Shown: positions 1 through 64,000 of the stretch, in pieces
Numbering within the stretch: the stretch's first letter is position 1
Layout: every line of letters starts with the position of its first letter
The notes under the pieces: generated by a model
Told to the model about the DNA's origin: nothing
The model's input: only the letters and a program-made list of their open reading frames with translations
The model's database searches: none
Made by a program: the position numbers and the translations under genes
Assembly: GCA_938049385.1 (NCBI GenBank)
Contig: CALIBQ010000022.1
Location: 1-64,000, forward strand
Source: an uncultured Anaerolineae bacterium
GTDB taxonomy: Bacteria > Chloroflexota > Anaerolineae > JACIWP01
Length of the DNA stretch: 64,000 nt
Direction of reading: 5' to 3'

Positions 1-2633
1 GTTGGCGTATACGTGGGCAGGACGAACTGCACCGCCAGCGCCGGCCGGTTCGTGATGCCGGCGCTCTCCGAGCTGGCGATGTTGTACTGCACGCCGGCCG
101 GCCCCTCACCGCGCAGGATGACGCCGAAATTGGTCTCGGGATGCGCGACCCACTGGCGCACCATATCGGTGATGTCGAACTCGTACCAGGTGCCGGCGGA
201 CTGCATGGTCTTGGCATCGTTCGGCGGGGAAATATCCTCCCCCAGTGCCCGCGCGCCGGGCTGTGCCCAAGTGCTGTCCGCCGTCGCCAGCACCCAGGTA
301 GCGGTCTTCTCGTCCCAAACGCGCACGATCATATGCGCCGAGGCCGCCATAATGTTGGGGTTGCTCTGGCTGGCGACATACACCCGCAGGGTGGCGCGCT
401 GGACCTGCGCGTCCCTTGGGATAGGACTGCAGTCGAAGCGGAAGAGGCTGGCCATCCAGTCGCCGGAGCGCACCGCCAGGGCGGAGCTGAGGCTGTAATT
501 CTGGTTGGGGGACCAGCCGCTGATGAAGGTATCCTGGGCGCCGGCATAGCCGCCTATACCCTGCCGCAGGATCAGCTCGAAGGGCACGCCCGGGGTCGGG
601 GTGGCCGGCGTTTCGGTGGGCGTGGGGGTGAAGGTGCGGGTCGGCGCCGGCGTGGGTGTGGGAGCTCCGGGGCCAGGCGTAGCCGTCGGCGCCGGCGGCT
701 GGGGTGCCGGCGTCGGGGTGCGCGTGCGAGTCGGAGTAGGCGGGAGCGGTGCTCCAGGCGTGGGGTTGACGCCGGCGCGCCATTCATGCCGCAGGAGCAC
801 CATGTGCAGGTACTCATCCGGCCCATCCTGCATGGAGTTCAGGCGGAAATCGGCGCCGTAGTCCATGTTGTTGGCGAAATAGGCATCCTCCAGGGTGAAG
901 GTGGTGCGCACCCAGCCGACCGCACCGCCGGGCTTCTGGATGATATAGGAGCGAGGCTGGCCGGCCTTGTCCCGGTACTCGAAGGCGATGGAATCACTGC
1001 CGTTGTTCAGGTACCAAAGGGTGACCACCCAGCGGCTGTCCGCCGGGTCGGCGGCAAAGTGATAGCCGTCGTCAATGTCGAAATACATCAGGTATTGGCC
1101 GCCGGCCTGATGGGTTCGCCGGGCATACTTCCCCTCGTAGAAGGGCGGGACGGCGTACACATCCTGGACAAAGACTGTGCGGGCGTTGGGGATGCGGGTG
1201 CCATCGCGGCTGTATTCCATGCGGTACAGGAAGAACTGATGGTCGCGGTGCTGGGCAGTGCAGTTGTCGGTGGGTGTGTCGAACATGACCGTCCAGACAT
1301 CGGGGGTGTTGCGGACGTCTTTGCCCAAATGGTCGAGGGCGAACTGGTTCATCCAGCGCAGTTCGGCGGCGTAAGGGATATCCGGCTCCAGGGCGTCGTA
1401 GCGCCAGACGCCGGCGGGGAACTTATAGAGCCGGCCGTTGGCCCATACCTCCCCCGGCCAGTTGGGGGGGAAGATAATGTCCGCGTGCTTGTCCAGCGCA
1501 TTCAGATAGGACCACCAGGTCTGGAAATAGTCTTTGTTAAAGAACTTGTGGAACGGGGCCAGCCAGCTCCCCCGCTCGAAGGCTACCGGTATCTTCTGCC
1601 AGTGGTCCACTATATTTTGTACCGAACCGTAGACGGTGTACGGGCCGGAGGACCCCATCACTTCACAGGTGAACCAGTTGGCATCCCACTCGTCGAGGGA
1701 ATTGTTCTGGAGGCCCACGCCGCGCTGAAGGCAGTACTGTTCGATAGTGGGCCGCTCCCACAGCTCCTCCCGGTACGGCGGGGTCGAGTACCAGAGGTCG
1801 CATTTGTAGCCGTAGCTGGGGGCTTGCATGATGACCAGCGGCGTCTGATGGAAGGCGTCGGCGTAGGCGGCCACGGTCTCGGTGACGAAGCGGATCCAGT
1901 CACAGCCGGAGAGCCGCCGGCCGTATGTCGGGTCGGTCTGATAGTACCAGTCCTTGATGTTCCCCATGGTATCGTTGCGCTCAGGGTGCATCTCCCCGTA
2001 CAACCCCAGCGCGATCTGCACCAGCACCAGATCGGGATCGCTGTCATAGCGCGCCGCCAGGTCCTTGGTGAAGCGGCGGAAGGCCTTCCAGAGCTGAGGG
2101 TCGCGATAATTGGGCACCTTGATGCCCTGGGGAAAGTTGGCGTTCTGGAAGACCCAGTACGGCGGGGTCATGCGCTTTTCCACCCAGGTCGGGATGCCGT
2201 AGGCGCCGCGGTTCTGGTACAGCAGGACCCGCAGGATCCACTTGTTGCCGTGCGCCTTCTCCTGCGCCACCCAGTTGTCTATCACCGACCAGTCGTACAC
2301 GCCCTCTCCTTGTCCGTTGACCTGGGACCAGAGGATCTCGAGCTGACTGCCAGTGAGCTGAGGGTCGGTGTAGTATCCCTTCAGGTGGTCCCAGTTCTCG
2401 AAGGCATAGAGGCCGGGGACAATTTTCTTCTTGGGGGAGACAGCCTGGGCTTCCGCCGGCGCCGGCGTAGCGCTGGGGGAGGGCGCCGGCAGTGGCGCCG
2501 TCGGCACGCCGCCCTCTTCCTGGATGATGACCCACAGCAGGAGGGCCAGGCACAGGGCCAGCACGCCGGCCACCATGAACAGACCCACCACCCGCCGGTC
2601 CAATCCCCTTCCTGCACGACCGCGTTCAGGCAT
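1..2633 (-). CDS. Large membrane-anchored/secreted protein, 3' end outside window: N-terminal TM/signal, glycoside-hydrolase-like TIM-barrel region, Pro/Thr-rich linker, C-terminal DNRLRE-like beta-sandwich
   Basis: Manual minus-strand translation from ATG at 2633: [38 protein letters not shown]...GLYAFENWDHLKGYYTDPQLTGSQLEILWSQVNGQGEGVYDWSVIDNW...; the same frame gives AQDTFISGWSPNQNYSLSSA near 540. Open at the left edge, so missing from the ORF track. Confidence 0.8.
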   Translation of the reverse strand, partial: MPERGRAGRGLDRRVVGLFMVAGVLALCLALLLWVIIQEEGGVPTAPLPAPSPSATPAPAEAQAVSPKKKIVPGLYAFENWDHLKGYYTDPQLTGSQLEILWSQVNGQGEGVYDWSVIDNWVAQEKAHGNKWILRVLLYQNRGAYGIPTWVEKRMTPPYWVFQNANFPQGIKVPNYRDPQLWKAFRRFTKDLAARYDSDPDLVLVQIALGLYGEMHPERNDTMGNIKDWYYQTDPTYGRRLSGCDWIRFVTETVAAYADAFHQTPLVIMQAPSYGYKCDLWYSTPPYREELWERPTIEQYCLQRGVGLQNNSLDEWDANWFTCEVMGSSGPYTVYGSVQNIVDHWQKIPVAFERGSWLAPFHKFFNKDYFQTWWSYLNALDKHADIIFPPNWPGEVWANGRLYKFPAGVWRYDALEPDIPYAAELRWMNQFALDHLGKDVRNTPDVWTVMFDTPTDNCTAQHRDHQFFLYRMEYSRDGTRIPNARTVFVQDVYAVPPFYEGKYARRTHQAGGQYLMYFDIDDGYHFAADPADSRWVVTLWYLNNGSDSIAFEYRDKAGQPRSYIIQKPGGAVGWVRTTFTLEDAYFANNMDYGADFRLNSMQDGPDEYLHMVLLRHEWRAGVNPTPGAPLPPTPTRTRTPTPAPQPPAPTATPGPGAPTPTPAPTRTFTPTPTETPATPTPGVPFELILRQGIGGYAGAQDTFISGWSPNQNYSLSSALAVRSGDWMASLFRFDCSPIPRDAQVQRATLRVYVASQSNPNIMAASAHMIVRVWDEKTATWVLATADSTWAQPGARALGEDISPPNDAKTMQSAGTWYEFDITDMVRQWVAHPETNFGVILRGEGPAGVQYNIASSESAGITNRPALAVQFVLPTYTP

Positions 2634-2854
2634 CGCCTGTCCCCCGTGTGTGCACCTGCCGCTCACGGTGTGATTTTTGATATCTGCACCCAGTGGACAA
2701 TCTCATCGCCGTCTCCTCGTCATCTCATGGGGAGCCGGGACAGGGGCGCCGGCGGGGGCGGGAACCTAGGATAGGTAGGGGAGATCGTGACAGACTCATG
2801 CATCCTTCTCGCGCTGGGTTGGCGTGATCATGCTTTATGTCATATCCTGCGGGG

Positions 2855-2883
2855 ATTATAGCGGAGCGCCGGCCGTTTGTCAA
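2855..2883 (-). promoter_or_regulatory. Sigma70-type promoter for the 2633 gene
   Basis: Minus strand reads TTGACA-17 nt-TATAAT (perfect consensus). Confidence 0.7.
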
Positions 2884-3008
2884 AGCCGGCGCAGTAGGGG
2901 CTCCGGCCCCTTCCCCGCACATAAGGAAGGGGAAGAACCAGTGGAAAAGCGGAAGCTCGCAGGGGCTTTTCGCCCGGCGCCCGGCATTTCAGTGCCGGAC
3001 GGCGCACA

Positions 3009-5075
3009 TCATGGAGCGCCCCAGGGCAAGCGGAGCGGCAGTGTCAGCCGGCGCATGGCCGAGAGCGGTCGGCTGGCCTGGAAGACCACATGGTAGGAAT
3101 AATGCCCCCAGGCGTTGCCGCCGCAGGCATCAATGACCGGCGGGGTAGTGTTGCTCAGGCCCTGCACCAGGTCGCTGGAGTAGTCGCGCACGCGCGCATC
3201 GCGCGATTCGCTGGCGAACATAGGGAAGTCCAGGTAGCCGGCCGGCTTATACGGGTCCTTGCCGGTGCGCTCGTCGGTGTATGCCCCACCCGGCAGGAAC
3301 AGCCGTAGATAGATATTGTTCAGCCCACTGCCGGCATTGTCCAGCACCCAGATATACAGGTTGTGGTTCATGTGGTTTTCCTCGCAGGAGAGGAAGCGGG
3401 CCGAGGCGGCGACGAAGTCGGGCCAGCTCTGCCGCTCCCGCCAATTGATGACCAGCCGCTGGTGGCCGTTGACGCAGTCGGCTGAGGTGGGGATGCCGGC
3501 GGTTACCGCGACCGACTGCGGCACGTACATCTGGCCGGCGATGGGGGAGATGATCATGCCGGCGGCGTCCACCACCGCGGCCTGCCAGGTGGCGGCCAGC
3601 GGCGCATGGGCCACCAACACTTCCCAATGCCCACCACTGTCGGATGGCGCGGACACGGCTTCGCCCTACTGCGGTGCCCAGACCTTCACCCTCTGGCCGG
3701 CCAGGGGACTGCCGGCGGCATCGCGGATGGTGCCTTCCAGGATGGTGCGTCCGCAGTCCGGATAGCCCACGATGATGCCGTCCGCGGCGAACCGCCAGCC
3801 GGATGGGCTGGTTGGTGTGGGTGTGGGCGAGACGGCCGGCGTGGGCGTGGATGTGGGCGTTGGTCCGCCGGCGGTGGGGGTCGGTGAGGAGGTGGGGGAA
3901 GGCGTGGGGGTCGCCGTAGGGGTGGCGGTGCCGGCCTGCTCCTTCCACACACCGAAGAAAGAGTAATGATGCCGATAGGGCAAGCCGATGCCGCGCAGTT
4001 CGTTGCCATTGAGCGGCGCCCAGCGGTACGGCCCGCTTTGTCCCTGATCCGGGAAGTAGTAGGCGTAAATGGGCTTGTTGGCCCAGCCGCTGGGCTCCGG
4101 CGTCGTCATGTCATAGCCATCGGGCCAGGAGAGCACAAACCCTTTCTTGTCCAGCACGTTGCCCTGGGCGTCCAGACACAGCCCAAAGACGTGATGGTCG
4201 CCGCCGCGTTCCGGGAAGGAGGCGACATCGTACACCCGTGCCCACTCGGGCACATCGGCCCAGGAGCCGTTCACGGTGATGAAGGCGGCGATGAGCTGAT
4301 AGCGCGCCGAGGGGTTCTGCTCCACGGTAACGTTCAGCTCGTTGAGCCGCGGGTCCCAGTACGGGATGGGGCCGCCGGCCGATGGAGTCGGCGTGGCGGT
4401 CGGGGGTCGGGTAGCCGTGGCCGTCGGGGTGGGCGAGGGCGTGGGGAGCGGGTAGTTATGCACGATGAGCGGCAGGAGCGGCCGGGAGGGACGGCTCGCC
4501 GGCCGCAGGTACGCGTCGTCCAGTACGATAGCGGCGGGAGCGCCGGCGCCGCCTTGGTCAACGCGCAGGAAGACCGAGGCCGTGCTCTGAACGGCGGTGA
4601 AGGTAATGGCCACGTGCCGCCAGTCCCCCTCGCGCGTCCAGGCGTTGGACCAGGCGATGATGCCGGCGCTCGGGTCCGTGTCCCCCAGCGGACCGATGCC
4701 GATGAGCGGGGTAATGGGGGCGCCGGTATCTGGCAAAAGCACGTAAAACCCTGCCCGGTAGGTCGTGCCGGGGGTCAGGCCGGCGGCGAGCTGATAGAGG
4801 CCGGCTTGAAAAGACCCGGCGCCGGCCAGCGTCTGGCCGCGGCCGGCGCGACCGTTCCCCTGCCCGAATGTCACCGCGGAGCTTGCTGAGAGGACGAAGG
4901 GGGTCCATCCATTGGCGATGGAGCCGGCGGGATGGGATGAGAAGCCGGCCTCAAAATTGCCGTTGGTCAGCAGGTTGATCCCGCTCTGTGCGGACGCCAG
5001 GCCGCCGATCGCTGTTCCCAGCACCGCCAGCACCCCCACGACTGCCACCAGTCGGGCCCATATGGTACCCTTCAT
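3009..5075 (-). pseudogene. Secreted Pro/Thr-linker protein interrupted by an in-frame TAG (3666-3668): signal peptide, CBM-like domain, PT linkers, carboxypeptidase-regulatory-like domain split by the stop, C-terminal domain; nonsense mutation, error or recoding
   Basis: ORFs 3666..5075 (469 aa) and 3009..3656 (215 aa) are in the same frame; fused read ...GTIRDAAGSPLAGQRVKVWAPQ*GEAVSAPSDSGGHWEVLVAHAPLAATWQAAVVDAAGMIISP... forms one domain across the stop. Confidence 0.7.
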
Positions 5076-5170
5076 CGTCTTCCTCCTCTGCGGCCGAACG
5101 CCTAGTGTTATTATACGTGTTTCGGAGTGCGATGAGGGCCTGTATGACGGGTTGGCCGGCGGGATTAACC

Positions 5171-5213
5171 TAAAAAATAGGACGCTTCTCGAAGTATGCG
5201 GGAGAAGCGTCCT
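5171..5213 (-). terminator. Intrinsic terminator downstream of tpiA
   Basis: 12-bp stem AGGACGCTTCTC/GAGAAGCGTCCT followed on the minus strand by a T-run (ATTTTTTA). Confidence 0.8.
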
Positions 5214-5248
5214 ACTCCTATAGACGTGAAATTGGCGCGTCCGATGCG

Positions 5249-6022
5249 TTAGCCGCCGAATTTCACTTTGGCGGCCAGGCGCACCATCTCGACGAATTCC
5301 TCCGCTTTCAGGCTGGCACCGCCGACCAGGGCGCCGTCAATGTCGGGATGGGCCATGAACTCGCTGATGTTTTTGGCGTTGGTGCTCCCTCCGTACTGGA
5401 TGCGGATGGCCTGGGCGGTGTCCTTATCATACACTGCGGCCAGCGTGCCGCGGATGACCTCGCCGATGACGCGGCCGGCCTGTTCGCCGCTGGCCGCCCG
5501 GCCCGTGCCGATGGCCCAGACCGGTTCATAGGCGATGACGACCTTACGGGCGGAATCGGCGCCCACGCCGGCGAAAGCCGCCCGCACCTGTCCGCTCACC
5601 ACCGCGTCGGTCTCGCCGGCCTCGTTCTGGGCCAGGTTCTCGCCGACGCAGACGATGGGCGTCAGGTCATGGGCCAGCGCCGCCTTGACCTTGCGGTTGA
5701 CGCTTTCATCCGTCTCGCCGAAGTAGGTGCGGCGCTCGGAGTGCCCGATGATAACGTACTGGCACAAGCCCTTCAGCATGAGGGGCGATATTTCCCCCGT
5801 GAAAGCCCCTTTTTCTTCCCAATGCATGTCCTGGGCGCCGAGGCCAATGCCGGTGCCCTGCAGTAGGCCGGCCACCGGGTACAGGCTGACGAAGGGTGGG
5901 CAGACGACGCTCTCCACCTGGGGCACGGCCTGCAGTCCAGGGAGCATGGCGCGCACCAGCTCCAGGGCCTCTTCCACCGTGGTGTGCATCTTCCAGTTGC
6001 CGGCGATGATGGGTTTGCGCAT
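5249..6022 (-). CDS. tpiA: Triosephosphate isomerase
   Basis: MRKPIIAGNWKMHTTVEEAL..., ...IIGHSERRTYFGETDE..., ...AYEPVWAIGTGRAAS..., ...IQYGGSTNAKN... Confidence 0.97.
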   Translation of the reverse strand: MRKPIIAGNWKMHTTVEEALELVRAMLPGLQAVPQVESVVCPPFVSLYPVAGLLQGTGIGLGAQDMHWEEKGAFTGEISPLMLKGLCQYVIIGHSERRTYFGETDESVNRKVKAALAHDLTPIVCVGENLAQNEAGETDAVVSGQVRAAFAGVGADSARKVVIAYEPVWAIGTGRAASGEQAGRVIGEVIRGTLAAVYDKDTAQAIRIQYGGSTNAKNISEFMAHPDIDGALVGGASLKAEEFVEMVRLAAKVKFGG

Positions 6023-6053
6023 CGTTCCAAGCTCCTTTCGCGGGAACGGGTCG

Positions 6054-7226
6054 TCAGCGGTCCAGCAGGGCGGCCACGCCCGGCAGGGTGCGGCCTTCCA
6101 GGAATTCCAGCGAAGCGCCGCCGCCGGTGGAGATATGGGTGATCTGGTAGGCCACGCCGGCCTTCTGGACGGCCGCCACCGAATCCCCGCCGCCCACGAT
6201 GGTGGTCGCCGGCAGGGAGGCCAGCGTCTCGGCGATGGCGAAGGTGCCGGCGGCGAAGTTGGGGAATTCGAACACGCCCATGGGGCCGTTCCACACCACG
6301 GTCTTGGCGTTCGCCAGCTCGGCGCGGAAGGCTTCCACAGTTGCCGGCCCGATGTCCAGCACCCGCCAGCCGGCCGGCACGGCGTCCACCTTCACCACGC
6401 GGCGCTCGGCGTCATTATCGAAGCGGTCGGCGATGACCACATCTACCGGCAGGCGAAGCTTGCCGCCGGCGGCCTGCAGGAGCTCGCGCGCCGTGTCCAG
6501 GCTCTCTTCCTCCACCAAGGAGTCACCCATCTCATAGCCCTGGGCTTTCAGGAAGGTGTTGGCCATGCCGCCGCCGATGAGCAGGCGGTCCACCCGCGAC
6601 AGCAGGTTGCGGATGACACCGATCTTGTCCGAGATTTTCGCCCCGCCCAGGATGGTGATGAAGGGACGTTCAGGTGCCTCCAGGGCCTTGCCCAGGAAGG
6701 TCAGCTCCTTTTCCATGAGGAAGCCGGCCACAGCCGGCAGGTACTGGGCGATGCCGGCGGTGCTGGCGTGGGCGCGATGGGCCGCGCCAAAGGCGTCATT
6801 GACATAGATGTCGCCCAGTTTGGCTAATTGGGCGGCGAAGGCCGGGTCGTTCTTTTCTTCCTCGGGATGAAAGCGCAGGTTCTCCAGCAGGAGCACCTCT
6901 CCTTCCCCCAGGGCCTGCACGGCCGCCTCCACTTCGGGGCCGATGCAGTCGCGCACGTAGCGCACTTCCTTGCCCAGCAGTTCGGAGAGCCGGCGCGCCA
7001 CCGGCTCCAAGCGCAGGTCGTCAGAGGGGCCGCCCTTGGGCCGGCCGAGATGGGACATCAGGATGACGCGCGCCCGATGGTCCATCAGGTAGCGGATGGT
7101 GGGGAGAGCGGCGCGAATGCGGGTATCATCCGTGACCTGCCCCTTTTCCAGGGGCACGTTGAAGTCGACGCGCACCAGCACCCGCTTGCCGGCGACGTCA
7201 ATATCGCGCACCGTCTTTTTGTTCAT
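6054..7226 (-). CDS. pgk: Phosphoglycerate kinase
   Basis: [37 protein letters not shown]...[10 protein letters not shown]...; start moved to 7226, after an AGGAGG-like RBS. Confidence 0.97.
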
Positions 7227-7325
7227 CGTATACCTCCTGTGAAAAAAGCCAGATGCGACCAGAAAAAGGGGGGTGGAGGACACCCGCCGGGCCTCACACC
7301 CCCTCCCAAGCATTGGATGCTGGGC

Positions 7326-8501
<1,176 letters not shown>

Positions 8502-8511
8502 TTACATGAGC

Positions 8512-9075
8512 TTAATCGTCAAACAGGCGCTCCTGGTAGGAAAGGAGCATTTCATAGTCGCCCTTCAGCAACTGGTACAGGCGTGCGTTGTCGATCGCCA
8601 GTGCCGCGAGGTCCGCGATGAGGCTCAGAAACTCGATCTCCTCATCGCTGAACTCCCGCTGTTCCGCGGTATAAACCCGCATGACGCCGATGATCTGCCC
8701 GCGCGTGGCCAGCGGTACCACCAGCACCGAGCGAATGCCCTCCAACTTGGCCCATTCCGGGTACTGAAAGCGCTCGTCCTCGGTGGCGTCCGAGATGATG
8801 ACCGTGTTGCCGCGCAGGACCTGGCGGTCGACGCCGCTCTTGTCCACCTCGACGTCCCCTTTGCGAAGGTACTGCTCGCTGAGGCCGTAGGCGGCGCCGA
8901 AGATGAGCCGCTTGCGGTCCCGGCTCAGCAGGCGGATGGAGCAGGCCTTGGCGTGCATGTGTTCGGCGGTGATTTTCGCCACCCGCTGGAGGACCTCCGG
9001 CAGGTCCAGGCTGGAATTGATGGTGTGTGCGATGTCGTAGAGGGCGTGGTAGTAATCCTTTTCCCGATTGGACAT
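8512..9075 (-). CDS. GAF domain protein
   Basis: LPEVLQRVAKITAEHMHAKACSIRLLSRDRKRLIFGAAYGLSEQYLRKG...RSVLVVPLATRGQIIGVMRVYTAEQREFSDEEIEFLSLIADLAALAIDNARLY. Confidence 0.85.
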   Translation of the reverse strand: MSNREKDYYHALYDIAHTINSSLDLPEVLQRVAKITAEHMHAKACSIRLLSRDRKRLIFGAAYGLSEQYLRKGDVEVDKSGVDRQVLRGNTVIISDATEDERFQYPEWAKLEGIRSVLVVPLATRGQIIGVMRVYTAEQREFSDEEIEFLSLIADLAALAIDNARLYQLLKGDYEMLLSYQERLFDD

Positions 9076-9130
9076 CTTTGTCTCCTTTCCGCAGGAACTG
9101 GGCCGGCGCGGGGAGAGCGCCGGCGGCTTG

Positions 9131-10474
9131 CTAACGCCCCTCGTTCACACCGCTGATGCCCTGCTGTCGTCGCTTGTTAAAGGCCTCGAACAGCGCTCTG
9201 GCGAGCTTCTGTGAGTCGTGCCGCCAGGGCCGTTCGGCGTCCACCAGCTCCGCACTGAGCGGGATATAGTTCGGCGGCAGTGCCTCTCGGATGGTTACCA
9301 TCTGGTAATTGGCGTCCGCCGGCGGTGTGACGGCCTGGCTGTTCACCAGCACATAATCCACCATCCCTGCTCCGACATGCTGTTCCAGCGCGCGCAGATG
9401 GTCTTCCACGGAGAAGCGGTCCGTCTCGCCAGGCTGTGTCGCCACATTGCAGACATATACCTTGAACGCCCGCGAAGCGCGGATGGCACGAGCGATGTCG
9501 GGTACAAGCAGGTTGGGCAGAATGCTGGTATACAGGCTCCCTGGTCCGATGACGATCATGTCGGCGTCCAGGATGGCGCGCACCGCACCTGGGTAGGCCG
9601 GCGGATCATCCGGCTTCAGGTACACCCGGTCAATCGGCCAGCCCTGTTCGGGGATGACCGATTCTCCTTCCACCCGCCGCACCAGCACCTGGTCATCCCG
9701 GGCCACCCGCAAGTCCGCGTACAGGGTGACGTTTTCCAGGGTGGAAGGCATGATCTGTCCCTGGATAGCCAGCACCTTGCCCGACTCGATGATGGCGCGC
9801 TCGAAGTTGCCCGTGATGCCCACCATGGCGGCGATGAACAAGTTGCCGAAGCTGTGGCCGTCCAGGCCGGCGCCGGCGGCGAAGCGGTACTGGAACAGCT
9901 TAGTGATGAGCGCCTCATCGTTGGCCAGGGCCGCCAGACAGTTGCGAAAATCCCCCGGCGGAAGCACTCCCAGCTCCCGGCGCAGGCGGCCGGAGCTTCC
10001 GCCGTCGTCAGCGACGGTAACAATGGCGGTGATGTGCGCCGTGTAGTGCTTCAACCCCCGCAGGAGGGTTGATAAGCCTGTGCCGCCGCCGATGGCCACG
10101 ACTTTGGGGCCGCGCTCCCGCTGGCGTTGGCGGTACAGGACATCCACAATGCTCTCGCCGTTGGGCAGATGAAGGGCGTTCAGCAGTGAACGGTTGAGCT
10201 GGAACACGGCGACAGCGATGGCGCTCAGGCCGGCAAGCCCAAACAAAGCCGCCCTTACCGGGCGGCTGAGAAATTGAAGCGTCAGGTAATAGGCAATCGG
10301 CGGGAAGGTCCAGGTCTGGTAAATATCCCGCAGGATATACGCCAGCCCCAGGCCAATTGCCGCCACGCCGGCCAGCAGTAACAGCAACCAGCGCTTCACG
10401 CGCATGCCAGGCAGCATCCATTTATACAGATCGCTGACCGAGCGCCCCCACCTCATGCGGCCGCGCGCCTCCAC
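9131..10474 (-). CDS. yvcK: YvcK/CofD-family gluconeogenesis factor with N-terminal membrane segments
   Basis: VVAIGGGTGLSTLLRGLKHYTAHITAIVTVADDGGSSGRLRRELGVLPPGDFRNCLAALA, ...IGPGSLYTSILPNLLVPDIARAI. Confidence 0.92.
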   Translation of the reverse strand: MEARGRMRWGRSVSDLYKWMLPGMRVKRWLLLLLAGVAAIGLGLAYILRDIYQTWTFPPIAYYLTLQFLSRPVRAALFGLAGLSAIAVAVFQLNRSLLNALHLPNGESIVDVLYRQRQRERGPKVVAIGGGTGLSTLLRGLKHYTAHITAIVTVADDGGSSGRLRRELGVLPPGDFRNCLAALANDEALITKLFQYRFAAGAGLDGHSFGNLFIAAMVGITGNFERAIIESGKVLAIQGQIMPSTLENVTLYADLRVARDDQVLVRRVEGESVIPEQGWPIDRVYLKPDDPPAYPGAVRAILDADMIVIGPGSLYTSILPNLLVPDIARAIRASRAFKVYVCNVATQPGETDRFSVEDHLRALEQHVGAGMVDYVLVNSQAVTPPADANYQMVTIREALPPNYIPLSAELVDAERPWRHDSQKLARALFEAFNKRRQQGISGVNEGR

Positions 10475-10509
10475 CAGTTGCCCACTGTATTCACTTTTTC
10501 ACCAGCTAT

Positions 10510-10538
10510 ATTATAACCGATTTCTGTCATAAAGTCAA
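10510..10538 (-). promoter_or_regulatory. Sigma70-type promoter upstream of yvcK
   Basis: Minus strand TTGACT-17 nt-TATAAT. Confidence 0.7.
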
Positions 10539-10584
10539 AACAACCCAGGCATAGAGAAAATTATCACAAAGTTGGTGCGATCGC

Positions 10585-11541
10585 TCAAGGGGCCGCCGGC
10601 GTCAGGGCCGGCAGGCTCTGAAGCAGATATCCCAGCTCCACCTTGGCCATGACATAGAGCGTCTGGTCGGTTTTTTCCGCCAGGGCGACCGCCTGTTCGT
10701 AAGCGGCAATGGCTTCGGGATAGCGCCGCAGGCCGGCCAGCGCCCGCCCCAGCATCAAATGCGCCATCGCGGAATCCGGGCGCAGGCGCACCGCCTGGCC
10801 GGCATCGGCCAGCGCCCGTTCAAAGGCGTTGACCTCATTATAATACTGCGCGCGCTCTGTCAAAAATGCGGCCTCGTCCCCTGTCAGGTCCTGGCCGCGG
10901 GCAAAGGCTTCCTGCGCTTTCGCCGCATCCCCGGTGATTTCCGCCAGGACCCCCAGGCGGATGTACCATTCAGGGTTCTGCGGGTCCAGGCGGACGTTTT
11001 CCTCCATCAGGCGAAGGGCTTCCGCCGGCTTCCCCTGTAGGATGGAATCTTGGGCGCGGTTGAGGTTGCGGCTGGTGGCGAGGACCACCGGGTCCGGCCG
11101 GGCGATGAGGTACATAATGACGCCAGCAGTGATCAGCACCACGGCCGCGATGCCGGCCAGCAGTCCCAACCGTTTGAGCCGGCGCCGGCGCTCCTGCGCC
11201 AGCTCTTCATCCAGGAACCACCACCAGGCCTCGCGGGAGGGCGCGCGCTGGGCGCGCAGGGCGGCCAGCCCGCCGACGGCGCGCAGTTCCGCCAGGAAGC
11301 GGGCCTTGCGCCGGCGCAGGGAGGCGTACAGGCTCTCCAGACGCGTTTCCTCCGGACGCAGGTTAATCCCCAGACCCTTCAGCCGGCGGTATTCGGTGTC
11401 GATCTCATCCAGCAGGGTCAGCAGGCGCGCCGCGGAGGCGCCGGCCCCTGGCAGGTTGGCGGTGAGCTTTTCCGCCTCCGTCAGAAGCCCGCGCAGGGCA
11501 TCCGCGGGGGTCTGGGGCGTTTCCCGGACGACAAATTTCAT
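10585..11541 (-). CDS. TPR-repeat membrane protein
   Basis: Central TM (LGLLAGIAAVVLITAGVIMYLIA) then TPR-like repeats (LNRAQDSILQGKPAEALRLMEENVRLDPQNPEWYIRLGVLAEITGDAAKAQEAF...). Confidence 0.75.
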   Translation of the reverse strand: MKFVVRETPQTPADALRGLLTEAEKLTANLPGAGASAARLLTLLDEIDTEYRRLKGLGINLRPEETRLESLYASLRRRKARFLAELRAVGGLAALRAQRAPSREAWWWFLDEELAQERRRRLKRLGLLAGIAAVVLITAGVIMYLIARPDPVVLATSRNLNRAQDSILQGKPAEALRLMEENVRLDPQNPEWYIRLGVLAEITGDAAKAQEAFARGQDLTGDEAAFLTERAQYYNEVNAFERALADAGQAVRLRPDSAMAHLMLGRALAGLRRYPEAIAAYEQAVALAEKTDQTLYVMAKVELGYLLQSLPALTPAAP

Positions 11542-11562
11542 GCTGACCTCGTGATTCCCATG

Positions 11563-12525
11563 CTATAGCGCCGGCTCGGCCAGGCGCTGGAGCTTTTCCA
11601 GGGTCTCGCGCCAGCGCAGTTTGGACAGGCCCAATTTGTGCCGCAGGGCGGTCTCATCCATGCCGGCCTGGTAGTCCCGCAGGGCGGCGGTCCAGCGCAT
11701 CATCTCGAAAGAGATGCCGCCGTCAATGCCGGCCAGGTCGGCCAGGTGGTTGAGCACATATTCCAAGTTGCGGGCCGTGCATTCGAAGAGGTGCTCCGCC
11801 GGCTGGTACTGGGCGCGGTACTCGCGCAGCAACGGCACAATCTCCGGCGGCAGTTTCATGGTGCGCTCCTTGTACTTCTGCCGCACCTGCGGATAGCGAA
11901 TGCGCAGTATCGGTCCATCGGGGTGGGTGATGTCAATGTCCGCCAGATGGATGTTCATGCACTCGGTCTTCTTGATGCCGGTCTGAAGCAGGAGCTCGAA
12001 GAGGAGCCAGGGGCGCCAGTCCGGCTTCTCGCCCTGCGCGAGCCCTCGGGCGGCTTCCCGCACCTGGGCAATCTGCCCTTCCGAGAGGACGCGCGGCAGG
12101 GGGGTATAGGCCGGCTGATGCGCTAACGGTGCCGCCGGGTCGCGGCCGAGCACACCTTCCTCGTACAGCCAGCCGAAGAAGACCTTGAGGGTGGTAAGCC
12201 GGCGGGCGTAGGACTTGGGCTTGCAGGGCCGGCCGCGGTCGCGCACCAGGTAGGTCAGAAATGCCTGCAGGTCGCGCGTGCCGATGTCGCCAATGGGACG
12301 GTCAGGCGGGATGAATTCGCACAGGATGCGCAGGTCGGCGCGAAAGGCGGTGATGGTGTTGCGCGTGAAGCCCTTGAGCGGCATGGCGTTTTCAAAGGCG
12401 CGGATAGCCTCAGACAGCGGGGAGCGTGCCGTGACCGCCGGCGGCGCCGGTGTCTCCTCCGCCGGCGGCCCTGCCGGCAGTTTCTCAATTTCCGGAAACA
12501 GCGGAAGCTGTTCGACCGAATTCAT
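11563..12525 (-). CDS. Xer/tyrosine-recombinase-fold protein with degenerate catalytic residues
   Basis: SAM-like N-terminal core-binding region and ...LLFELLLQTGIKKTECMNIHLADIDI...KYKERTMKLPPEI...SFEMMRWTAALRDYQAGMDETALRHKLGLSKLRW. Confidence 0.75.
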   Translation of the reverse strand: MNSVEQLPLFPEIEKLPAGPPAEETPAPPAVTARSPLSEAIRAFENAMPLKGFTRNTITAFRADLRILCEFIPPDRPIGDIGTRDLQAFLTYLVRDRGRPCKPKSYARRLTTLKVFFGWLYEEGVLGRDPAAPLAHQPAYTPLPRVLSEGQIAQVREAARGLAQGEKPDWRPWLLFELLLQTGIKKTECMNIHLADIDITHPDGPILRIRYPQVRQKYKERTMKLPPEIVPLLREYRAQYQPAEHLFECTARNLEYVLNHLADLAGIDGGISFEMMRWTAALRDYQAGMDETALRHKLGLSKLRWRETLEKLQRLAEPAL

Positions 12526-12690
12526 TGTAGGCTCCTGGGGCTAAACAAGCGCGTTGCGAAAGAAGCTGTGCCCCATGCCGAACTCGAAATTAAAGTCAGA
12601 TGGCGGTGAAGATCCAACTTGTCCTCCTGTTAATTCGAGCATATTATAGAAGCCAGCGCGCGTGGTGTCAAAGGCCGACGAGGTTCGGAG

Positions 12691-13191
12691 ATGGACACGG
12701 TACCTTCCGATATCTGCATCCGCCCGGCGCGTATGGAGGACGCCGGCGATCTGGCCAGCCTCTGCTTCCCCGAAGAGGACGCCGGCCGGGTGCGCGACTA
12801 CCTGGCCTTCTGCCTGCATCATCCCCATATCACTCGCCTGGTGGCGGAAGCGTACGGCCAGGTGGTGGGCAATATCGAACTGGTGCGGTGGGGCGATGTG
12901 GGGGAGATTGGCGGGCTGTGTGTGGCTGAGGCTTTTCGCCGGCGCGGCGTCGCCCGCCAGCTCCTCCGAGCGGTGGTAGAACTGGCGCGCCGGCAGGACA
13001 TCCGCCGGCTCGAACTCTATGTCTCCGCCGACCTGCCCTGGCTCATCGCCTTTTATCAGCGCATGGGCTTTGAGGGGGCTGAAAAAGCCTGGCTCCCCCT
13101 GACCACAGGCGGCGCTGAGGTGGTGCGCCTGCACATGGGGATGTCTCCACCATGTGGCTCGGGGGAGCCGGACGGGATATGGGTGGGATGA
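12691..13191 (+). CDS. GNAT-family N-acetyltransferase
   Basis: IRPARMEDAGDLASLCF...GDVGEIGGLCVAEAFRRRGVARQLLRAVVELARRQDIRRLELYVS...FYQRMGFEGAEK. Confidence 0.88.
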   Translation: MDTVPSDICIRPARMEDAGDLASLCFPEEDAGRVRDYLAFCLHHPHITRLVAEAYGQVVGNIELVRWGDVGEIGGLCVAEAFRRRGVARQLLRAVVELARRQDIRRLELYVSADLPWLIAFYQRMGFEGAEKAWLPLTTGGAEVVRLHMGMSPPCGSGEPDGIWVG

Positions 13192-13335
13192 GGTGGACCT
13201 GCCGCGGTGCTGGCCGGGCAGGGGGACCTTCCATCCCGAGCGGGGGGCAGTGAGGCAGGATGAAACCCCGCTACTGGATTTTATTGTAGCGCAGGAGGTC
13301 GGGAGAGTATATGGGACTTAGGTACCAGGGCATTG

Positions 13336-14610
13336 TTAGGGGCTGTGGAGCCGGCGGGCCGCGATGACCCCGATGCCGTGCTCCGTCAGGGCGCGTGCCG
13401 TGGCATTCAGCGCATCGTGCTTGTCCAGGTAATTGCGCAGGAGCGCCGGCATTAACCCCTGCTCCTCGATATCCCGGCGGGACAGGAAGTAGTCCAGGAT
13501 ATCGGAGGGGTGCTCGCGCGTCCGCTCCACGTCGGGATCGGCACCCTCATGCTTGGCAGAGATATTGGGCACCTTTTGGGCCAGTTCCACCAGCTCGTCG
13601 CGCCGCAGATACGGCTGGCGCACGATATGGCGGAAGGCCTCAGTGATGTGGTGCTCGAAGCGCACGAAGTCCTCGAAGCCCAACAGCCGGCGGAGTTCGG
13701 CCGTGATCTCGATGGTCTCATTGTTCACCGAGTTGGACCAGTTGAAGCCCACCAGGGCGGTGGAGCCGTCCGGCCGGGCGAAGAGATGGGCGGCCAGCAG
13801 GGTCCACAGGGCGGAATAGGGATTATCATTGCCGAGGAACACGGAAATCTTGAACTCGATATCAATGCCCAGCTTGTGGAGCATGTAGCCCAGGAAGACG
13901 GTGCCGGCGTTGGTGTTCAGCACCTGCTTGACACCGTAGCGGGTGTAGTAGTACAGGTATTCGTCCACCCATTTCAGCGCGTAGTCGTTGGGTTCCCCGA
14001 CGCCGCCGAAATAACCGGTGATGGTGTCCGGCCCACCCAGATGGATGTTGGAGCCGTCGGTGCCCTTGGTGTCCAGGGTTTCCACGTAGCTGGCGCCGAT
14101 GATCTGCATGGCGGCGGACACGGCCAGGATTTCTCCCTCGCCGGCCTCTTCCTGTTCCTTCATTTTGCGCACCCGGATATAGCGGCCAGGCATCAGCTCC
14201 CCCCGGTCAATGGCCTGCTGGGCTTCAGCGATGAGCCAAGGGAAGTACTGGAGGGCGCTGATCTCCAGCGTGACGGCGCGGCGCTCGTCGAAGGTCATCT
14301 CGTCGGCTTTCGGCCCGAGGATGCGCCGGCGGTATGCGGATAGGGAAATGAAGGCGCCGGCGTCGCGCTCCCTCTCCAGCCATTCCAGGTCGCGCAGGTA
14401 CGGCGAGTCCATCTCCCGCAGACGAGCCAGAATGTTGGGAAGCTGGCGCGCTTCCTCCGCCTTACGGTTGATTTCCTCCGGCGTGCCGTAGCGCGCCACC
14501 ACGTCGAAAAAGGCCCGTAAGGCCCGGTTATCGCCGGTCAGCACGGCGTTGATGCGCTCCAACTGCGCCGGCGAGATGCGCAGGCGCTCGCCCCAATCGG
14601 TGCCTTTCAT
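13336..14610 (-). CDS. Conserved-looking cytosolic protein of unknown function
   Basis: ORF with start MKGTDWGERLRISPAQLERINAV at 14610, preceded by AGGAGG; family not recognised. Confidence 0.7.
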   Translation of the reverse strand: MKGTDWGERLRISPAQLERINAVLTGDNRALRAFFDVVARYGTPEEINRKAEEARQLPNILARLREMDSPYLRDLEWLERERDAGAFISLSAYRRRILGPKADEMTFDERRAVTLEISALQYFPWLIAEAQQAIDRGELMPGRYIRVRKMKEQEEAGEGEILAVSAAMQIIGASYVETLDTKGTDGSNIHLGGPDTITGYFGGVGEPNDYALKWVDEYLYYYTRYGVKQVLNTNAGTVFLGYMLHKLGIDIEFKISVFLGNDNPYSALWTLLAAHLFARPDGSTALVGFNWSNSVNNETIEITAELRRLLGFEDFVRFEHHITEAFRHIVRQPYLRRDELVELAQKVPNISAKHEGADPDVERTREHPSDILDYFLSRRDIEEQGLMPALLRNYLDKHDALNATARALTEHGIGVIAARRLHSP

Positions 14611-14677
14611 TGCATTTCCTCCTGTCCCTTCCCTCTCCATTGAGCCGCACGACCCTGTGTTTGTGAAGGTCATCTCT

Positions 14678-14705
14678 ATCATAGCATGAATGGGGAGGTT
14701 GTCAA
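14678..14705 (-). promoter_or_regulatory. Sigma70-type promoter for the 14610 gene
   Basis: Minus strand TTGACA-16 nt-TATGAT. Confidence 0.65.
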
Positions 14706-14780
14706 TTCGCCGGCCGCCCGGTTTGGGGTATAATGGGCTGGCGAACCCTGTTCGGGATATGGTGGAAAGGAGGCCTGCCC

Positions 14781-15221
14781 ATGAAAACCTTGTGGTGGGT
14801 ACTGCTGGCGCTGGTGGTGCTGGCCCTGCTGGCCGGCTGTGCGGCCGGCTACAAGACCGTGCCGGCGGACGAGGCGCAGGCCTTTGCCGCCAAGGTCGAG
14901 CCGATCACTGTCGGACTGCTGACGGCGTTGAGCAACCATGACGAGGCCGGCTATCTGCGCGACATGGACGATACCATGCGCTCGCTCAGCAGTGGGGACA
15001 AGTTTGAACAGGTGTATCAGGCCATCATCGGGAAGATCGGCCGCTATCAATCCCATCAGCTCGATCGGGTCCTGGATAAGGACAAGTTCCGCATCGTCAT
15101 CTATAAGGCCCAGTTCGAGAAGGATGCCAATGTGGTGGTGCGGGTGGTCTTCGATATGACGACAGACCCCCTCAAGGTGGCCGGCCTGTGGTTTGATTCT
15201 CCCGTCCTGCGCCGCAAGTAG
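14781..15221 (+). CDS. Small lipoprotein, DUF3887-like
   Basis: MKTLWWVLLALVVLALLAGCAAG lipobox; AGGAGG RBS upstream of 14781. Confidence 0.75.
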   Translation: MKTLWWVLLALVVLALLAGCAAGYKTVPADEAQAFAAKVEPITVGLLTALSNHDEAGYLRDMDDTMRSLSSGDKFEQVYQAIIGKIGRYQSHQLDRVLDKDKFRIVIYKAQFEKDANVVVRVVFDMTTDPLKVAGLWFDSPVLRRK

Positions 15222-15248
15222 CGGCCTATTTTTCAGGAGCGTGCGAAC

Positions 15249-15617
15249 ATGCTTGTGTTGGGCAATATCCTGTGGATTTTGACGGGCGGCTTTCTCATTG
15301 CGTTGTGGTATGCCATCGGCGGATTGGTGCTCTGTCTGACCATCGTGGGCATCCCGTTCGGCGTGCAGTTGTTCAAGCTGGCATGGCTTTCCCTCTTCCC
15401 TTTCGGCAGGACGGTGCTGACCACCGGCTTCGCCTCCGGCTGTCTGGGCGTGACCATGAACGTGCTGTGGATCCTTATCGGTGGGATTGAGCTGGTCATT
15501 ACCCACCTGATCCTGGCTCTCATACTGGCCATCACCATCATCGGACTGCCCTTCGCCCGCCAGCATGTCAAGATGGCGCGGCTGGCGCTGATGCCGTTCG
15601 GGAGCATCATTGTCTAA
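15249..15617 (+). CDS. YccF-domain membrane protein
   Basis: NILWILTGGFLIALWYAIGGLVLCLTIVGIPFGVQLFKLAWLSLFPFG...duplicated YccF-like motif. Confidence 0.85.
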   Translation: MLVLGNILWILTGGFLIALWYAIGGLVLCLTIVGIPFGVQLFKLAWLSLFPFGRTVLTTGFASGCLGVTMNVLWILIGGIELVITHLILALILAITIIGLPFARQHVKMARLALMPFGSIIV

Positions 15618-15675
15618 TCCGCAAAGAGTCTTGCCAAGAGGGTGCGCAAGAGCTGTGCTCATTGCGCACTTTCGC

Positions 15676-15720
15676 CTGGTGCTGAAGCACCGGGAGCCGG
15701 CGGCTGGAAGCCGCCGGCAA
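15676..15720. repeat. Palindrome cluster related to the dispersed Chloroflexota-like repeat family
   Basis: Two adjacent hairpins: GGTGC-TGAA-GCACC and GCCGGCGGCT-GGA-AGCCGCCGGC. Confidence 0.55.
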
Positions 15721-15743
15721 ACTTTGATAGACGGGCTAAGTAT

Positions 15744-15783
15744 AAAAAAGCGGCCTCCTGCTGTAAAAGTACGGGAGACCGCT
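15744..15783 (-). terminator. Intrinsic terminator for the 15804 gene
   Basis: Minus strand AGCGGTCTCC-N15-GGAGGCCGCT followed by TTTTT. Confidence 0.75.
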
Positions 15784-15803
15784 TCGCGCTTCGCAAAGTT
15801 CGG

Positions 15804-16619
15804 TCAGGCCGCCAGGCCGGCTTCCTTCAGCCGGCGTTCCCCCGCCGGCGTCAGCGCCCAGACCCCGCGCTGTGGGCTTTCCAGCTCTCCCTGATCCACC
15901 AGGTTGCGCCGCTCCCAATGCACATATTTCACGTATTTCGGCTCCTCGACCGTGCCTTTGGTGCCGCGCAGGTAGGTGCCCTGATGCTCATCGGGTAAGG
16001 TCATCAGTGCCGGGACCCTTTCGATGACGTCGCCGGCCTTGGCCTGGCCCCCGAGCTGGTGGAGCGCCAACAGGATAGCCAGTTGATAGCGCTGGCCTAT
16101 GGACAGGTCGCTCAAGCCGTCCACCGGTTTGCCGGCGGCCGGCGCGGGAGCCTCGGCCTTCGGGACTTCCGGCGCCGGCGCGGGTTCGCGTGTAGGGGCC
16201 GGCGCGGGTGCTGGTGGTTCAGGTGTCGGCGCGAGTGTGGGGGCCGGCGCTGGAGCAGTCGCGGCCGCCGGCTTCGGCACAGCGGGTTTGGGGGTGGATG
16301 GCGCGGCGGCCGGCGCGGGCGCGGCCGGCCGCAGGGCAGGGACAAGCTCGCGCTTACGCGCCCAGTAGATCACCCCTGCCGGGGTTTCCCGACGGTGGAA
16401 AAGCTGAGGATTGGCGGTGACCGCCGCTTCCAGCGCGGCGCGCACGCGCTCCTCGTCGGGATCGAGACCCCGTTCCACGAAATAGCTCACCAGCTCCGCC
16501 TGTTCGAACTCAATGATCGCGTCCAGGGCGAAGCTGAAACCGCGTAGCGCGAACAGGTTCAAGAGCCAGCCGGCCAATCGCTGTTCGGCTTCGGTGCCTT
16601 GTATCATACTTGCTTCCAT
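15804..16619 (-). CDS. Protein with Ala/Pro-rich linker and C-terminal winged-helix (Mrr-N-like) domain
   Basis: C-terminal LSIGQRYQLAILLALHQLGGQAKAGDVIERVPALMTLPDEHQGTYLRGTKG...HWERRNLVDQGELESPQRGVWALTPAGERRL. Confidence 0.65.
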   Translation of the reverse strand: MEASMIQGTEAEQRLAGWLLNLFALRGFSFALDAIIEFEQAELVSYFVERGLDPDEERVRAALEAAVTANPQLFHRRETPAGVIYWARKRELVPALRPAAPAPAAAPSTPKPAVPKPAAATAPAPAPTLAPTPEPPAPAPAPTREPAPAPEVPKAEAPAPAAGKPVDGLSDLSIGQRYQLAILLALHQLGGQAKAGDVIERVPALMTLPDEHQGTYLRGTKGTVEEPKYVKYVHWERRNLVDQGELESPQRGVWALTPAGERRLKEAGLAA

Positions 16620-16670
16620 GGCATCCCCTCGCAGTGGGATATGGGTATCGAATCGGACAATCGGCCCCAT

Positions 16671-16699
16671 ATCATACCATGAAAGAGGCGGCGCGTCAA
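16671..16699 (-). promoter_or_regulatory. Sigma70-type promoter for the 15804..16619 gene
   Basis: Minus strand TTGACG-17 nt-TATGAT. Confidence 0.65.
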
Positions 16700-16776
16700 T
16701 CAAACGCAGTACTTGCGCCCAATTGCGCTTTCTCTCCCGGGAAATTGCCAGGGCTTTTCAATGCTATAACATTCTG

Positions 16777-16880
16777 GGCGGCTGGAAGTCGTAGCAACGA
16801 TGGCGAAGCCTACCTGTGTGGGCTTGTCAGTCGGCGCAGGCCGACTTTGTAGCCGTTGGTGCAGTTTCAACTGCCTTTTG
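16777..16880. repeat. Dispersed repeat copy (inverted relative to 53553..53639)
   Basis: Reverse complement ggcagttgaaactg...ggcctgcgccgact...aggtaggcttcgcc...cgacttccagccgcc shares ordered modules with 53553..53639. Confidence 0.6.
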
Positions 16881-16919
16881 TTAGAATATTGAAAAGTCCC
16901 GGGAAATTGCGCCGGATAA

Positions 16920-16948
16920 TTGACCGGGGCTATTCCGTATGCTACAAT
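16920..16948 (+). promoter_or_regulatory. Sigma70-type promoter for the HEAT-repeat gene
   Basis: TTGACC-17 nt-TACAAT, followed by perfect palindrome AGTAGCGCGCTACT at 16956-16969. Confidence 0.65.
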
Positions 16949-16985
16949 ATATACGAGTAGCGCGCTACTGCATAGAAAGGGGTAA

Positions 16986-18071
16986 ATGAGGAACGGACAA
17001 ATGAGTGATGCGTTTGAACAGGTATTGCTCCGCTTGCGACAGGGCGAGCGGCATCTGCGGAAGGCCGACATCCGCGCGTTGTCGGACCTGAACCGCCAGC
17101 AAATGCGGGAGTTTCGGCGGGTCTGGGCGGAACTGCCGGCGGATACCCGCCTGAACACCATCAACACCCTGGCGCAGATTGCCCAGGACAGCTTCGAGTA
17201 CTGCTTCGACCGCATCTTTCGCGAGGCCCTCAGTGATCCGGTCCCGCAGATTCGGCGTAAAGCGGTGGAGGGCCTGTGGGAATGCGAGGAGGAATCACTG
17301 GCCAGCACCTTCCTACATATGTTGCGGGAGGACCCGGATATCTCCGTGCGCAGCGCGGTGGCCGTCGGTCTGGGACGCTTCGTCTATTTGGCGGAGTTTG
17401 AGGAAATCGAACCATCGCTGGCCGCGGCGATTGAGTCCGCTCTGCTGACCATCATTCACAATCCGGAGGAACCGCTGGAACTGCGCCGGCGCGCTGTGGA
17501 ATCCATCGGCTTTTCCGGCAACCCGGAGATACAGGCCGTCATCCGCGATGCATATGAAGACGACCATCCCGATATGCGCATGAGCGCTGTCATCGCCATG
17601 GGGCGCAGCGCGGACCGCCGCTGGAGCAAGATCATCCTGCGGGAGCTGACGAGCGAGGACCGCATGATGCGCCACGAGGCGGTGCGCGCCGCCGGCGAAC
17701 TCGAACTGCAGGAGGCCACCGATCTGCTGGCCCGCATCCTTGACTATGAGGATGACTTGGATATCCGCCGCGACGCGGTGCTTGCCCTCGGCAAGGTGGG
17801 CGGCAAGGGTGCCAAGGCCATTTTGGAGCACATCATCGCCAGCGAGGACGAGGACCTGTTGGACGCGGCCCAAGATGCGATGGAAGAGCTGACCTTCGGC
17901 GCGCAGTTTCCGGAGATCAACGAGCTGTTGCGGTTGGTGGAAGAGGAAGAGCGGCGCGGCGCCGGCGGCGAGGACGAGTCCGACGAGTGGGAAGATTGGG
18001 ACTGGGAAGAGGATTGGGAGGAGGACGAGGACGACTTCCTCGATGACGAGGACGAATTCGATCGTTGGTGA
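16986..18071 (+). CDS. HEAT-repeat protein with very acidic C-terminal tail
   Basis: Repeated alpha-helical units (DPVPQIRRKAVEGLWECEEESLASTFLHMLREDPDISVRSAVAVGLGRF...); tail EDWDWEEDWEEDEDDFLDDEDEFDRW. Confidence 0.85.
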   Translation: MRNGQMSDAFEQVLLRLRQGERHLRKADIRALSDLNRQQMREFRRVWAELPADTRLNTINTLAQIAQDSFEYCFDRIFREALSDPVPQIRRKAVEGLWECEEESLASTFLHMLREDPDISVRSAVAVGLGRFVYLAEFEEIEPSLAAAIESALLTIIHNPEEPLELRRRAVESIGFSGNPEIQAVIRDAYEDDHPDMRMSAVIAMGRSADRRWSKIILRELTSEDRMMRHEAVRAAGELELQEATDLLARILDYEDDLDIRRDAVLALGKVGGKGAKAILEHIIASEDEDLLDAAQDAMEELTFGAQFPEINELLRLVEEEERRGAGGEDESDEWEDWDWEEDWEEDEDDFLDDEDEFDRW

Positions 18072-18238
18072 CCCTCGTGGGAATGAGGCTCGTTCAATCA
18101 ATTTCTAACATGAGGTAGCATTGGCCTATGGCAGAGGAACAGGAAAGGACCTCGTGTGTGGAACCGGCGGCAGGGCCTCTCATTTCTTCAGAGCCTGCTC
18201 ACACAGCAACTGGTACAACGCCGAAGGAGGAACCAGCT

Positions 18239-18841
18239 ATGCTTGCACGAGTGGGTAAACCAGCTCCAGATTTTGAAGCCAGCGCCTACTATCAGGGTGG
18301 TTTCAAGAACATCCGGCTCTCGGACTACAAAGGCCATTGGGTGGTTCTGTGCTTCTATCCGGGGGATTTCACCTTTGTTTGACCGACCGAACTGTCGGCA
18401 GTTGCCGCCAAGTATGAGGAATTGAAAGCCCTCGATGTCGAAGTTCTCGCTGTTAGTGTGGACAGCCGCTTCACCCACAAAATCTGGCAAGAGCAGGAAC
18501 TTTCGAAAATGGTGCCAGGTGGGGTGCCGTATCCTATGCTCTCCGACGCCGGCGGAAAAATCGGGCGCATCTATGGCGTATATGAAGAAGAAGCCGGCGT
18601 GGATATCCGGGGCCGCTTTATCATTGACCCCGATGGCATCATCCAGGCCATGGAGGTGCTGACGCCGGCAGTGGGCCGCAACGTGGCCGAGTTAATCCGA
18701 CAGATCAAAGCCTTCCAGCATGTCCGCGCCACCGGGGAGGTCATGCCCTCCGGCTGGCAGCCGGGCAAGCCAACCCTCAAGCCCAGCCCGGCGCTGGCCG
18801 GCAAGGTCTGGGAGGTTTGGAAACCTGATATGGCCTTCTGA
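18239..18841 (+). CDS. Selenocysteine-containing peroxiredoxin (AhpC/TSA family), UGA=Sec at 18380-18382
   Basis: GAAGGAGG RBS then [47 protein letters not shown]-[TGA][28 protein letters not shown]...; downstream half (ORF 18422..18841) is in the same frame; TGA replaces the peroxidatic Cys of the FTFVCPTE motif. Confidence 0.9.
18383..18420 (+). promoter_or_regulatory. Candidate bacterial SECIS element
   Basis: Hairpin CGGC(18396-18399)-AGTT-GCCG(18404-18407), lower pairing ACT/AGT; apical loop begins 18 nt after the TGA and contains GU. Confidence 0.55.
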
Positions 18842-18860
18842 TACACAGAAGCAAACAGGG

Positions 18861-18894
18861 GCGGGTTGCCGGCATACCGGCAACCCGCTCTTTT
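18861..18894 (+). terminator. Intrinsic terminator after the peroxiredoxin
   Basis: 12-bp stem GCGGGTTGCCGG-CATA-CCGGCAACCCGC then TCTTTT. Confidence 0.88.
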
Positions 18895-18957
18895 CACCGA
18901 CCTGCAAACCGTGCCGGATGGTCGTTATCAGCGCAAGCGCACAGGCGAGGGGTCAGG

Positions 18958-19320
18958 ATGAACCTGCACAAGAAGCGCCTCCTTCGCACTGCCCAATCCG
19001 AACAGTATGCCCTGTTCGACCTGGACCGTGTTGACGAGAACCTGAACCCGGTCAGCATCGGCAAACTGGACCTGCACTTCACCTCCGACGGCACTTACGG
19101 CACCTTACTGCTGTGGAAAGAGATTGTAGCGCCGCTGGACGACCGCCGGCGCGAAATGCTGATTGACTCGCTCCTGGCGGAGCTGAGCACCACGATGGGC
19201 ATCCATCCCGAATATGCGCTGGAGGTTTTCACACCTGAGCTGGCAGAATATGAGCTGTACAGCAATATGGAGGAGTCCGGGGAAGAGACCGCCGGCGAGA
19301 TGGCCGACGAACCCGACTGA
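18958..19320 (+). CDS. Small acidic hypothetical protein
   Basis: 120 aa ORF in operon-like spacing with the next gene; no family recognised. Confidence 0.6.
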   Translation: MNLHKKRLLRTAQSEQYALFDLDRVDENLNPVSIGKLDLHFTSDGTYGTLLLWKEIVAPLDDRRREMLIDSLLAELSTTMGIHPEYALEVFTPELAEYELYSNMEESGEETAGEMADEPD

Positions 19321-19359
19321 GACACCCCCATTTTTCCATCCCCGCAGGAGCCTATCATC

Positions 19360-20277
19360 GTGGTCAGCAAACTGCTTTCCATCCTAGTGGAAGTCATCGC
19401 TCCGGTCATTTTCATCGCCGGCGCCGGCTACCTGCTCCAGCGGCGGCTCGATATCGATGTGCGCACTCTCTCGCGCACCAATCTCTACTTCCTTTCGCCC
19501 TGCCTGGGGTTCAGTGCTATGGTCAAGGCCCAGGTCGCGCGCCAGGACCTGGCCGGCATGGCCGGCGTTTCCATCCTGGCCGTCCTGGTCATGCTGGTGC
19601 TGGGATGGGCGCTGACACGTGTACTGCGGCTGGAGCGTGACCGGAGCAGTGCCATGATGATCGGACTGGCCTTCACCAACTGCGGCAATTACGGTCTGTC
19701 CATCTGTTATTTCGCCTTTGGCGATCCGGGCCTGGCTCTGGGGACGCTGTATTTCATCCCCTCCGCGGTGCTGACCAGCTCAGTGGGCGTGTTGATCGCC
19801 TCCCGCGGAGGCGGTTCCCGCACCTGGGCAGAGGCACTGCGCAACGCCTTGGGCCTGCCCCTGCTGTATGCGACGGCGCTGGGGCTGACGGCGAACCTGG
19901 CCGGCTGGCCGGTGCCCGAACCGCTGGTCAAGGCCACCGACCTGGCCGGCAAGGCCTCAGTGCCTGTCCTGCTGATGGTGCTGGGCATGCAGCTTACCCG
20001 CGCCCAGTTGGGCAAGGACTGGCCGACGCTGGCACTAGGCACGGCGGTGCGGCTGTTGATCGGGCCATTGGTCGGGGTCGTCCTGGCCAATGCCATGCAT
20101 CTGAGCGGTGTCGCCTGGCAGGTGGCGGTCCTGCAGTCGGCCATGCCGGCGGCTGTCACATCTGTCATTATCACCACGGAGTTTCATTCCGCACCGGAAT
20201 ATGCCTCCGGCATGGTGCTCATGACCACACTGACCAGCGTGCTTACCCTGACCCTCCTGATGGCATGGATTACCTAG
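19360..20277 (+). CDS. AEC-family (auxin efflux carrier-like) transporter
   Basis: VIFIAGAGYLLQRRLDIDVRTLSRTNLYFLSPCLGFSAMV...MMIGLAFTNCGNYGLSICYFAFG...; 10 TM-like pattern; GTG start. Confidence 0.85.
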   Translation: MVSKLLSILVEVIAPVIFIAGAGYLLQRRLDIDVRTLSRTNLYFLSPCLGFSAMVKAQVARQDLAGMAGVSILAVLVMLVLGWALTRVLRLERDRSSAMMIGLAFTNCGNYGLSICYFAFGDPGLALGTLYFIPSAVLTSSVGVLIASRGGGSRTWAEALRNALGLPLLYATALGLTANLAGWPVPEPLVKATDLAGKASVPVLLMVLGMQLTRAQLGKDWPTLALGTAVRLLIGPLVGVVLANAMHLSGVAWQVAVLQSAMPAAVTSVIITTEFHSAPEYASGMVLMTTLTSVLTLTLLMAWIT

Positions 20278-20299
20278 TGCAAAGGCTAAGGAAGGGAAT

Positions 20300-20887
20300 A
20301 TGACCATCCGTTCATTCGTCGCCATTGCTCTGGGGGAAGAACTGCATCGAGAGCTGGACCGGCTCCTCCGCCGGCTCCAGGTGGACGCGCCGCCGGGCGC
20401 CGTGAAATGGGTGCCGGCCGCCAACATCCACCTGACGCTGAAGTTTCTGGGGGATATCCCGCCGGCCCAGGTGGAGCCTATCCTCACCGCGCTGCGCAAG
20501 GAAGTGACAGACCTGGCCCCGTTCTCGTTCGTCGTCGAGGGGTTTGGATGCTTCCCCGGCCTGCGCCGGCCGCGCGTCCTGTGGGCCGGCGTGCGGGAAC
20601 CGACCGGCCAGCTACAGGCCCTGCAGGCACGGGTTGAGCGCGCCCTGAACCCTTTGGGGTTTCCGCCCGAGGACCGCGCGTTTTCTCCCCATCTGACGTT
20701 GGGGCGGGTGCGCGATGGCGTGCGGCCGGCGGAACTGCGGGAGATATCCCAACTCATCGAGCGCACCCAGGTTGGCCAACTGGGGGAGCAGAAGGTCATG
20801 AGCGTGATCCTGTTCCGCAGTGACCTGCGGCCGGCCGGCCCGCTGTACACTCCGCTGGGCGAGGTCCCCTTATCTGGGCGCAGGTAG
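20300..20887 (+). CDS. thpR: RNA 2',3'-cyclic phosphodiesterase (LigT/ThpR)
   Basis: MTIRSFVAIALGEELHRELDRL...NIHLTLKFLGDIP...FSPHLTLGRVRD: two HxT motifs (HLT). Confidence 0.9.
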   Translation: MTIRSFVAIALGEELHRELDRLLRRLQVDAPPGAVKWVPAANIHLTLKFLGDIPPAQVEPILTALRKEVTDLAPFSFVVEGFGCFPGLRRPRVLWAGVREPTGQLQALQARVERALNPLGFPPEDRAFSPHLTLGRVRDGVRPAELREISQLIERTQVGQLGEQKVMSVILFRSDLRPAGPLYTPLGEVPLSGRR

Positions 20888-20898
20888 GGAGGCAGGGA

Positions 20899-21384
20899 AT
20901 GGCGCGCGTGCGGTTGATGTCGGTCATCGGTGCCGGCCAGTGCGACGAGCGCACCGCTGAAATGGCAGAGCGCGTGGGCTTTGAGCTGGCACGGCGGGGC
21001 TGGGGCGTGGTGTGCGGCGGATTGGGCGGCGTTATGGAGGCGGCCTGCCGCGGCGCGCGGCGCGCCGGCGGGCTGACAGTTGGTATATTACCGGGGGATG
21101 ACCCGGGGGCCGCCAACCCTTACGTGGATGTCGTCATCCCGACTGGCATGGGGGAGATGCGCAACGCGCTGGTGGTGCGCGCCGGTGAGGCGGCCATCGC
21201 TGTGGCCGGCGAATACGGCACCCTGTCCGAAATCGCCCTGGCGCTCCGGATGGGCAAGCCGGTGGTAGGCCTGCACACCTGGTCTTTGTTGAAGAACGGC
21301 GTGCTGGATGCCGGCATTATCCCTGCCCAATCTCCGCTGGAAGCGGTGGAAAAGGCACTGCTGGCGCTGGAGGGAACGAGATGA
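20899..21384 (+). CDS. TIGR00725/LOG-like Rossmann protein
   Basis: MSVIGAGQCDERTAEMAERVGFELARRGWGVVCGGLGGVMEAACRGARRAGGLTVGILPG... Confidence 0.85.
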   Translation: MARVRLMSVIGAGQCDERTAEMAERVGFELARRGWGVVCGGLGGVMEAACRGARRAGGLTVGILPGDDPGAANPYVDVVIPTGMGEMRNALVVRAGEAAIAVAGEYGTLSEIALALRMGKPVVGLHTWSLLKNGVLDAGIIPAQSPLEAVEKALLALEGTR

Positions 21385-22055
21385 TGGCTGTGTCTCGGGG
21401 GTATTATCTGGACCGACATGAGGCCGGCCGTGTGCTGGCCGAGCACCTGAAGCACTGGAAAGGTACACCGGACCTTTTGGTGCTGGGCATCCCGCGCGGC
21501 GGGGTAGTGGTGGCCGCCGAGGTGGCAGAAGCGCTGGGGGCGCCGCTGGATATCCTGCCGGCGCGCAAGATCGGCGCGCCGGGGAACCCCGAGTTCGCGC
21601 TGGGGGCTGTGGCCGAGGATATGGTCTATATTGACGAGCGGCTGGTCGAAGACCTGGGTATCAGCCGCAGTTATGTGGAGGGGGAGGCTCTGCGTCAGCA
21701 GGCGCTCAGCCGGCTGCAGGGCCAGCGCCTGCGCGGCGGACTGCCGCCTTTGCCCATCGAGGGCCGCACCGTGATCCTGGTGGATGACGGCGTGGCCACA
21801 GGCGCTACGGTGCAGGCGGCCCTGCTGGCACTGCAGACCCAATCACCGCGCCGGCGCATCCTGGCCGTGCCGGTCGCCCCGCCGGCGGCGGTCGAGCGCC
21901 TGCGCGCCGCGGCGGACGAGGTGGTTTGTCCCCTGACGCCTGAGGAATTCTGGGCCGTCGGCCAGTTTTACGAGGACTTTCGCCAGGTCAGCGATGAGGA
22001 AGTGATCAACCTTATCCTGCGCCTGCGGGGAGCCGGCCCGGGCGCCGCTCAATGA
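21381..22055 (+). CDS. Phosphoribosyltransferase-domain protein
   Basis: LDILPARKIGAPGNPEFALGAVAEDMVYID...TVILVDDGVATGATVQAALLAL. Confidence 0.88.
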   Translation: MMAVSRGYYLDRHEAGRVLAEHLKHWKGTPDLLVLGIPRGGVVVAAEVAEALGAPLDILPARKIGAPGNPEFALGAVAEDMVYIDERLVEDLGISRSYVEGEALRQQALSRLQGQRLRGGLPPLPIEGRTVILVDDGVATGATVQAALLALQTQSPRRRILAVPVAPPAAVERLRAAADEVVCPLTPEEFWAVGQFYEDFRQVSDEEVINLILRLRGAGPGAAQ

Positions 22056-22465
22056 TGCGGGTCAGGCGCCGGTCCATCTAATGCCGGGTCGAACGGCTTG
22101 ATGTCCAGCACAGGCGTGTGGTTCAGCGCGTCCAGCCCCTCCACTGTCAGCACATTCCCCTCAATCCGCACCAACCGGACAACCGTCACCCCTAGGTGGT
22201 TGGGGCGGTACTGGGTGCGCGTGGCGAAGACGCCGCGCAGGGGTTTGCTGGGATCATCGCGGGGATGCAGTTGCAGGCGCACCTCGTGTGCCCGGTCGAA
22301 GTAGTACACCACCAGGATTTTCTCCACCTGCTCCAGGCCCAGCAGGCCACCCAGATAAGCCGGCTCCAGCACGATGCGGGACGGCTGCGCGGCGATCTCC
22401 TCCGGCTCGGTCATCTGCTCGAACGCGTTCTCCACGTATCCGATGGGATGCAGGACGATATCCAT
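22049..22465 (-). CDS. trmO: TrmO-like tRNA t6A37 methyltransferase (TsaA/VirR/UPF0066)
   Basis: LHPIGYVENAFEQMTEPEE...GVFATRTQYRPNHLGVTVVRLVRIEGNVLTVEGLDALNHTPVLDIKPF. Confidence 0.82.
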   Translation of the reverse strand: MDIVLHPIGYVENAFEQMTEPEEIAAQPSRIVLEPAYLGGLLGLEQVEKILVVYYFDRAHEVRLQLHPRDDPSKPLRGVFATRTQYRPNHLGVTVVRLVRIEGNVLTVEGLDALNHTPVLDIKPFDPALDGPAPDPHH

Positions 22466-22518
22466 CTGTCGTCTTTCTCCTAAGATTTGCGGCCGGCATT
22501 CCCATTATACCCGTGAAA

Positions 22519-22565
22519 CACGAACAGGCGACAGTCACCTGCCAGGTAACTGTCACCCGTTCGTG
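22519..22565. repeat. TGACAGT/ACTGTCA palindromic repeat, copy A
   Basis: 17-nt arms cacgaacaggcgacagt/actgtcacccgttcgtg with two mismatches. Confidence 0.6.
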
Positions 22566-22601
22566 TGCGGGGTGGGAAATGTCATCAATGGACGTTCAAC
22601 C

Positions 22602-24665
22602 TCACGCGAACATCGCGCCGCCGCGCACCCGTTCCGGAAAGTGGCAGGCGGAGAGGTGTTCACCGCCGTTGACCGGTCGGAGCAGGGGCGCCTCTTCCGA
22701 ACAGCGTTTTTCGGCGTACGGACAGCGCGGGTGGAAGGCACAGCCGGCCGGCGGGTTGCGTGGGCTGGGGATTTCGCCCTGCAGGATGATGCGCCGGCGC
22801 TTGTCCCGCAGGCTTGGGTCCGGGATGGCGATAGCCGACATGAGGGCCTCGGTGTAGGGATGTTTAGGGGCAGTGAACAGCGGTTCGGTGGGCGCCAGCT
22901 CCACTACCCGGCCGAGGTACATGACGGCCACGCGGTCGGCGATGAAGCCGATGACGTTCAGGTTGTGGGTGATGATGATGTAGGTCAGGTTGAGCTGTTC
23001 GCGCAGGTCTTTGAGCAGGTTGAGGATGCCGGCGGCGACAGAAACGTCGAGGCCGGCGGTCGGCTCGTCCGCCACCAGCAGGTCGGGCCGCAGGGCCAGG
23101 GCGCGGGCAATGCCCACGCGCCGCGCCTGCCCACCAGAGAGCTGGTGCGGGTACTTATCAGCCTGCTCTGACGAAAGCCCCACCATCTCCAGCAGTTCGT
23201 CCACCGTCCGCTCCGGGTCTTCCACCGGCACGTGATGGATGCGGAAAGGCTCCAGCAGGATGGACGATACTTTCATGCGGGGGCTGAGGCTGGAGATGGG
23301 GTCCTGGAAGATCATCTGCATGCGCGCCCGCAGGGGGCGGATTTTGGACTGCGGCCAGTGGGTGATGTCCTGGCCCTCCACAATGATCTGTCCGTCTGTC
23401 GGGCGTTCCAGGCGCAGGATAGTACGGCCCAGCGTGGTCTTGCCGGAGCCGGATTCCCCCACCAGGGCCAGCGTTTCACCGCGATGTACCCGCAGGTCCA
23501 CCCCATCCACGGCACGCACGGCGCCGGCCTGGCGCCCGAGCAACTGCGCCAGCAGGCCGGCGGTGTCGTAGAAATAGGTACGCAGGCCGCGCGTCTCGAC
23601 TACTACCTCACTGCCGGCGAAAGAACGATCTACCGCGGCCTGGGCCACAGCCCGCCGCGTGTGCGAATCCGGAATCAGCTCGGCCGGCTCCGCCGCCGGC
23701 TCTGGATGGTACGAGTGGCAGAGGATGACCTGTCCGTCAATGGTCAGGTACCCCGGTTCCACCAGGTGGCAGGTCTGGGTGGCGTAGTCACAGCGCGGCG
23801 CGAACTTGCATCCCGGCGGGAGGTCGCGCAGGCTGGGCACGCGGCCGCGGATGGTGCGCAGGCGTTCTGCCCGCAGGCTGTGCGACGGATGGGAGCGCAG
23901 GAGGGCGCGGGTGTAGGGGTGTTTGGGACTCTGGAAGATGCTGTAGACGTCGCCGGCCTCCACCAGGTTGCCGGCGTACATCACGATAACGCGGTCGCAC
24001 AACTGGGCCACCACGCCCAGGTCATGGGTGATGTACAGGACGGATGTGCCAAGCTCGTCGCGCAGGCCGCGGATCAGCTCCAGAATCTGCGCCTCCAAGG
24101 TCACGTCCAGCGCCGAGGTCGGCTCGTCGGCGATGAGCAGTGCCGGGTTCGACAGCAGAGCGATGGCGATCATGATGCGCTGGCGCATACCGCCCGAGAA
24201 CTGATGCGGGTAATCCTCGATGCGGTCGGCCGCGTCAGGGATGCCCACGCGCTCCAGCATGCGCACCGCACGCTCCAGCAGTTCCTTTGTATCCGCCTGT
24301 GGGTGATGAGCGCGCTGGGCGTCCAGCATCTGATCCTTAATGCGGAAGACTGGGTTCAGCGAGGTCAGCGGGTCCTGAAAGATCATGGAGATATCCTTGC
24401 CGCGGATATCGCGCATCTCCTCCTGGGAGAGCCGGCATAAATCCCGGCCTTTGAAGAGTATCTGGCCGGCGCTGATGACGCCGTTGGGCGGCAGAAGCCG
24501 CATGATGGCGGAGGCCACCGTGCTCTTGCCACAGCCGGACTCGCCGACGATGCCCACGATCTCGCCGGCACCCACCGTGAAGTTCAGGTTGCGGACGGCG
24601 GTGAGGGTGCCTTCCCGCACGTGATATTTGATTTCCAGGCCGCGCACATCAAGGACCGGGTCCAT
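22602..24665 (-). CDS. Fused two-domain dipeptide/oligopeptide ABC transporter ATPase (DppD-DppF type)
   Basis: Two Walker A motifs ([18 protein letters not shown]), two signature motifs ([16 protein letters not shown]), two oligopeptide-type C-terminal extensions; start [16 protein letters not shown] overlaps the upstream stop (TAATG). Confidence 0.92.
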
Positions 24666-25555
24666 TACGCCCTCCTGGTGCCGATGAGCCGGGGGTCGAG
24701 CACGTCGCGCAGTGTCTCGCCGAACAAGGTGAACCCCAGCGTGGTGATGATGAGGGTCAGGCCGGCCCATGTGATGGGCCAGGGCGTCTGCCGGATAAAG
24801 TTGAAGCCTTCGGAAAGGATGATGCCCCAGGAAGGCGTCGGCGGGCGCACCCCGAGGCCGAGGAAGGAGAGGCCGGCCTCAAAGGTGATGACCACCGGCA
24901 GGTCCATAGCGGCCAGGATGAGCAGAGGTGCCAGGATATTGGGCAGGATATGCCGCAGGACGATGCGCCGGCTGGGCGCGCCCAGCGAACGCTCTGCCTC
25001 GACGTACAGGTTCTGGCGGGCGGAGAAAACCTGGGCGCGGGTCACGCGGGCGTAGCCCGGTATCCAGGCCAGGCCGATGACCAGAATCTCATTCACCAGC
25101 GATGGACCCAGCAGGGCCAGGATGGCCAGCGCCAGGATGACAGCGGGGAAGGCCTTGATGGTGTCCAGAACGATAACGATGATGTCATCGACGATACCGC
25201 CAATGTAGCCGGCGAGCAGGCCCAGGATAATGCCGCCGATGAGCGCGATGCTCACCGAGGGCACCGCGGCGATGAGCGCGATGCGGGAGCCGTAGATAAT
25301 GCGCGACAGCAGGTCACGTCCCAGGTGATCAGTGCCCAGGAGATGCGCCCGCGAGGGACCCTGGAGCATGCTGGGGATATCCTGCTTGGCGTAATCGTAC
25401 GGCGCCAGCACCGGCGCGAAGATCACCGCGATCAAGAACATGAAGACGATGAAGAAGCCCAGCGCGCCCAGTGGGCGCTGGAGCACTTCCCCCAATACGG
25501 GGATGCGGTCCAGAAAGATTTGCACCTGACTGCGAGGTCTGATGACGAATTCCAT
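24665..25555 (-). CDS. ABC transporter permease, DppC/OppC type
   Basis: HLLGTDHLGRDLLSRIIYGSRIALIAAVPSVSIALIGGIILGLLAGYIGG... Confidence 0.93.
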   Translation of the reverse strand: MEFVIRPRSQVQIFLDRIPVLGEVLQRPLGALGFFIVFMFLIAVIFAPVLAPYDYAKQDIPSMLQGPSRAHLLGTDHLGRDLLSRIIYGSRIALIAAVPSVSIALIGGIILGLLAGYIGGIVDDIIVIVLDTIKAFPAVILALAILALLGPSLVNEILVIGLAWIPGYARVTRAQVFSARQNLYVEAERSLGAPSRRIVLRHILPNILAPLLILAAMDLPVVITFEAGLSFLGLGVRPPTPSWGIILSEGFNFIRQTPWPITWAGLTLIITTLGFTLFGETLRDVLDPRLIGTRRA

Positions 25556-25560
25556 AGCCC

Positions 25561-26514
25561 TTAACCCTGCATCTTATCCAGTTGGATTCTTGGGTCGAGA
25601 TACGTATAGGCCAGGTCAGCCAGCAGGTTGGCGGCGATGAAGAGGCATGCTACCACCAGCACGCCGGCGCGCACGATGGGATAATTGCGGCTCTGGATGG
25701 CGTTGTAAATCAGCGTCCCCATACCCGCCCGGCTGAAGATAATCTCGACGAACACCGCTCCGCCCATCAGGTTGCCCAGGCCGACGCCCAGCACCGCCAC
25801 CGTAGGGATGAGGGCATTCTTCAGGGCGTACTTGTACACCACCTTGCGCAGGGGGATGCCGGCCGCCAGGGCGGCGCGGATGTAGTTCTCGTTCAACACC
25901 TCCAACATGCTGGCGCGCACCAGACGGGCGAGATATCCTACCCAGGTGATGGCCAAGGCCACCGCCGGCAGGATCAGATGTTTGATGTAATCCGGGATGT
26001 TGCTCGGATCGCCCACGCCAATGGCCGGCATGACTCGCAACTGCACGGCGAAGATGAGTAGAAGGAACAGCCCACCCACATACGAGGGGATGGTGATGAA
26101 CGAGATGGAGAACAGCGCCAAGATGCGGTCCAGCCAGGAATCGGGGTGGGTTGCCGAAAAGACACCCAACGGGATACCGAGCAGTACCGCCAGGCCCAGG
26201 CTGGAGAACGCCAGGATAATGGTATGGGGCAGGGCACTGCCGATGAGCATGCTGATAGGCCGGCCGGTGAATACGTCGGTCCCGAAACTGCCGTGCAGGA
26301 TTTTCCAGATGAACAACCCCACCTGCACCATCGGCGGCTTGTCCAGGTCCATCTCTGACCGCACTTTGGCGATCAGCTCCGGCGTGGCGCGCGGCCCCAG
26401 CAGGGTGCGCGCCGCATCGCCTGGCACGATATGCACCAGCAGTGCCAGAAAGACCATGCTCAGCAAGAGCACCAGGATAGTGGTGACCAGCCGTTTCAGG
26501 AGATACCTTCGCAC
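25561..26514 (-). CDS. ABC transporter permease, DppB/OppB type
   Basis: VRRYLLKRLVTTILVLLLSMVFLALLVHIVPGDAARTLLGP...; GTG start at 26514 with GAGGAGG upstream. Confidence 0.92.
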   Translation of the reverse strand: MRRYLLKRLVTTILVLLLSMVFLALLVHIVPGDAARTLLGPRATPELIAKVRSEMDLDKPPMVQVGLFIWKILHGSFGTDVFTGRPISMLIGSALPHTIILAFSSLGLAVLLGIPLGVFSATHPDSWLDRILALFSISFITIPSYVGGLFLLLIFAVQLRVMPAIGVGDPSNIPDYIKHLILPAVALAITWVGYLARLVRASMLEVLNENYIRAALAAGIPLRKVVYKYALKNALIPTVAVLGVGLGNLMGGAVFVEIIFSRAGMGTLIYNAIQSRNYPIVRAGVLVVACLFIAANLLADLAYTYLDPRIQLDKMQG

Positions 26515-26516
26515 GC

Positions 26517-28007
26517 TTACTGCACCTCCTCTTTCGCGGCGGGTGAGGAAGCGCCGGCGCTTGGGGACAACCGGCGTTCCGCCCGCTCCAGAATTTCGTC
26601 CAGCCGGCGGCGCTGTGCGTCGGAAAGGGGTGCCGGCCGGTGGGTTTCCAAAATCTGACGGGCCTTCTGGTTGGCTCGTTCGCCGGCGGTGAGGCCGCCG
26701 GCCGCCTCCCATTCGGCATACCCCCACTTATCGAACAGGGAAGCCAGCCACCCTTCGCGGCAGTGGCGCAGGGTATGCTCTGTGGAGAGATAGTCCCCGC
26801 CCGGCCCCACCTGGTCAATCACTTCCAGCGCCAGGGCCTCCGGGGACATATCTACGCGGCGCAGGGTGTGCCGCACCATGTCAATGACCTCGTTCATGGT
26901 TACCAGCATTTCCAGCGAGCAGGTCAGCCCGCTTTCAATGTAGCCCACATCGTGCACCAGGTTGGCGCCGCTGAGGGCGGCCGCCATGATCCACAGCGCG
27001 CCCTCGGCCGCGGCCTGCTGGTCGAAGAGCTTGGCATCGGAACAGCCGGCGAAGCCCCAGGTCGGCAGGCGGTAATAGCGCCCCATCTCGGCCATCGCGC
27101 TGGTCATCAGCATGAACTCGGGCGCGGCATACATATTGACCATGGTGCGCATGTCCAGCGGGCCGGTGCCGGAGCCGAAGATGCAGGGCGCGCCCGGCCG
27201 TTCGAGCTGAGCGATGACCAGGCCGCTGAGCAGTTCGGCGTTGGTGACCACCATGGCGCCGGCCGGCGTGATAGGCGCCGCCGCCCCGGAGATACTGCCG
27301 GGCACGTAGGCCGCCGGCAGGTTACTGCGGGCGATGAACAGGAGCTTATCCACTGCCTCAAAGGAGTGCTGTAGCGGCGTGGTCGGCTCGGCATACAGGA
27401 TGAGGAAGGGCCGCCGGCGCAGATCCTCCATATCCTGGCGCATGGCCGCGGCCATCGCGACGATCAGCTCCAGGCCGGCGGCATCGTGCGCAGTGTAGAC
27501 GATGGGCTTGGTGGAATGGGTCAGCATGGCTTCGAAGCTGTGCACGTCCGAGACGGCAATAGGGACATCGGACGGCAGGGCCATGGACATAATGAAGCTG
27601 ATGTGCGGCAGGGCGTCGCAGACCCGCGCGGCGTCCGCCACATCGGCTTTGCGCGCCGGCCGGCGTTCCCCCGTGTGTACATCCCGCACGTTGGGCAGGT
27701 CGGAGCCGGTGCCGAAATAGACGTTCCTGCCCTCCAGGTACATGGCCGGCTGGCCCAATCGGTCATAAATCGTGATAGAAGGCGGCGCGGTACGCACCGC
27801 CTGCTCCACCAGGTGGGGTGGGATGCGCACCAAGTTGCCGTCGCTGATGGGACAGCCGGCCTGTTCCAGCAGGGCCAGCGCGCGTTCGTGATGCACGCGC
27901 ACGCCGGTGCGCCGCAGTACCTCCAGCGTCGCCAGGTGCAGGCGCTCTTTATCTTCTTCGTTCAGGATAGCACACTGCCAGCCCGAGATTATCGGTTCCC
28001 AGGACAT
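26517..28007 (-). CDS. MttB-family (non-pyrrolysine) trimethylamine/quaternary amine methyltransferase homolog
   Basis: LEVLRRTGVRVHHERALALLEQAGCPI...VRIPPHLVEQAVRTAPPSITIYDR...PTWGFAGCSDAKLFDQQAAAEGALWIMAAALSGANLVHDVGYIESGLTCSLEMLVTMNEVIDM; uninterrupted ORF (no internal TAG); RBS GGAGGAG supports start at 28007. Confidence 0.88.
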   Translation of the reverse strand: MSWEPIISGWQCAILNEEDKERLHLATLEVLRRTGVRVHHERALALLEQAGCPISDGNLVRIPPHLVEQAVRTAPPSITIYDRLGQPAMYLEGRNVYFGTGSDLPNVRDVHTGERRPARKADVADAARVCDALPHISFIMSMALPSDVPIAVSDVHSFEAMLTHSTKPIVYTAHDAAGLELIVAMAAAMRQDMEDLRRRPFLILYAEPTTPLQHSFEAVDKLLFIARSNLPAAYVPGSISGAAAPITPAGAMVVTNAELLSGLVIAQLERPGAPCIFGSGTGPLDMRTMVNMYAAPEFMLMTSAMAEMGRYYRLPTWGFAGCSDAKLFDQQAAAEGALWIMAAALSGANLVHDVGYIESGLTCSLEMLVTMNEVIDMVRHTLRRVDMSPEALALEVIDQVGPGGDYLSTEHTLRHCREGWLASLFDKWGYAEWEAAGGLTAGERANQKARQILETHRPAPLSDAQRRRLDEILERAERRLSPSAGASSPAAKEEVQ

Positions 28008-28044
28008 CCGGTTTGATGCTCCTCCATGACTTGGCACAGACATT

Positions 28045-28080
28045 GCGCATGGGGCTCGCGAGCGTTCGCGAGCCCCATGC
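28045..28080 (-). promoter_or_regulatory. Strong intercistronic stem-loop between SBP and second mttB-like gene
   Basis: 16-bp perfect stem CGCATGGGGCTCGCGA-GCGT-TCGCGAGCCCCATGCG, no T tract. Confidence 0.75.
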
Positions 28081-28107
28081 GGGCACGTCGTCGCGAGCGA
28101 AACCGGA

Positions 28108-29733
28108 TTACGCCGGCTTCATGAACTCCGCCTGCGGCACGCCGTGCGGCGTCACCGCCGGCACAATCTTTGGCGAGTACACGTAGGCATACACGCCGTG
28201 GGTGATCCAAATGCTGTGGCAGGCGGCGTCGAACAGCTTTTCCATCTCGATGTAAATCTTCTCGCGCTCGGCGTCATCCATGGTCACCAGACCCTTGCGG
28301 TGCAGTTCGTCAAACTCGGGACTGCACCAGCGCTGCCAGTTCCACACGCCCACCTGCTCGCAGGTGAACCACATGGTGGCCCAGGCGGGGTCAGGCAGCA
28401 TGGAGTAGTTGCCGGAGAAGAGCTCGACCTCCTTGCCTTTCTCGCCGGCGCCGATCTGCCAGAAACTGCTGGAGTCCATTGGATTGATGGTCAGGTTGAT
28501 GCCGATTTCCTTTAGGTTCTGCTGGGCGATCTCGGCCCAGGTGCGGTACTCGGTGGTGTCCTGGATGTCAAAGCGCAGGTCGAGCGAGGTCACGCCGGCC
28601 TCGGCCAGGAGCGCCTTGGCTTTCTCCACGTCCCGCTCGTACACCGGCGCGTCCTTCCAGTGCCCCAGCAGTCCGGGCGGGATGAGGGTCTTCTCGCGCT
28701 CGGCTTGGCCCATGTAGGCCGCCTGGAGGATGGCCGGCACGTCAATGGCGTAGCGGATGGCCTGGCGCACGCGGATGTCCTGCAGTTTGGGATGCTCGAC
28801 GTTCATGCCGATCCAGCGGTAGCGCAGGGACGGGTACTTGGCGAGCTTGAGGTTGGGATGGTTCTCGAAGCGCGGGATAGAGGCGATGGAGATGCGGCTG
28901 AAGTCCACCTCGCCGGCCTCCGCCGCGATCTCGGCCGCCTTATCGTCCTCGATGGGGATGAAGTGAATCTCATCCCACGGCGGCGGGTCGCCGTGATACT
29001 CAGGGTTGCGCTTCAGGACGATCTTCTGCTTGGGCATCCACTCGGAGAAGAGGTAGGGGCCTGTGCCGACGATGTCGGTCGCGAATTTCTCGATGCCCAC
29101 TTCCTCGACGTACTTCTTGCAGACGATGGAGCCGCTGGCCACCGGCAGGGTGGTCCTCCACAGCGGGGCGAAGGGTTCCTTCAGGATGATCTTGCCCCGA
29201 TACTTGTCGATAATTTCCACGTGGTCCAGCGTGGCCCAGTCGTCGGCATAGGCGGCCTTCAGCTCGGGGTCAATGAAGCGCTCATAGGAGTACTTGACAT
29301 CCTCCGTGGTCAGCTCGCCGTACCCCCTGTGCCATTTGACCCCCTCTTTGAGCTTGAACTCGATGGTCAGGCCGTCCTCGGACTGCTTGATTTCCTCCAC
29401 CAGTTGGTTCACCAGGTCATAGGAGTTGGGGCCGTAGCGGACGAGGCCTTCCATGACGCAGTGGGCGACCACATCATCGTTTTGCGAGATGCGGAAGCAG
29501 GGGTCGAGGTTCTGGATATCGCCGTACAGGCGCACGCGCAGGATTTTGGGGCCGGCCGGCGCTGGGGTAGCCGTCGGCGGTACGGGTGTGGCCGTCGGCG
29601 CAGGCGGCTTGGTGGCCGGCGGTGCCGCGGTCGGTGCCTCCGTGGGCTTCGGTGCGCAGGCGTTCAACGCCAACAGCGCCGAACCGACGCCGGCAACTTC
29701 AAGGAAGCGCTTGCGAGTCAGTTTACGGGCCAT
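28108..29733 (-). CDS. ABC transporter substrate-binding lipoprotein, family 5 (peptide/nickel type), Tat-like signal
   Basis: MARKLTRKRFLEVAGVGSALLALNACAPKPTEAPTAAPPATKPPAPTATPVPP... then SBP_bac_5-like ...VKYSYERFIDPELKAAYADDW..., ...GTGPYLFSEWMPKQKIVLKRNPEYHG.... Confidence 0.92.
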   Translation of the reverse strand: MARKLTRKRFLEVAGVGSALLALNACAPKPTEAPTAAPPATKPPAPTATPVPPTATPAPAGPKILRVRLYGDIQNLDPCFRISQNDDVVAHCVMEGLVRYGPNSYDLVNQLVEEIKQSEDGLTIEFKLKEGVKWHRGYGELTTEDVKYSYERFIDPELKAAYADDWATLDHVEIIDKYRGKIILKEPFAPLWRTTLPVASGSIVCKKYVEEVGIEKFATDIVGTGPYLFSEWMPKQKIVLKRNPEYHGDPPPWDEIHFIPIEDDKAAEIAAEAGEVDFSRISIASIPRFENHPNLKLAKYPSLRYRWIGMNVEHPKLQDIRVRQAIRYAIDVPAILQAAYMGQAEREKTLIPPGLLGHWKDAPVYERDVEKAKALLAEAGVTSLDLRFDIQDTTEYRTWAEIAQQNLKEIGINLTINPMDSSSFWQIGAGEKGKEVELFSGNYSMLPDPAWATMWFTCEQVGVWNWQRWCSPEFDELHRKGLVTMDDAEREKIYIEMEKLFDAACHSIWITHGVYAYVYSPKIVPAVTPHGVPQAEFMKPA

Positions 29734-29852
29734 ACTTGTCCCTCCTTCTCCCTGAATTCGTAATGGAAATGGAAACGACACAAGACCTGCATCATGGTTT
29801 TTGTCCTCCGCATCCCCCCTTTCTGCGCCGAAAGGATCAAGGTAGGGCGAGA

Positions 29853-31295
29853 TCACTCGCCCAGGCGTTCTCGACGGGCACGCGCCAGGATGTTGTCCAG
29901 CTCGCGCAGGGCGTCCGCCGGCCAAGGCTCCACCACATAGGTCTGCAGGATTTCGCGGGCACGCGCCCGCGCCCGCGCCAGCACGCCCACGGTGGACTCA
30001 TCGCCGGCACCGGTGCGCCGTTCGCTGACCCCTGGCATCCATATTTCGCCGCGCCGCATGTGCATGACCGTATGCGGCTCGCCCAGGAACACGCCGTCGC
30101 GCGCCACCACCTCGCGGATGACGTCGAAGGCCAGCGTGTCCTGATTCACCTCACAGCCCTGCACCAGGCGCTTGAGCAAGCTGATAATCTCGTTGTCAAT
30201 GACGGCGATCTCATAGCCGCCGGCCAGCCCGCTGTCAATACCGCCGACGCCGGACATGATGTCGGCGCCGGCCAGGGCCGGCATGACGGCGTTGGCGAAG
30301 CGCTCATAGGCGAATTGGGCATCCACGCGGTCTGCGCTGGTGCACAGGCCGTAGGTGTCGCAGGTCAAGCCCAACCGATGGGCGAGCTGGACGGCGCAGG
30401 CACCGGCCAGGCCCACCTCCGGTCCGCCCCAGGAGGACACCGCCGTGCGCAGGTCAATGGGATTGATGCGTGAGCAGTAGGTCACCGGGGCGCCGGGCCG
30501 CACGGCGGCTACCAGCACGAAGCTGGCCAGCACTTCGGCATGCTGTTGGGCCAGGGCGCCGGCCAGGGTGATGGGGCCGGTGGCGCCCAGGGACGGCGCC
30601 GGCAGGGAATGGAAGGGCGCGCCGGCCTCCGCCACCGCCATGATGGCCGCTGTGACCCTTTCGGTGAAGGTCAATGGGCTGACCGGGGAGACGCTGATGG
30701 ACATGGTGGGATGCCGGCGGAAGGCTTCCTCTCCGCCGCACAGCACCTGGGCCATCTGGATCATGTACGGCACGTCGGCGGGGTTTTCCACTGCCGCGGC
30801 GGAGACAGGTTTGCGAGTGCTCTTGAGCATGGCAGAGGTGGCGGCCAGCTCCATGATCTCCGCCGGCACGTCTTGGGGGCCGAACAGGGGCGTGATAACG
30901 TCCACATGCTCCAGCGCGTCCAGCAGGCGGGTGATGTCGGCGACGTCCTGGGTGGTGGCCGGCCGGCGTTTCCCCGTCTCCAGGTCAATCACAAAAGGAG
31001 GACCGCCGCTGTTGTGGAAGCGGATAGCCCCGTCGCCAAAGCGGAAGGCCAGCTTGCCATCCGGGGTATACTCCTCCTGATGCGGGGTCACGTTCTGCAG
31101 TGCCCACTGCACCACCTGGGGCGGGATATACACGCGATGCCCCTCGACGCGACAGCCCCGGCCGTGGAGCATCTCGCGAGCGCGATCATGTTCCAGCGCG
31201 ATGCCCACTTCGTCCAGGATGCGCAGGGCCGTCTCTTCTATTTGCCGCAGTTCATCCTCGTTCAGCAACTGCAGTACCACGCGGCGGGTAGTCAT
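29853..31295 (-). CDS. MttB-family (non-pyrrolysine) methyltransferase homolog, paralog of 26517..28007
   Basis: MTTRRVVLQLLNEDELRQIEETALRILDEVGIALEHDRAREMLHGRGCRVEGHRVYIPPQVVQWALQNVTP...GVGGIDSGLAGGYEIAVIDNEIISLL; no internal TAG. Confidence 0.88.
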   Translation of the reverse strand: MTTRRVVLQLLNEDELRQIEETALRILDEVGIALEHDRAREMLHGRGCRVEGHRVYIPPQVVQWALQNVTPHQEEYTPDGKLAFRFGDGAIRFHNSGGPPFVIDLETGKRRPATTQDVADITRLLDALEHVDVITPLFGPQDVPAEIMELAATSAMLKSTRKPVSAAAVENPADVPYMIQMAQVLCGGEEAFRRHPTMSISVSPVSPLTFTERVTAAIMAVAEAGAPFHSLPAPSLGATGPITLAGALAQQHAEVLASFVLVAAVRPGAPVTYCSRINPIDLRTAVSSWGGPEVGLAGACAVQLAHRLGLTCDTYGLCTSADRVDAQFAYERFANAVMPALAGADIMSGVGGIDSGLAGGYEIAVIDNEIISLLKRLVQGCEVNQDTLAFDVIREVVARDGVFLGEPHTVMHMRRGEIWMPGVSERRTGAGDESTVGVLARARARAREILQTYVVEPWPADALRELDNILARARRERLGE

Positions 31296-31596
31296 GCGGT
31301 CATTCCTTTCCTTTGCGTCGCAGTCGTCAGCCTTGAAAATGGGAAAAGCAAAGGGCATTCTGCGTTGAATGCACTGCGTGGATTATCCGGAGCGTTGGGG
31401 TTCGTTCGCGTGCAGATGGGACAGGGGAAAGCTCGTGATCGACGCGCTCCGGCGCGGCTGTTTCACACACCCATCATCTGGCCCAGGTGCGGCAGTGATC
31501 CTTCCTCCTCCGTGAATGGGCTGTACAGATGATTCTCAGACAGCATGACAGCAAGGGTGAATAATGCCTTGTCAGACCATGCCCACTTTTATTATA

Positions 31597-31625
31597 ATTA
31601 TATCATGTAATGGATTTTCGCGCAA
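31597..31625 (-). promoter_or_regulatory. Sigma70-type promoter for the mttB/ABC operon
   Basis: Minus strand TTGCGC-17 nt-TATAAT; predicts a leader of about 290 nt before the ATG at 31295. Confidence 0.6.
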
Positions 31626-31655
31626 CGTCCGCCGGCAGGGGTCGAAAAAAACTAC

Positions 31656-31684
31656 TTGACTAGAACAGATGTTCATGTTATAAT
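31656..31684 (+). promoter_or_regulatory. lexA promoter with embedded SOS box
   Basis: TTGACT-17-TATAAT; spacer contains perfect palindrome GAAC-AGAT-GTTC (31663-31674). Confidence 0.85.
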
Positions 31685-31732
31685 GGAATTGGGGCCGAAA
31701 GAGGGACGAAAGCGCCGGCCGAGGAGGGTACT

Positions 31733-32386
31733 ATGGCCCTGACCCAGCGTCAACAGCAAATCCTGGATTACATCCGCCGCTATCTGGCGGAGAACGAGTT
31801 TCCCCCGTCCATCCGCGAGATCATGCGCGCCCTGAACATCTCCTCCACCTCCGTGGTCAACTATAACCTAAACGTCCTGGTGGAAAAGGGCTACATTACC
31901 CGCCACCGAGAGCTGGCGCGCGGCATCCGCCTGGTGGAACTGCCGGCCGCCCCGGAAGAGGAACCGGCGGAGGCTGTCATCTCCATCCCTATCCTGGGCA
32001 CCATCGCCGCCGGTCTCCCCATCCCTGTCCCGGACACCATCAGCGTCCCCGAGGACTACATCCGCCTGACGCGCGACATCACCCAAGAGGCCGGCGACAT
32101 CTATGCCCTGCGCGTGCGCGGCGACTCCATGATTGATGCCCTCATCAACGACGGCGATATCGTCATCATGAAGCATCAGAAAGAGGCGCGCAACGGCGAG
32201 CTGGTGGCGGTATGGCTGAAGAACGAGAAAGAGACCACGCTCAAGCGCTTCTACCGCGAGGGGAACCGTGTGCGGCTCCAGCCGGCCAACCCTTTCATGG
32301 AGCCTATTTACACCAGCGCGGATAACGTCGAGATACAGGGCAAGGTCATCCTCATTATCCGCCAGCCCAGCCTCTCATCTAACTGA
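31733..32386 (+). CDS. lexA: LexA repressor
   Basis: LTQRQQQILDYIRRYLAENEFPPSIREIMRALNISSTSVVNYNLNVLVEKGYI...RVRGDSMIDALINDGDIVIMKHQKEARNGELVAVWL. Confidence 0.96.
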   Translation: MALTQRQQQILDYIRRYLAENEFPPSIREIMRALNISSTSVVNYNLNVLVEKGYITRHRELARGIRLVELPAAPEEEPAEAVISIPILGTIAAGLPIPVPDTISVPEDYIRLTRDITQEAGDIYALRVRGDSMIDALINDGDIVIMKHQKEARNGELVAVWLKNEKETTLKRFYREGNRVRLQPANPFMEPIYTSADNVEIQGKVILIIRQPSLSSN

Positions 32387-32433
32387 CCTCTCTCGCTGGA
32401 CACAATTTCAAAGGTAAAAAGTCGCCTATCCCC

Positions 32434-32462
32434 TTGTCTTGCCCCGGTAAAGATGGTATAAT
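32434..32462 (+). promoter_or_regulatory. Sigma70-type promoter upstream of the 32.6-40.4 kb cluster
   Basis: TTGTCT-17 nt-TATAAT; a second extended -10 (TGGTATACT) at 32582-32590. Confidence 0.6.
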
Positions 32463-32624
32463 CAAGCTGTCTTACGTCAACTATCGGGCCAAAAGCGGGC
32501 ATATCGCGCAGTGTTAATGTAAAAACTCATTGTTTTGCAGTGATTTCCTGCCGCGGTATGATGCCCGAAGATCGTTTCCTGTGGTATACTTAGCGCGAGA
32601 GGCTGTGCGCCCGGGGGTGAGCGT

Positions 32625-32864
32625 ATGGATCGGCAGGCTCTGATTGCGGAAATCGCCCGCCGGCTCAAGCGCCGGCATTTGGCCGCGCCGGCGGTGCTCC
32701 TGCTGGAGTCTCACAGGCCTCTCGGGTTCGTGGTCTCCCAGGCGATGCTACTGCTGGAACCACTGGTGGAATGGTTCCTTGGGCCGACCTCCTGGCGCGA
32801 GTACGCGGCTGTCCTGGAGGACCCCCAGGGCATTGAGCGGTTGCTGGAGGAGCTGGAATCCTGA
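32625..32864 (+). CDS. Small 79 aa hypothetical protein
   Basis: MDRQALIAEIARRLKRRHLAAPAVLLLESHRPLGFVVSQAMLLLEPLVEWFLGPTSWREYAAVLEDPQGIERLLEELES. Confidence 0.6.
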   Translation: MDRQALIAEIARRLKRRHLAAPAVLLLESHRPLGFVVSQAMLLLEPLVEWFLGPTSWREYAAVLEDPQGIERLLEELES

Positions 32865-32907
32865 GCGGGGGGCCGGCACCCGGGGCCGGCTCAGGAGCAG
32901 ATGCGAT

Positions 32908-33699
32908 ATGGAAGCCATCCAATCGACCGTGACGGGCATCTGGGACAGCGCGGCGCCGGCCATCATGGGCGCGCTGCTTCTGCTCCTGGTGCCCACCCTG
33001 TATTTCTTCACCCTGCGGGCGCGTGCCCTCCTGCGCGCCGGCAAGCCGCTCCCCCTGCGGCGCATGCCGGCGTTTGAGCGCCTGTCCCGCGCCATGGATG
33101 CCGCCGCCGAGACCGGCCGGCCGCCCCACATCTCCTTAGGCACCGGGGCGGTCGGGGATTCCAGCACCGCCGAGAGCCTGGCCGCCCTGCACTTGCTGGC
33201 CCCGCTGTCCCAGCAGGCCGCCGCCTACGGTGTTCATCCGGTGGTGACGGTGGCGGACGCCGGCCTGATGCTGGCCGCGCAGGACCGCCTGCGGCAGGCC
33301 TTCCGCCAGCACGGTCCGGAGAGGGAGTATCGGTTCACCGATGTGCAGTTGATCGCGCCGGAGGCGACCGCCTATGCCGCCGGCGCCATGGGAATGCTGA
33401 GCCGGCAGGAGTTGAGCGGGAACGTGATGGCCGGCGCCTTCGGCGAGGAATACTTTTTGATGGCCGAGGTTGGCGCCTGGAAACAGCCCGAACAGGTCGC
33501 CGGCGCGGCCGACCCGGGAGTCCTGCCCTTCGTCCACGTCACCAGCGAAGCGCCCCTGCTGGGAGAAGAGATGTTCACCGCCGGCGCCTACCTGGGCAAA
33601 TGGGCGTCCCATATTGGGAGCCTCTTCGCCCAGGATTGGATGCGCGTCCTGTTGATCCTCATCATCCTGGCCGGCATGTTCCTGGCCTCGTGGCACTGA
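32908..33699 (+). CDS. DUF6754-like membrane protein
   Basis: N- and C-terminal TM segments; ISLGTGAVGDSSTAESLAALHLLAPLSQQAAAYGVHPVVTVADAGLMLAAQDRLRQAF...; start set at ATG 32908. Confidence 0.7.
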   Translation: MEAIQSTVTGIWDSAAPAIMGALLLLLVPTLYFFTLRARALLRAGKPLPLRRMPAFERLSRAMDAAAETGRPPHISLGTGAVGDSSTAESLAALHLLAPLSQQAAAYGVHPVVTVADAGLMLAAQDRLRQAFRQHGPEREYRFTDVQLIAPEATAYAAGAMGMLSRQELSGNVMAGAFGEEYFLMAEVGAWKQPEQVAGAADPGVLPFVHVTSEAPLLGEEMFTAGAYLGKWASHIGSLFAQDWMRVLLILIILAGMFLASWH

Positions 33700-33736
33700 C
33701 CATGAAGCACATGCACCGCCAGGAAAGGAGGAAGGC

Positions 33737-34354
33737 GTGAAACGCATACTGCCCACTGTCGTGGCCATGGTCGTCGGCATCATCGTCCTGATTGATTTCT
33801 TCGTTGATGTGGGCTACATCAACCTGATGGGCCGGCTCTTTGTGGACTGGGCGGTCATCCTGACGGCGTTCGCCCTCATCCTGGGGGTCATCAACCTCTT
33901 CCTGGTGCATTTCCGCCGCATCCGCACGCGCCAGAAAGGATGGCCTTACAGTATTATCCTCATCCTGGCGCTGTGGACGGTGCTGGTGCTGGGTTTGCTG
34001 GACCCCGCCGGCCACCAGGGCCAGAGCATCCGCTGGATCTTCCAGCACATCCAGTACCCCCTGCAGGCGGCGTTCTTCGCCCTTACCGCGGTCTTCTTGT
34101 TCACTGCCATATACCGCGCCTTTCGTCTCCGCCGGGGCGAGAACGTCTGGTTCGTGCTGGCCGGCATCCTGGTCCTGTTGGGGGCCACTGCGGTGGGAGG
34201 TTGGCTGTGGGATGGCTTCGCGTCCATCCGGGAGTGGATCATGAATGTGCCGGCGCTGGCCGGCGCCCGCGGCATTCTCATCGGCGTTGCACTGGCCGCG
34301 ACCATTACCGGCCTGCGTCTGCTGTTGGGAGTGGATCGGCCCTACGCGGAGTGA
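33737..34354 (+). CDS. Multi-pass membrane protein
   Basis: TM-rich ORF with AGGAAAGGAGG RBS; no family recognised. Confidence 0.75.
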   Translation: MKRILPTVVAMVVGIIVLIDFFVDVGYINLMGRLFVDWAVILTAFALILGVINLFLVHFRRIRTRQKGWPYSIILILALWTVLVLGLLDPAGHQGQSIRWIFQHIQYPLQAAFFALTAVFLFTAIYRAFRLRRGENVWFVLAGILVLLGATAVGGWLWDGFASIREWIMNVPALAGARGILIGVALAATITGLRLLLGVDRPYAE

Positions 34355-34380
34355 GGGTCCGGATATAGGAGTGGCGCCAG

Positions 34381-36339
34381 ATGATTTACTGCCCCAACTG
34401 CGGGACCGCCAATCGTGATGGGAGCAAATTCTGCAATGAGTGCGGATACCGTCTGACCGGCGCGGAGGGGGTGCTCTGCCCGATATGCGGCGCCCAGAAC
34501 CGCGTCGGCAGTGTCTTTTGCACGCAGTGCGGCTCGCGGCTGATACCGGTAGAAGCGCCGGCGGAACCGCCGGCACCGCCAACCCCGGCGGCCGGCGAAG
34601 AGGCTGTGCCCGATTGGCTGGCCAAACTGCGCGAGGCCGCACAGCGCGAAGTATCTATCGGTGAAGAAGCGGAAGCTCTGGGACAGCCCGAGGAGGAAGC
34701 CCCGCCCGCCGGCCCGCCTGCCGAGGAACTGCCCCAGGCACCGGTCTTTGTGATTGAAGAGGGTGGGGCGGAATGGGCGCCGCCCGATTGGCTGAGCGAA
34801 CTGCGTGCGCGCGCCGTGGGGGAGCCGGAACAAGCGCCGGCCGCGCCGTCCGAACCCTTGTCCGAAGCGTCTGCACCACTGGTGTTTGCGGAAGAAGAGG
34901 CGGTCTCCGAAGTGCCTGACTGGCTCCAGAGACTGCGCGCCGAGATTTCCGCGGAAGAAGCGCCGGCCCCTCCCCCCACCGGACCCCTCGACGCGGAAGC
35001 GGCTGTGCCGGCCTTCCCTGAGGAAGCCGCACCTGTGTTTCCAGGCGGCCTGGAGGAAATCCCCGACTGGCTGAAGGAGCTTGGGCCGCCGCCTTCCGAG
35101 CAGGAGGTCATCCCTCCAGGTCCCGGTGTCATCCCCGGGGTAGCGGTGGAAGAGGAGGAACTGCCGGCCTGGCTGAGGGAGGCGACCGGCTTCGGGGAAG
35201 CGCCGGAAGTGCCGGCGGAGGGTGTGCCGGCCGGCGAAATTCCAGAGTGGATCATGGCACTGCGCCCGGGCGCCCAGGAACCGACCATTGAGGTCCCGCC
35301 GGAAGGGTATGAAGGGGATTCGTACAGCGAGGGCATCCTGGCCGATGTGCAGGGGCTACTGCCCATCGAACTGCCGGTGGCAAAACCGCCGGCGCCGGAG
35401 GAAACCGGCAGTCTGCTGGAAAGCGTGCCGGCCGAGGACGAGGCGGTCCAGATATTCCGACAGGTCATCGAGTCGAAGCCGCCGGCCCGCCGGGTGCCCA
35501 AGCCATCCCGCCCTCGCATCGGGCGCGTGCGGCTGTTGGGCGCCCTGGTGCTCATCGGCGTGATTTGCCTGTCCCTACTTTCTCCAGGACAGTGGTTCAT
35601 AAGCACTGCACGTGCAGTTCCTGATCCGGTGAATGCCGCCTATGAGGCTGTTGAAGAACTGGCACCGGGCGATGCGGTAGTAGTGGCCTTCGATTTTGAC
35701 CCGGCGAGCGCCGGCGAGATGACCCCGCTGGCCCAGGTGCTGACGGAGCATCTGATGACGCGCGGCGCGCGGGTGATCGCGGTCAGCACCCTGCCGGCCG
35801 GCCCTCAGGTCGCTCAGGATATCCTCGACCAGGCGGCCGCGGCGCGCGGCGGCAAGTCCTACGGCACCGATTACGTGAATCTGGGATATCTGCCCGGGCG
35901 CGAGGCCGGCATGCGCGATTTCCTGCTGAATCCCTTCAATGCAGAGCGCCGGGACTTTGTGGGCGGCCGGCCGATCGCGGAGATACCGGTGCTCCAAAGG
36001 CTCCAGAGTATCCAGGATGTGAAACTGCTGGTGATTATCGGCGCCAGCGCGCAGGATGTGCGCTGGTGGATGGAGCAGGCGGCCGGCCTGGCGCGGGTGC
36101 CTATGGTCGCCGGCATCAGCGCCGCGGCAGAACCCTATATCCTGCCGTATTATCAGGGAGAGGGCCGGCTTCTCCAGGGAGTGGTGGCCGGCGTGTTGGG
36201 AGCCGGCGATTACGGCGCGCTGATCGGTTCTCCGGAGCCGGCGGCGCGCCTGGAGGCCCTGCAGTGGGCCCTGCTGGTGGCGCTGATTGCGATGCTCATC
36301 GTCGCGGCGGTATCGGTGTTCACGCCGGCGCGCACATGA
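34381..36339 (+). CDS. Double zinc-ribbon protein with repeated PDWLxxLR motifs in an acidic linker, TM and C-terminal extracytoplasmic/membrane domain
   Basis: YCPNCGTANRDGSKFCNECGYRL and LCPICGAQNRVGSVFCTQCGSRL; six PDWL/PAWL/PEWI-type repeats; two TM segments. Confidence 0.8.
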   Translation: MIYCPNCGTANRDGSKFCNECGYRLTGAEGVLCPICGAQNRVGSVFCTQCGSRLIPVEAPAEPPAPPTPAAGEEAVPDWLAKLREAAQREVSIGEEAEALGQPEEEAPPAGPPAEELPQAPVFVIEEGGAEWAPPDWLSELRARAVGEPEQAPAAPSEPLSEASAPLVFAEEEAVSEVPDWLQRLRAEISAEEAPAPPPTGPLDAEAAVPAFPEEAAPVFPGGLEEIPDWLKELGPPPSEQEVIPPGPGVIPGVAVEEEELPAWLREATGFGEAPEVPAEGVPAGEIPEWIMALRPGAQEPTIEVPPEGYEGDSYSEGILADVQGLLPIELPVAKPPAPEETGSLLESVPAEDEAVQIFRQVIESKPPARRVPKPSRPRIGRVRLLGALVLIGVICLSLLSPGQWFISTARAVPDPVNAAYEAVEELAPGDAVVVAFDFDPASAGEMTPLAQVLTEHLMTRGARVIAVSTLPAGPQVAQDILDQAAAARGGKSYGTDYVNLGYLPGREAGMRDFLLNPFNAERRDFVGGRPIAEIPVLQRLQSIQDVKLLVIIGASAQDVRWWMEQAAGLARVPMVAGISAAAEPYILPYYQGEGRLLQGVVAGVLGAGDYGALIGSPEPAARLEALQWALLVALIAMLIVAAVSVFTPART

Positions 36340-36355
36340 TGGAGGAAAGCGGGGG

Positions 36356-37039
36356 ATGGAACTGCTGAAGGGCCTTGACCTGACCGCTGTGCAAGTCTGG
36401 GTGGCCTTCGTGCTCACCCTGATGGTGTTCAGCTATATCTTCGGGGATAATCCCCTCTTCCGTCTGGCGGAGCATATCTTTGTCGGCACAGCCGCCGGCT
36501 ATGTCACCGTCCTGGTCTATCATACCATATTCCGCCCCCGTCTGCTGGAGCCGCTGGCGCAGGACCCTGCCGGCCGTGTGTACCTGCTGGTGCCGGTACT
36601 GCTGGGCCTGCTCCTGCTGGCAAAGGGGAAGCGAAGCACAAGCTGGATGGGCAATATCTCCATGGCCTGGCTGTTCGGGGTGGGGGCCGCGCTGGCGCTG
36701 GGCGGGGCGTTGCTGGGCACCCTGGCGTCTCAGCTCCGATCTTCCTGGGTCTCGCTGAACCCGGCCGATTACGCCGGCCATCCCATGGGCCTGATCAATG
36801 CCCTCCTGCTGGCGCTGGGCACCATCGGCGTCCTGCTCTACTTCTACTATACGGAGCCAGGGGTGAAAGGGGCAGGCCGACTGCTGGCCGGCATCCGCAA
36901 AGGGTGGGGCCGGCTGGGACGCTGGTTCATGCTGGTGACCTTCGGCGCGCTGTTCGCCAGCGCCATCATCGCCCGCTTCACCCTGCTGGTGGATCGGCTC
37001 CATTTCCTCCTTCAGACCTTGGGTCTGCTGGGGGGGTGA
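36356..37039 (+). CDS. Multi-pass membrane protein
   Basis: MELLKGLDLTAVQVWVAFVLTLMVFSYIFGDNPLFRLAEHIFVGTAAGYVTVLVYHTIFRPRL...; about 6-7 TM. Confidence 0.75.
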   Translation: MELLKGLDLTAVQVWVAFVLTLMVFSYIFGDNPLFRLAEHIFVGTAAGYVTVLVYHTIFRPRLLEPLAQDPAGRVYLLVPVLLGLLLLAKGKRSTSWMGNISMAWLFGVGAALALGGALLGTLASQLRSSWVSLNPADYAGHPMGLINALLLALGTIGVLLYFYYTEPGVKGAGRLLAGIRKGWGRLGRWFMLVTFGALFASAIIARFTLLVDRLHFLLQTLGLLGG

Positions 37040-37079
37040 TAGGCATGAGACGGCCGGCGGGACTTCGGAAAAGGAGTAC

Positions 37080-38822
37080 ATGGGTATGAGCGATTCCGGG
37101 CTTCTCTCCTCCATCCTGGCGGTGGACTGCGGCAATCTGTTCACCCGAGCCACACTGCTGGACGTGGTTGACGGGCAGTTCCGCCTCTTGGGGCAGGGAC
37201 GCGTGCTCAGCACCCATCGTCCGCCGGCGGCGCACATCATGCCGGGCGTAGTCGGCAGTGCCGTCCAACTGGAGGCTCTCCTCGGCCGTGACCTGATGGA
37301 CAAACAGGGCATGCTCATCATGCCGGAACGCGAAAGCGGCCAAGGGGTGGATGTCTGCGTGGTGAGCACGAGCGCCGGCGAACCCCTGCGCGTCTTCCTG
37401 GCCGGCCTGGCCCATGACGTGAGCCTGGCCAGCGCCCGACGGGCGTTGGCCGCCTGCCCGGCGGTAATAGTGGACACCCTTTCGCTGGAGGACCGCCTGG
37501 ACCAGCCGGAGGGCATGGTCCGCTTGCTGGAGCGCCTGGACCAGGCGCAGGCGGATGCCCTGGTATTGGTAGGAGGGATAGACGGCGGGGCCTCGCGGCG
37601 CATGCTGGACACGGCCGGCGCTCTGGCCTTGGCGTACCAGGCGCGGCCGGAGGATGCGCGGCCGCTGGTGGTGTACGCCGGCGATACCGGCCTGCAGGAG
37701 CAGGTGCACGCCATCCTCGGGGAGCTGTGTCAGGTGCGGGTGGTGGACAACGTGCGGCCGGCGCTGGACGTGGAAAACCCCGCGCCGCTGGCAGAGGCTG
37801 TCCAGCGGCTGTACATGGAACTGCGCGCCGAGCGGGTGCCCGGGTTCGAGACGCTGTGCAGTTGGTCCCACGCGGAGCCTCTGCTGGCGCCGCAAGCCGT
37901 GCGCTATACCCTGGGGTATCTGTCCGCCCGCTATGGGCTGAAGGCGGTAGCCCTCCAGGTGGGCGCCGGCCAATCGGCGGTGTACTGGGCGAGCGGCGGC
38001 CAGCCAGAGGTGGTCATGCGGCCGCAGTGGGGGCTGAAGCACGGGCCGGCCATCGCTGAACAGCGAGGCATGGATATGCTCCGGCGTTGGATCCCGGAAC
38101 CCCCGGAGCCGGACGAAGCTTGGGAGATGTTATACAACCTGTCCCTGTATCCCAGCGCGGTGCCTGGCAGCATGCGAGAGCTTCGGCTGACCCATGCACT
38201 GACGCGCGAACTGCTGGCTGGACTGCTGGAAGATGCCCGGCCGGCCTTCCCCCAAGAGAAAGACCGCCTGCCCAATCGTTGGGACCTGATCATCCTTTCC
38301 GGCGCGGTCTTTGAGAACACTGCCGCTCCAGGACAGGCGGTGTTGATGATGCTGGATGCGCTACAGCCGGCCGGCATCAGCACGGTGGTCGTGGACGTGC
38401 TCTCGCTGATGACAGCCGCCGGCACTATCGCGATTGTCGAGCCGCTGGCCGCGGCGCACCTGCTGGAGCGCGATGCCTTCCTAGGCCTGGGGACCGTCAT
38501 CGCCCCATACGGCCAGGGCAAGAAGGGGAGCACTGCCCTGCGCCTGCGCGTGCGCTATGAGGACGGCCGGAGCCTGGACGTTGAGGTGGGGAGCGGCACC
38601 ATTGAGGTCATACCGCTGGGGCCTGGGCAAAAAGCGCGGCTGGAAATCCGGCCGGCGCGCGGCTTTGACCTGGGCTGGCGGGGACGCAAGGCGGTGGTCG
38701 AGGTGGACGGCGGCACGTTGGGCATCGTCGTGGACGCGCGCGGCCGGCCGCTCCCACTGGATATCCCGCCGGCGGAACTGCAGGCCCGCATCCAGCAGTG
38801 GCACTGGCAGATCGGCGCCTGA
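37080..38822 (+). CDS. MutL-like (glutamate mutase L family) actin-fold ATPase-like protein
   Basis: SILAVDCGNLFTRATLLDVVDGQFRLLGQGRVLSTHRPP...DALVLVGGIDGGASRRMLDTAGAL...LIILSGAVFENTAAPGQAVLMMLDALQP. Confidence 0.8.
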   Translation: MGMSDSGLLSSILAVDCGNLFTRATLLDVVDGQFRLLGQGRVLSTHRPPAAHIMPGVVGSAVQLEALLGRDLMDKQGMLIMPERESGQGVDVCVVSTSAGEPLRVFLAGLAHDVSLASARRALAACPAVIVDTLSLEDRLDQPEGMVRLLERLDQAQADALVLVGGIDGGASRRMLDTAGALALAYQARPEDARPLVVYAGDTGLQEQVHAILGELCQVRVVDNVRPALDVENPAPLAEAVQRLYMELRAERVPGFETLCSWSHAEPLLAPQAVRYTLGYLSARYGLKAVALQVGAGQSAVYWASGGQPEVVMRPQWGLKHGPAIAEQRGMDMLRRWIPEPPEPDEAWEMLYNLSLYPSAVPGSMRELRLTHALTRELLAGLLEDARPAFPQEKDRLPNRWDLIILSGAVFENTAAPGQAVLMMLDALQPAGISTVVVDVLSLMTAAGTIAIVEPLAAAHLLERDAFLGLGTVIAPYGQGKKGSTALRLRVRYEDGRSLDVEVGSGTIEVIPLGPGQKARLEIRPARGFDLGWRGRKAVVEVDGGTLGIVVDARGRPLPLDIPPAELQARIQQWHWQIGA

Positions 38823-38843
38823 GCCCGAGGACGAGAGGGATGC

Positions 38844-39903
38844 CATGTTCTATCCTGCCGAATGCAGAATTTATCATCGCGTGACCATCCGCAAAGAGCG
38901 CCGGCTTCCCCGGCAGGGGCAGATGCTGGTGAAGGACGGCGAGCTGTTGAGCGCGGAAGACCTGATTGGGCGCTGTCATCCCCAGCCCCGCTGGCACCTG
39001 GTGGATGTGGCCAGGCAGTTGGGGCTTGCGCCTGAAAAGGCCGAAACGGCCTTGCAGAGGCACCCGGGGGACATCGTGGAAAAGGGGGAGTTCCTCGCTG
39101 TCACGAAGGGCGGTCTTGGCCTGTTCCGCCGCGTGTGCAAGGCGCCGGCGACTGGCATGGTGGCCGCGTATCACGCCGGCCGGCTGTTGGTCGAGGAACA
39201 GAGGGAAAGCCAGGACCTGCGTGCCCTGGTGCGCGGCCGGGTGGTGCATGTGCGCCCGGGGATCGGTGCGGTGATAGAAGTGCGGGGTGCGTATCTGCGC
39301 GGCGCATGGGGCGCCGGCCCTTCCGCCTATGGGGTGCTGAAGGTGCTGGTAGACACGCCGGCCACCCCTCTGCTGATCAAGGATATTGACATTGGGGCGC
39401 ATGGAGCGGTCATCGTTGCCGGCTGGTGCGCCGACGGCGATGTCCTGCGCCAGGCCGAGCAGGTCCAGGCCCGCGGTATTATCCTGGGCAGTCTCGACAT
39501 CGGCCTGCGCCCGCTGGCCGAGAAGCTGGCCATTCCTGTGGTCATTACCGAGGGGTTCGGCGGCATCCCCATGAACCCGGAAGCTTTTGACCTTCTGCGG
39601 AGCCATCACGGGCGGGATGTGTCCATTTTCACGGGGGAGGGCCTGGGGCCGGAGGTCTTCCTGCCGGATTCCCTGGACGAGCCGCCTCCGCCGCCGGAAA
39701 AGCCGGCGCCGCTGAAGGTTGGGCAAAAGGTCCGCATCATTGGGTATCCCCGGCTGGGCGCGGTGGGGCATATCGTCGAGGTGCTGAGCACACCGCGCCG
39801 GGTGGAAGCCGGCGTGCTGTACGATGGGGTGATGGTGGAGCTGGATCACCATGAGACCATCTTTGTGCCCTGGATGAACGTGGAGCCTATCGGTATCATG
39901 TAG
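38844..39903 (+). CDS. Hypothetical protein, lipoyl/barrel-sandwich-like features with C-terminal KOW/SH3-like segment
   Basis: GDIVEKGEFLAVTKGGLGLFRRVCKAPATGMVAAYHAGRLLVEE..., LKVGQKVRIIGYPRLGAVGHIVEVLSTP.... Domain calls tentative; start set at ATG 38844. Confidence 0.65.
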
Positions 39904-39939
39904 TTTATCGTTCTGATGCTGGAAGGAGAGTAACCGCGT

Positions 39940-40377
39940 ATGGACAAGCAAAATCGGCTGTTTGCCACCATCGCCATCGCGCTGATCGTGCTGTTGGGTC
40001 TGGCACTCCTGGGCATTGGGGGCTGGGCGCTGGTTATCCGGCCCAAACAGCGGGCGGTGCAGGCGGAAGAGACCGCTACCGCCATCGCTATGGTGGCGAC
40101 CCCCACGCCGACTGCTACGGCGACCCTGCCGCCGCCGGCCACCCCTACGCCGCGACCGACCAACACGCCGGTGGTGCCGGCGGTGACCGACACACCCACC
40201 GTCGCGCCGGCGGCCGGCCAGGCCACGGAAACCCCGGCGGCTACCCCACAGGTCACGCCCACGGCCGGCGCGGAGGCTACCCCGCCGCAGACGGGCTTTG
40301 GGCCTGGCAGTTTCCTGGTGCTCGCATTCGCGCTGGCGGCCCTGCTCTTTGGCGCCAGGCGGATGCGCAAAGCCTGA
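39940..40377 (+). CDS. Small surface protein: N-terminal TM, Thr/Pro-rich linker, LPXTG-like C-terminal sorting signal
   Basis: MDKQNRLFATIAIALIVLLGLALLGIGGWALVI...ATPTPTATATLPPPATPTPRPTNTP...EATPPQTGFGPGSFLVLAFALAALLFGARRMRKA. Confidence 0.75.
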   Translation: MDKQNRLFATIAIALIVLLGLALLGIGGWALVIRPKQRAVQAEETATAIAMVATPTPTATATLPPPATPTPRPTNTPVVPAVTDTPTVAPAAGQATETPAATPQVTPTAGAEATPPQTGFGPGSFLVLAFALAALLFGARRMRKA

Positions 40378-40410
40378 CCAGGCAGTATCAAAAAGGACAA
40401 GCGGCTGTGC

Positions 40411-40434
40411 CGGCATCCTGGAATCGGGATGCCG
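40411..40434 (+). terminator. Stem-loop downstream of the 39940 gene (possible terminator)
   Basis: CGGCATCC-N8-GGATGCCG; no long T tract. Confidence 0.4.
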
Positions 40435-40454
40435 CCGGCCTGCACGCCGTTTTC

Positions 40455-40489
40455 CAGGTGACAGTCATCGCCCCGATGGCTGTCACCTG
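40455..40489. repeat. TGACAGT/CTGTCA palindromic repeat, copy B
   Basis: 16-bp stem CAGGTGACAGTCATCG/CGATGGCTGTCACCTG with one G:T wobble. Confidence 0.6.
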
Positions 40490-40577
40490 TCGTTTTCCTC
40501 CGCACCGGCGAGAAATAGACACCCTGCGGTGCTGTGGTATAATTGCAACATAAGCGCACCGAGTGTGAGGATGTCGT

Positions 40578-41894
40578 ATGGCACAAACACGGCCCACCGC
40601 AGAAAATACGGCACTGCAAGGGAGCTTTTCCCCCGTTGCCCCTCGTTCCATTGAGGAAACCGGCCTCAACATGGGGCTGATCGCTGACCTGGTGCTCAAA
40701 ATCCTGTACTACGAGGGCTACATGCCGGCGGCCGGCATCGCCGACGCGGTCTGCCTGCCCTTCACCGGCGTCATCGATCAGGTGCTGGAGTTCCTCAAGC
40801 GGGAGCGCCTGGTGGAGGTAAAGGGCTCCAGCGGTGCGGTGCGCGAATCAGCCTATCTGTACGCCATCACCGAGCGAGGTGGGGAGCGGGCGCGCGAACT
40901 GCTGGAACGCTCGCGGTATGTAGGGCCGGCACCGGTGCCGCTGGAGCGGTATAAAGAGGCGGTGCGTGCCCAATCGGTGCGCAGTATTTTCGCCACGCCG
41001 GCCATGGTGCGGGAGGCCCTTTCCCACCTGGTGCTGGACGAGAGCATCATTGACCGGGTGGGGCCGGCCATCAACTCCGGCCAGTCCATCTTCCTCTTCG
41101 GCCCGCCCGGCGACGGCAAGACCTCCATCGCCGAGGCCATTGGCAGTATTATCCTCAAAGGAACTATCTATATTCCCAAGGCGCTGGTCATCGGCGGGCA
41201 CATTGTGACCCTGTATGATGTGGTCAATCATCGGGCGGTCCCCGAGGAGGAGAATGACCGCCATCTGGACAAACGCTGGATCAAGATTCGCCGGCCCAAC
41301 ATCATCGTGGGCGGTGAGCTGACGCTCAACAGTTTGGACCTCATTTTCAACGAGGTTTCCCTGTTTTACGACGCTCCTTTCCAGCTCAAGGCCAACGGCG
41401 GCATGCTGTTGATTGACGACTTCGGCCGGCAGTTGGCGCGCCCGGAGGACCTCCTCAACCGCTGGATCGTGCCCCTGGAAAAAGGGGTGGATTACCTGAC
41501 CCTGCACACCGGACGGAAGATTGAGGTGCCGTTCGATGTGTTGTTGATCTTCTCCACCAACCTCTCGCCGGCCCAACTGGTGGATGAGGCCTTCCTGCGC
41601 CGCATCCAGCACAAAATCTACATCAAAGACCCGACCCTGGAGCAGTATCGCGAGATTTTTCAGCGCGTCTGCGCCCAGCGCGGCGTCCCGTATGATGACA
41701 AGGGCCTGGCCTACCTGCTCAAGGAGCACTATTTGAAGCCGGGCATCAAACTGCGTGCCTGCCATCCGCGCGACCTGATTGACCACCTGGTGGGCATCGC
41801 CCGCTATCGGGGGGTGCCGGCGCGCCTGACGCCGGAATTAATTGACGCCGCCTGGGAGTCCTACTTCGTCAATCTGCAGACCGATGTCTCATGA
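40578..41894 (+). CDS. AAA-type ATPase with N-terminal winged-helix-like region
   Basis: Walker A GPPGDGKTSIAEAIG, Walker B-like GGMLLIDDFGRQ; N-terminal LVLKILYYEGYMPAAGIADAVCLPFTGVIDQVLEFLKRERLVEVKG. Confidence 0.85.
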   Translation: MAQTRPTAENTALQGSFSPVAPRSIEETGLNMGLIADLVLKILYYEGYMPAAGIADAVCLPFTGVIDQVLEFLKRERLVEVKGSSGAVRESAYLYAITERGGERARELLERSRYVGPAPVPLERYKEAVRAQSVRSIFATPAMVREALSHLVLDESIIDRVGPAINSGQSIFLFGPPGDGKTSIAEAIGSIILKGTIYIPKALVIGGHIVTLYDVVNHRAVPEEENDRHLDKRWIKIRRPNIIVGGELTLNSLDLIFNEVSLFYDAPFQLKANGGMLLIDDFGRQLARPEDLLNRWIVPLEKGVDYLTLHTGRKIEVPFDVLLIFSTNLSPAQLVDEAFLRRIQHKIYIKDPTLEQYREIFQRVCAQRGVPYDDKGLAYLLKEHYLKPGIKLRACHPRDLIDHLVGIARYRGVPARLTPELIDAAWESYFVNLQTDVS

Positions 41895-42304
41895 AATGCT
41901 CAGGAGGGAAGCCCATGGATCGCCTGGCACAGCGCATTCGCGAGCGTGCACATGACAATACCATGCCCTGCACGGCGGCCCACGCAGTGGCCTGGGAGCT
42001 GGATGTCTCGCCCCAGAAAGTGGGGGAGATGCTGAACCAGATGCAGATACCCATCACCCTTTGCCAGCTCGGGTTGTTCGGCTATGGGCCTAAGGCGGAG
42101 GGCAAATCCAAGCTCCTGCGGCCCATGACGCGGCTGGATTCCGAGATCGAAGCGCGGCTGAGGGCGCGCGAGCGGGACGGCCGCATCAGTTGCCGCACCA
42201 TCTGGGACATCGCCCGCGAGCTGAACGTGGAGCGGCTGGTCGTGGGCAATACCGCCGATGCCATGGGCCTGCGCATTACCCCATGCCAGTTGGGCTGTTT
42301 CTAG
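41891..42304 (+). CDS. Protein with two tandem copies of a HTH-like domain ending in I-T-x-C-Q-L-G-x-F
   Basis: [38 protein letters not shown] and [37 protein letters not shown]; start overlaps the upstream stop. Confidence 0.75.
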
Positions 42305-42324
42305 GTCAGCCGGCCCCGCGAAAT

Positions 42325-42353
42325 TTGACGCCCTGGCCCCCCTATGTTACACT
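42325..42353 (+). promoter_or_regulatory. Candidate promoter upstream of purL
   Basis: TTGACG-17 nt-TACACT. Confidence 0.5.
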
Positions 42354-42382
42354 TTTACCTGCAAGGATGATAGCCGGCAACG

Positions 42383-42413
42383 AAGGCCAACTGGTTCAGG
42401 TTGGCCTTTTTCT
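42383..42413 (+). terminator. Intrinsic terminator or attenuator in the purL leader
   Basis: 9-bp stem AAGGCCAAC-TGGTTCAG-GTTGGCCTT then TTTCT. Confidence 0.75.
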
Positions 42414-42476
42414 CTTTCGCCACGGCAAGCCTGGATCGCTACCCATCACGCAGTGGAAAAGGTGCATATCGGGGCC

Positions 42477-45365
42477 ATGTACTACCGCATTACCATTCAG
42501 CCCAACGGCCGGGTGCATACCCACAGGGCACGCGATATTATTCAAGACGCGCACAGCCTGGGGATCACCGGGCTTCGCGACGTGCGCGTTCAGACCCTGT
42601 ACTTCCTCCGCGGCAGTCTTCAGCCCTCTCAGCTCGACCTGCTCTGTGCCTCTCTCCTGGCCGACCCCGTCATCGAAACCGCAACCTGGAAGCTCATCGC
42701 CGGCCCCTATCCCCAATCTACCGCACCCAGCGGCGGCTGGGTGGTCGAGGTGGGCCTACATCCCGGGGTTACCGACCCGGTGGCGCATCAGGTGGTCAAG
42801 GTGGCCGGCGAAATCTGGGGCATGAGCGATATCGAGGCCGCCACCGGCCAGCGCTACGAGCTGTTCGGGGACCTGCGTGAGGCGGACGTCCATCTCCTGG
42901 CCCAGAAGCTCCTCAGCAACCCCACCATCCAGCACTATTACCTGGGGGAGATGGCGCCGGCCTTTATCCGCACCGCCGAAGCTTCCGACGAGGCGCAGGA
43001 GATTCCGCTGGAGGGGCTTTCCGACGAGGAACTGCTGGCCCTCAGCCGACAGCGCCTGCTGGCGCTGAACCTGGAGGAGATGCGGGCCATACGGGATTAT
43101 TTCGCCGGCCTGGGCCGTGCCCCCACCGACCTGGAGCTGGAAACCCTGGCTCAGACCTGGTCAGAGCACTGTGTGCACAAGACGTTCAAGGCCCTGATCG
43201 AGTTTGAGGATGAAGAAGGCCGGCGCCGGCAGATTGACGGGCTCCTGCGCAGTACCATCCGAGCGGCCACCGAGGCGGTCAACAAGCCTTGGGTGCGCTC
43301 CGCCTTCGTGGACAATGCCGGCATCATTGACTTTGACGACGAGTACGAGGTCTCTTTCAAGGTCGAGACGCACAACCATCCCAGCGCGCTGGAACCCTTC
43401 GGTGGGGCCAATACCGGCGTCGGCGGCGTGGTGCGGGACATCATCGGGGTCTCGGCCCGACCGATCGCGGTGACCGATGTGCTTTGTTTCGGCCCGCAGG
43501 ACCTGCCCATGGAGGAGGTGCCGGTGGGAAGCCTGCATCCACGGCGCATCCAAGCCGGCGTCATCAGCGGCATCGAGGACTACGGCAACAAGCTCGGCCT
43601 GCCCACCGTCAGCGGGGCTATCCTGTACGATAAAAGCTACACCGCCAATCCGCTGGTCTATGTGGGGTGCGTGGGCATTGCGCCGAAGGGCCGGCACCGC
43701 CGGCAGGCCCAACCCGGCGACCGTATCGTGGTCATCGGCGGACGCACCGGCCGCGACGGCCTGCACGGCGCCACCTTTTCCTCGGAAGCCCTGACCCATG
43801 AGACCGGCCAGGTGGCCGGCACTGCTGTGCAGATCGGCGACCCCATCGTGGAAAAGGATGTGATGGAGGTGGTCTGTCTGGCGCGCGATCAGGGCCTGTA
43901 CAGCGCCATCACCGACTGCGGCGCCGGCGGACTGTCCAGCGCCGTTGGCGAGATGGGACAGCACACCGGCGCGCTGGTGCAGTTGGAGCGCGTGCCGCTG
44001 AAATACCCTGGCCTGAAGCCCTGGGAGATATGGCTCAGCGAGGCGCAGGAGCGCATGGTGCTGGCAGTGCCGCCGGCGAAATGGCCGGCGCTGGAGCGGC
44101 TGTGCCGCGATTGGGGGGTGGAGGCCACCGATATCGGCGAGTTCACCGATACCGGCCGGCTGGTGGTGCGCTACGGCGAGAAGGTGGTGGGCGATATCTC
44201 CATGGAATTCCTGCATCACGGCCTGCCGCGCCGGCGCATGCAGGCCGTCTGGCGGGGACGCCGACGCTTGGAGCAGGCATCCTCGACGCCAGCCGTGCCC
44301 CCGCAGGAGGCCCTGCTGGCCCTGCTCTCCCATCCCACTATTGCATCCAAGGAGGACACCATCCGCCGCTACGACCATGAGGTCGGCGGCGGCACGCTCA
44401 TCAAACCGCTGGTGGGCGTGCGCGACGACGGCCCGTCGGATGCCGTGGTGCTGAAGCCGCTCATGACTTGGAAACATCCGAAGGGGCTGGTCCTGAGCCT
44501 GGGCATCAACCCGCAGATCGGGAAGGCGGACCCCTATGCCATGGCCGTCAGCAGTGTGGACGAGGCGGTACGCAACGCGGTGGCGGTCGGCGCGGACCCG
44601 GACACCATCGCCCTGCTGGATAATTTCTGCTGGGGGAACCCAGGCCGGCCGGAGGAGCTGGGCCGGCTGGTGCGGGCCGCCGAAGGGTGCCGCGACGCCG
44701 CCCTGGCCTATCAGGCGCCTTTCATCTCGGGCAAGGACAGCCTCAACAACGAGTACATCGGGCCGGACGGCCGGCCAACCCCCATCCCGGGCACACTGCT
44801 CATCTCGGCCGTCGCCGTTATCCCGGATATCGCCGGCGCGGTAACGATGGCGCTGAAATCCCCGGGGAACCTGCTGTTCATCGTGGGGGAAACGCGGCGC
44901 GAGCTGGCCGGCAGTCATTATGCCCTGATTACCGGCACAGAGGGCGCCGGCGAACCACCCGGCCTGCCTGCGAACGGCCTGGCGCGCTATCGAGCACTGC
45001 ACCGTGCCATGCGCGCCGGCCTGGTGCGCGCCTGCCACGACCTGAGCGAGGGCGGGCTGGCCGTCGCGGCCGCCGAGATGTGCATCGCCGGCCGGCTGGG
45101 CCTGGAGCTGGAGCTGGCGGACATGCCCACGGTGGGCGATCTGTCTCCCGAAGAGCGCCTGTTCAGCGAGAGCAACGGCCGCCTGCTGGTGGAAGTAGTG
45201 CCGGCCCACCGCGGGGCGTTCATCGAGATGCTGGCCGGCCATCCTGCGGCCGAGATCGGCCGTGTGAGCGAGAGCGGCCGGCTTATCATCCGCAGTGGCG
45301 GACAGGTGCTGGTGGACCTGTCTGTCGAAGAATTATGGAGGCATTGGCGAGGAGCCGCATGCTGA
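42477..45365 (+). CDS. purL: Phosphoribosylformylglycinamidine synthase PurL with two N-terminal PurS-like domains
   Basis: N-terminal [46 protein letters not shown]..., second PurS-like unit [28 protein letters not shown]...; PurL core ...[14 protein letters not shown]...[27 protein letters not shown].... Confidence 0.95.
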
Positions 45366-46129
45366 AGCCGAGAATCCTCATCCTACATGCTTCTGGGACA
45401 AACCGCGACCGCGAGACGGCCTGGGCGTGCGAGCTGGCCGGCGGGAACCCCGAGATCGTACATGTGCACCAACTGCGCAGGGGCGAACGCCGGCTTGCCG
45501 ATTATCAGATGCTCATCATCCCCGGCGGGTTCTCGTACGGAGATGCTCTGGGCGCCGGCAAGGTGCTGAGCTTAGACCTCCGCCACTATTTGCGGGAGGA
45601 GCTGGCTGGGTTTATCGCCGCCGGCAAGCCGGTGCTGGGCATTTGCAACGGCTTTCAGGCCCTGCTGAAGAGCGGCTTTCTGCCGGGGGATGCCGGGCTG
45701 GGGCCGGCGACGCTGACCTTCAACGCCTCCGGCCATTTCGAATGCCGCTGGGTGACATTACTGCCGGACCCGCGCAGTCCCTGTGTCTTCACTCGCGGCA
45801 TGGAGGAGCCTATCGTCTGTCCGGTGGCGCACGGCGAGGGGCGGTTTATCTCCGACCGTGTGCCGGCGCTCGAGGAACACGCTCTGGTGGCCCTGCGCTA
45901 TGCCCATGAGGATGGGACGCCGGCCTGTGGCCAGTACCCAGCCAACCCCAACGGCTCCGAGGGGGACATCGCCGGCATCTGCAACCCGGCCGGCAATGTG
46001 CTGGGGCTGATGCCCCATCCTGAGGACTACATCGTGCGCTATCAGCACCCTCGCTGGCCGCACGACGGCCGGGGAGGGTTAGGGCTCCAGATTTTCATCA
46101 ACGGCGTGCGCTACGCCGCGGAGATGTAG
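45359..46129 (+). CDS. purQ: Phosphoribosylformylglycinamidine synthase subunit PurQ
   Basis: [29 protein letters not shown]...[17 protein letters not shown]...[14 protein letters not shown]...GLMPHPEDY. Confidence 0.95.
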
Positions 46130-46132
46130 GCT

Positions 46133-47548
46133 ATGACCGCATTTGATCACACGACGTTTCTCTCCCCACTGACCTGGCGCTACGGCTCGGAGGAAATGCG
46201 GCGCATCTGGAGCGAGGTGTACAAGCGCCGGCTGTGGCGCCGCATCTGGGTGGCCCTGGCCGAGGCCCAGGCCGAGCAGGGGCTGGTGACCCGTGAGCAG
46301 GTCGAGGATTTGCGCGCCCATATGGATGATATTGACCTGGAGCGGGCGGAGGAAATCGAGCGCGTTATCCACCATGACCTGATGGCTGAGGTGAAGGTTT
46401 TTGCGGAGCAGTGCCCGGTGGGCGGCCCCATCATCCATCTAGGGGCTACCTCCATGGACATCGAGGACAACGCCGATGCCCTGCGCCTGCGCGAATCGCT
46501 GAAGCTGGTCATTGGCCGGCTGAAGGAGCTGATCGCCGGCCTGGCCGAACAGATCGAACGCTGGGCTGATACGCCGGCCATGGCCTTCACCCATCTCCAG
46601 CCGGCGGAACCGACCACTGTTGGCTACCGGCTGGCGCAGTACGGCCAGGATCTGCTCTTTGACCTGCTGGAACTGCGGCGACTGCGCCGGCAGATCCGCG
46701 GTAAAGGGCTGAAAGGCGCGGTCGGCACCGGCGCATCCTACGTTCAGCTCCTGGGACGGGTGGGAGCGCGCCGGCTGGAGCGCAGTGTCATGGACAAGCT
46801 GGGCCTGCGGGCGTATCCCGTCGCCACACAGGTATACCCGCGCAAGCAGGATTGGGCGGTGGTGAGCGCGCTGGCCGGCCTGGCCGGCACCCTCTACCGC
46901 TTCGCCTTTGACCTGCGGGTGCTCCAATCGCCGGCCATCGGAGAATGGTCCGAGCCTTTCGGTGCCCAGCAGGTGGGCTCCAGCGCCATGCCCTTCAAGC
47001 GCAATCCCGTCAACGCCGAGAATATTGACAGCCTGGCGCGCTATGTGGCGTCCCTGCCGCGCGTGCTGTGGGACGACGCGGCCCATTCGCTCCTGGAGCG
47101 CACCCTGGACGATTCGGCGAACCGCCGGCTGGTCCTGCCGGCGGCCTTTCTCTGTACCGATGAGATACTGCGCCGCGCCAATCGCATTGTCCGGGGACTG
47201 CAGGTCAACGAGACAGCGGTACAGCGCAATCTGGAGCGCTACGGTGTGTTCGCCGCCACGGAGCGCCTGCTGATGGAGGCGGTGAAGGCCGGCGGCGACC
47301 GCCAGCAGTTGCACGAGGTCATTCGCGAGCACAGCATGACAGCTTGGGCGGAGGTTTCCGCCGGCCGACCCAACCCGCTGGCCGAGCGGTTGAGCAGTGA
47401 GCCGGCCTTCACCCGGCTCCTGCCGGCGCGGCGCATCCGCGCCCTGCTGGATGCCAGTGATTACATCGGGGACGCGCCGCAGTTGGCGCGTGCCATGGCC
47501 GCTGTCCTGCGCAAGGAAATCAGCCGTGGGGAGGAAGGCGGATGCTGA
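46133..47548 (+). CDS. purB: Adenylosuccinate lyase
   Basis: LTWRYGSEEMRRIWSEVYKRRLWRRIWVALAEAQ...QVGSSAMPFKRNPVNAENIDSLAR. Confidence 0.95.
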   Translation: MTAFDHTTFLSPLTWRYGSEEMRRIWSEVYKRRLWRRIWVALAEAQAEQGLVTREQVEDLRAHMDDIDLERAEEIERVIHHDLMAEVKVFAEQCPVGGPIIHLGATSMDIEDNADALRLRESLKLVIGRLKELIAGLAEQIERWADTPAMAFTHLQPAEPTTVGYRLAQYGQDLLFDLLELRRLRRQIRGKGLKGAVGTGASYVQLLGRVGARRLERSVMDKLGLRAYPVATQVYPRKQDWAVVSALAGLAGTLYRFAFDLRVLQSPAIGEWSEPFGAQQVGSSAMPFKRNPVNAENIDSLARYVASLPRVLWDDAAHSLLERTLDDSANRRLVLPAAFLCTDEILRRANRIVRGLQVNETAVQRNLERYGVFAATERLLMEAVKAGGDRQQLHEVIREHSMTAWAEVSAGRPNPLAERLSSEPAFTRLLPARRIRALLDASDYIGDAPQLARAMAAVLRKEISRGEEGGC

Positions 47549-48504
47549 TGGAGCACCAGGTGCGGCAGGTTCTACCTCTTGCGTTTGCCGGCATCTCCGA
47601 CCCGGCGTATCCGCCGGATATGCGCGGCAAGGTGCGCGATATCTATCTGCGGCCGGGCCGGCGCATCCTGATCACCACCGACCGGCTGTCCGCCTTCGAC
47701 CGGGTGCTGGGCCTGGTGCCCTATAAGGGCCAGGTGCTCAATCAGCTGAGCGCCTTCTGGTTCGAGCGCACGCGCGACATCATCGCCAACCACATGATTG
47801 CCTGCCCGGACCCCAACGTGATGGTGGCGCGGGACTGTCAGGCCCTGCCGGTGGAGGTCATCGTGCGCGGTTATATCACCGGCGTGACGCAGACCGCGCT
47901 CTGGTACCGCTATGCCCAAGGGGAGCGCCGTATTTACGGCTACACCTTCCCGGAGGGTTTGCGGAAGAACCAGCGCCTGCCGGAGCCTATTATCACCCCC
48001 ACCACCAAGGGTGGGCCTACTGGCCACGACGAGCGTTTGACCTGTCAGGAGGTGGTGGAGCGGGGGCTGGTGGCGCCGGCGGTCTGGGAGCAGGTGCAGG
48101 CCGCCGCCCTGGCCCTCTTCAAACGGGGGCAGGAGATGGCGGAGCGCGGCGGGCTGATCCTCGTGGATACCAAGTACGAGTTCGGCCTGACAGAAGAGGG
48201 ACAGGTAGTGGTGATTGACGAGATCCATACGCCTGACTCCAGCCGCTTCTGGCGGGCAGACACGTACGCGGCCCGTTTCGCCGCCGGCGAGGAGCCGGAC
48301 AACTTCGACAAGGAATTCATCCGGCTGTGGTACGTCGAGCGCGGCTATCGCGGCGACGGCGATCCGCCGGCATGGGACGCGGATTTGGCCGTTATGGCTA
48401 GTTTGCGCTACATTCAAGTGTATGAAATGCTGACCGGGAAAGAGTTTGTGCCGGCGGACTATCCGGCCGAAGCGCGCATTATCGCCGTCCTGCGGGAGCT
48501 GTGA
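47542..48504 (+). CDS. purC: Phosphoribosylaminoimidazole-succinocarboxamide synthase
   Basis: GKVRDIYLRPGRRILITTDRLSAFDRVLGLVPYKGQVLNQLSAFWF...DEIHTPDSSRFW. Confidence 0.95.
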   Translation: MLMEHQVRQVLPLAFAGISDPAYPPDMRGKVRDIYLRPGRRILITTDRLSAFDRVLGLVPYKGQVLNQLSAFWFERTRDIIANHMIACPDPNVMVARDCQALPVEVIVRGYITGVTQTALWYRYAQGERRIYGYTFPEGLRKNQRLPEPIITPTTKGGPTGHDERLTCQEVVERGLVAPAVWEQVQAAALALFKRGQEMAERGGLILVDTKYEFGLTEEGQVVVIDEIHTPDSSRFWRADTYAARFAAGEEPDNFDKEFIRLWYVERGYRGDGDPPAWDADLAVMASLRYIQVYEMLTGKEFVPADYPAEARIIAVLREL

Positions 48505-48507
48505 GTC

Positions 48508-48966
48508 ATGGCAGATGTGGTCATTATCATGGGTTCCAAATCCGATTTAGCGCATGCCGAAAAGGTAGCGGAGGCTCTGCAGGGGTTCGGCATCACGTAT
48601 GAGATGCGGGTTGCCTCCGCACACAAAAGCCCGGCCTATCTGCTGGACATGCTGGCCGGCTACGAGGCACAAAGCGAGCCGCGCCTCTATATTACGATTG
48701 CCGGCCGGAGCAATGCGCTCAGCGGCATGGTGGATGCGGCGGTGAGCGTGCCGGTCATCGCCTGTCCGCCTTATTCGGAGCGCTTCGCCGGCGCCGACAT
48801 TTTCTCCTCCCTGCGCATGCCATCGGGGGTGGCGCCGGCGCTGGTGCTGGAACCGGAGGGCGCGGCCCTGCTGGCCGCTAAGATATTGGGCCGGCGCGAG
48901 GCTGTACGCCAGTACCAGGAGGAAGGGCGCCGGCGGCTCATCGCCGACGACCAGTCGCTTCGGTAA
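48508..48966 (+). CDS. purE: PurE, class II-like (AIR carboxylase type)
   Basis: VVIIMGSKSDLAHAEKVAEALQGFGITYEMRVASAHKSPAYLLDMLAGYE...YITIAGRSNALSGMVDAAVSVPVIACPPYSERFAGADIFSSLRMPSGVAPALVL. Confidence 0.93.
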   Translation: MADVVIIMGSKSDLAHAEKVAEALQGFGITYEMRVASAHKSPAYLLDMLAGYEAQSEPRLYITIAGRSNALSGMVDAAVSVPVIACPPYSERFAGADIFSSLRMPSGVAPALVLEPEGAALLAAKILGRREAVRQYQEEGRRRLIADDQSLR

Positions 48967-48997
48967 GTGGAATGCGCCGGCAGAAGGTAGGTGGAGT

Positions 48998-50425
48998 ATG
49001 GGGATGGTCTGGGAACGATGGTTGGAAGAGGATCAACCGCATGAGGAATGCGGCGTCTTCGGCATTTACTACCCCGGGGAGGATGTGGCGCGCCTGAGCT
49101 TCTTCGCGCTCTATGCCCTTCAGCACCGGGGGCAGGAGAGCGCCGGCATCGCCGTCTCCGACGGCAAGACCGCCCACATCCATAAAGGCATGGGCCTGGT
49201 GGCGCAGGTCTTCACGGAGGAAAACCTGCATCACCTGCAGGGACATTTGGCCATCGCGCACAACCGCTACTCCACCACTGGCAGTCCGACCCTGCGCAAC
49301 GCCCAGCCGTATCTCATCGAGACCATGCTGGGGCCGCTGGGGGTGGCGCATAATGGTAATCTGGTGAACGCCCCGTTACTACGGCGCGACCTGCTCCAGC
49401 GCGGTGTGGGGCTGACGTCCTCGTCCGACAGCGAGATCATCACCCTGATGCTCGCCGGCGGCGTCGGGGATTGGATCACGCGCATCCGCACCTTCATGGC
49501 ACAGGCGGTCGGCGCTTACTCGCTGACCATCCTGACCCGCAGTGCGGTCTTCGGCGTGCGCGACCCCTGGGGCTTCCGGCCGCTGGTCATCGGCCGGCTG
49601 AACAGCGAGGGGTGGTGCATCGCCTCGGAAAGCTGTGCCCTGGCCACCATCGGTGCCAAATTCGTGCGCGAGGTGGAGCCGGGCGAGATCATCCGGCTGG
49701 ACGCCAACGGCCTGCACGCGGAGACCGGCGCGCCGCCGCGCAAGCGGGCGCTGTGCACCTTTGAGCATATCTATTTCGCCCGACCGGACAGCATCTTTGA
49801 CGGCAAGGTAGTGCACAATGTGCGCCAGGCACTGGGCCGGCAGTTGGCACGCGAGGCGCCGGCGGACGCCGACATCGTCATCGCGGTGCCGGACAGCGGC
49901 ACGCCGCACGCCATCGGCTATGCCCAGGAGAGCGGCCTGCCCTTCACTGAGGGCCTCATCAAGAACCGTTACATTGGCCGCACCTTCATCCAGCCCAGCG
50001 AACGGCTCCGGCGCGAGGGCGTGCGTCTGAAGTACAACCCGCTGCCGGCCAACCTGGAGGGCAAGCGGGTGGTGCTGGTGGATGATTCCATTGTGCGGGG
50101 GACCACATCCGGGCCGCTCATCCGCCTGCTGAGGGAGGCCGGCGCCGTCGAGGTGCATGTGCGCGTCGCCTCGCCCCCCATTACCCATTCCTGCTTCATG
50201 GGGGTGGATATGGCGCGCGACCAGGACCTGATTGCGGCGCGGCTGTCCGTAGAGGAAATCCGCCGGCATATCGGGGCCGACACCCTGGCCTATATCTCCC
50301 TGGAGGGCATGATGAAAGCCATCGGCGCGGACACGGGCTACTGCAACGCCTGCTTCACCGGCGATTACCCGACTGGCCTGGACGAGAGCTTCACCAAGCT
50401 GGAATTCGAGGATGCCATCGTCTGA
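48998..50425 (+). CDS. purF: Amidophosphoribosyltransferase
   Basis: HEECGVFGIYYPGEDVARLSFFALYALQHRGQESAGIAVSDG...VVLVDDSIVRGTTSGPLIRLLREAGA. Confidence 0.96.
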   Translation: MGMVWERWLEEDQPHEECGVFGIYYPGEDVARLSFFALYALQHRGQESAGIAVSDGKTAHIHKGMGLVAQVFTEENLHHLQGHLAIAHNRYSTTGSPTLRNAQPYLIETMLGPLGVAHNGNLVNAPLLRRDLLQRGVGLTSSSDSEIITLMLAGGVGDWITRIRTFMAQAVGAYSLTILTRSAVFGVRDPWGFRPLVIGRLNSEGWCIASESCALATIGAKFVREVEPGEIIRLDANGLHAETGAPPRKRALCTFEHIYFARPDSIFDGKVVHNVRQALGRQLAREAPADADIVIAVPDSGTPHAIGYAQESGLPFTEGLIKNRYIGRTFIQPSERLRREGVRLKYNPLPANLEGKRVVLVDDSIVRGTTSGPLIRLLREAGAVEVHVRVASPPITHSCFMGVDMARDQDLIAARLSVEEIRRHIGADTLAYISLEGMMKAIGADTGYCNACFTGDYPTGLDESFTKLEFEDAIV

Positions 50426-50446
50426 GCGCAGAGGAAAGGGAATCTC

Positions 50447-51766
50447 ATGAAGGTGCTCATCATCGGCTCCGGAGGACGCGAACACGCGCTGGCCTGGAAG
50501 GTCGCCCAATCGCCGCTGGTGAAGGGATTATGGGTGGCGCCTGGCAATGCCGGCACCGAACTGCTGGTCGAGCGGCGCGGGCTGGCCGGCGGTAACGTCC
50601 CATTGAACGCCGAAAATGTGCCCGAACTGTTGGATTTCGCCGAGACCCTCGGCATTGACCTGACCATTGTGGGGCCGGAGGCGCCCCTGGCCCTGGGGAT
50701 TGTGGATGCGTTCCTGCGCCGCAAGCTGGCCATCTTCGGCCCGACGCAGGCCGGCGCCCAGATCGAGGCCAGCAAGGCCTTCGCCAAGGACTTCATGGCG
50801 CGCCATAAGATTCCCACGGCCCGCTTCGCCGTGTTCGAGGATTACCAGCAAGCGGTGGATTACCTGCGGCAAGCCGATTTCCCGGTGGTGGTCAAGGCCA
50901 GCGGGCTGGCCGCTGGCAAAGGCGTTTTCGTGCCGGAGGACCGTGCGCGCGCTGAGAAGGCGCTGTATGAAATGATGGTGCGGCGCGCCTTTGGCGAGGC
51001 CGGCGAGCAGGTGGTCATCGAGGAGCGGCTCTACGGACAGGAGCTTTCCGTGCTGGCGCTGTCCGATGGGCGCACGGTGGTGCCGCTCCCGCCGGCGCAG
51101 GACTACAAGCGCGCCTTCGACGGCGACCAAGGCCCCAACACCGGCGGCATGGGTGCCTACGCGCCAGTGCCCTTCGTGAGCCAGGAGCTACTGCAGGAGA
51201 TTCAGCGCACCATCCTTCAGCCGGCGGTGGACGGCCTGCGCAAAGAGGGTATTCCATATGTGGGCGTGCTGTACGCCGGCCTGATGCTCACCGCCCAAGG
51301 CCCGCGTGTGCTGGAATTCAACTGCCGTTTCGGCGACCCCGAGACCCAGGTGGTCCTGCCCCTGCTGGAAAGCGACCTGGTGGAGGTCATCCAGGCCTGC
51401 ATCGCCGGCAGGCTGAAAGATGTGCGTTTGGAATTCCGGCCGGCGGCCGCTGTCACTGTGGTGCTGGCCTCGCGCGGCTATCCTGGTCCTTACGACAAGG
51501 GGATGGTCATCCAGGGGCTGGAGCGCGCCGAGGCGCTGGACAGCGTGATCGTGTTCCATGCCGGCACGCGCCGCGCCGGCCAGGACATCGTCACCAACGG
51601 CGGGCGTGTGCTCAATGTCACAGCGGTCGCTCCATCCCTGCCGGAGGCTGTCGCCCGCGCCTATGAGGCGGTTCAGCACATTTCCTTTGAGGGCATGCAT
51701 TATCGGCGGGACATTGGGCAGTCCGCCCTGCAGGCTGTTGGCACAGGAGGGGGCGATGGCGCGTAA
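50447..51766 (+). CDS. purD: Phosphoribosylamine--glycine ligase
   Basis: MKVLIIGSGGREHALAWKVAQSP...FPVVVKASGLAAGKGV...GPNTGGMGAYAPVP. Confidence 0.96.
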   Translation: MKVLIIGSGGREHALAWKVAQSPLVKGLWVAPGNAGTELLVERRGLAGGNVPLNAENVPELLDFAETLGIDLTIVGPEAPLALGIVDAFLRRKLAIFGPTQAGAQIEASKAFAKDFMARHKIPTARFAVFEDYQQAVDYLRQADFPVVVKASGLAAGKGVFVPEDRARAEKALYEMMVRRAFGEAGEQVVIEERLYGQELSVLALSDGRTVVPLPPAQDYKRAFDGDQGPNTGGMGAYAPVPFVSQELLQEIQRTILQPAVDGLRKEGIPYVGVLYAGLMLTAQGPRVLEFNCRFGDPETQVVLPLLESDLVEVIQACIAGRLKDVRLEFRPAAAVTVVLASRGYPGPYDKGMVIQGLERAEALDSVIVFHAGTRRAGQDIVTNGGRVLNVTAVAPSLPEAVARAYEAVQHISFEGMHYRRDIGQSALQAVGTGGGDGA

Positions 51767-52784
51767 GCGGAGCGCCTACGAGAGCGCCGGCGTTTCCATC
51801 GAGGCCGGCAACCGCGCTGTGGAACTGATGCGGCAGGCGGTGCAGAGCACCTATACGCCGGCGGTGTTGGCCGGCATCGGCAGTTTCGGCGGCGTGTTCG
51901 ACGTCTCCCGCCTCAAAGAGTATCGTGCGTCGGCACTGGTGGCCTCCACCGACGGCGTCGGCACCAAGACCAAGATCGCCGCGGCCATGCGGCGCTACCG
52001 CACCATCGGCCATGACATCGTCAACCACAGCGTGAACGATATCCTGGTGCAGGGCGCCGAGCCGCTCTTCTTTCTGGATTACATCGCCTCCGACCATCTG
52101 GACCCGGAGATGGTGGCTGAGGTAGTGGCCGGCATTGCCGAGGCCTGCCGGCAGGCCGGCTGTGTCCTGCTGGGCGGCGAGACCGCCGAAATGCCGGGTG
52201 TCTATGCGCCGGGCGAGTTTGACCTGGTGGGCACCATCGTGGGGGTGGTGGAACGCGAGGAGATGCTCCCACGCCGTGACCTGCGCGCCGGCGACCTCCT
52301 GCTGGGCTTCCCTTCCAGCGGGCCGCACACCAACGGCTATTCGCTCATCCGTCGTGTCTTCGCCGATATCCCGCTGGAGCGGGAATTCGATGGCATTGGC
52401 CGGCTCGGAGAGGCGCTTCTGGCACCGCACCGCTCGTACCTGGGGCTGGTGCGCCGCCTGCGGGAAAAGATCGCCATCAAGGCCCTAGCCCATATCACTG
52501 GCGGCGGCTTTTTCGACAATATCCCCCGCATTCTGCCGGCGGAGCTGGACGCCCGCATTGATGCCGGCGCCTGGGAGGTACCGCCGCTGTTCCGCCTCAT
52601 CCAGCAGAAGGGCGGGGTGGATGCCGCGGAGATGTACCATGTCTTCAACATGGGCATCGGCATGGTGGCGGTGGTGGCGCGGGAGGACGCCGAGCCGGCG
52701 CTGGAGCTGGAGAACGAGCTGAAGATCATCGGCGAGCTGGTGCCTGGCCGGCGGCAGGTGATCCTGATAGGTGCAGAGATGTGA
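51756..52784 (+). CDS. purM: Phosphoribosylformylglycinamidine cyclo-ligase
   Basis: YESAGVSIEAGNRAVELMRQAVQSTY...ASTDGVGTKTKIA...LLGGETAEMPGVY; start ATG 51756. Confidence 0.95.
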   Translation: MARKRSAYESAGVSIEAGNRAVELMRQAVQSTYTPAVLAGIGSFGGVFDVSRLKEYRASALVASTDGVGTKTKIAAAMRRYRTIGHDIVNHSVNDILVQGAEPLFFLDYIASDHLDPEMVAEVVAGIAEACRQAGCVLLGGETAEMPGVYAPGEFDLVGTIVGVVEREEMLPRRDLRAGDLLLGFPSSGPHTNGYSLIRRVFADIPLEREFDGIGRLGEALLAPHRSYLGLVRRLREKIAIKALAHITGGGFFDNIPRILPAELDARIDAGAWEVPPLFRLIQQKGGVDAAEMYHVFNMGIGMVAVVAREDAEPALELENELKIIGELVPGRRQVILIGAEM

Positions 52785-52798
52785 GGTAAAGCACTGCG

Positions 52799-53431
52799 AT
52801 GGAAAGTCACCAGACGCAAACCGCACGCATCGCCGTGCTGATTTCCGGGTTCGGTTCTAATCTACAGGCCATTCTCGATGCATGTAACGCGGGCCAACTG
52901 CCGGCCCGCGTTGTCGTTGTGGTCTCCAACCGCAAGGATGCCTATGGGCTGGTGCGGGCAGAGCGCGCCGGCATCCCGGCCGTATACTTCCCGCTCAAGC
53001 CCTATCTACAGGATGGGCGCGGCCGCCGGCAGTACGATGCCGACCTGGCGGAGCTGGTGGCCGGCTACTCGCCGGATTGGATCGCGCTGGCCGGCTGGAT
53101 GCACGTCCTCAGCAACGCGTTCCTTCAGCGCTTCCCCGGCCGCGTCATCAATCTGCACCCCGCCCTGCCAGGGCAGTTTCCCGGCACTGATGCCATTGCC
53201 CGGGCCTATCAGGCCTTTCGGGAGGGGCGCATCACCCAGACCGGCGTAATGATTCACTTCGTGCCGGACGAGGGGGTGGACTGCGGGCCGGTCATCGTCA
53301 GCGAGACCGTGCCCATTTATCCGGATGACACGCTGGAGGCGCTGGAGGAGCGCGTCCATGCGGTGGAGCATCGGCTGTATGTCGAGGCACTGCGCCGGCT
53401 GATTGCCGGCGAGATACCTCCCTGCCGATGA
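52799..53431 (+). CDS. purN: Phosphoribosylglycinamide formyltransferase
   Basis: RIAVLISGFGSNLQAILDAC...LAGWMHVLSNAFLQRFPGRVINLHPALPGQFPGTDAI. Confidence 0.95.
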   Translation: MESHQTQTARIAVLISGFGSNLQAILDACNAGQLPARVVVVVSNRKDAYGLVRAERAGIPAVYFPLKPYLQDGRGRRQYDADLAELVAGYSPDWIALAGWMHVLSNAFLQRFPGRVINLHPALPGQFPGTDAIARAYQAFREGRITQTGVMIHFVPDEGVDCGPVIVSETVPIYPDDTLEALEERVHAVEHRLYVEALRRLIAGEIPPCR

Positions 53432-53552
53432 AATCTCGCCAGACGCTGAAGCACATGGCTTAGAAGGGACCAGGGGTTCTTGCACGCGCCGTTGGAGAGA
53501 GTGTTGAAAGGTCAAGATTGTCATTCAATTTGCGGGTATTGGCTCATCGTCT

Positions 53553-53639
53553 GGCAGTTGAAACTGTGGGCCTGCGCCGACTTCCGCGAAGCCTGCGCAG
53601 GCAGGCTTCGCAGTTATTGCCGTGGCTTCAGCCGCCAGG
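53553..53639. repeat. Dispersed repeat copy with internal 11-bp hairpin
   Basis: Contains GCGAAGCCTGC-GCAG-GCAGGCTTCGC (53586-53611); modules shared with reverse complement of 16777..16880. Confidence 0.65.
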
Positions 53640-53685
53640 CTGTGTGGGGAAAGGGATAGGGGGATAAGGTTTCGTTTTTATAGAA

Positions 53686-55235
<1,550 letters not shown>

Positions 55236-55259
55236 GTGAGCGGCTGTTACCTGGGGCAC

Positions 55260-56024
55260 ATGGGAACCGTCATAGCGCTTTTCCCGGAGGGTCTCTGGCC
55301 GGCCCTGATGGGAGCGGCCGCGGTCTTCCTCGCCGGCCTGACATATGGACTAACTGGCTTCGGCTTCGCGCTGGTGGCGACGCCCATCCTGGCGGTACTG
55401 CTTTCCCCGCGCGCGGCGGTGCCGGCGGTGCTCTTGATGAGCATGGCCAACGGCCTGCTCCTGCTGATCGCCACCTGGCGCGATATCCAGCCCCGCCGCA
55501 TCGTGCCGCTGGCGCTGGCCGGCATCCTGGCCACGCCGGCGGGCGCGTATTTCCTGGCCTGGGGTTCCCCAGCGGTGCTGAAATGCTTCATCGGCGCTGT
55601 CATCACACTGTTTGCCCTGGCGTTCCTCCTCGGCTTTCAACGGCCGGTGCGGCAGGAATGGCCGGCTTCCATACCAGTGGGATTGGTCAGCGGCTTCCTC
55701 AACGGCAGTACGGGCATGAGCGGCCCACCTGTCATCCTCTTTTTCACCAACCAGGGCCTGGACCAGCAGGCCTTCCGCGCCAATCTGGTGGCCTATTTCA
55801 TGGCGCTGAACGTGGTGACCCTGCCGCTGTACGCCTATCACGGCCTGGTAACGCGCCAGGTCAGCCTGTACGCGCTGGCGGCCCTGCCGGCGCTGGCCCT
55901 GGGGACATGGGCCGGCCTGCGCCTGACAGGGCGAGTGAATCCCCGCCTGTTCCGCCTCATCACGCTCCTGCTAGTGCTGATGGCCGGCGTTTCCTCCATC
56001 CTGAGCGGCTTCGGCATCCTCTAG
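55260..56024 (+). CDS. TauE/SafE-family sulfite exporter-like permease
   Basis: TGFGFALVATPILAVLLSPRAAVPAVLLMSMANGLLLL...GLVSGFLNGSTGMSGPPVILFF. Confidence 0.9.
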   Translation: MGTVIALFPEGLWPALMGAAAVFLAGLTYGLTGFGFALVATPILAVLLSPRAAVPAVLLMSMANGLLLLIATWRDIQPRRIVPLALAGILATPAGAYFLAWGSPAVLKCFIGAVITLFALAFLLGFQRPVRQEWPASIPVGLVSGFLNGSTGMSGPPVILFFTNQGLDQQAFRANLVAYFMALNVVTLPLYAYHGLVTRQVSLYALAALPALALGTWAGLRLTGRVNPRLFRLITLLLVLMAGVSSILSGFGIL

Positions 56025-57280
56025 CCCCGGCGCAGGAGCGGCAGGAAACAGCGTGGAGCGGATAGGACTGGCGTTGCGGTGTCCGTCGGCGAAGGCGTAT
56101 GGGAGGGTGTGGATGAAGGGCTGGCGCTGGGCGTACTGCTCGGGGTAACGGTCGCGGTGTGGGTTGGCGTCGAGGTAGGCGCCGGCGTGCCCCCGGGCGA
56201 GGGCGTTACCCGCTCCACAAAATCCTCGGCGCGATCCGTGTCCCAGCCGGCCGGCTCCCGCTCCAGCGAATGGCCAGGCGTCACCAGCGGACAGGGGGTG
56301 GCGAAGACGCTGACATCGTCCCCGTACGAGAGCGCATCCACAGGTCGGCCGACCGGGTCGCGCAGTATCAGCGCGTCGCCGGCGTTGTTCAGCCCATTGC
56401 CGAGCTCGGCATCCACCAGCTCGATGATCAGGCCGGCGAAATCCGGGTAATCCGCTAAGAACGCCTCCCGTGACCCTACAATGACCACAAACCCGCCGGC
56501 CGGCAGGATGAAAGCCGGCAGGATGTCCGTGTCCTCCCCATCGCTCAGGCTGAAACCGCGCAGGTTCAGGGCTACGGGCAGGACGTTGTACAGCTCCGCC
56601 CACTCGCGGCGCGCCTCCGGCGTGCCGGCAAGCGGTGTCGGCTGATAAAGCAGTTCGTTGATGGTGAGCGCGCCGGCCGGCAGTGCGGTCGGCGTTGGGG
56701 TGGCGGTCGCGGTGCGGGTGGGCGTGGGGCTGGGCGAGGAAGCGGCGGTGGGCGTAGGGGTAGCGGTGGCTGTGGGCGGTGGACTCGTCATATCCAGCAC
56801 CGCATCGTCGAAATAGGAGTACCCGGAGCCGGCACTCTCCAGAATCACCTGCACGCGCTTTGTCCCGGGCGGCGCGGTCACCGGCCCCAGCGTGAGCTGT
56901 CGGTAATCCGGCGAGTTCGTGCTGAGCGGGCTGGAGGAATCACGCCGCAGGGAGGTTCCGCCGGCGTCCTTCCAGTCCAGCACCAGGCGCACCGAGGGGA
57001 CGGCCGGGTCGTTTTTCACCACCCAGGCGGTGAAGGTGTAGCCGGCGCCGGCGTACACGCCGTCCACATACTGCGCGATGGTTCCCCGCACCTTTGCCGC
57101 GCTGGCCCCTCCGTGCACGGGTGTGGGGACAATCTCAAACGACCCCGCTAAGGATACCCATCCGGACTTCCCCGCCTCAAAACCTGGATTGGTCAGCAGA
57201 TTGCCCAGCGCGGCGAGGACGGCGGCAGTATGCAGAACGACCAGCAGACACAGCGGCCAGAGGAAGGCGCGTCGAGACAT
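56021..57280 (-). CDS. Secreted protein: CBM-like domain, PT linker, lamin-tail domain, C-terminal LPLL motif
   Basis: Signal peptide; NLLTNPGFEAGKSGWVSLAGSFEIV..; ALTINELLYQPTPLAGTPEARREWAELYNVLPVALNLRGFSLSDGED...; ends APRCFLPLLRRG. Confidence 0.82.
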   Translation of the reverse strand: MSRRAFLWPLCLLVVLHTAAVLAALGNLLTNPGFEAGKSGWVSLAGSFEIVPTPVHGGASAAKVRGTIAQYVDGVYAGAGYTFTAWVVKNDPAVPSVRLVLDWKDAGGTSLRRDSSSPLSTNSPDYRQLTLGPVTAPPGTKRVQVILESAGSGYSYFDDAVLDMTSPPPTATATPTPTAASSPSPTPTRTATATPTPTALPAGALTINELLYQPTPLAGTPEARREWAELYNVLPVALNLRGFSLSDGEDTDILPAFILPAGGFVVIVGSREAFLADYPDFAGLIIELVDAELGNGLNNAGDALILRDPVGRPVDALSYGDDVSVFATPCPLVTPGHSLEREPAGWDTDRAEDFVERVTPSPGGTPAPTSTPTHTATVTPSSTPSASPSSTPSHTPSPTDTATPVLSAPRCFLPLLRRG

Positions 57281-57340
57281 GGTGTCCTCCTACAGTGGAG
57301 TTGAAGTGTTTGGCCGCTGTGGATGCTCTGCCGGCCCGGC

Positions 57341-59311
57341 TTACTGCGCTGTGATGGTGATGATGCTCAGCACGACCGATGTCTCCCCAGGCGGCGCATT
57401 GACCGGCCGCGGCTGGCCATCCGCCCCTACGAGCCGCAGTACCAGGCGGTACTGGCCGGCCGGCGTTACCGGGTTCAGGTTGACGTCAATATCATGGCGC
57501 ACCAGTTCGCCCGTCTGCCACTGCGCCGGCGGATAAAAGCGGAACACATCCCCCGGCCATTCCAGGCGGTCCCCCCAGACCTGTCCCCATTCGTCCTCCA
57601 TGCGCAGTTCGACGCGGAATTCTTCCGTCAGCGGCTGTACGGCGCTCCAGTACAGCGTCACATGGATCCAGTTGCTGGGGGGATGATAGATATGGTCCTG
57701 CGCCGGCAGGGTGGTCTGGTCCATCTGAAAGCCGGCCAGGCGGACCCGTTCGCCAAAAGTGATATGCGCTGGCACCGCATCAGCCGGCAGGGACGACAGG
57801 CGGTAGCGTGTGGCATAGCCGCGCACCGCTACTCCGGCAGGGAACTGCTCCGTTACTTGCGGATAGCGCGCCTCGAACCAGCGCCGCACGAACTGCTGAG
57901 GGTCGGGCTGTTCCTCATGAGAAGTAACCAGCCATACCACGTCGTACAAGCCGGCCAGGCCCTGTAAGGGGGCGTCGATCTGTTCGAAAGAGGTGATATT
58001 CCCCTCAAAGGGATAGAAGAGCGGCAGTCCGCGGGTATCGTAATAGCGGAAGGCCATATGCACGAAGCCGGGATGCAGGAGCACGGCGTCGTTCGGGCCG
58101 GCGTTGGCGACGACGTATGCGGTTGCGGCACGCCAATCCTCGCGCCGGTTCTCCGGCACCCAGTTGTCGGGCAGGGCCAGCAGTGCTACAGCCGCCCAGA
58201 CTGCCAGCGCTGTCTGGCCGGCCAGCCGGCGGCGCTCTATCAGCCAGGCCAGGCCGGCCCCCCATGCCAGACACATAAAGGGCGCCGCGAAGAGAAAATA
58301 GCGCGGCGCGGCGAAGACGGCCTGATTGATGCCCAGCAGGAAGCCACCGATAAGCACCGGCACGCCGATGGACAGCCACAGGAACAGCCGGCCCAAGGGC
58401 TGGCGCGGGGGCGCCAGCATGCCGACCAGCAGGAGAACCAGCGCGCCGGCGGAGACAGCGGATATCCAGGATGCCGGCCAAAGGGCCTTCCAAACGGTGT
58501 ACCAGCCCAGCAGGCGCCACATGGTGGGGAAAAACGATTGGAAAGGCCGGCCGGGCTGTGCTTCTTGATGAGTAACCTGCAGTGCCTGCAGGGCTAGGGG
58601 CAGGAAGAGCAGGGCCACCGCGCCAAATGTGATGAGGATGGGCAGGAGCCGGCGCAGGGGAGAAGCCTCCTCTCGGCGCGCCGTGTACAGCACCCAGACC
58701 AGGGCATATAAGGCCTGGAAGGGCACCAGGAAGGCAATGTACAGATAGGAATACAGCGCCAGAAGGGTCAGCACCGCATAACCGGCCCACCAGCCCCAGC
58801 GCCCGCTCCGCAGGCCCCGCACTATGCACCAGGTGGCGAGGATGGCCAGTGTCGCCGAGGGCACGAACATGCGGGCTTCCTGCGAGTACCAGACCAGGAA
58901 GGGGTTGAGGACGGCGAGCAGGCCGGCGATGATGCCGGCGCGCCGGCCCAGCACCTCTTCCCCCAGCACTGCCAGCGCCGGCGGCATGACGACGCCGAAG
59001 CAAACCGTCATCAGCCGCACGCTGACCTCGCTGTATCCGAAGAGGCGCGTCCAGAAGTGCAGGAGGAGGTAGTAGACGGGCGGGTGTTTATCGCGTATTA
59101 AGTGAAACCCAACGTCCAGAATCTCGCGCGCCGGCTGGCGCGCCCAGAAGACGCTGACTGCCTCGTCGAACCAGAGGCTGTGGTAGCGGATTTGCCACAG
59201 GCGCACGGCCAGCGCGCCGGCGGCCAGCAGTATCAGCGCCAGCCGCCAGGCGGTTTCCGGATGACGCAGTCTGGTCAGATAATATTGGGCGGGTCGTGAA
59301 GCGGATGTCAT
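57341..59311 (-). CDS. GT39/ArnT-like membrane glycosyltransferase
   Basis: LRLWQIRYHSLWFDEAVSVFWAR-like motif (YHSLWFDEAVSVFWARQPAREIL...HPPVYYLLLHFWTRLFGYSEVSVR) plus many TM segments. Confidence 0.85.
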   Translation of the reverse strand: MTSASRPAQYYLTRLRHPETAWRLALILLAAGALAVRLWQIRYHSLWFDEAVSVFWARQPAREILDVGFHLIRDKHPPVYYLLLHFWTRLFGYSEVSVRLMTVCFGVVMPPALAVLGEEVLGRRAGIIAGLLAVLNPFLVWYSQEARMFVPSATLAILATWCIVRGLRSGRWGWWAGYAVLTLLALYSYLYIAFLVPFQALYALVWVLYTARREEASPLRRLLPILITFGAVALLFLPLALQALQVTHQEAQPGRPFQSFFPTMWRLLGWYTVWKALWPASWISAVSAGALVLLLVGMLAPPRQPLGRLFLWLSIGVPVLIGGFLLGINQAVFAAPRYFLFAAPFMCLAWGAGLAWLIERRRLAGQTALAVWAAVALLALPDNWVPENRREDWRAATAYVVANAGPNDAVLLHPGFVHMAFRYYDTRGLPLFYPFEGNITSFEQIDAPLQGLAGLYDVVWLVTSHEEQPDPQQFVRRWFEARYPQVTEQFPAGVAVRGYATRYRLSSLPADAVPAHITFGERVRLAGFQMDQTTLPAQDHIYHPPSNWIHVTLYWSAVQPLTEEFRVELRMEDEWGQVWGDRLEWPGDVFRFYPPAQWQTGELVRHDIDVNLNPVTPAGQYRLVLRLVGADGQPRPVNAPPGETSVVLSIITITAQ

Positions 59312-59325
59312 GTAGGGTCGGCCCT

Positions 59326-60036
59326 TTATTCGGGGAACGGGACGCCCTGCCTGAGCAGGTCGGTCAGCACGCGGTCAATAGCGCGGCTGTCCCCTTCGAT
59401 GCGGTAGACCCAACAGCCGGCCTCCTCCAGGCGCTCCTGCGCCTCCACAGGGATGACATCCGGCCCGCCGATGATGGTGACCCGTTCTGCCAGGGCCGCC
59501 TCTTGCACCTTGAAGCCGAAGGCCGGCTTGAAGCGCAGGATGTAGCCCAGGGCGATGATAAGGTTGGCCTGGGTCTGGGGATGGTCCGGTGGGCCGAACA
59601 GCACGTAATGGGCGAAGACCTTTTTGATGGCCTTCTGCCATACCAGGTAGAACGAGTGGTGGTACAGGGTGTTGCCGGCGTCCTCGTCAGTATGCTCCGT
59701 GTGCAGGTTGAGCACCCGGTCGCTGGGAAGACCGAGCACTTCCACCGCGCAAATCTGCCCCTGACCCAGTGGGAAGGCCGCACCCGGTTCGCCGGGGGTG
59801 GCAGGTTCGATTTCTACCTCCTCCTCACCCCCGTCCCAGGAAATGCGCAGGCGTGTGCCTACCGCCGGCTGGCCGTACTCGTCCAGCACGTCCACGTAGA
59901 GATGATGGCCGCCGCGGTTCTCCGCCGGCGTCAGATGATGCACACGCCTGACGCGCCAGTAGGTTTCGCCCAGCCCTACTTCCGCCGGCGCGATCCGCAC
60001 CCCGTATGACTCCGCATCGTTGATCGGCTGGACCAT
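59326..60036 (-). CDS. Protein with beta-sandwich N-terminus and C-terminal CWB2-like alpha/beta module
   Basis: GLGETYWRVRRVHHLTPAENRGGHHLYVDVLDEYGQPAVGTRLRISWDGGEEE...; C-terminal module homologous to the end of 60042..63026. Confidence 0.7.
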   Translation of the reverse strand: MVQPINDAESYGVRIAPAEVGLGETYWRVRRVHHLTPAENRGGHHLYVDVLDEYGQPAVGTRLRISWDGGEEEVEIEPATPGEPGAAFPLGQGQICAVEVLGLPSDRVLNLHTEHTDEDAGNTLYHHSFYLVWQKAIKKVFAHYVLFGPPDHPQTQANLIIALGYILRFKPAFGFKVQEAALAERVTIIGGPDVIPVEAQERLEEAGCWVYRIEGDSRAIDRVLTDLLRQGVPFPE

Positions 60037-60041
60037 GAGAG

Positions 60042-63026
60042 CTATTCCTCCTCAAGAATCGGGCGTCCGGGTGGGGTGCCCCGCAGTGCACTGCTGAGCG
60101 CATGGCTTTCCCCAGGCAGTCGCCGCACGATACAGCCGGCTTCCAGCAGTCTGCGCTCCGCTGATCCATCAATCTCGTCGGCATCGGCGACGATGGTCAC
60201 GTAGCGGGCCATCTGCGCCTCTTTGAGGCTGAACCCGACCACAGCGCCGGCGCGCCGGAGAAATTCGGACAGCAGTAGCACGCTGACCCAGGGGCCGGGT
60301 TGGGATTTTGCCGGCAGGAGCACGTAATGCTCCAGCAGTTTGGGGCGCACGCCGGCGGGGGCCGTCAGCTCGATTTCCCGGCTCTGCCGGCCGTCCAGGA
60401 TAATATCTCCCTGCGAGATGCCCAGCTCCTCGATGACCAGCGTATAGATGCCCGGGCCAAGGCCGGCAAAATGCCAGCGCCCGAAGCGGTCCGTGCGCTG
60501 TTCCCCGCGCAGTTCCCCGTCCGCGTCCATCAGCAGGACTCGCCGGCCGACCAGCGGCTCGCCGTCGGCGTTCAGCAGGCGGCCAGTCAGCTCGCTGTGG
60601 AACGGCTGCTGCGCCTCCACATCTTGGAAGGAGATGCTGTTCTCGCCATCCAGGGTGAAATCGGGCGACTGCCATCCTTGATAGCGCAAGCGGTAGGTAT
60701 CCGCCGGCAGGTCTGTGAAGCGGATTTCCTCCCCCGGCTCCGCGTGCGCCTGTCGGATCTCCCCCCAGCGCCGGCTTTCCAGCCGCAGGACGCCCGCAAA
60801 GGTGCGCCGGCTGATGCGCACCCGCACCTGACTGCCCATGGGAAAGCGCAGGAAGCCGGGGTTCCAGCCGTCCACAGTGACCCGACCGATTTCTCCCAGG
60901 CCCTCGGCCAGCACCGGGTATGTGCCGGCGGCTAGCCCTTCAAAAGTGAATGTATTCCCCTCCCGGCGGGATGGTTCGAGGGCAGGATGCTCTTCCTCTT
61001 GGCGCAGGGTGACGGCCGGCGGGTGTTCGGCACCTGCCAGCTCCACCTGGATGGTGCTGTGGCTGGCCGGGGCCGGGACCCTTACCCGCTGAAAATGGAC
61101 CTCGTACGAGATGGGTTCGCCGCGCCGGCCGGGAACTTCGGCCGTCTCTAGCCCCTCTGCCGTCTCGCTTTCTGCGTCGGGCGCGCGCACCCGCAGGAAA
61201 AAGGAGCCCGGCGTGTTGACGAACTCATAGTAGCCGGCGCTGTGCCCGGGGTCTGCGCCGCTGACGGCGGTCGGGAACTGGGTGCCTGGTGCGGCGTTCT
61301 CCCAGCCCATTTCCACGGTGATGCCGTTCAGCGGCTCATTGTTCTCGTCCCATACTTGGCCGAAGAAGATATGCCGGCCGGCGGTTTCCTCGCGGTCCAA
61401 CAGCCGGCGGGACGCCACCACAAAGCGCGCCTGGGGCGGAGGCGGCAGAACCATTTCCCCCTCCCAGGCGTTCCATCCGTCCAGGTAGATGCCCTGGATG
61501 CATCCACCGCCGGCCTGCAAAATATAGCTGCCTGCCGGCAGGTCCTCGAAGCGAAACCTCCCCGCGGTGTCGGTGATGGTGGCACGCGCTTCCTCGCCGG
61601 CGTGTAGGCGAACCTCGACGCCGGCACACGGCTCGCCGCTTGGCGAGCGGAGCAGACCGCGCACAGCGGACTGCCGGCCGTGCGGTAGGGTGAGCTGTAC
61701 TTCCTGGCGGGCGCCGGAATCCAACTGCATGGGGAGCACAATCCGCGGGTTGCCGTCCGCGCGCAGTTCGTAGCGGCCGGCGGGCAGTTCGCCGAAGCGG
61801 AAGCGCCCGCGCGCATTGGTGCGCGCGGCCGCCACCTCCTGGCCGTTGGCGATAAGCCGGATGGAGAGGTTATGGGCCGGCTGGCCCTGAGGGCCGATCG
61901 CCTGTCCCAAGATTTCCGCGTCCGCCGTGATAAAGGGGCGCTCCCCGCCGGACACTTCACGCAGGGCGTCTACTGCCGGCAGGTGGTCCCGGATACCGAA
62001 GGCCGATTCCCACCAGTCGCTGAACCAGGCCTGACTTTCCCAGCCCATGACGTGATGGCCCAGGCGGAAGTTGGCCAACAGCCAGTGGCAGGTGGTGAAG
62101 AGATAGGCCGGCGCCTGCGTCTGCATGAAGCGGTTGATCTGCACCGTCCACTCTTTGTGGATTTCAGGCGTCACGCGCGGGTAGCGCCGGTCATCGCGCC
62201 AGCCGATGACCGCGCCCCCTTCCGTGCCAATGACCGGCACGCTGTAGCCCAACGCCTCGCGCGCCATCAGGTCGGCCAGTTCGAAACAGCGCCAGCAGTC
62301 CGAATCCTCCTCGATGGTGCTCCCCGGGCGCTTGCCCTGCCGGCGCCACAGGTTGATGAGCTGGCGCGGCTGGCCATCCCATGCCCACTCCCCATGGCGT
62401 TCATACTCCTGGCGCGTCAGCGGTGTGCCTTCCTGATGCACCGGGTCGTAGGGATATTCGGGGGGATGATTGAGGGTGTAATTATGCACAGCGATCCAGG
62501 CACCCCGGGCGAAGATATCCGCCCGGCCTTTGCGCACCACCATCTCGATGAGGTTGGCCTTACTGCCTACCGAGAGCGCCGGCAGGCCCGGTAACCCGCC
62601 CAGCGCCAGGACGCGGTCGGCATCGTAGATGAACTGGTCCGCGACGATAGATATCCAGTCCGGGGGAAGCCGCTCATTCTGCCATTCCGCCGGCACATCC
62701 GGCTCATTGTTGGTCTCGAAGTAAACGACGCCGGCGTCCACCAGCCGGCGGATGGTCTCTTCCTCGCGATAGCTGAGCCGGCCGGGGTTGGGCCGCGGGC
62801 GGTAGATGCGCACAATGGGCATGATGTCGTAGCGCACCAGCCGGCGGCACAGCTCCACCGCGGAGCCATCCCCATCGTCCAGCACCTTGACCCATTTGAT
62901 ATGCATGCGCAGAAGCTCGTCGATCCAGGGCGACAGCGCATCTCCTGAGGGGTGCACGGTGCCGGGGGACCAGTGAATCCCCCAACCGTTGTCCCCTTTC
63001 GGCCGTGGGTACTGGCTGAGCTTCAT
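60042..63026 (-). CDS. Large multidomain protein: N-terminal glycoside-hydrolase-like TIM barrel, repeated carboxypeptidase-regulatory-like domains, C-terminal CWB2-like module
   Basis: GIHWSPGTVHPSGDALSPWIDELLRMHIKWVKVLDDGDGS...YFETNNEPDVP...; repeats such as GRFRFGELPAGRYELRADG, GRFRFEDLPAGSYILQAGG, GRWHFAGLGPGIYTLVIEE. Confidence 0.8.
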   Translation of the reverse strand: MKLSQYPRPKGDNGWGIHWSPGTVHPSGDALSPWIDELLRMHIKWVKVLDDGDGSAVELCRRLVRYDIMPIVRIYRPRPNPGRLSYREEETIRRLVDAGVVYFETNNEPDVPAEWQNERLPPDWISIVADQFIYDADRVLALGGLPGLPALSVGSKANLIEMVVRKGRADIFARGAWIAVHNYTLNHPPEYPYDPVHQEGTPLTRQEYERHGEWAWDGQPRQLINLWRRQGKRPGSTIEEDSDCWRCFELADLMAREALGYSVPVIGTEGGAVIGWRDDRRYPRVTPEIHKEWTVQINRFMQTQAPAYLFTTCHWLLANFRLGHHVMGWESQAWFSDWWESAFGIRDHLPAVDALREVSGGERPFITADAEILGQAIGPQGQPAHNLSIRLIANGQEVAAARTNARGRFRFGELPAGRYELRADGNPRIVLPMQLDSGARQEVQLTLPHGRQSAVRGLLRSPSGEPCAGVEVRLHAGEEARATITDTAGRFRFEDLPAGSYILQAGGGCIQGIYLDGWNAWEGEMVLPPPPQARFVVASRRLLDREETAGRHIFFGQVWDENNEPLNGITVEMGWENAAPGTQFPTAVSGADPGHSAGYYEFVNTPGSFFLRVRAPDAESETAEGLETAEVPGRRGEPISYEVHFQRVRVPAPASHSTIQVELAGAEHPPAVTLRQEEEHPALEPSRREGNTFTFEGLAAGTYPVLAEGLGEIGRVTVDGWNPGFLRFPMGSQVRVRISRRTFAGVLRLESRRWGEIRQAHAEPGEEIRFTDLPADTYRLRYQGWQSPDFTLDGENSISFQDVEAQQPFHSELTGRLLNADGEPLVGRRVLLMDADGELRGEQRTDRFGRWHFAGLGPGIYTLVIEELGISQGDIILDGRQSREIELTAPAGVRPKLLEHYVLLPAKSQPGPWVSVLLLSEFLRRAGAVVGFSLKEAQMARYVTIVADADEIDGSAERRLLEAGCIVRRLPGESHALSSALRGTPPGRPILEEE

Positions 63027-63053
63027 GGTCTGGCCGCTCTTCCCCCCAACATA

Positions 63054-63770
63054 TCAGGCGGATTGGGGCATTTTCTGGCGCACGATCTCGTCAAATATCT
63101 CGATGATAGCCCGGCGCTGTTCGCCGGTCAGGTATCCCTGTTTGTTCGCAGTCTGGCGGACGAAAGGCTTGACCTGGTCAGGGCGCAGGGCCGGCACCGC
63201 CGGCTCCTCCACGACCAGGCGGGCGCGCGGGTTCCCAAAGAGCACCGCGCCGCGCACGACCACGTCACCCAGGTCCGGCCGCTTCTCGGCGATCAACTGC
63301 CGCACCTTCTGTACCAGCATCTCCAGGTCCGCCGGCGGGTTGCCCAGCGCCTCCTGCCCGAAGAAGAGCAGGGCGCGGGCGATGGTCATCTTCTGGCGCC
63401 ACCGCCGGCCGGTGCAGTAGATCTCCCCATCCTGCGGCTTCACCAGAAAGACGAAGACGCCGGTCGGGCCTACCAACACGTGGTCCGCCGGCGGGAAATA
63501 ATGGTAGAGCTTGAACTGCTTGCCCACACCCTTGAGGGATTTGTCCAGCATCTCGTCGGCGCGGGGATGGCGCGCCCAGCGCATGACATTGTAACTGCCG
63601 ATCTGGCTGACCAGGAAGCCCAGGACAAGGGCCGCCATGGTAAGGTAGAGATACTCTTCCCGGAAGCTTGCTACCAGGCCGCCGGCCAGGATGAGCAGGC
63701 CGGCCAGGCTGGCGTATTTCCCGATCTTCTCCCCGCGCTTGACCAGCTTCTCGTTGATGACGACTTCCAT
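63054..63770 (-). CDS. Membrane protein with NERD-like nuclease-related domain (tentative)
   Basis: MEVVINEKLVKRGEKIGKYASLAGLLILAGG...LKGVGKQFKLYHYFPPADHVLVGPTGVFVFLVKPQDGEIYCTGRRW. Confidence 0.7.
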   Translation of the reverse strand: MEVVINEKLVKRGEKIGKYASLAGLLILAGGLVASFREEYLYLTMAALVLGFLVSQIGSYNVMRWARHPRADEMLDKSLKGVGKQFKLYHYFPPADHVLVGPTGVFVFLVKPQDGEIYCTGRRWRQKMTIARALLFFGQEALGNPPADLEMLVQKVRQLIAEKRPDLGDVVVRGAVLFGNPRARLVVEEPAVPALRPDQVKPFVRQTANKQGYLTGEQRRAIIEIFDEIVRQKMPQSA

Positions 63771-63807
63771 GACGACTCCGCGCTTCTCCTTCTGTGATAA
63801 TCCCAGG

Positions 63808-64000
63808 TTATAATTCCAGGGCTTCTTCCGCTTCCTCTTCCACACCCATTTGCTCTGCGATATCTTGGCGGATGCCCTCCAGCACCCCGCCGGCGACCGC
63901 CTGAGCGGCCACGCGCAGGGCACTGCGCACCGCCCAACCGTTGGAGCGGCCGTGTCCGATGATGACCACGCCGTCCACCCCCAACAGGACCGCGCCGCCG
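63808..64000 (-). CDS. plsX: PlsX phosphate acyltransferase, C-terminal part only (5' end outside window)
   Basis: Manual minus-strand translation: GGAVLLGVDGVVIIGHGRSNGWAVRSALRVAAQAVAGGVLEGIRQDIAEQMGVEEEAEEALEL*; typical PlsX end. Open at the right edge, so absent from the ORF track. Confidence 0.85.
   Translation of the reverse strand, partial: GGAVLLGVDGVVIIGHGRSNGWAVRSALRVAAQAVAGGVLEGIRQDIAEQMGVEEEAEEALEL

What the first reader, a model, noticed from the sequence alone, without database searches (positions are those of the whole stretch)
32625..40377. Uncharacterised eight-gene membrane-associated cluster (possible undescribed system)
Co-directional, tightly spaced genes: 79 aa protein, DUF6754-like membrane protein, two other multi-pass membrane proteins, a double zinc-ribbon/PDWL-repeat protein with a TM and exported-looking domain, a MutL-like actin-fold protein, a barrel-sandwich-like protein, and a Pro/Thr-rich surface protein with an LPXTG-like tail. 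None has a known pathway role that I can name; zinc ribbon, ATPase-fold protein and several membrane proteins suggest a membrane-embedded complex with cytoplasmic energy or regulatory input. Possibly an envelope assembly or secretion-type machine (inference).
Basis: partly seen in the sequence, partly recalled or inferred. Interest (0 to 1): 0.8.

Follow-up and report, generated by a model that had tools for sequence, protein, structure and literature searches.

The report
Uncharacterised eight-gene Chloroflexota envelope operon
Eight neighbouring genes of unknown function form one transcription unit whose order is the same in many members of the bacterial phylum Chloroflexota; they look like an undescribed membrane-spanning complex that joins an actin-like ATPase inside the cell to the cell wall outside.

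Summary
Genes g1-g8 (32625-40377, + strand) are real and tightly packed, framed by a promoter-like site (32434-32462) and a 16-pair terminator hairpin (40455-40489). Flanking genes vary. In 151 Chloroflexota genomes, g2 (DUF6754) is never found without g5 or g6, and g6 and g7 co-occur (83 of 90 and 85).

(1) g6+g7, usually with a zinc-ribbon g4, is an older core; g1-g2-g3-g5 and the membrane part of g4 are an added module. (2) The cytosolic tail of g4 carries repeats of [DE]-[ILV]-P-x-W-[LM]-[RKQ] (175 copies, 0.03 expected), which resembles the FtsZ C-terminal peptide with Trp for Phe. (3) g8 has an LPxTG-like sorting signal, and this genome encodes sortases.

Best reading: an envelope-spanning scaffold linking an actin-fold ATPase module to the wall, probably for septum or wall organisation. 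The complex is well supported; the function is inference (about 0.35). No description was found in the papers searched. Occurrence outside Chloroflexota could not be tested.

The parts
32434..32462 (+). promoter-like site TTGTCT-17-TATAAT upstream of g1
   Evidence: consensus scan, 10 of 12 matches with TG before the second hexamer
32625..32864 (+). g1: 79 aa conserved small protein, no TM segment predicted, no family
   Evidence: also found directly before g6 in a genome where no other membrane-module gene was detected at the locus (L168)
32908..33699 (+). g2: DUF6754 protein, Rossmann-like alpha/beta domain between two TM helices; domain predicted cytosolic
   Evidence: PF20539 E 4e-38; AF2 pLDDT 93.9; no PDB fold match at E<=0.001; charge rule
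33737..34354 (+). g3: polytopic membrane protein (about 6 TM)
   Evidence: conserved in 37 loci; hydropathy; no family above cut-off
34381..36339 (+). g4: zinc ribbons, disordered tail with PxWL repeats, TM, extracytosolic alpha/beta-like domain, TM
34387..34542 (+). two zinc ribbons of g4
   Evidence: PF13240/PF12773
34606..35253 (+). six PxWL motifs of g4 (PDWL, PDWL, PDWL, PDWL, PAWL, PEWI)
   Evidence: sequence; enrichment and position before the first TM
36356..37039 (+). g5: polytopic membrane protein, conserved GDNPLFR and GTLxPQ motifs
   Evidence: conserved in 38 loci; no PDB profile hit
37080..38822 (+). g6: MutL-family (actin-fold) protein with a C-terminal extension
   Evidence: PF13941 E 6e-50, residues 12-465; G18, G295, G408 invariant, T22 and D293 over 90% conserved
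38733..38750 (+). DARGRP motif in the g6 C-terminal domain, absent from the shorter MutL beside a B12-type neighbour (L166)
38845..39903 (+). g7: three-module soluble protein (beta-rich N-terminal part, swivelling alpha/beta, KOW/SH3)
   Evidence: AF2 pLDDT 91.4; foldseek; profile hits to SPT5/NusG
39940..40377 (+). g8: N-terminal TM, Pro/Thr-rich linker, LPxTG-like motif, TM, basic tail
40282..40296 (+). sorting-signal-like PPQTG of g8
   Evidence: sequence; orthologues 39/74 LPxTG, 58/74 PxTG
40455..40489 (+). intrinsic terminator-like hairpin, 16 pairs then TCGTTTTCCT, after g8

Best explanation
The eight genes encode one envelope-spanning complex. In the cytosol, actin-fold g6 and its partner g7 form a nucleotide-dependent core, joined by g4's zinc-ribbon tail and probably g1. 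g4 crosses the membrane and places an alpha/beta domain outside; g2, g3 and g5 form the membrane part, with g2's alpha/beta domain on the cytosolic side. g8 is anchored in the membrane at its N-terminus and carries a sortase-type signal, so it could tether the complex covalently to the wall. The repeated [DE]-[ILV]-P-x-W-L-[RKQ] motifs of g4 act as a multivalent docking strip for a receptor of the kind that binds FtsZ tails, or for g6/g7 itself. Its likely job is to position or couple wall or septum assembly. Shown: operon, conserved order, co-occurrence, domain content, motif enrichment. Predicted from sequence: topology, nucleotide binding, sortase recognition. Inferred: physical complex, docking partner, wall or septum role.
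For: Single transcription unit with flanking promoter and terminator. Same order and strand in every complete locus. Co-occurrence g2/g5 38 of 38, g6/g7 83 of 90 and 85, although g7 is unlinked from the operon in several genomes that keep g1-g6. g6 keeps the actin-fold phosphate and adenosine glycines. 175 full motifs against 0.03 expected and none in 124,133 aa of other ORFs; 418 of 418 PxW[LM] sites lie before the first TM. FtsZ tails of the same clade read DIPAFLRR, DIPAWLRR, or ELPPFLQK in this genome; FtsA, SepF, ZipA and Zap proteins bind that peptide (PMC9939409). g8 sorting signal in most orthologues and two sortase hits in this genome. 16 genomes without a transpeptidase domain have no g2, g6 or g7.
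Against: No interaction was tested. FtsZ tails use Phe, g4 uses Trp; the likeness is a short motif and may be convergent. Several g4 orthologues have few or no PxWL motifs (L027, L052, L064-L066). FtsA and FtsZ are present in this genome, so the system replaces neither. Absence from genomes without penicillin-binding proteins is clade-linked (Dehalococcoidia-type lineages, PMC10608941) and could be mere gene loss. Two of 22 first-set g8 proteins lack the T of the sorting motif.
Confidence: 0.35

Rival explanations
1. A secretion or export machine: g3/g5 form a conduit, g6 supplies energy, g8 is an exported surface part.
For: Two polytopic proteins, an ATPase-fold protein and a surface protein in one operon.
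Against: No secretion ATPase, pilin, channel or accessory family detected; g6+g7 occur without any detected membrane-module gene in about 50 of 151 genomes; flanking genes vary, so no cargo is linked.
Confidence: 0.15
2. An envelope-stress or signalling complex: zinc-ribbon g4 senses outside through its alpha/beta domain and signals inside to g6/g7.
For: Zn ribbon-TM-extracytosolic domain layout; g7 lies next to response-regulator proteins in genomes where it is unlinked; a PspA-like protein lies near two loci (recognised by eye only).
Against: No kinase, protease or transcription factor in the unit; those neighbours are not conserved elsewhere.
Confidence: 0.2
3. g6 is an ordinary B12-mutase accessory protein (GlmL) and the other genes are coincidental.
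For: PF13941 match; weak NCBIfam GlmL scores.
Against: Far below GlmL cut-offs (60 against 475 bits); extra C-terminal domain with DARGRP; no mutase gene beside g6 in the operon loci apart from a B12-binding protein on the opposite strand at L059; a shorter MutL beside a B12-binding-like protein is seen in L166.
Confidence: 0.03
4. Complex as described, but the PxWL repeats dock g6/g7 or each other (multivalent clustering) and have no link to FtsZ-tail receptors.
For: PxWL also occurs in the C-terminal tail of g6 in L054/L055 and in a TPR protein of this genome.
Against: The motif matches FtsZ tails at all its anchor positions except F/W.
Confidence: 0.27

Closest known systems
GlmL/MutL family (PF13941; accessory proteins of B12 mutases)
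   Same: actin-fold MutL domain with conserved glycines in g6
   Different: GlmL equivalog cut-offs not met; C-terminal DARGRP domain; near-constant partner g7; membrane operon; no mutase beside it
FtsA-FtsZ (actin-fold protein that binds the FtsZ C-terminal peptide)
   Same: actin-fold protein paired with proteins carrying D/E-hydrophobic-P-x-aromatic-L-R motifs
   Different: g6 belongs to MutL, not FtsA; motif has Trp and is repeated; FtsA and FtsZ are present separately in this genome
Glp/GlpR of Corynebacteriales (PMC10522489)
   Same: precedent for an enzyme-family protein repurposed with a cognate membrane receptor as divisome scaffold
   Different: unrelated proteins; there the link to FtsZ is experimental
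TcaA/YvbJ-type zinc-ribbon membrane proteins
   Same: N-terminal zinc ribbon, TM, extracytosolic domain in g4 (NCBIfam TcaA matched only at the ribbon, 9.7 against 550 bits)
   Different: different outside domain, PxWL repeats, operon
DUF6754 (PF20539)
   Same: g2 is a member
   Different: family has no described function; no paper in the held library names it

Membership tests
GlmL/MutL accessory proteins (PF13941) | MutL actin-fold domain over the Pfam cut-off | tested here: met
   170.7 bits against 27
GlmL/MutL accessory proteins (PF13941) | GlmL equivalog score | tested here: not met
   60.4 against 475 bits; glmL_fam 51 against 204
GlmL/MutL accessory proteins (PF13941) | linked B12-dependent mutase genes | tested here: not met
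   none in the window operon or fixed beside g6 in the loci inspected; B12-type neighbours at L166 and, opposite strand, L059
FtsA | FtsA family profile match | tested here: not met
   g6 matches only MutL in Pfam and GlmL-type models in NCBIfam; an FtsA-like gene lies before ftsZ elsewhere in the genome (identified by eye and position)
FtsA | binds FtsZ-tail peptide | not testable with these tools
   needs binding assay or complex prediction
FtsZ-tail-like motif (as mimic) | [DE]-[ILV]-P-x-[FW]-[LM]-[RKQ] | tested here: met
   175 W-type copies in g4, 0.03 expected; F-type copies 0
Sortase substrate (g8) | LPxTG-like motif, TM, basic tail, and a sortase in the genome | tested here: met
   39/74 LPxTG, 58/74 PxTG; sortase PF04203 in this genome
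Sortase substrate (g8) | cleavage and wall attachment | not testable with these tools
   needs biochemistry
Secretion system | recognisable secretion ATPase, channel or pilin | tested here: not met
   Pfam and NCBIfam scans
DUF6754 | PF20539 over cut-off | tested here: met
   131.4 against 27 bits
Anti-phage defence or phage gene set | PADLOC or PHROGs hits | tested here: not met
   no PADLOC hit for g1-g8; PHROGs hits only the zinc ribbon of g4

The most novel reading that the evidence does not exclude
A Chloroflexota divisome or wall-organising machine in which a MutL-family actin-fold ATPase works through a membrane scaffold whose cytosolic tail is a string of FtsZ-tail mimics and which is covalently sorted to the wall: a third way, besides FtsA and SepF, of linking cytoskeletal control to the envelope.
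Probability: 0.15. Interest if true: 0.9.

Novelty: categorically new. Interest (0 to 1): 0.62.

Why it matters
A conserved, co-inherited operon spread across a phylum usually marks a core cellular machine, and this one has no named function. The genes match only a DUF, no family, or a misleading 'MutL/glutamate mutase' model. Cell division and wall biology of Chloroflexota, which range from multicellular filaments to wall-less dwarfs, are little studied; this gives concrete genes, motifs and partners to test and a caution against annotating g6 as a B12-mutase chaperone.

Tried and rejected
GlmL function for g6: cut-offs not met, no linked mutase. g6 as an FtsA replacement: an FtsA-like gene and FtsZ are present at C36. 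Defence island or phage origin: no hits. g2 and g4 C-terminal domains as duplicates: hhalign E 0.005 but probability only 7%, and predicted topologies are opposite: undecided. g2 fold assignment: no PDB match at E<=0.001. TPR protein with PxWL repeats as a constant partner: relatives in 93 of 151 genomes but many without PxWL. Flanking genes as functional context: not conserved beyond occasional HEAT-repeat or macro-domain proteins before g1 (HEAT by Pfam in L029; the rest by eye). Search outside Chloroflexota: centre restricted to genome handles, only genome-contig scan already used, plasmids negative for g5, DUF6754 absent from 14 control genomes.

Full report
Anatomy. Eight genes on the + strand run from 32625 to 40377 with short gaps; across loci the median gap is 0 to 4 bases in size for the joins from g1 to g6, -14 for g6-g7 and 45 for g7-g8. 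A promoter-like site (TTGTCT-17-TATAAT, TG-extended) lies at 32434-32462 and a 16-pair terminator hairpin at 40455-40489; the next gene, an AAA ATPase at 40578, has its own promoter-like site at 40516-40543. Consensus matches are not proof of transcription, but they bracket exactly g1-g8. LexA (31733) and the AAA gene are not part of the unit: among the first loci collected the AAA gene accompanies it only in the window and one same-genus genome, and LexA only in the window and, distantly placed, L014.

Conservation. Divergence is large (g6 25-42% identical outside the genus). Pairwise distances of the proteins correlate between genes (Spearman 0.50 to 0.80), as expected for genes inherited together.

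Two layers. In 151 Chloroflexota genomes g2 occurs in 38 and g5 in 40, g2 always with g5 (Fisher 1e-33) and always with g6. g6 occurs in 90 and g7 in 85 genomes (three further g7 matches at E about 1e-4 were set aside as marginal), 83 shared; the two g7-only genomes have a diverged g6 next door. Fisher values ignore shared ancestry. Some genomes, such as those of L149-L156, keep only a zinc-ribbon protein (often with PxW[LM] repeats), g6 and, as a rule, g7; others keep g1-g6 as an operon and g7 elsewhere, next to response-regulator proteins and in several cases near ATP synthase genes. L168 has g1-g6-g7 beside what look like tsa genes. So g6-g7 is a functional pair and g1-g2-g3-g5 with the membrane half of g4 an added membrane module; g8 follows g7 in most complete loci.

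Proteins. g2: AlphaFold2 model with mean pLDDT 93.9, a Rossmann-like domain between two TM helices, no solved structure matching at E<=0.001; charges place the domain in the cytosol. g4: zinc ribbons, long disordered tail, TM, alpha/beta-like domain predicted outside, TM. g3 and g5: about six TM each. g6: MutL-family actin-fold domain with conserved phosphate and adenosine glycines and an extra C-terminal domain with DARGRP. g7: AlphaFold2 pLDDT 91.4; a beta-rich N-terminal part (weak profile match to RNA polymerase beta-prime), a swivelling alpha/beta part similar to RraA and UPF0107, and a KOW/SH3 domain. g8: TM, Pro/Thr linker, LPxTG-like signal, TM, basic tail.

The PxWL motif. g4 proteins of 43 loci hold 428 PxW[LM] sites; 175 fit [DE]-[ILV]-P-x-W-[LM]-[RKQ] against 0.03 expected from composition, and none is found in 265 other ORFs (124,133 aa). 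All 418 sites in g4 proteins with a predicted TM lie before the first TM. FtsZ C-termini of relatives mostly read D-[IV]-P-A-F-L-R, one DIPAWLRR, and this genome ELPPFLQK. The FtsZ peptide is a known hub for FtsA, SepF, ZipA and Zap proteins (PMC9939409). The likeness is therefore a testable lead, not evidence of binding. The motif also occurs in the C-terminal tail of g6 in L054/L055 and in a TPR protein of this genome.

Wall link. This genome has two sortase hits and five transpeptidase hits. The 16 sampled genomes without a transpeptidase domain lack g2, g6 and g7 (p 1e-7, but confounded by ancestry; one of them, G151, has a marginal g7 match at 8e-5 that was not counted).

Limits. Occurrence outside Chloroflexota was not testable beyond plasmids and 14 control genomes. 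No interaction, topology or sorting was tested. The literature check covers only the held open-licence library. Some neighbour genes were recognised by eye and are marked so. The rating 'categorically new' refers to the system as a whole; several of its parts belong to known folds or families.

Noticed in passing
G000:C38 18218-20533 (L196 6219-8534 -): TPR protein with five PxW[LM] motifs next to what look like ndk and a sigma factor; relatives in 93 of 151 genomes, PxWL retained only in some.
   Followed up: partly
40578-41894 and 41891-42304: AAA ATPase (weak similarity to IetA/MoxR-type) and a small protein of no clear family; the small one recurs after g8 in L034 beside what look like moaD and moaA.
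   Followed up: no
26517-31358 (-): Two ORFs that look by eye like trimethylamine-methyltransferase-type proteins flanking a solute-binding-protein-like ORF; no family scan was run on them.
   Followed up: no
L212-L216, L219: In genomes where g7 is not in the operon it sits next to a response-regulator protein, one of which shows a weak MAPKK1_Int (roadblock-type) match, and in several near ATP synthase genes.
   Followed up: partly
L168, L064, L065: g7 (L168: g1-g6-g7) is followed by ORFs that look by eye like the tsa/rimI cluster.
   Followed up: no
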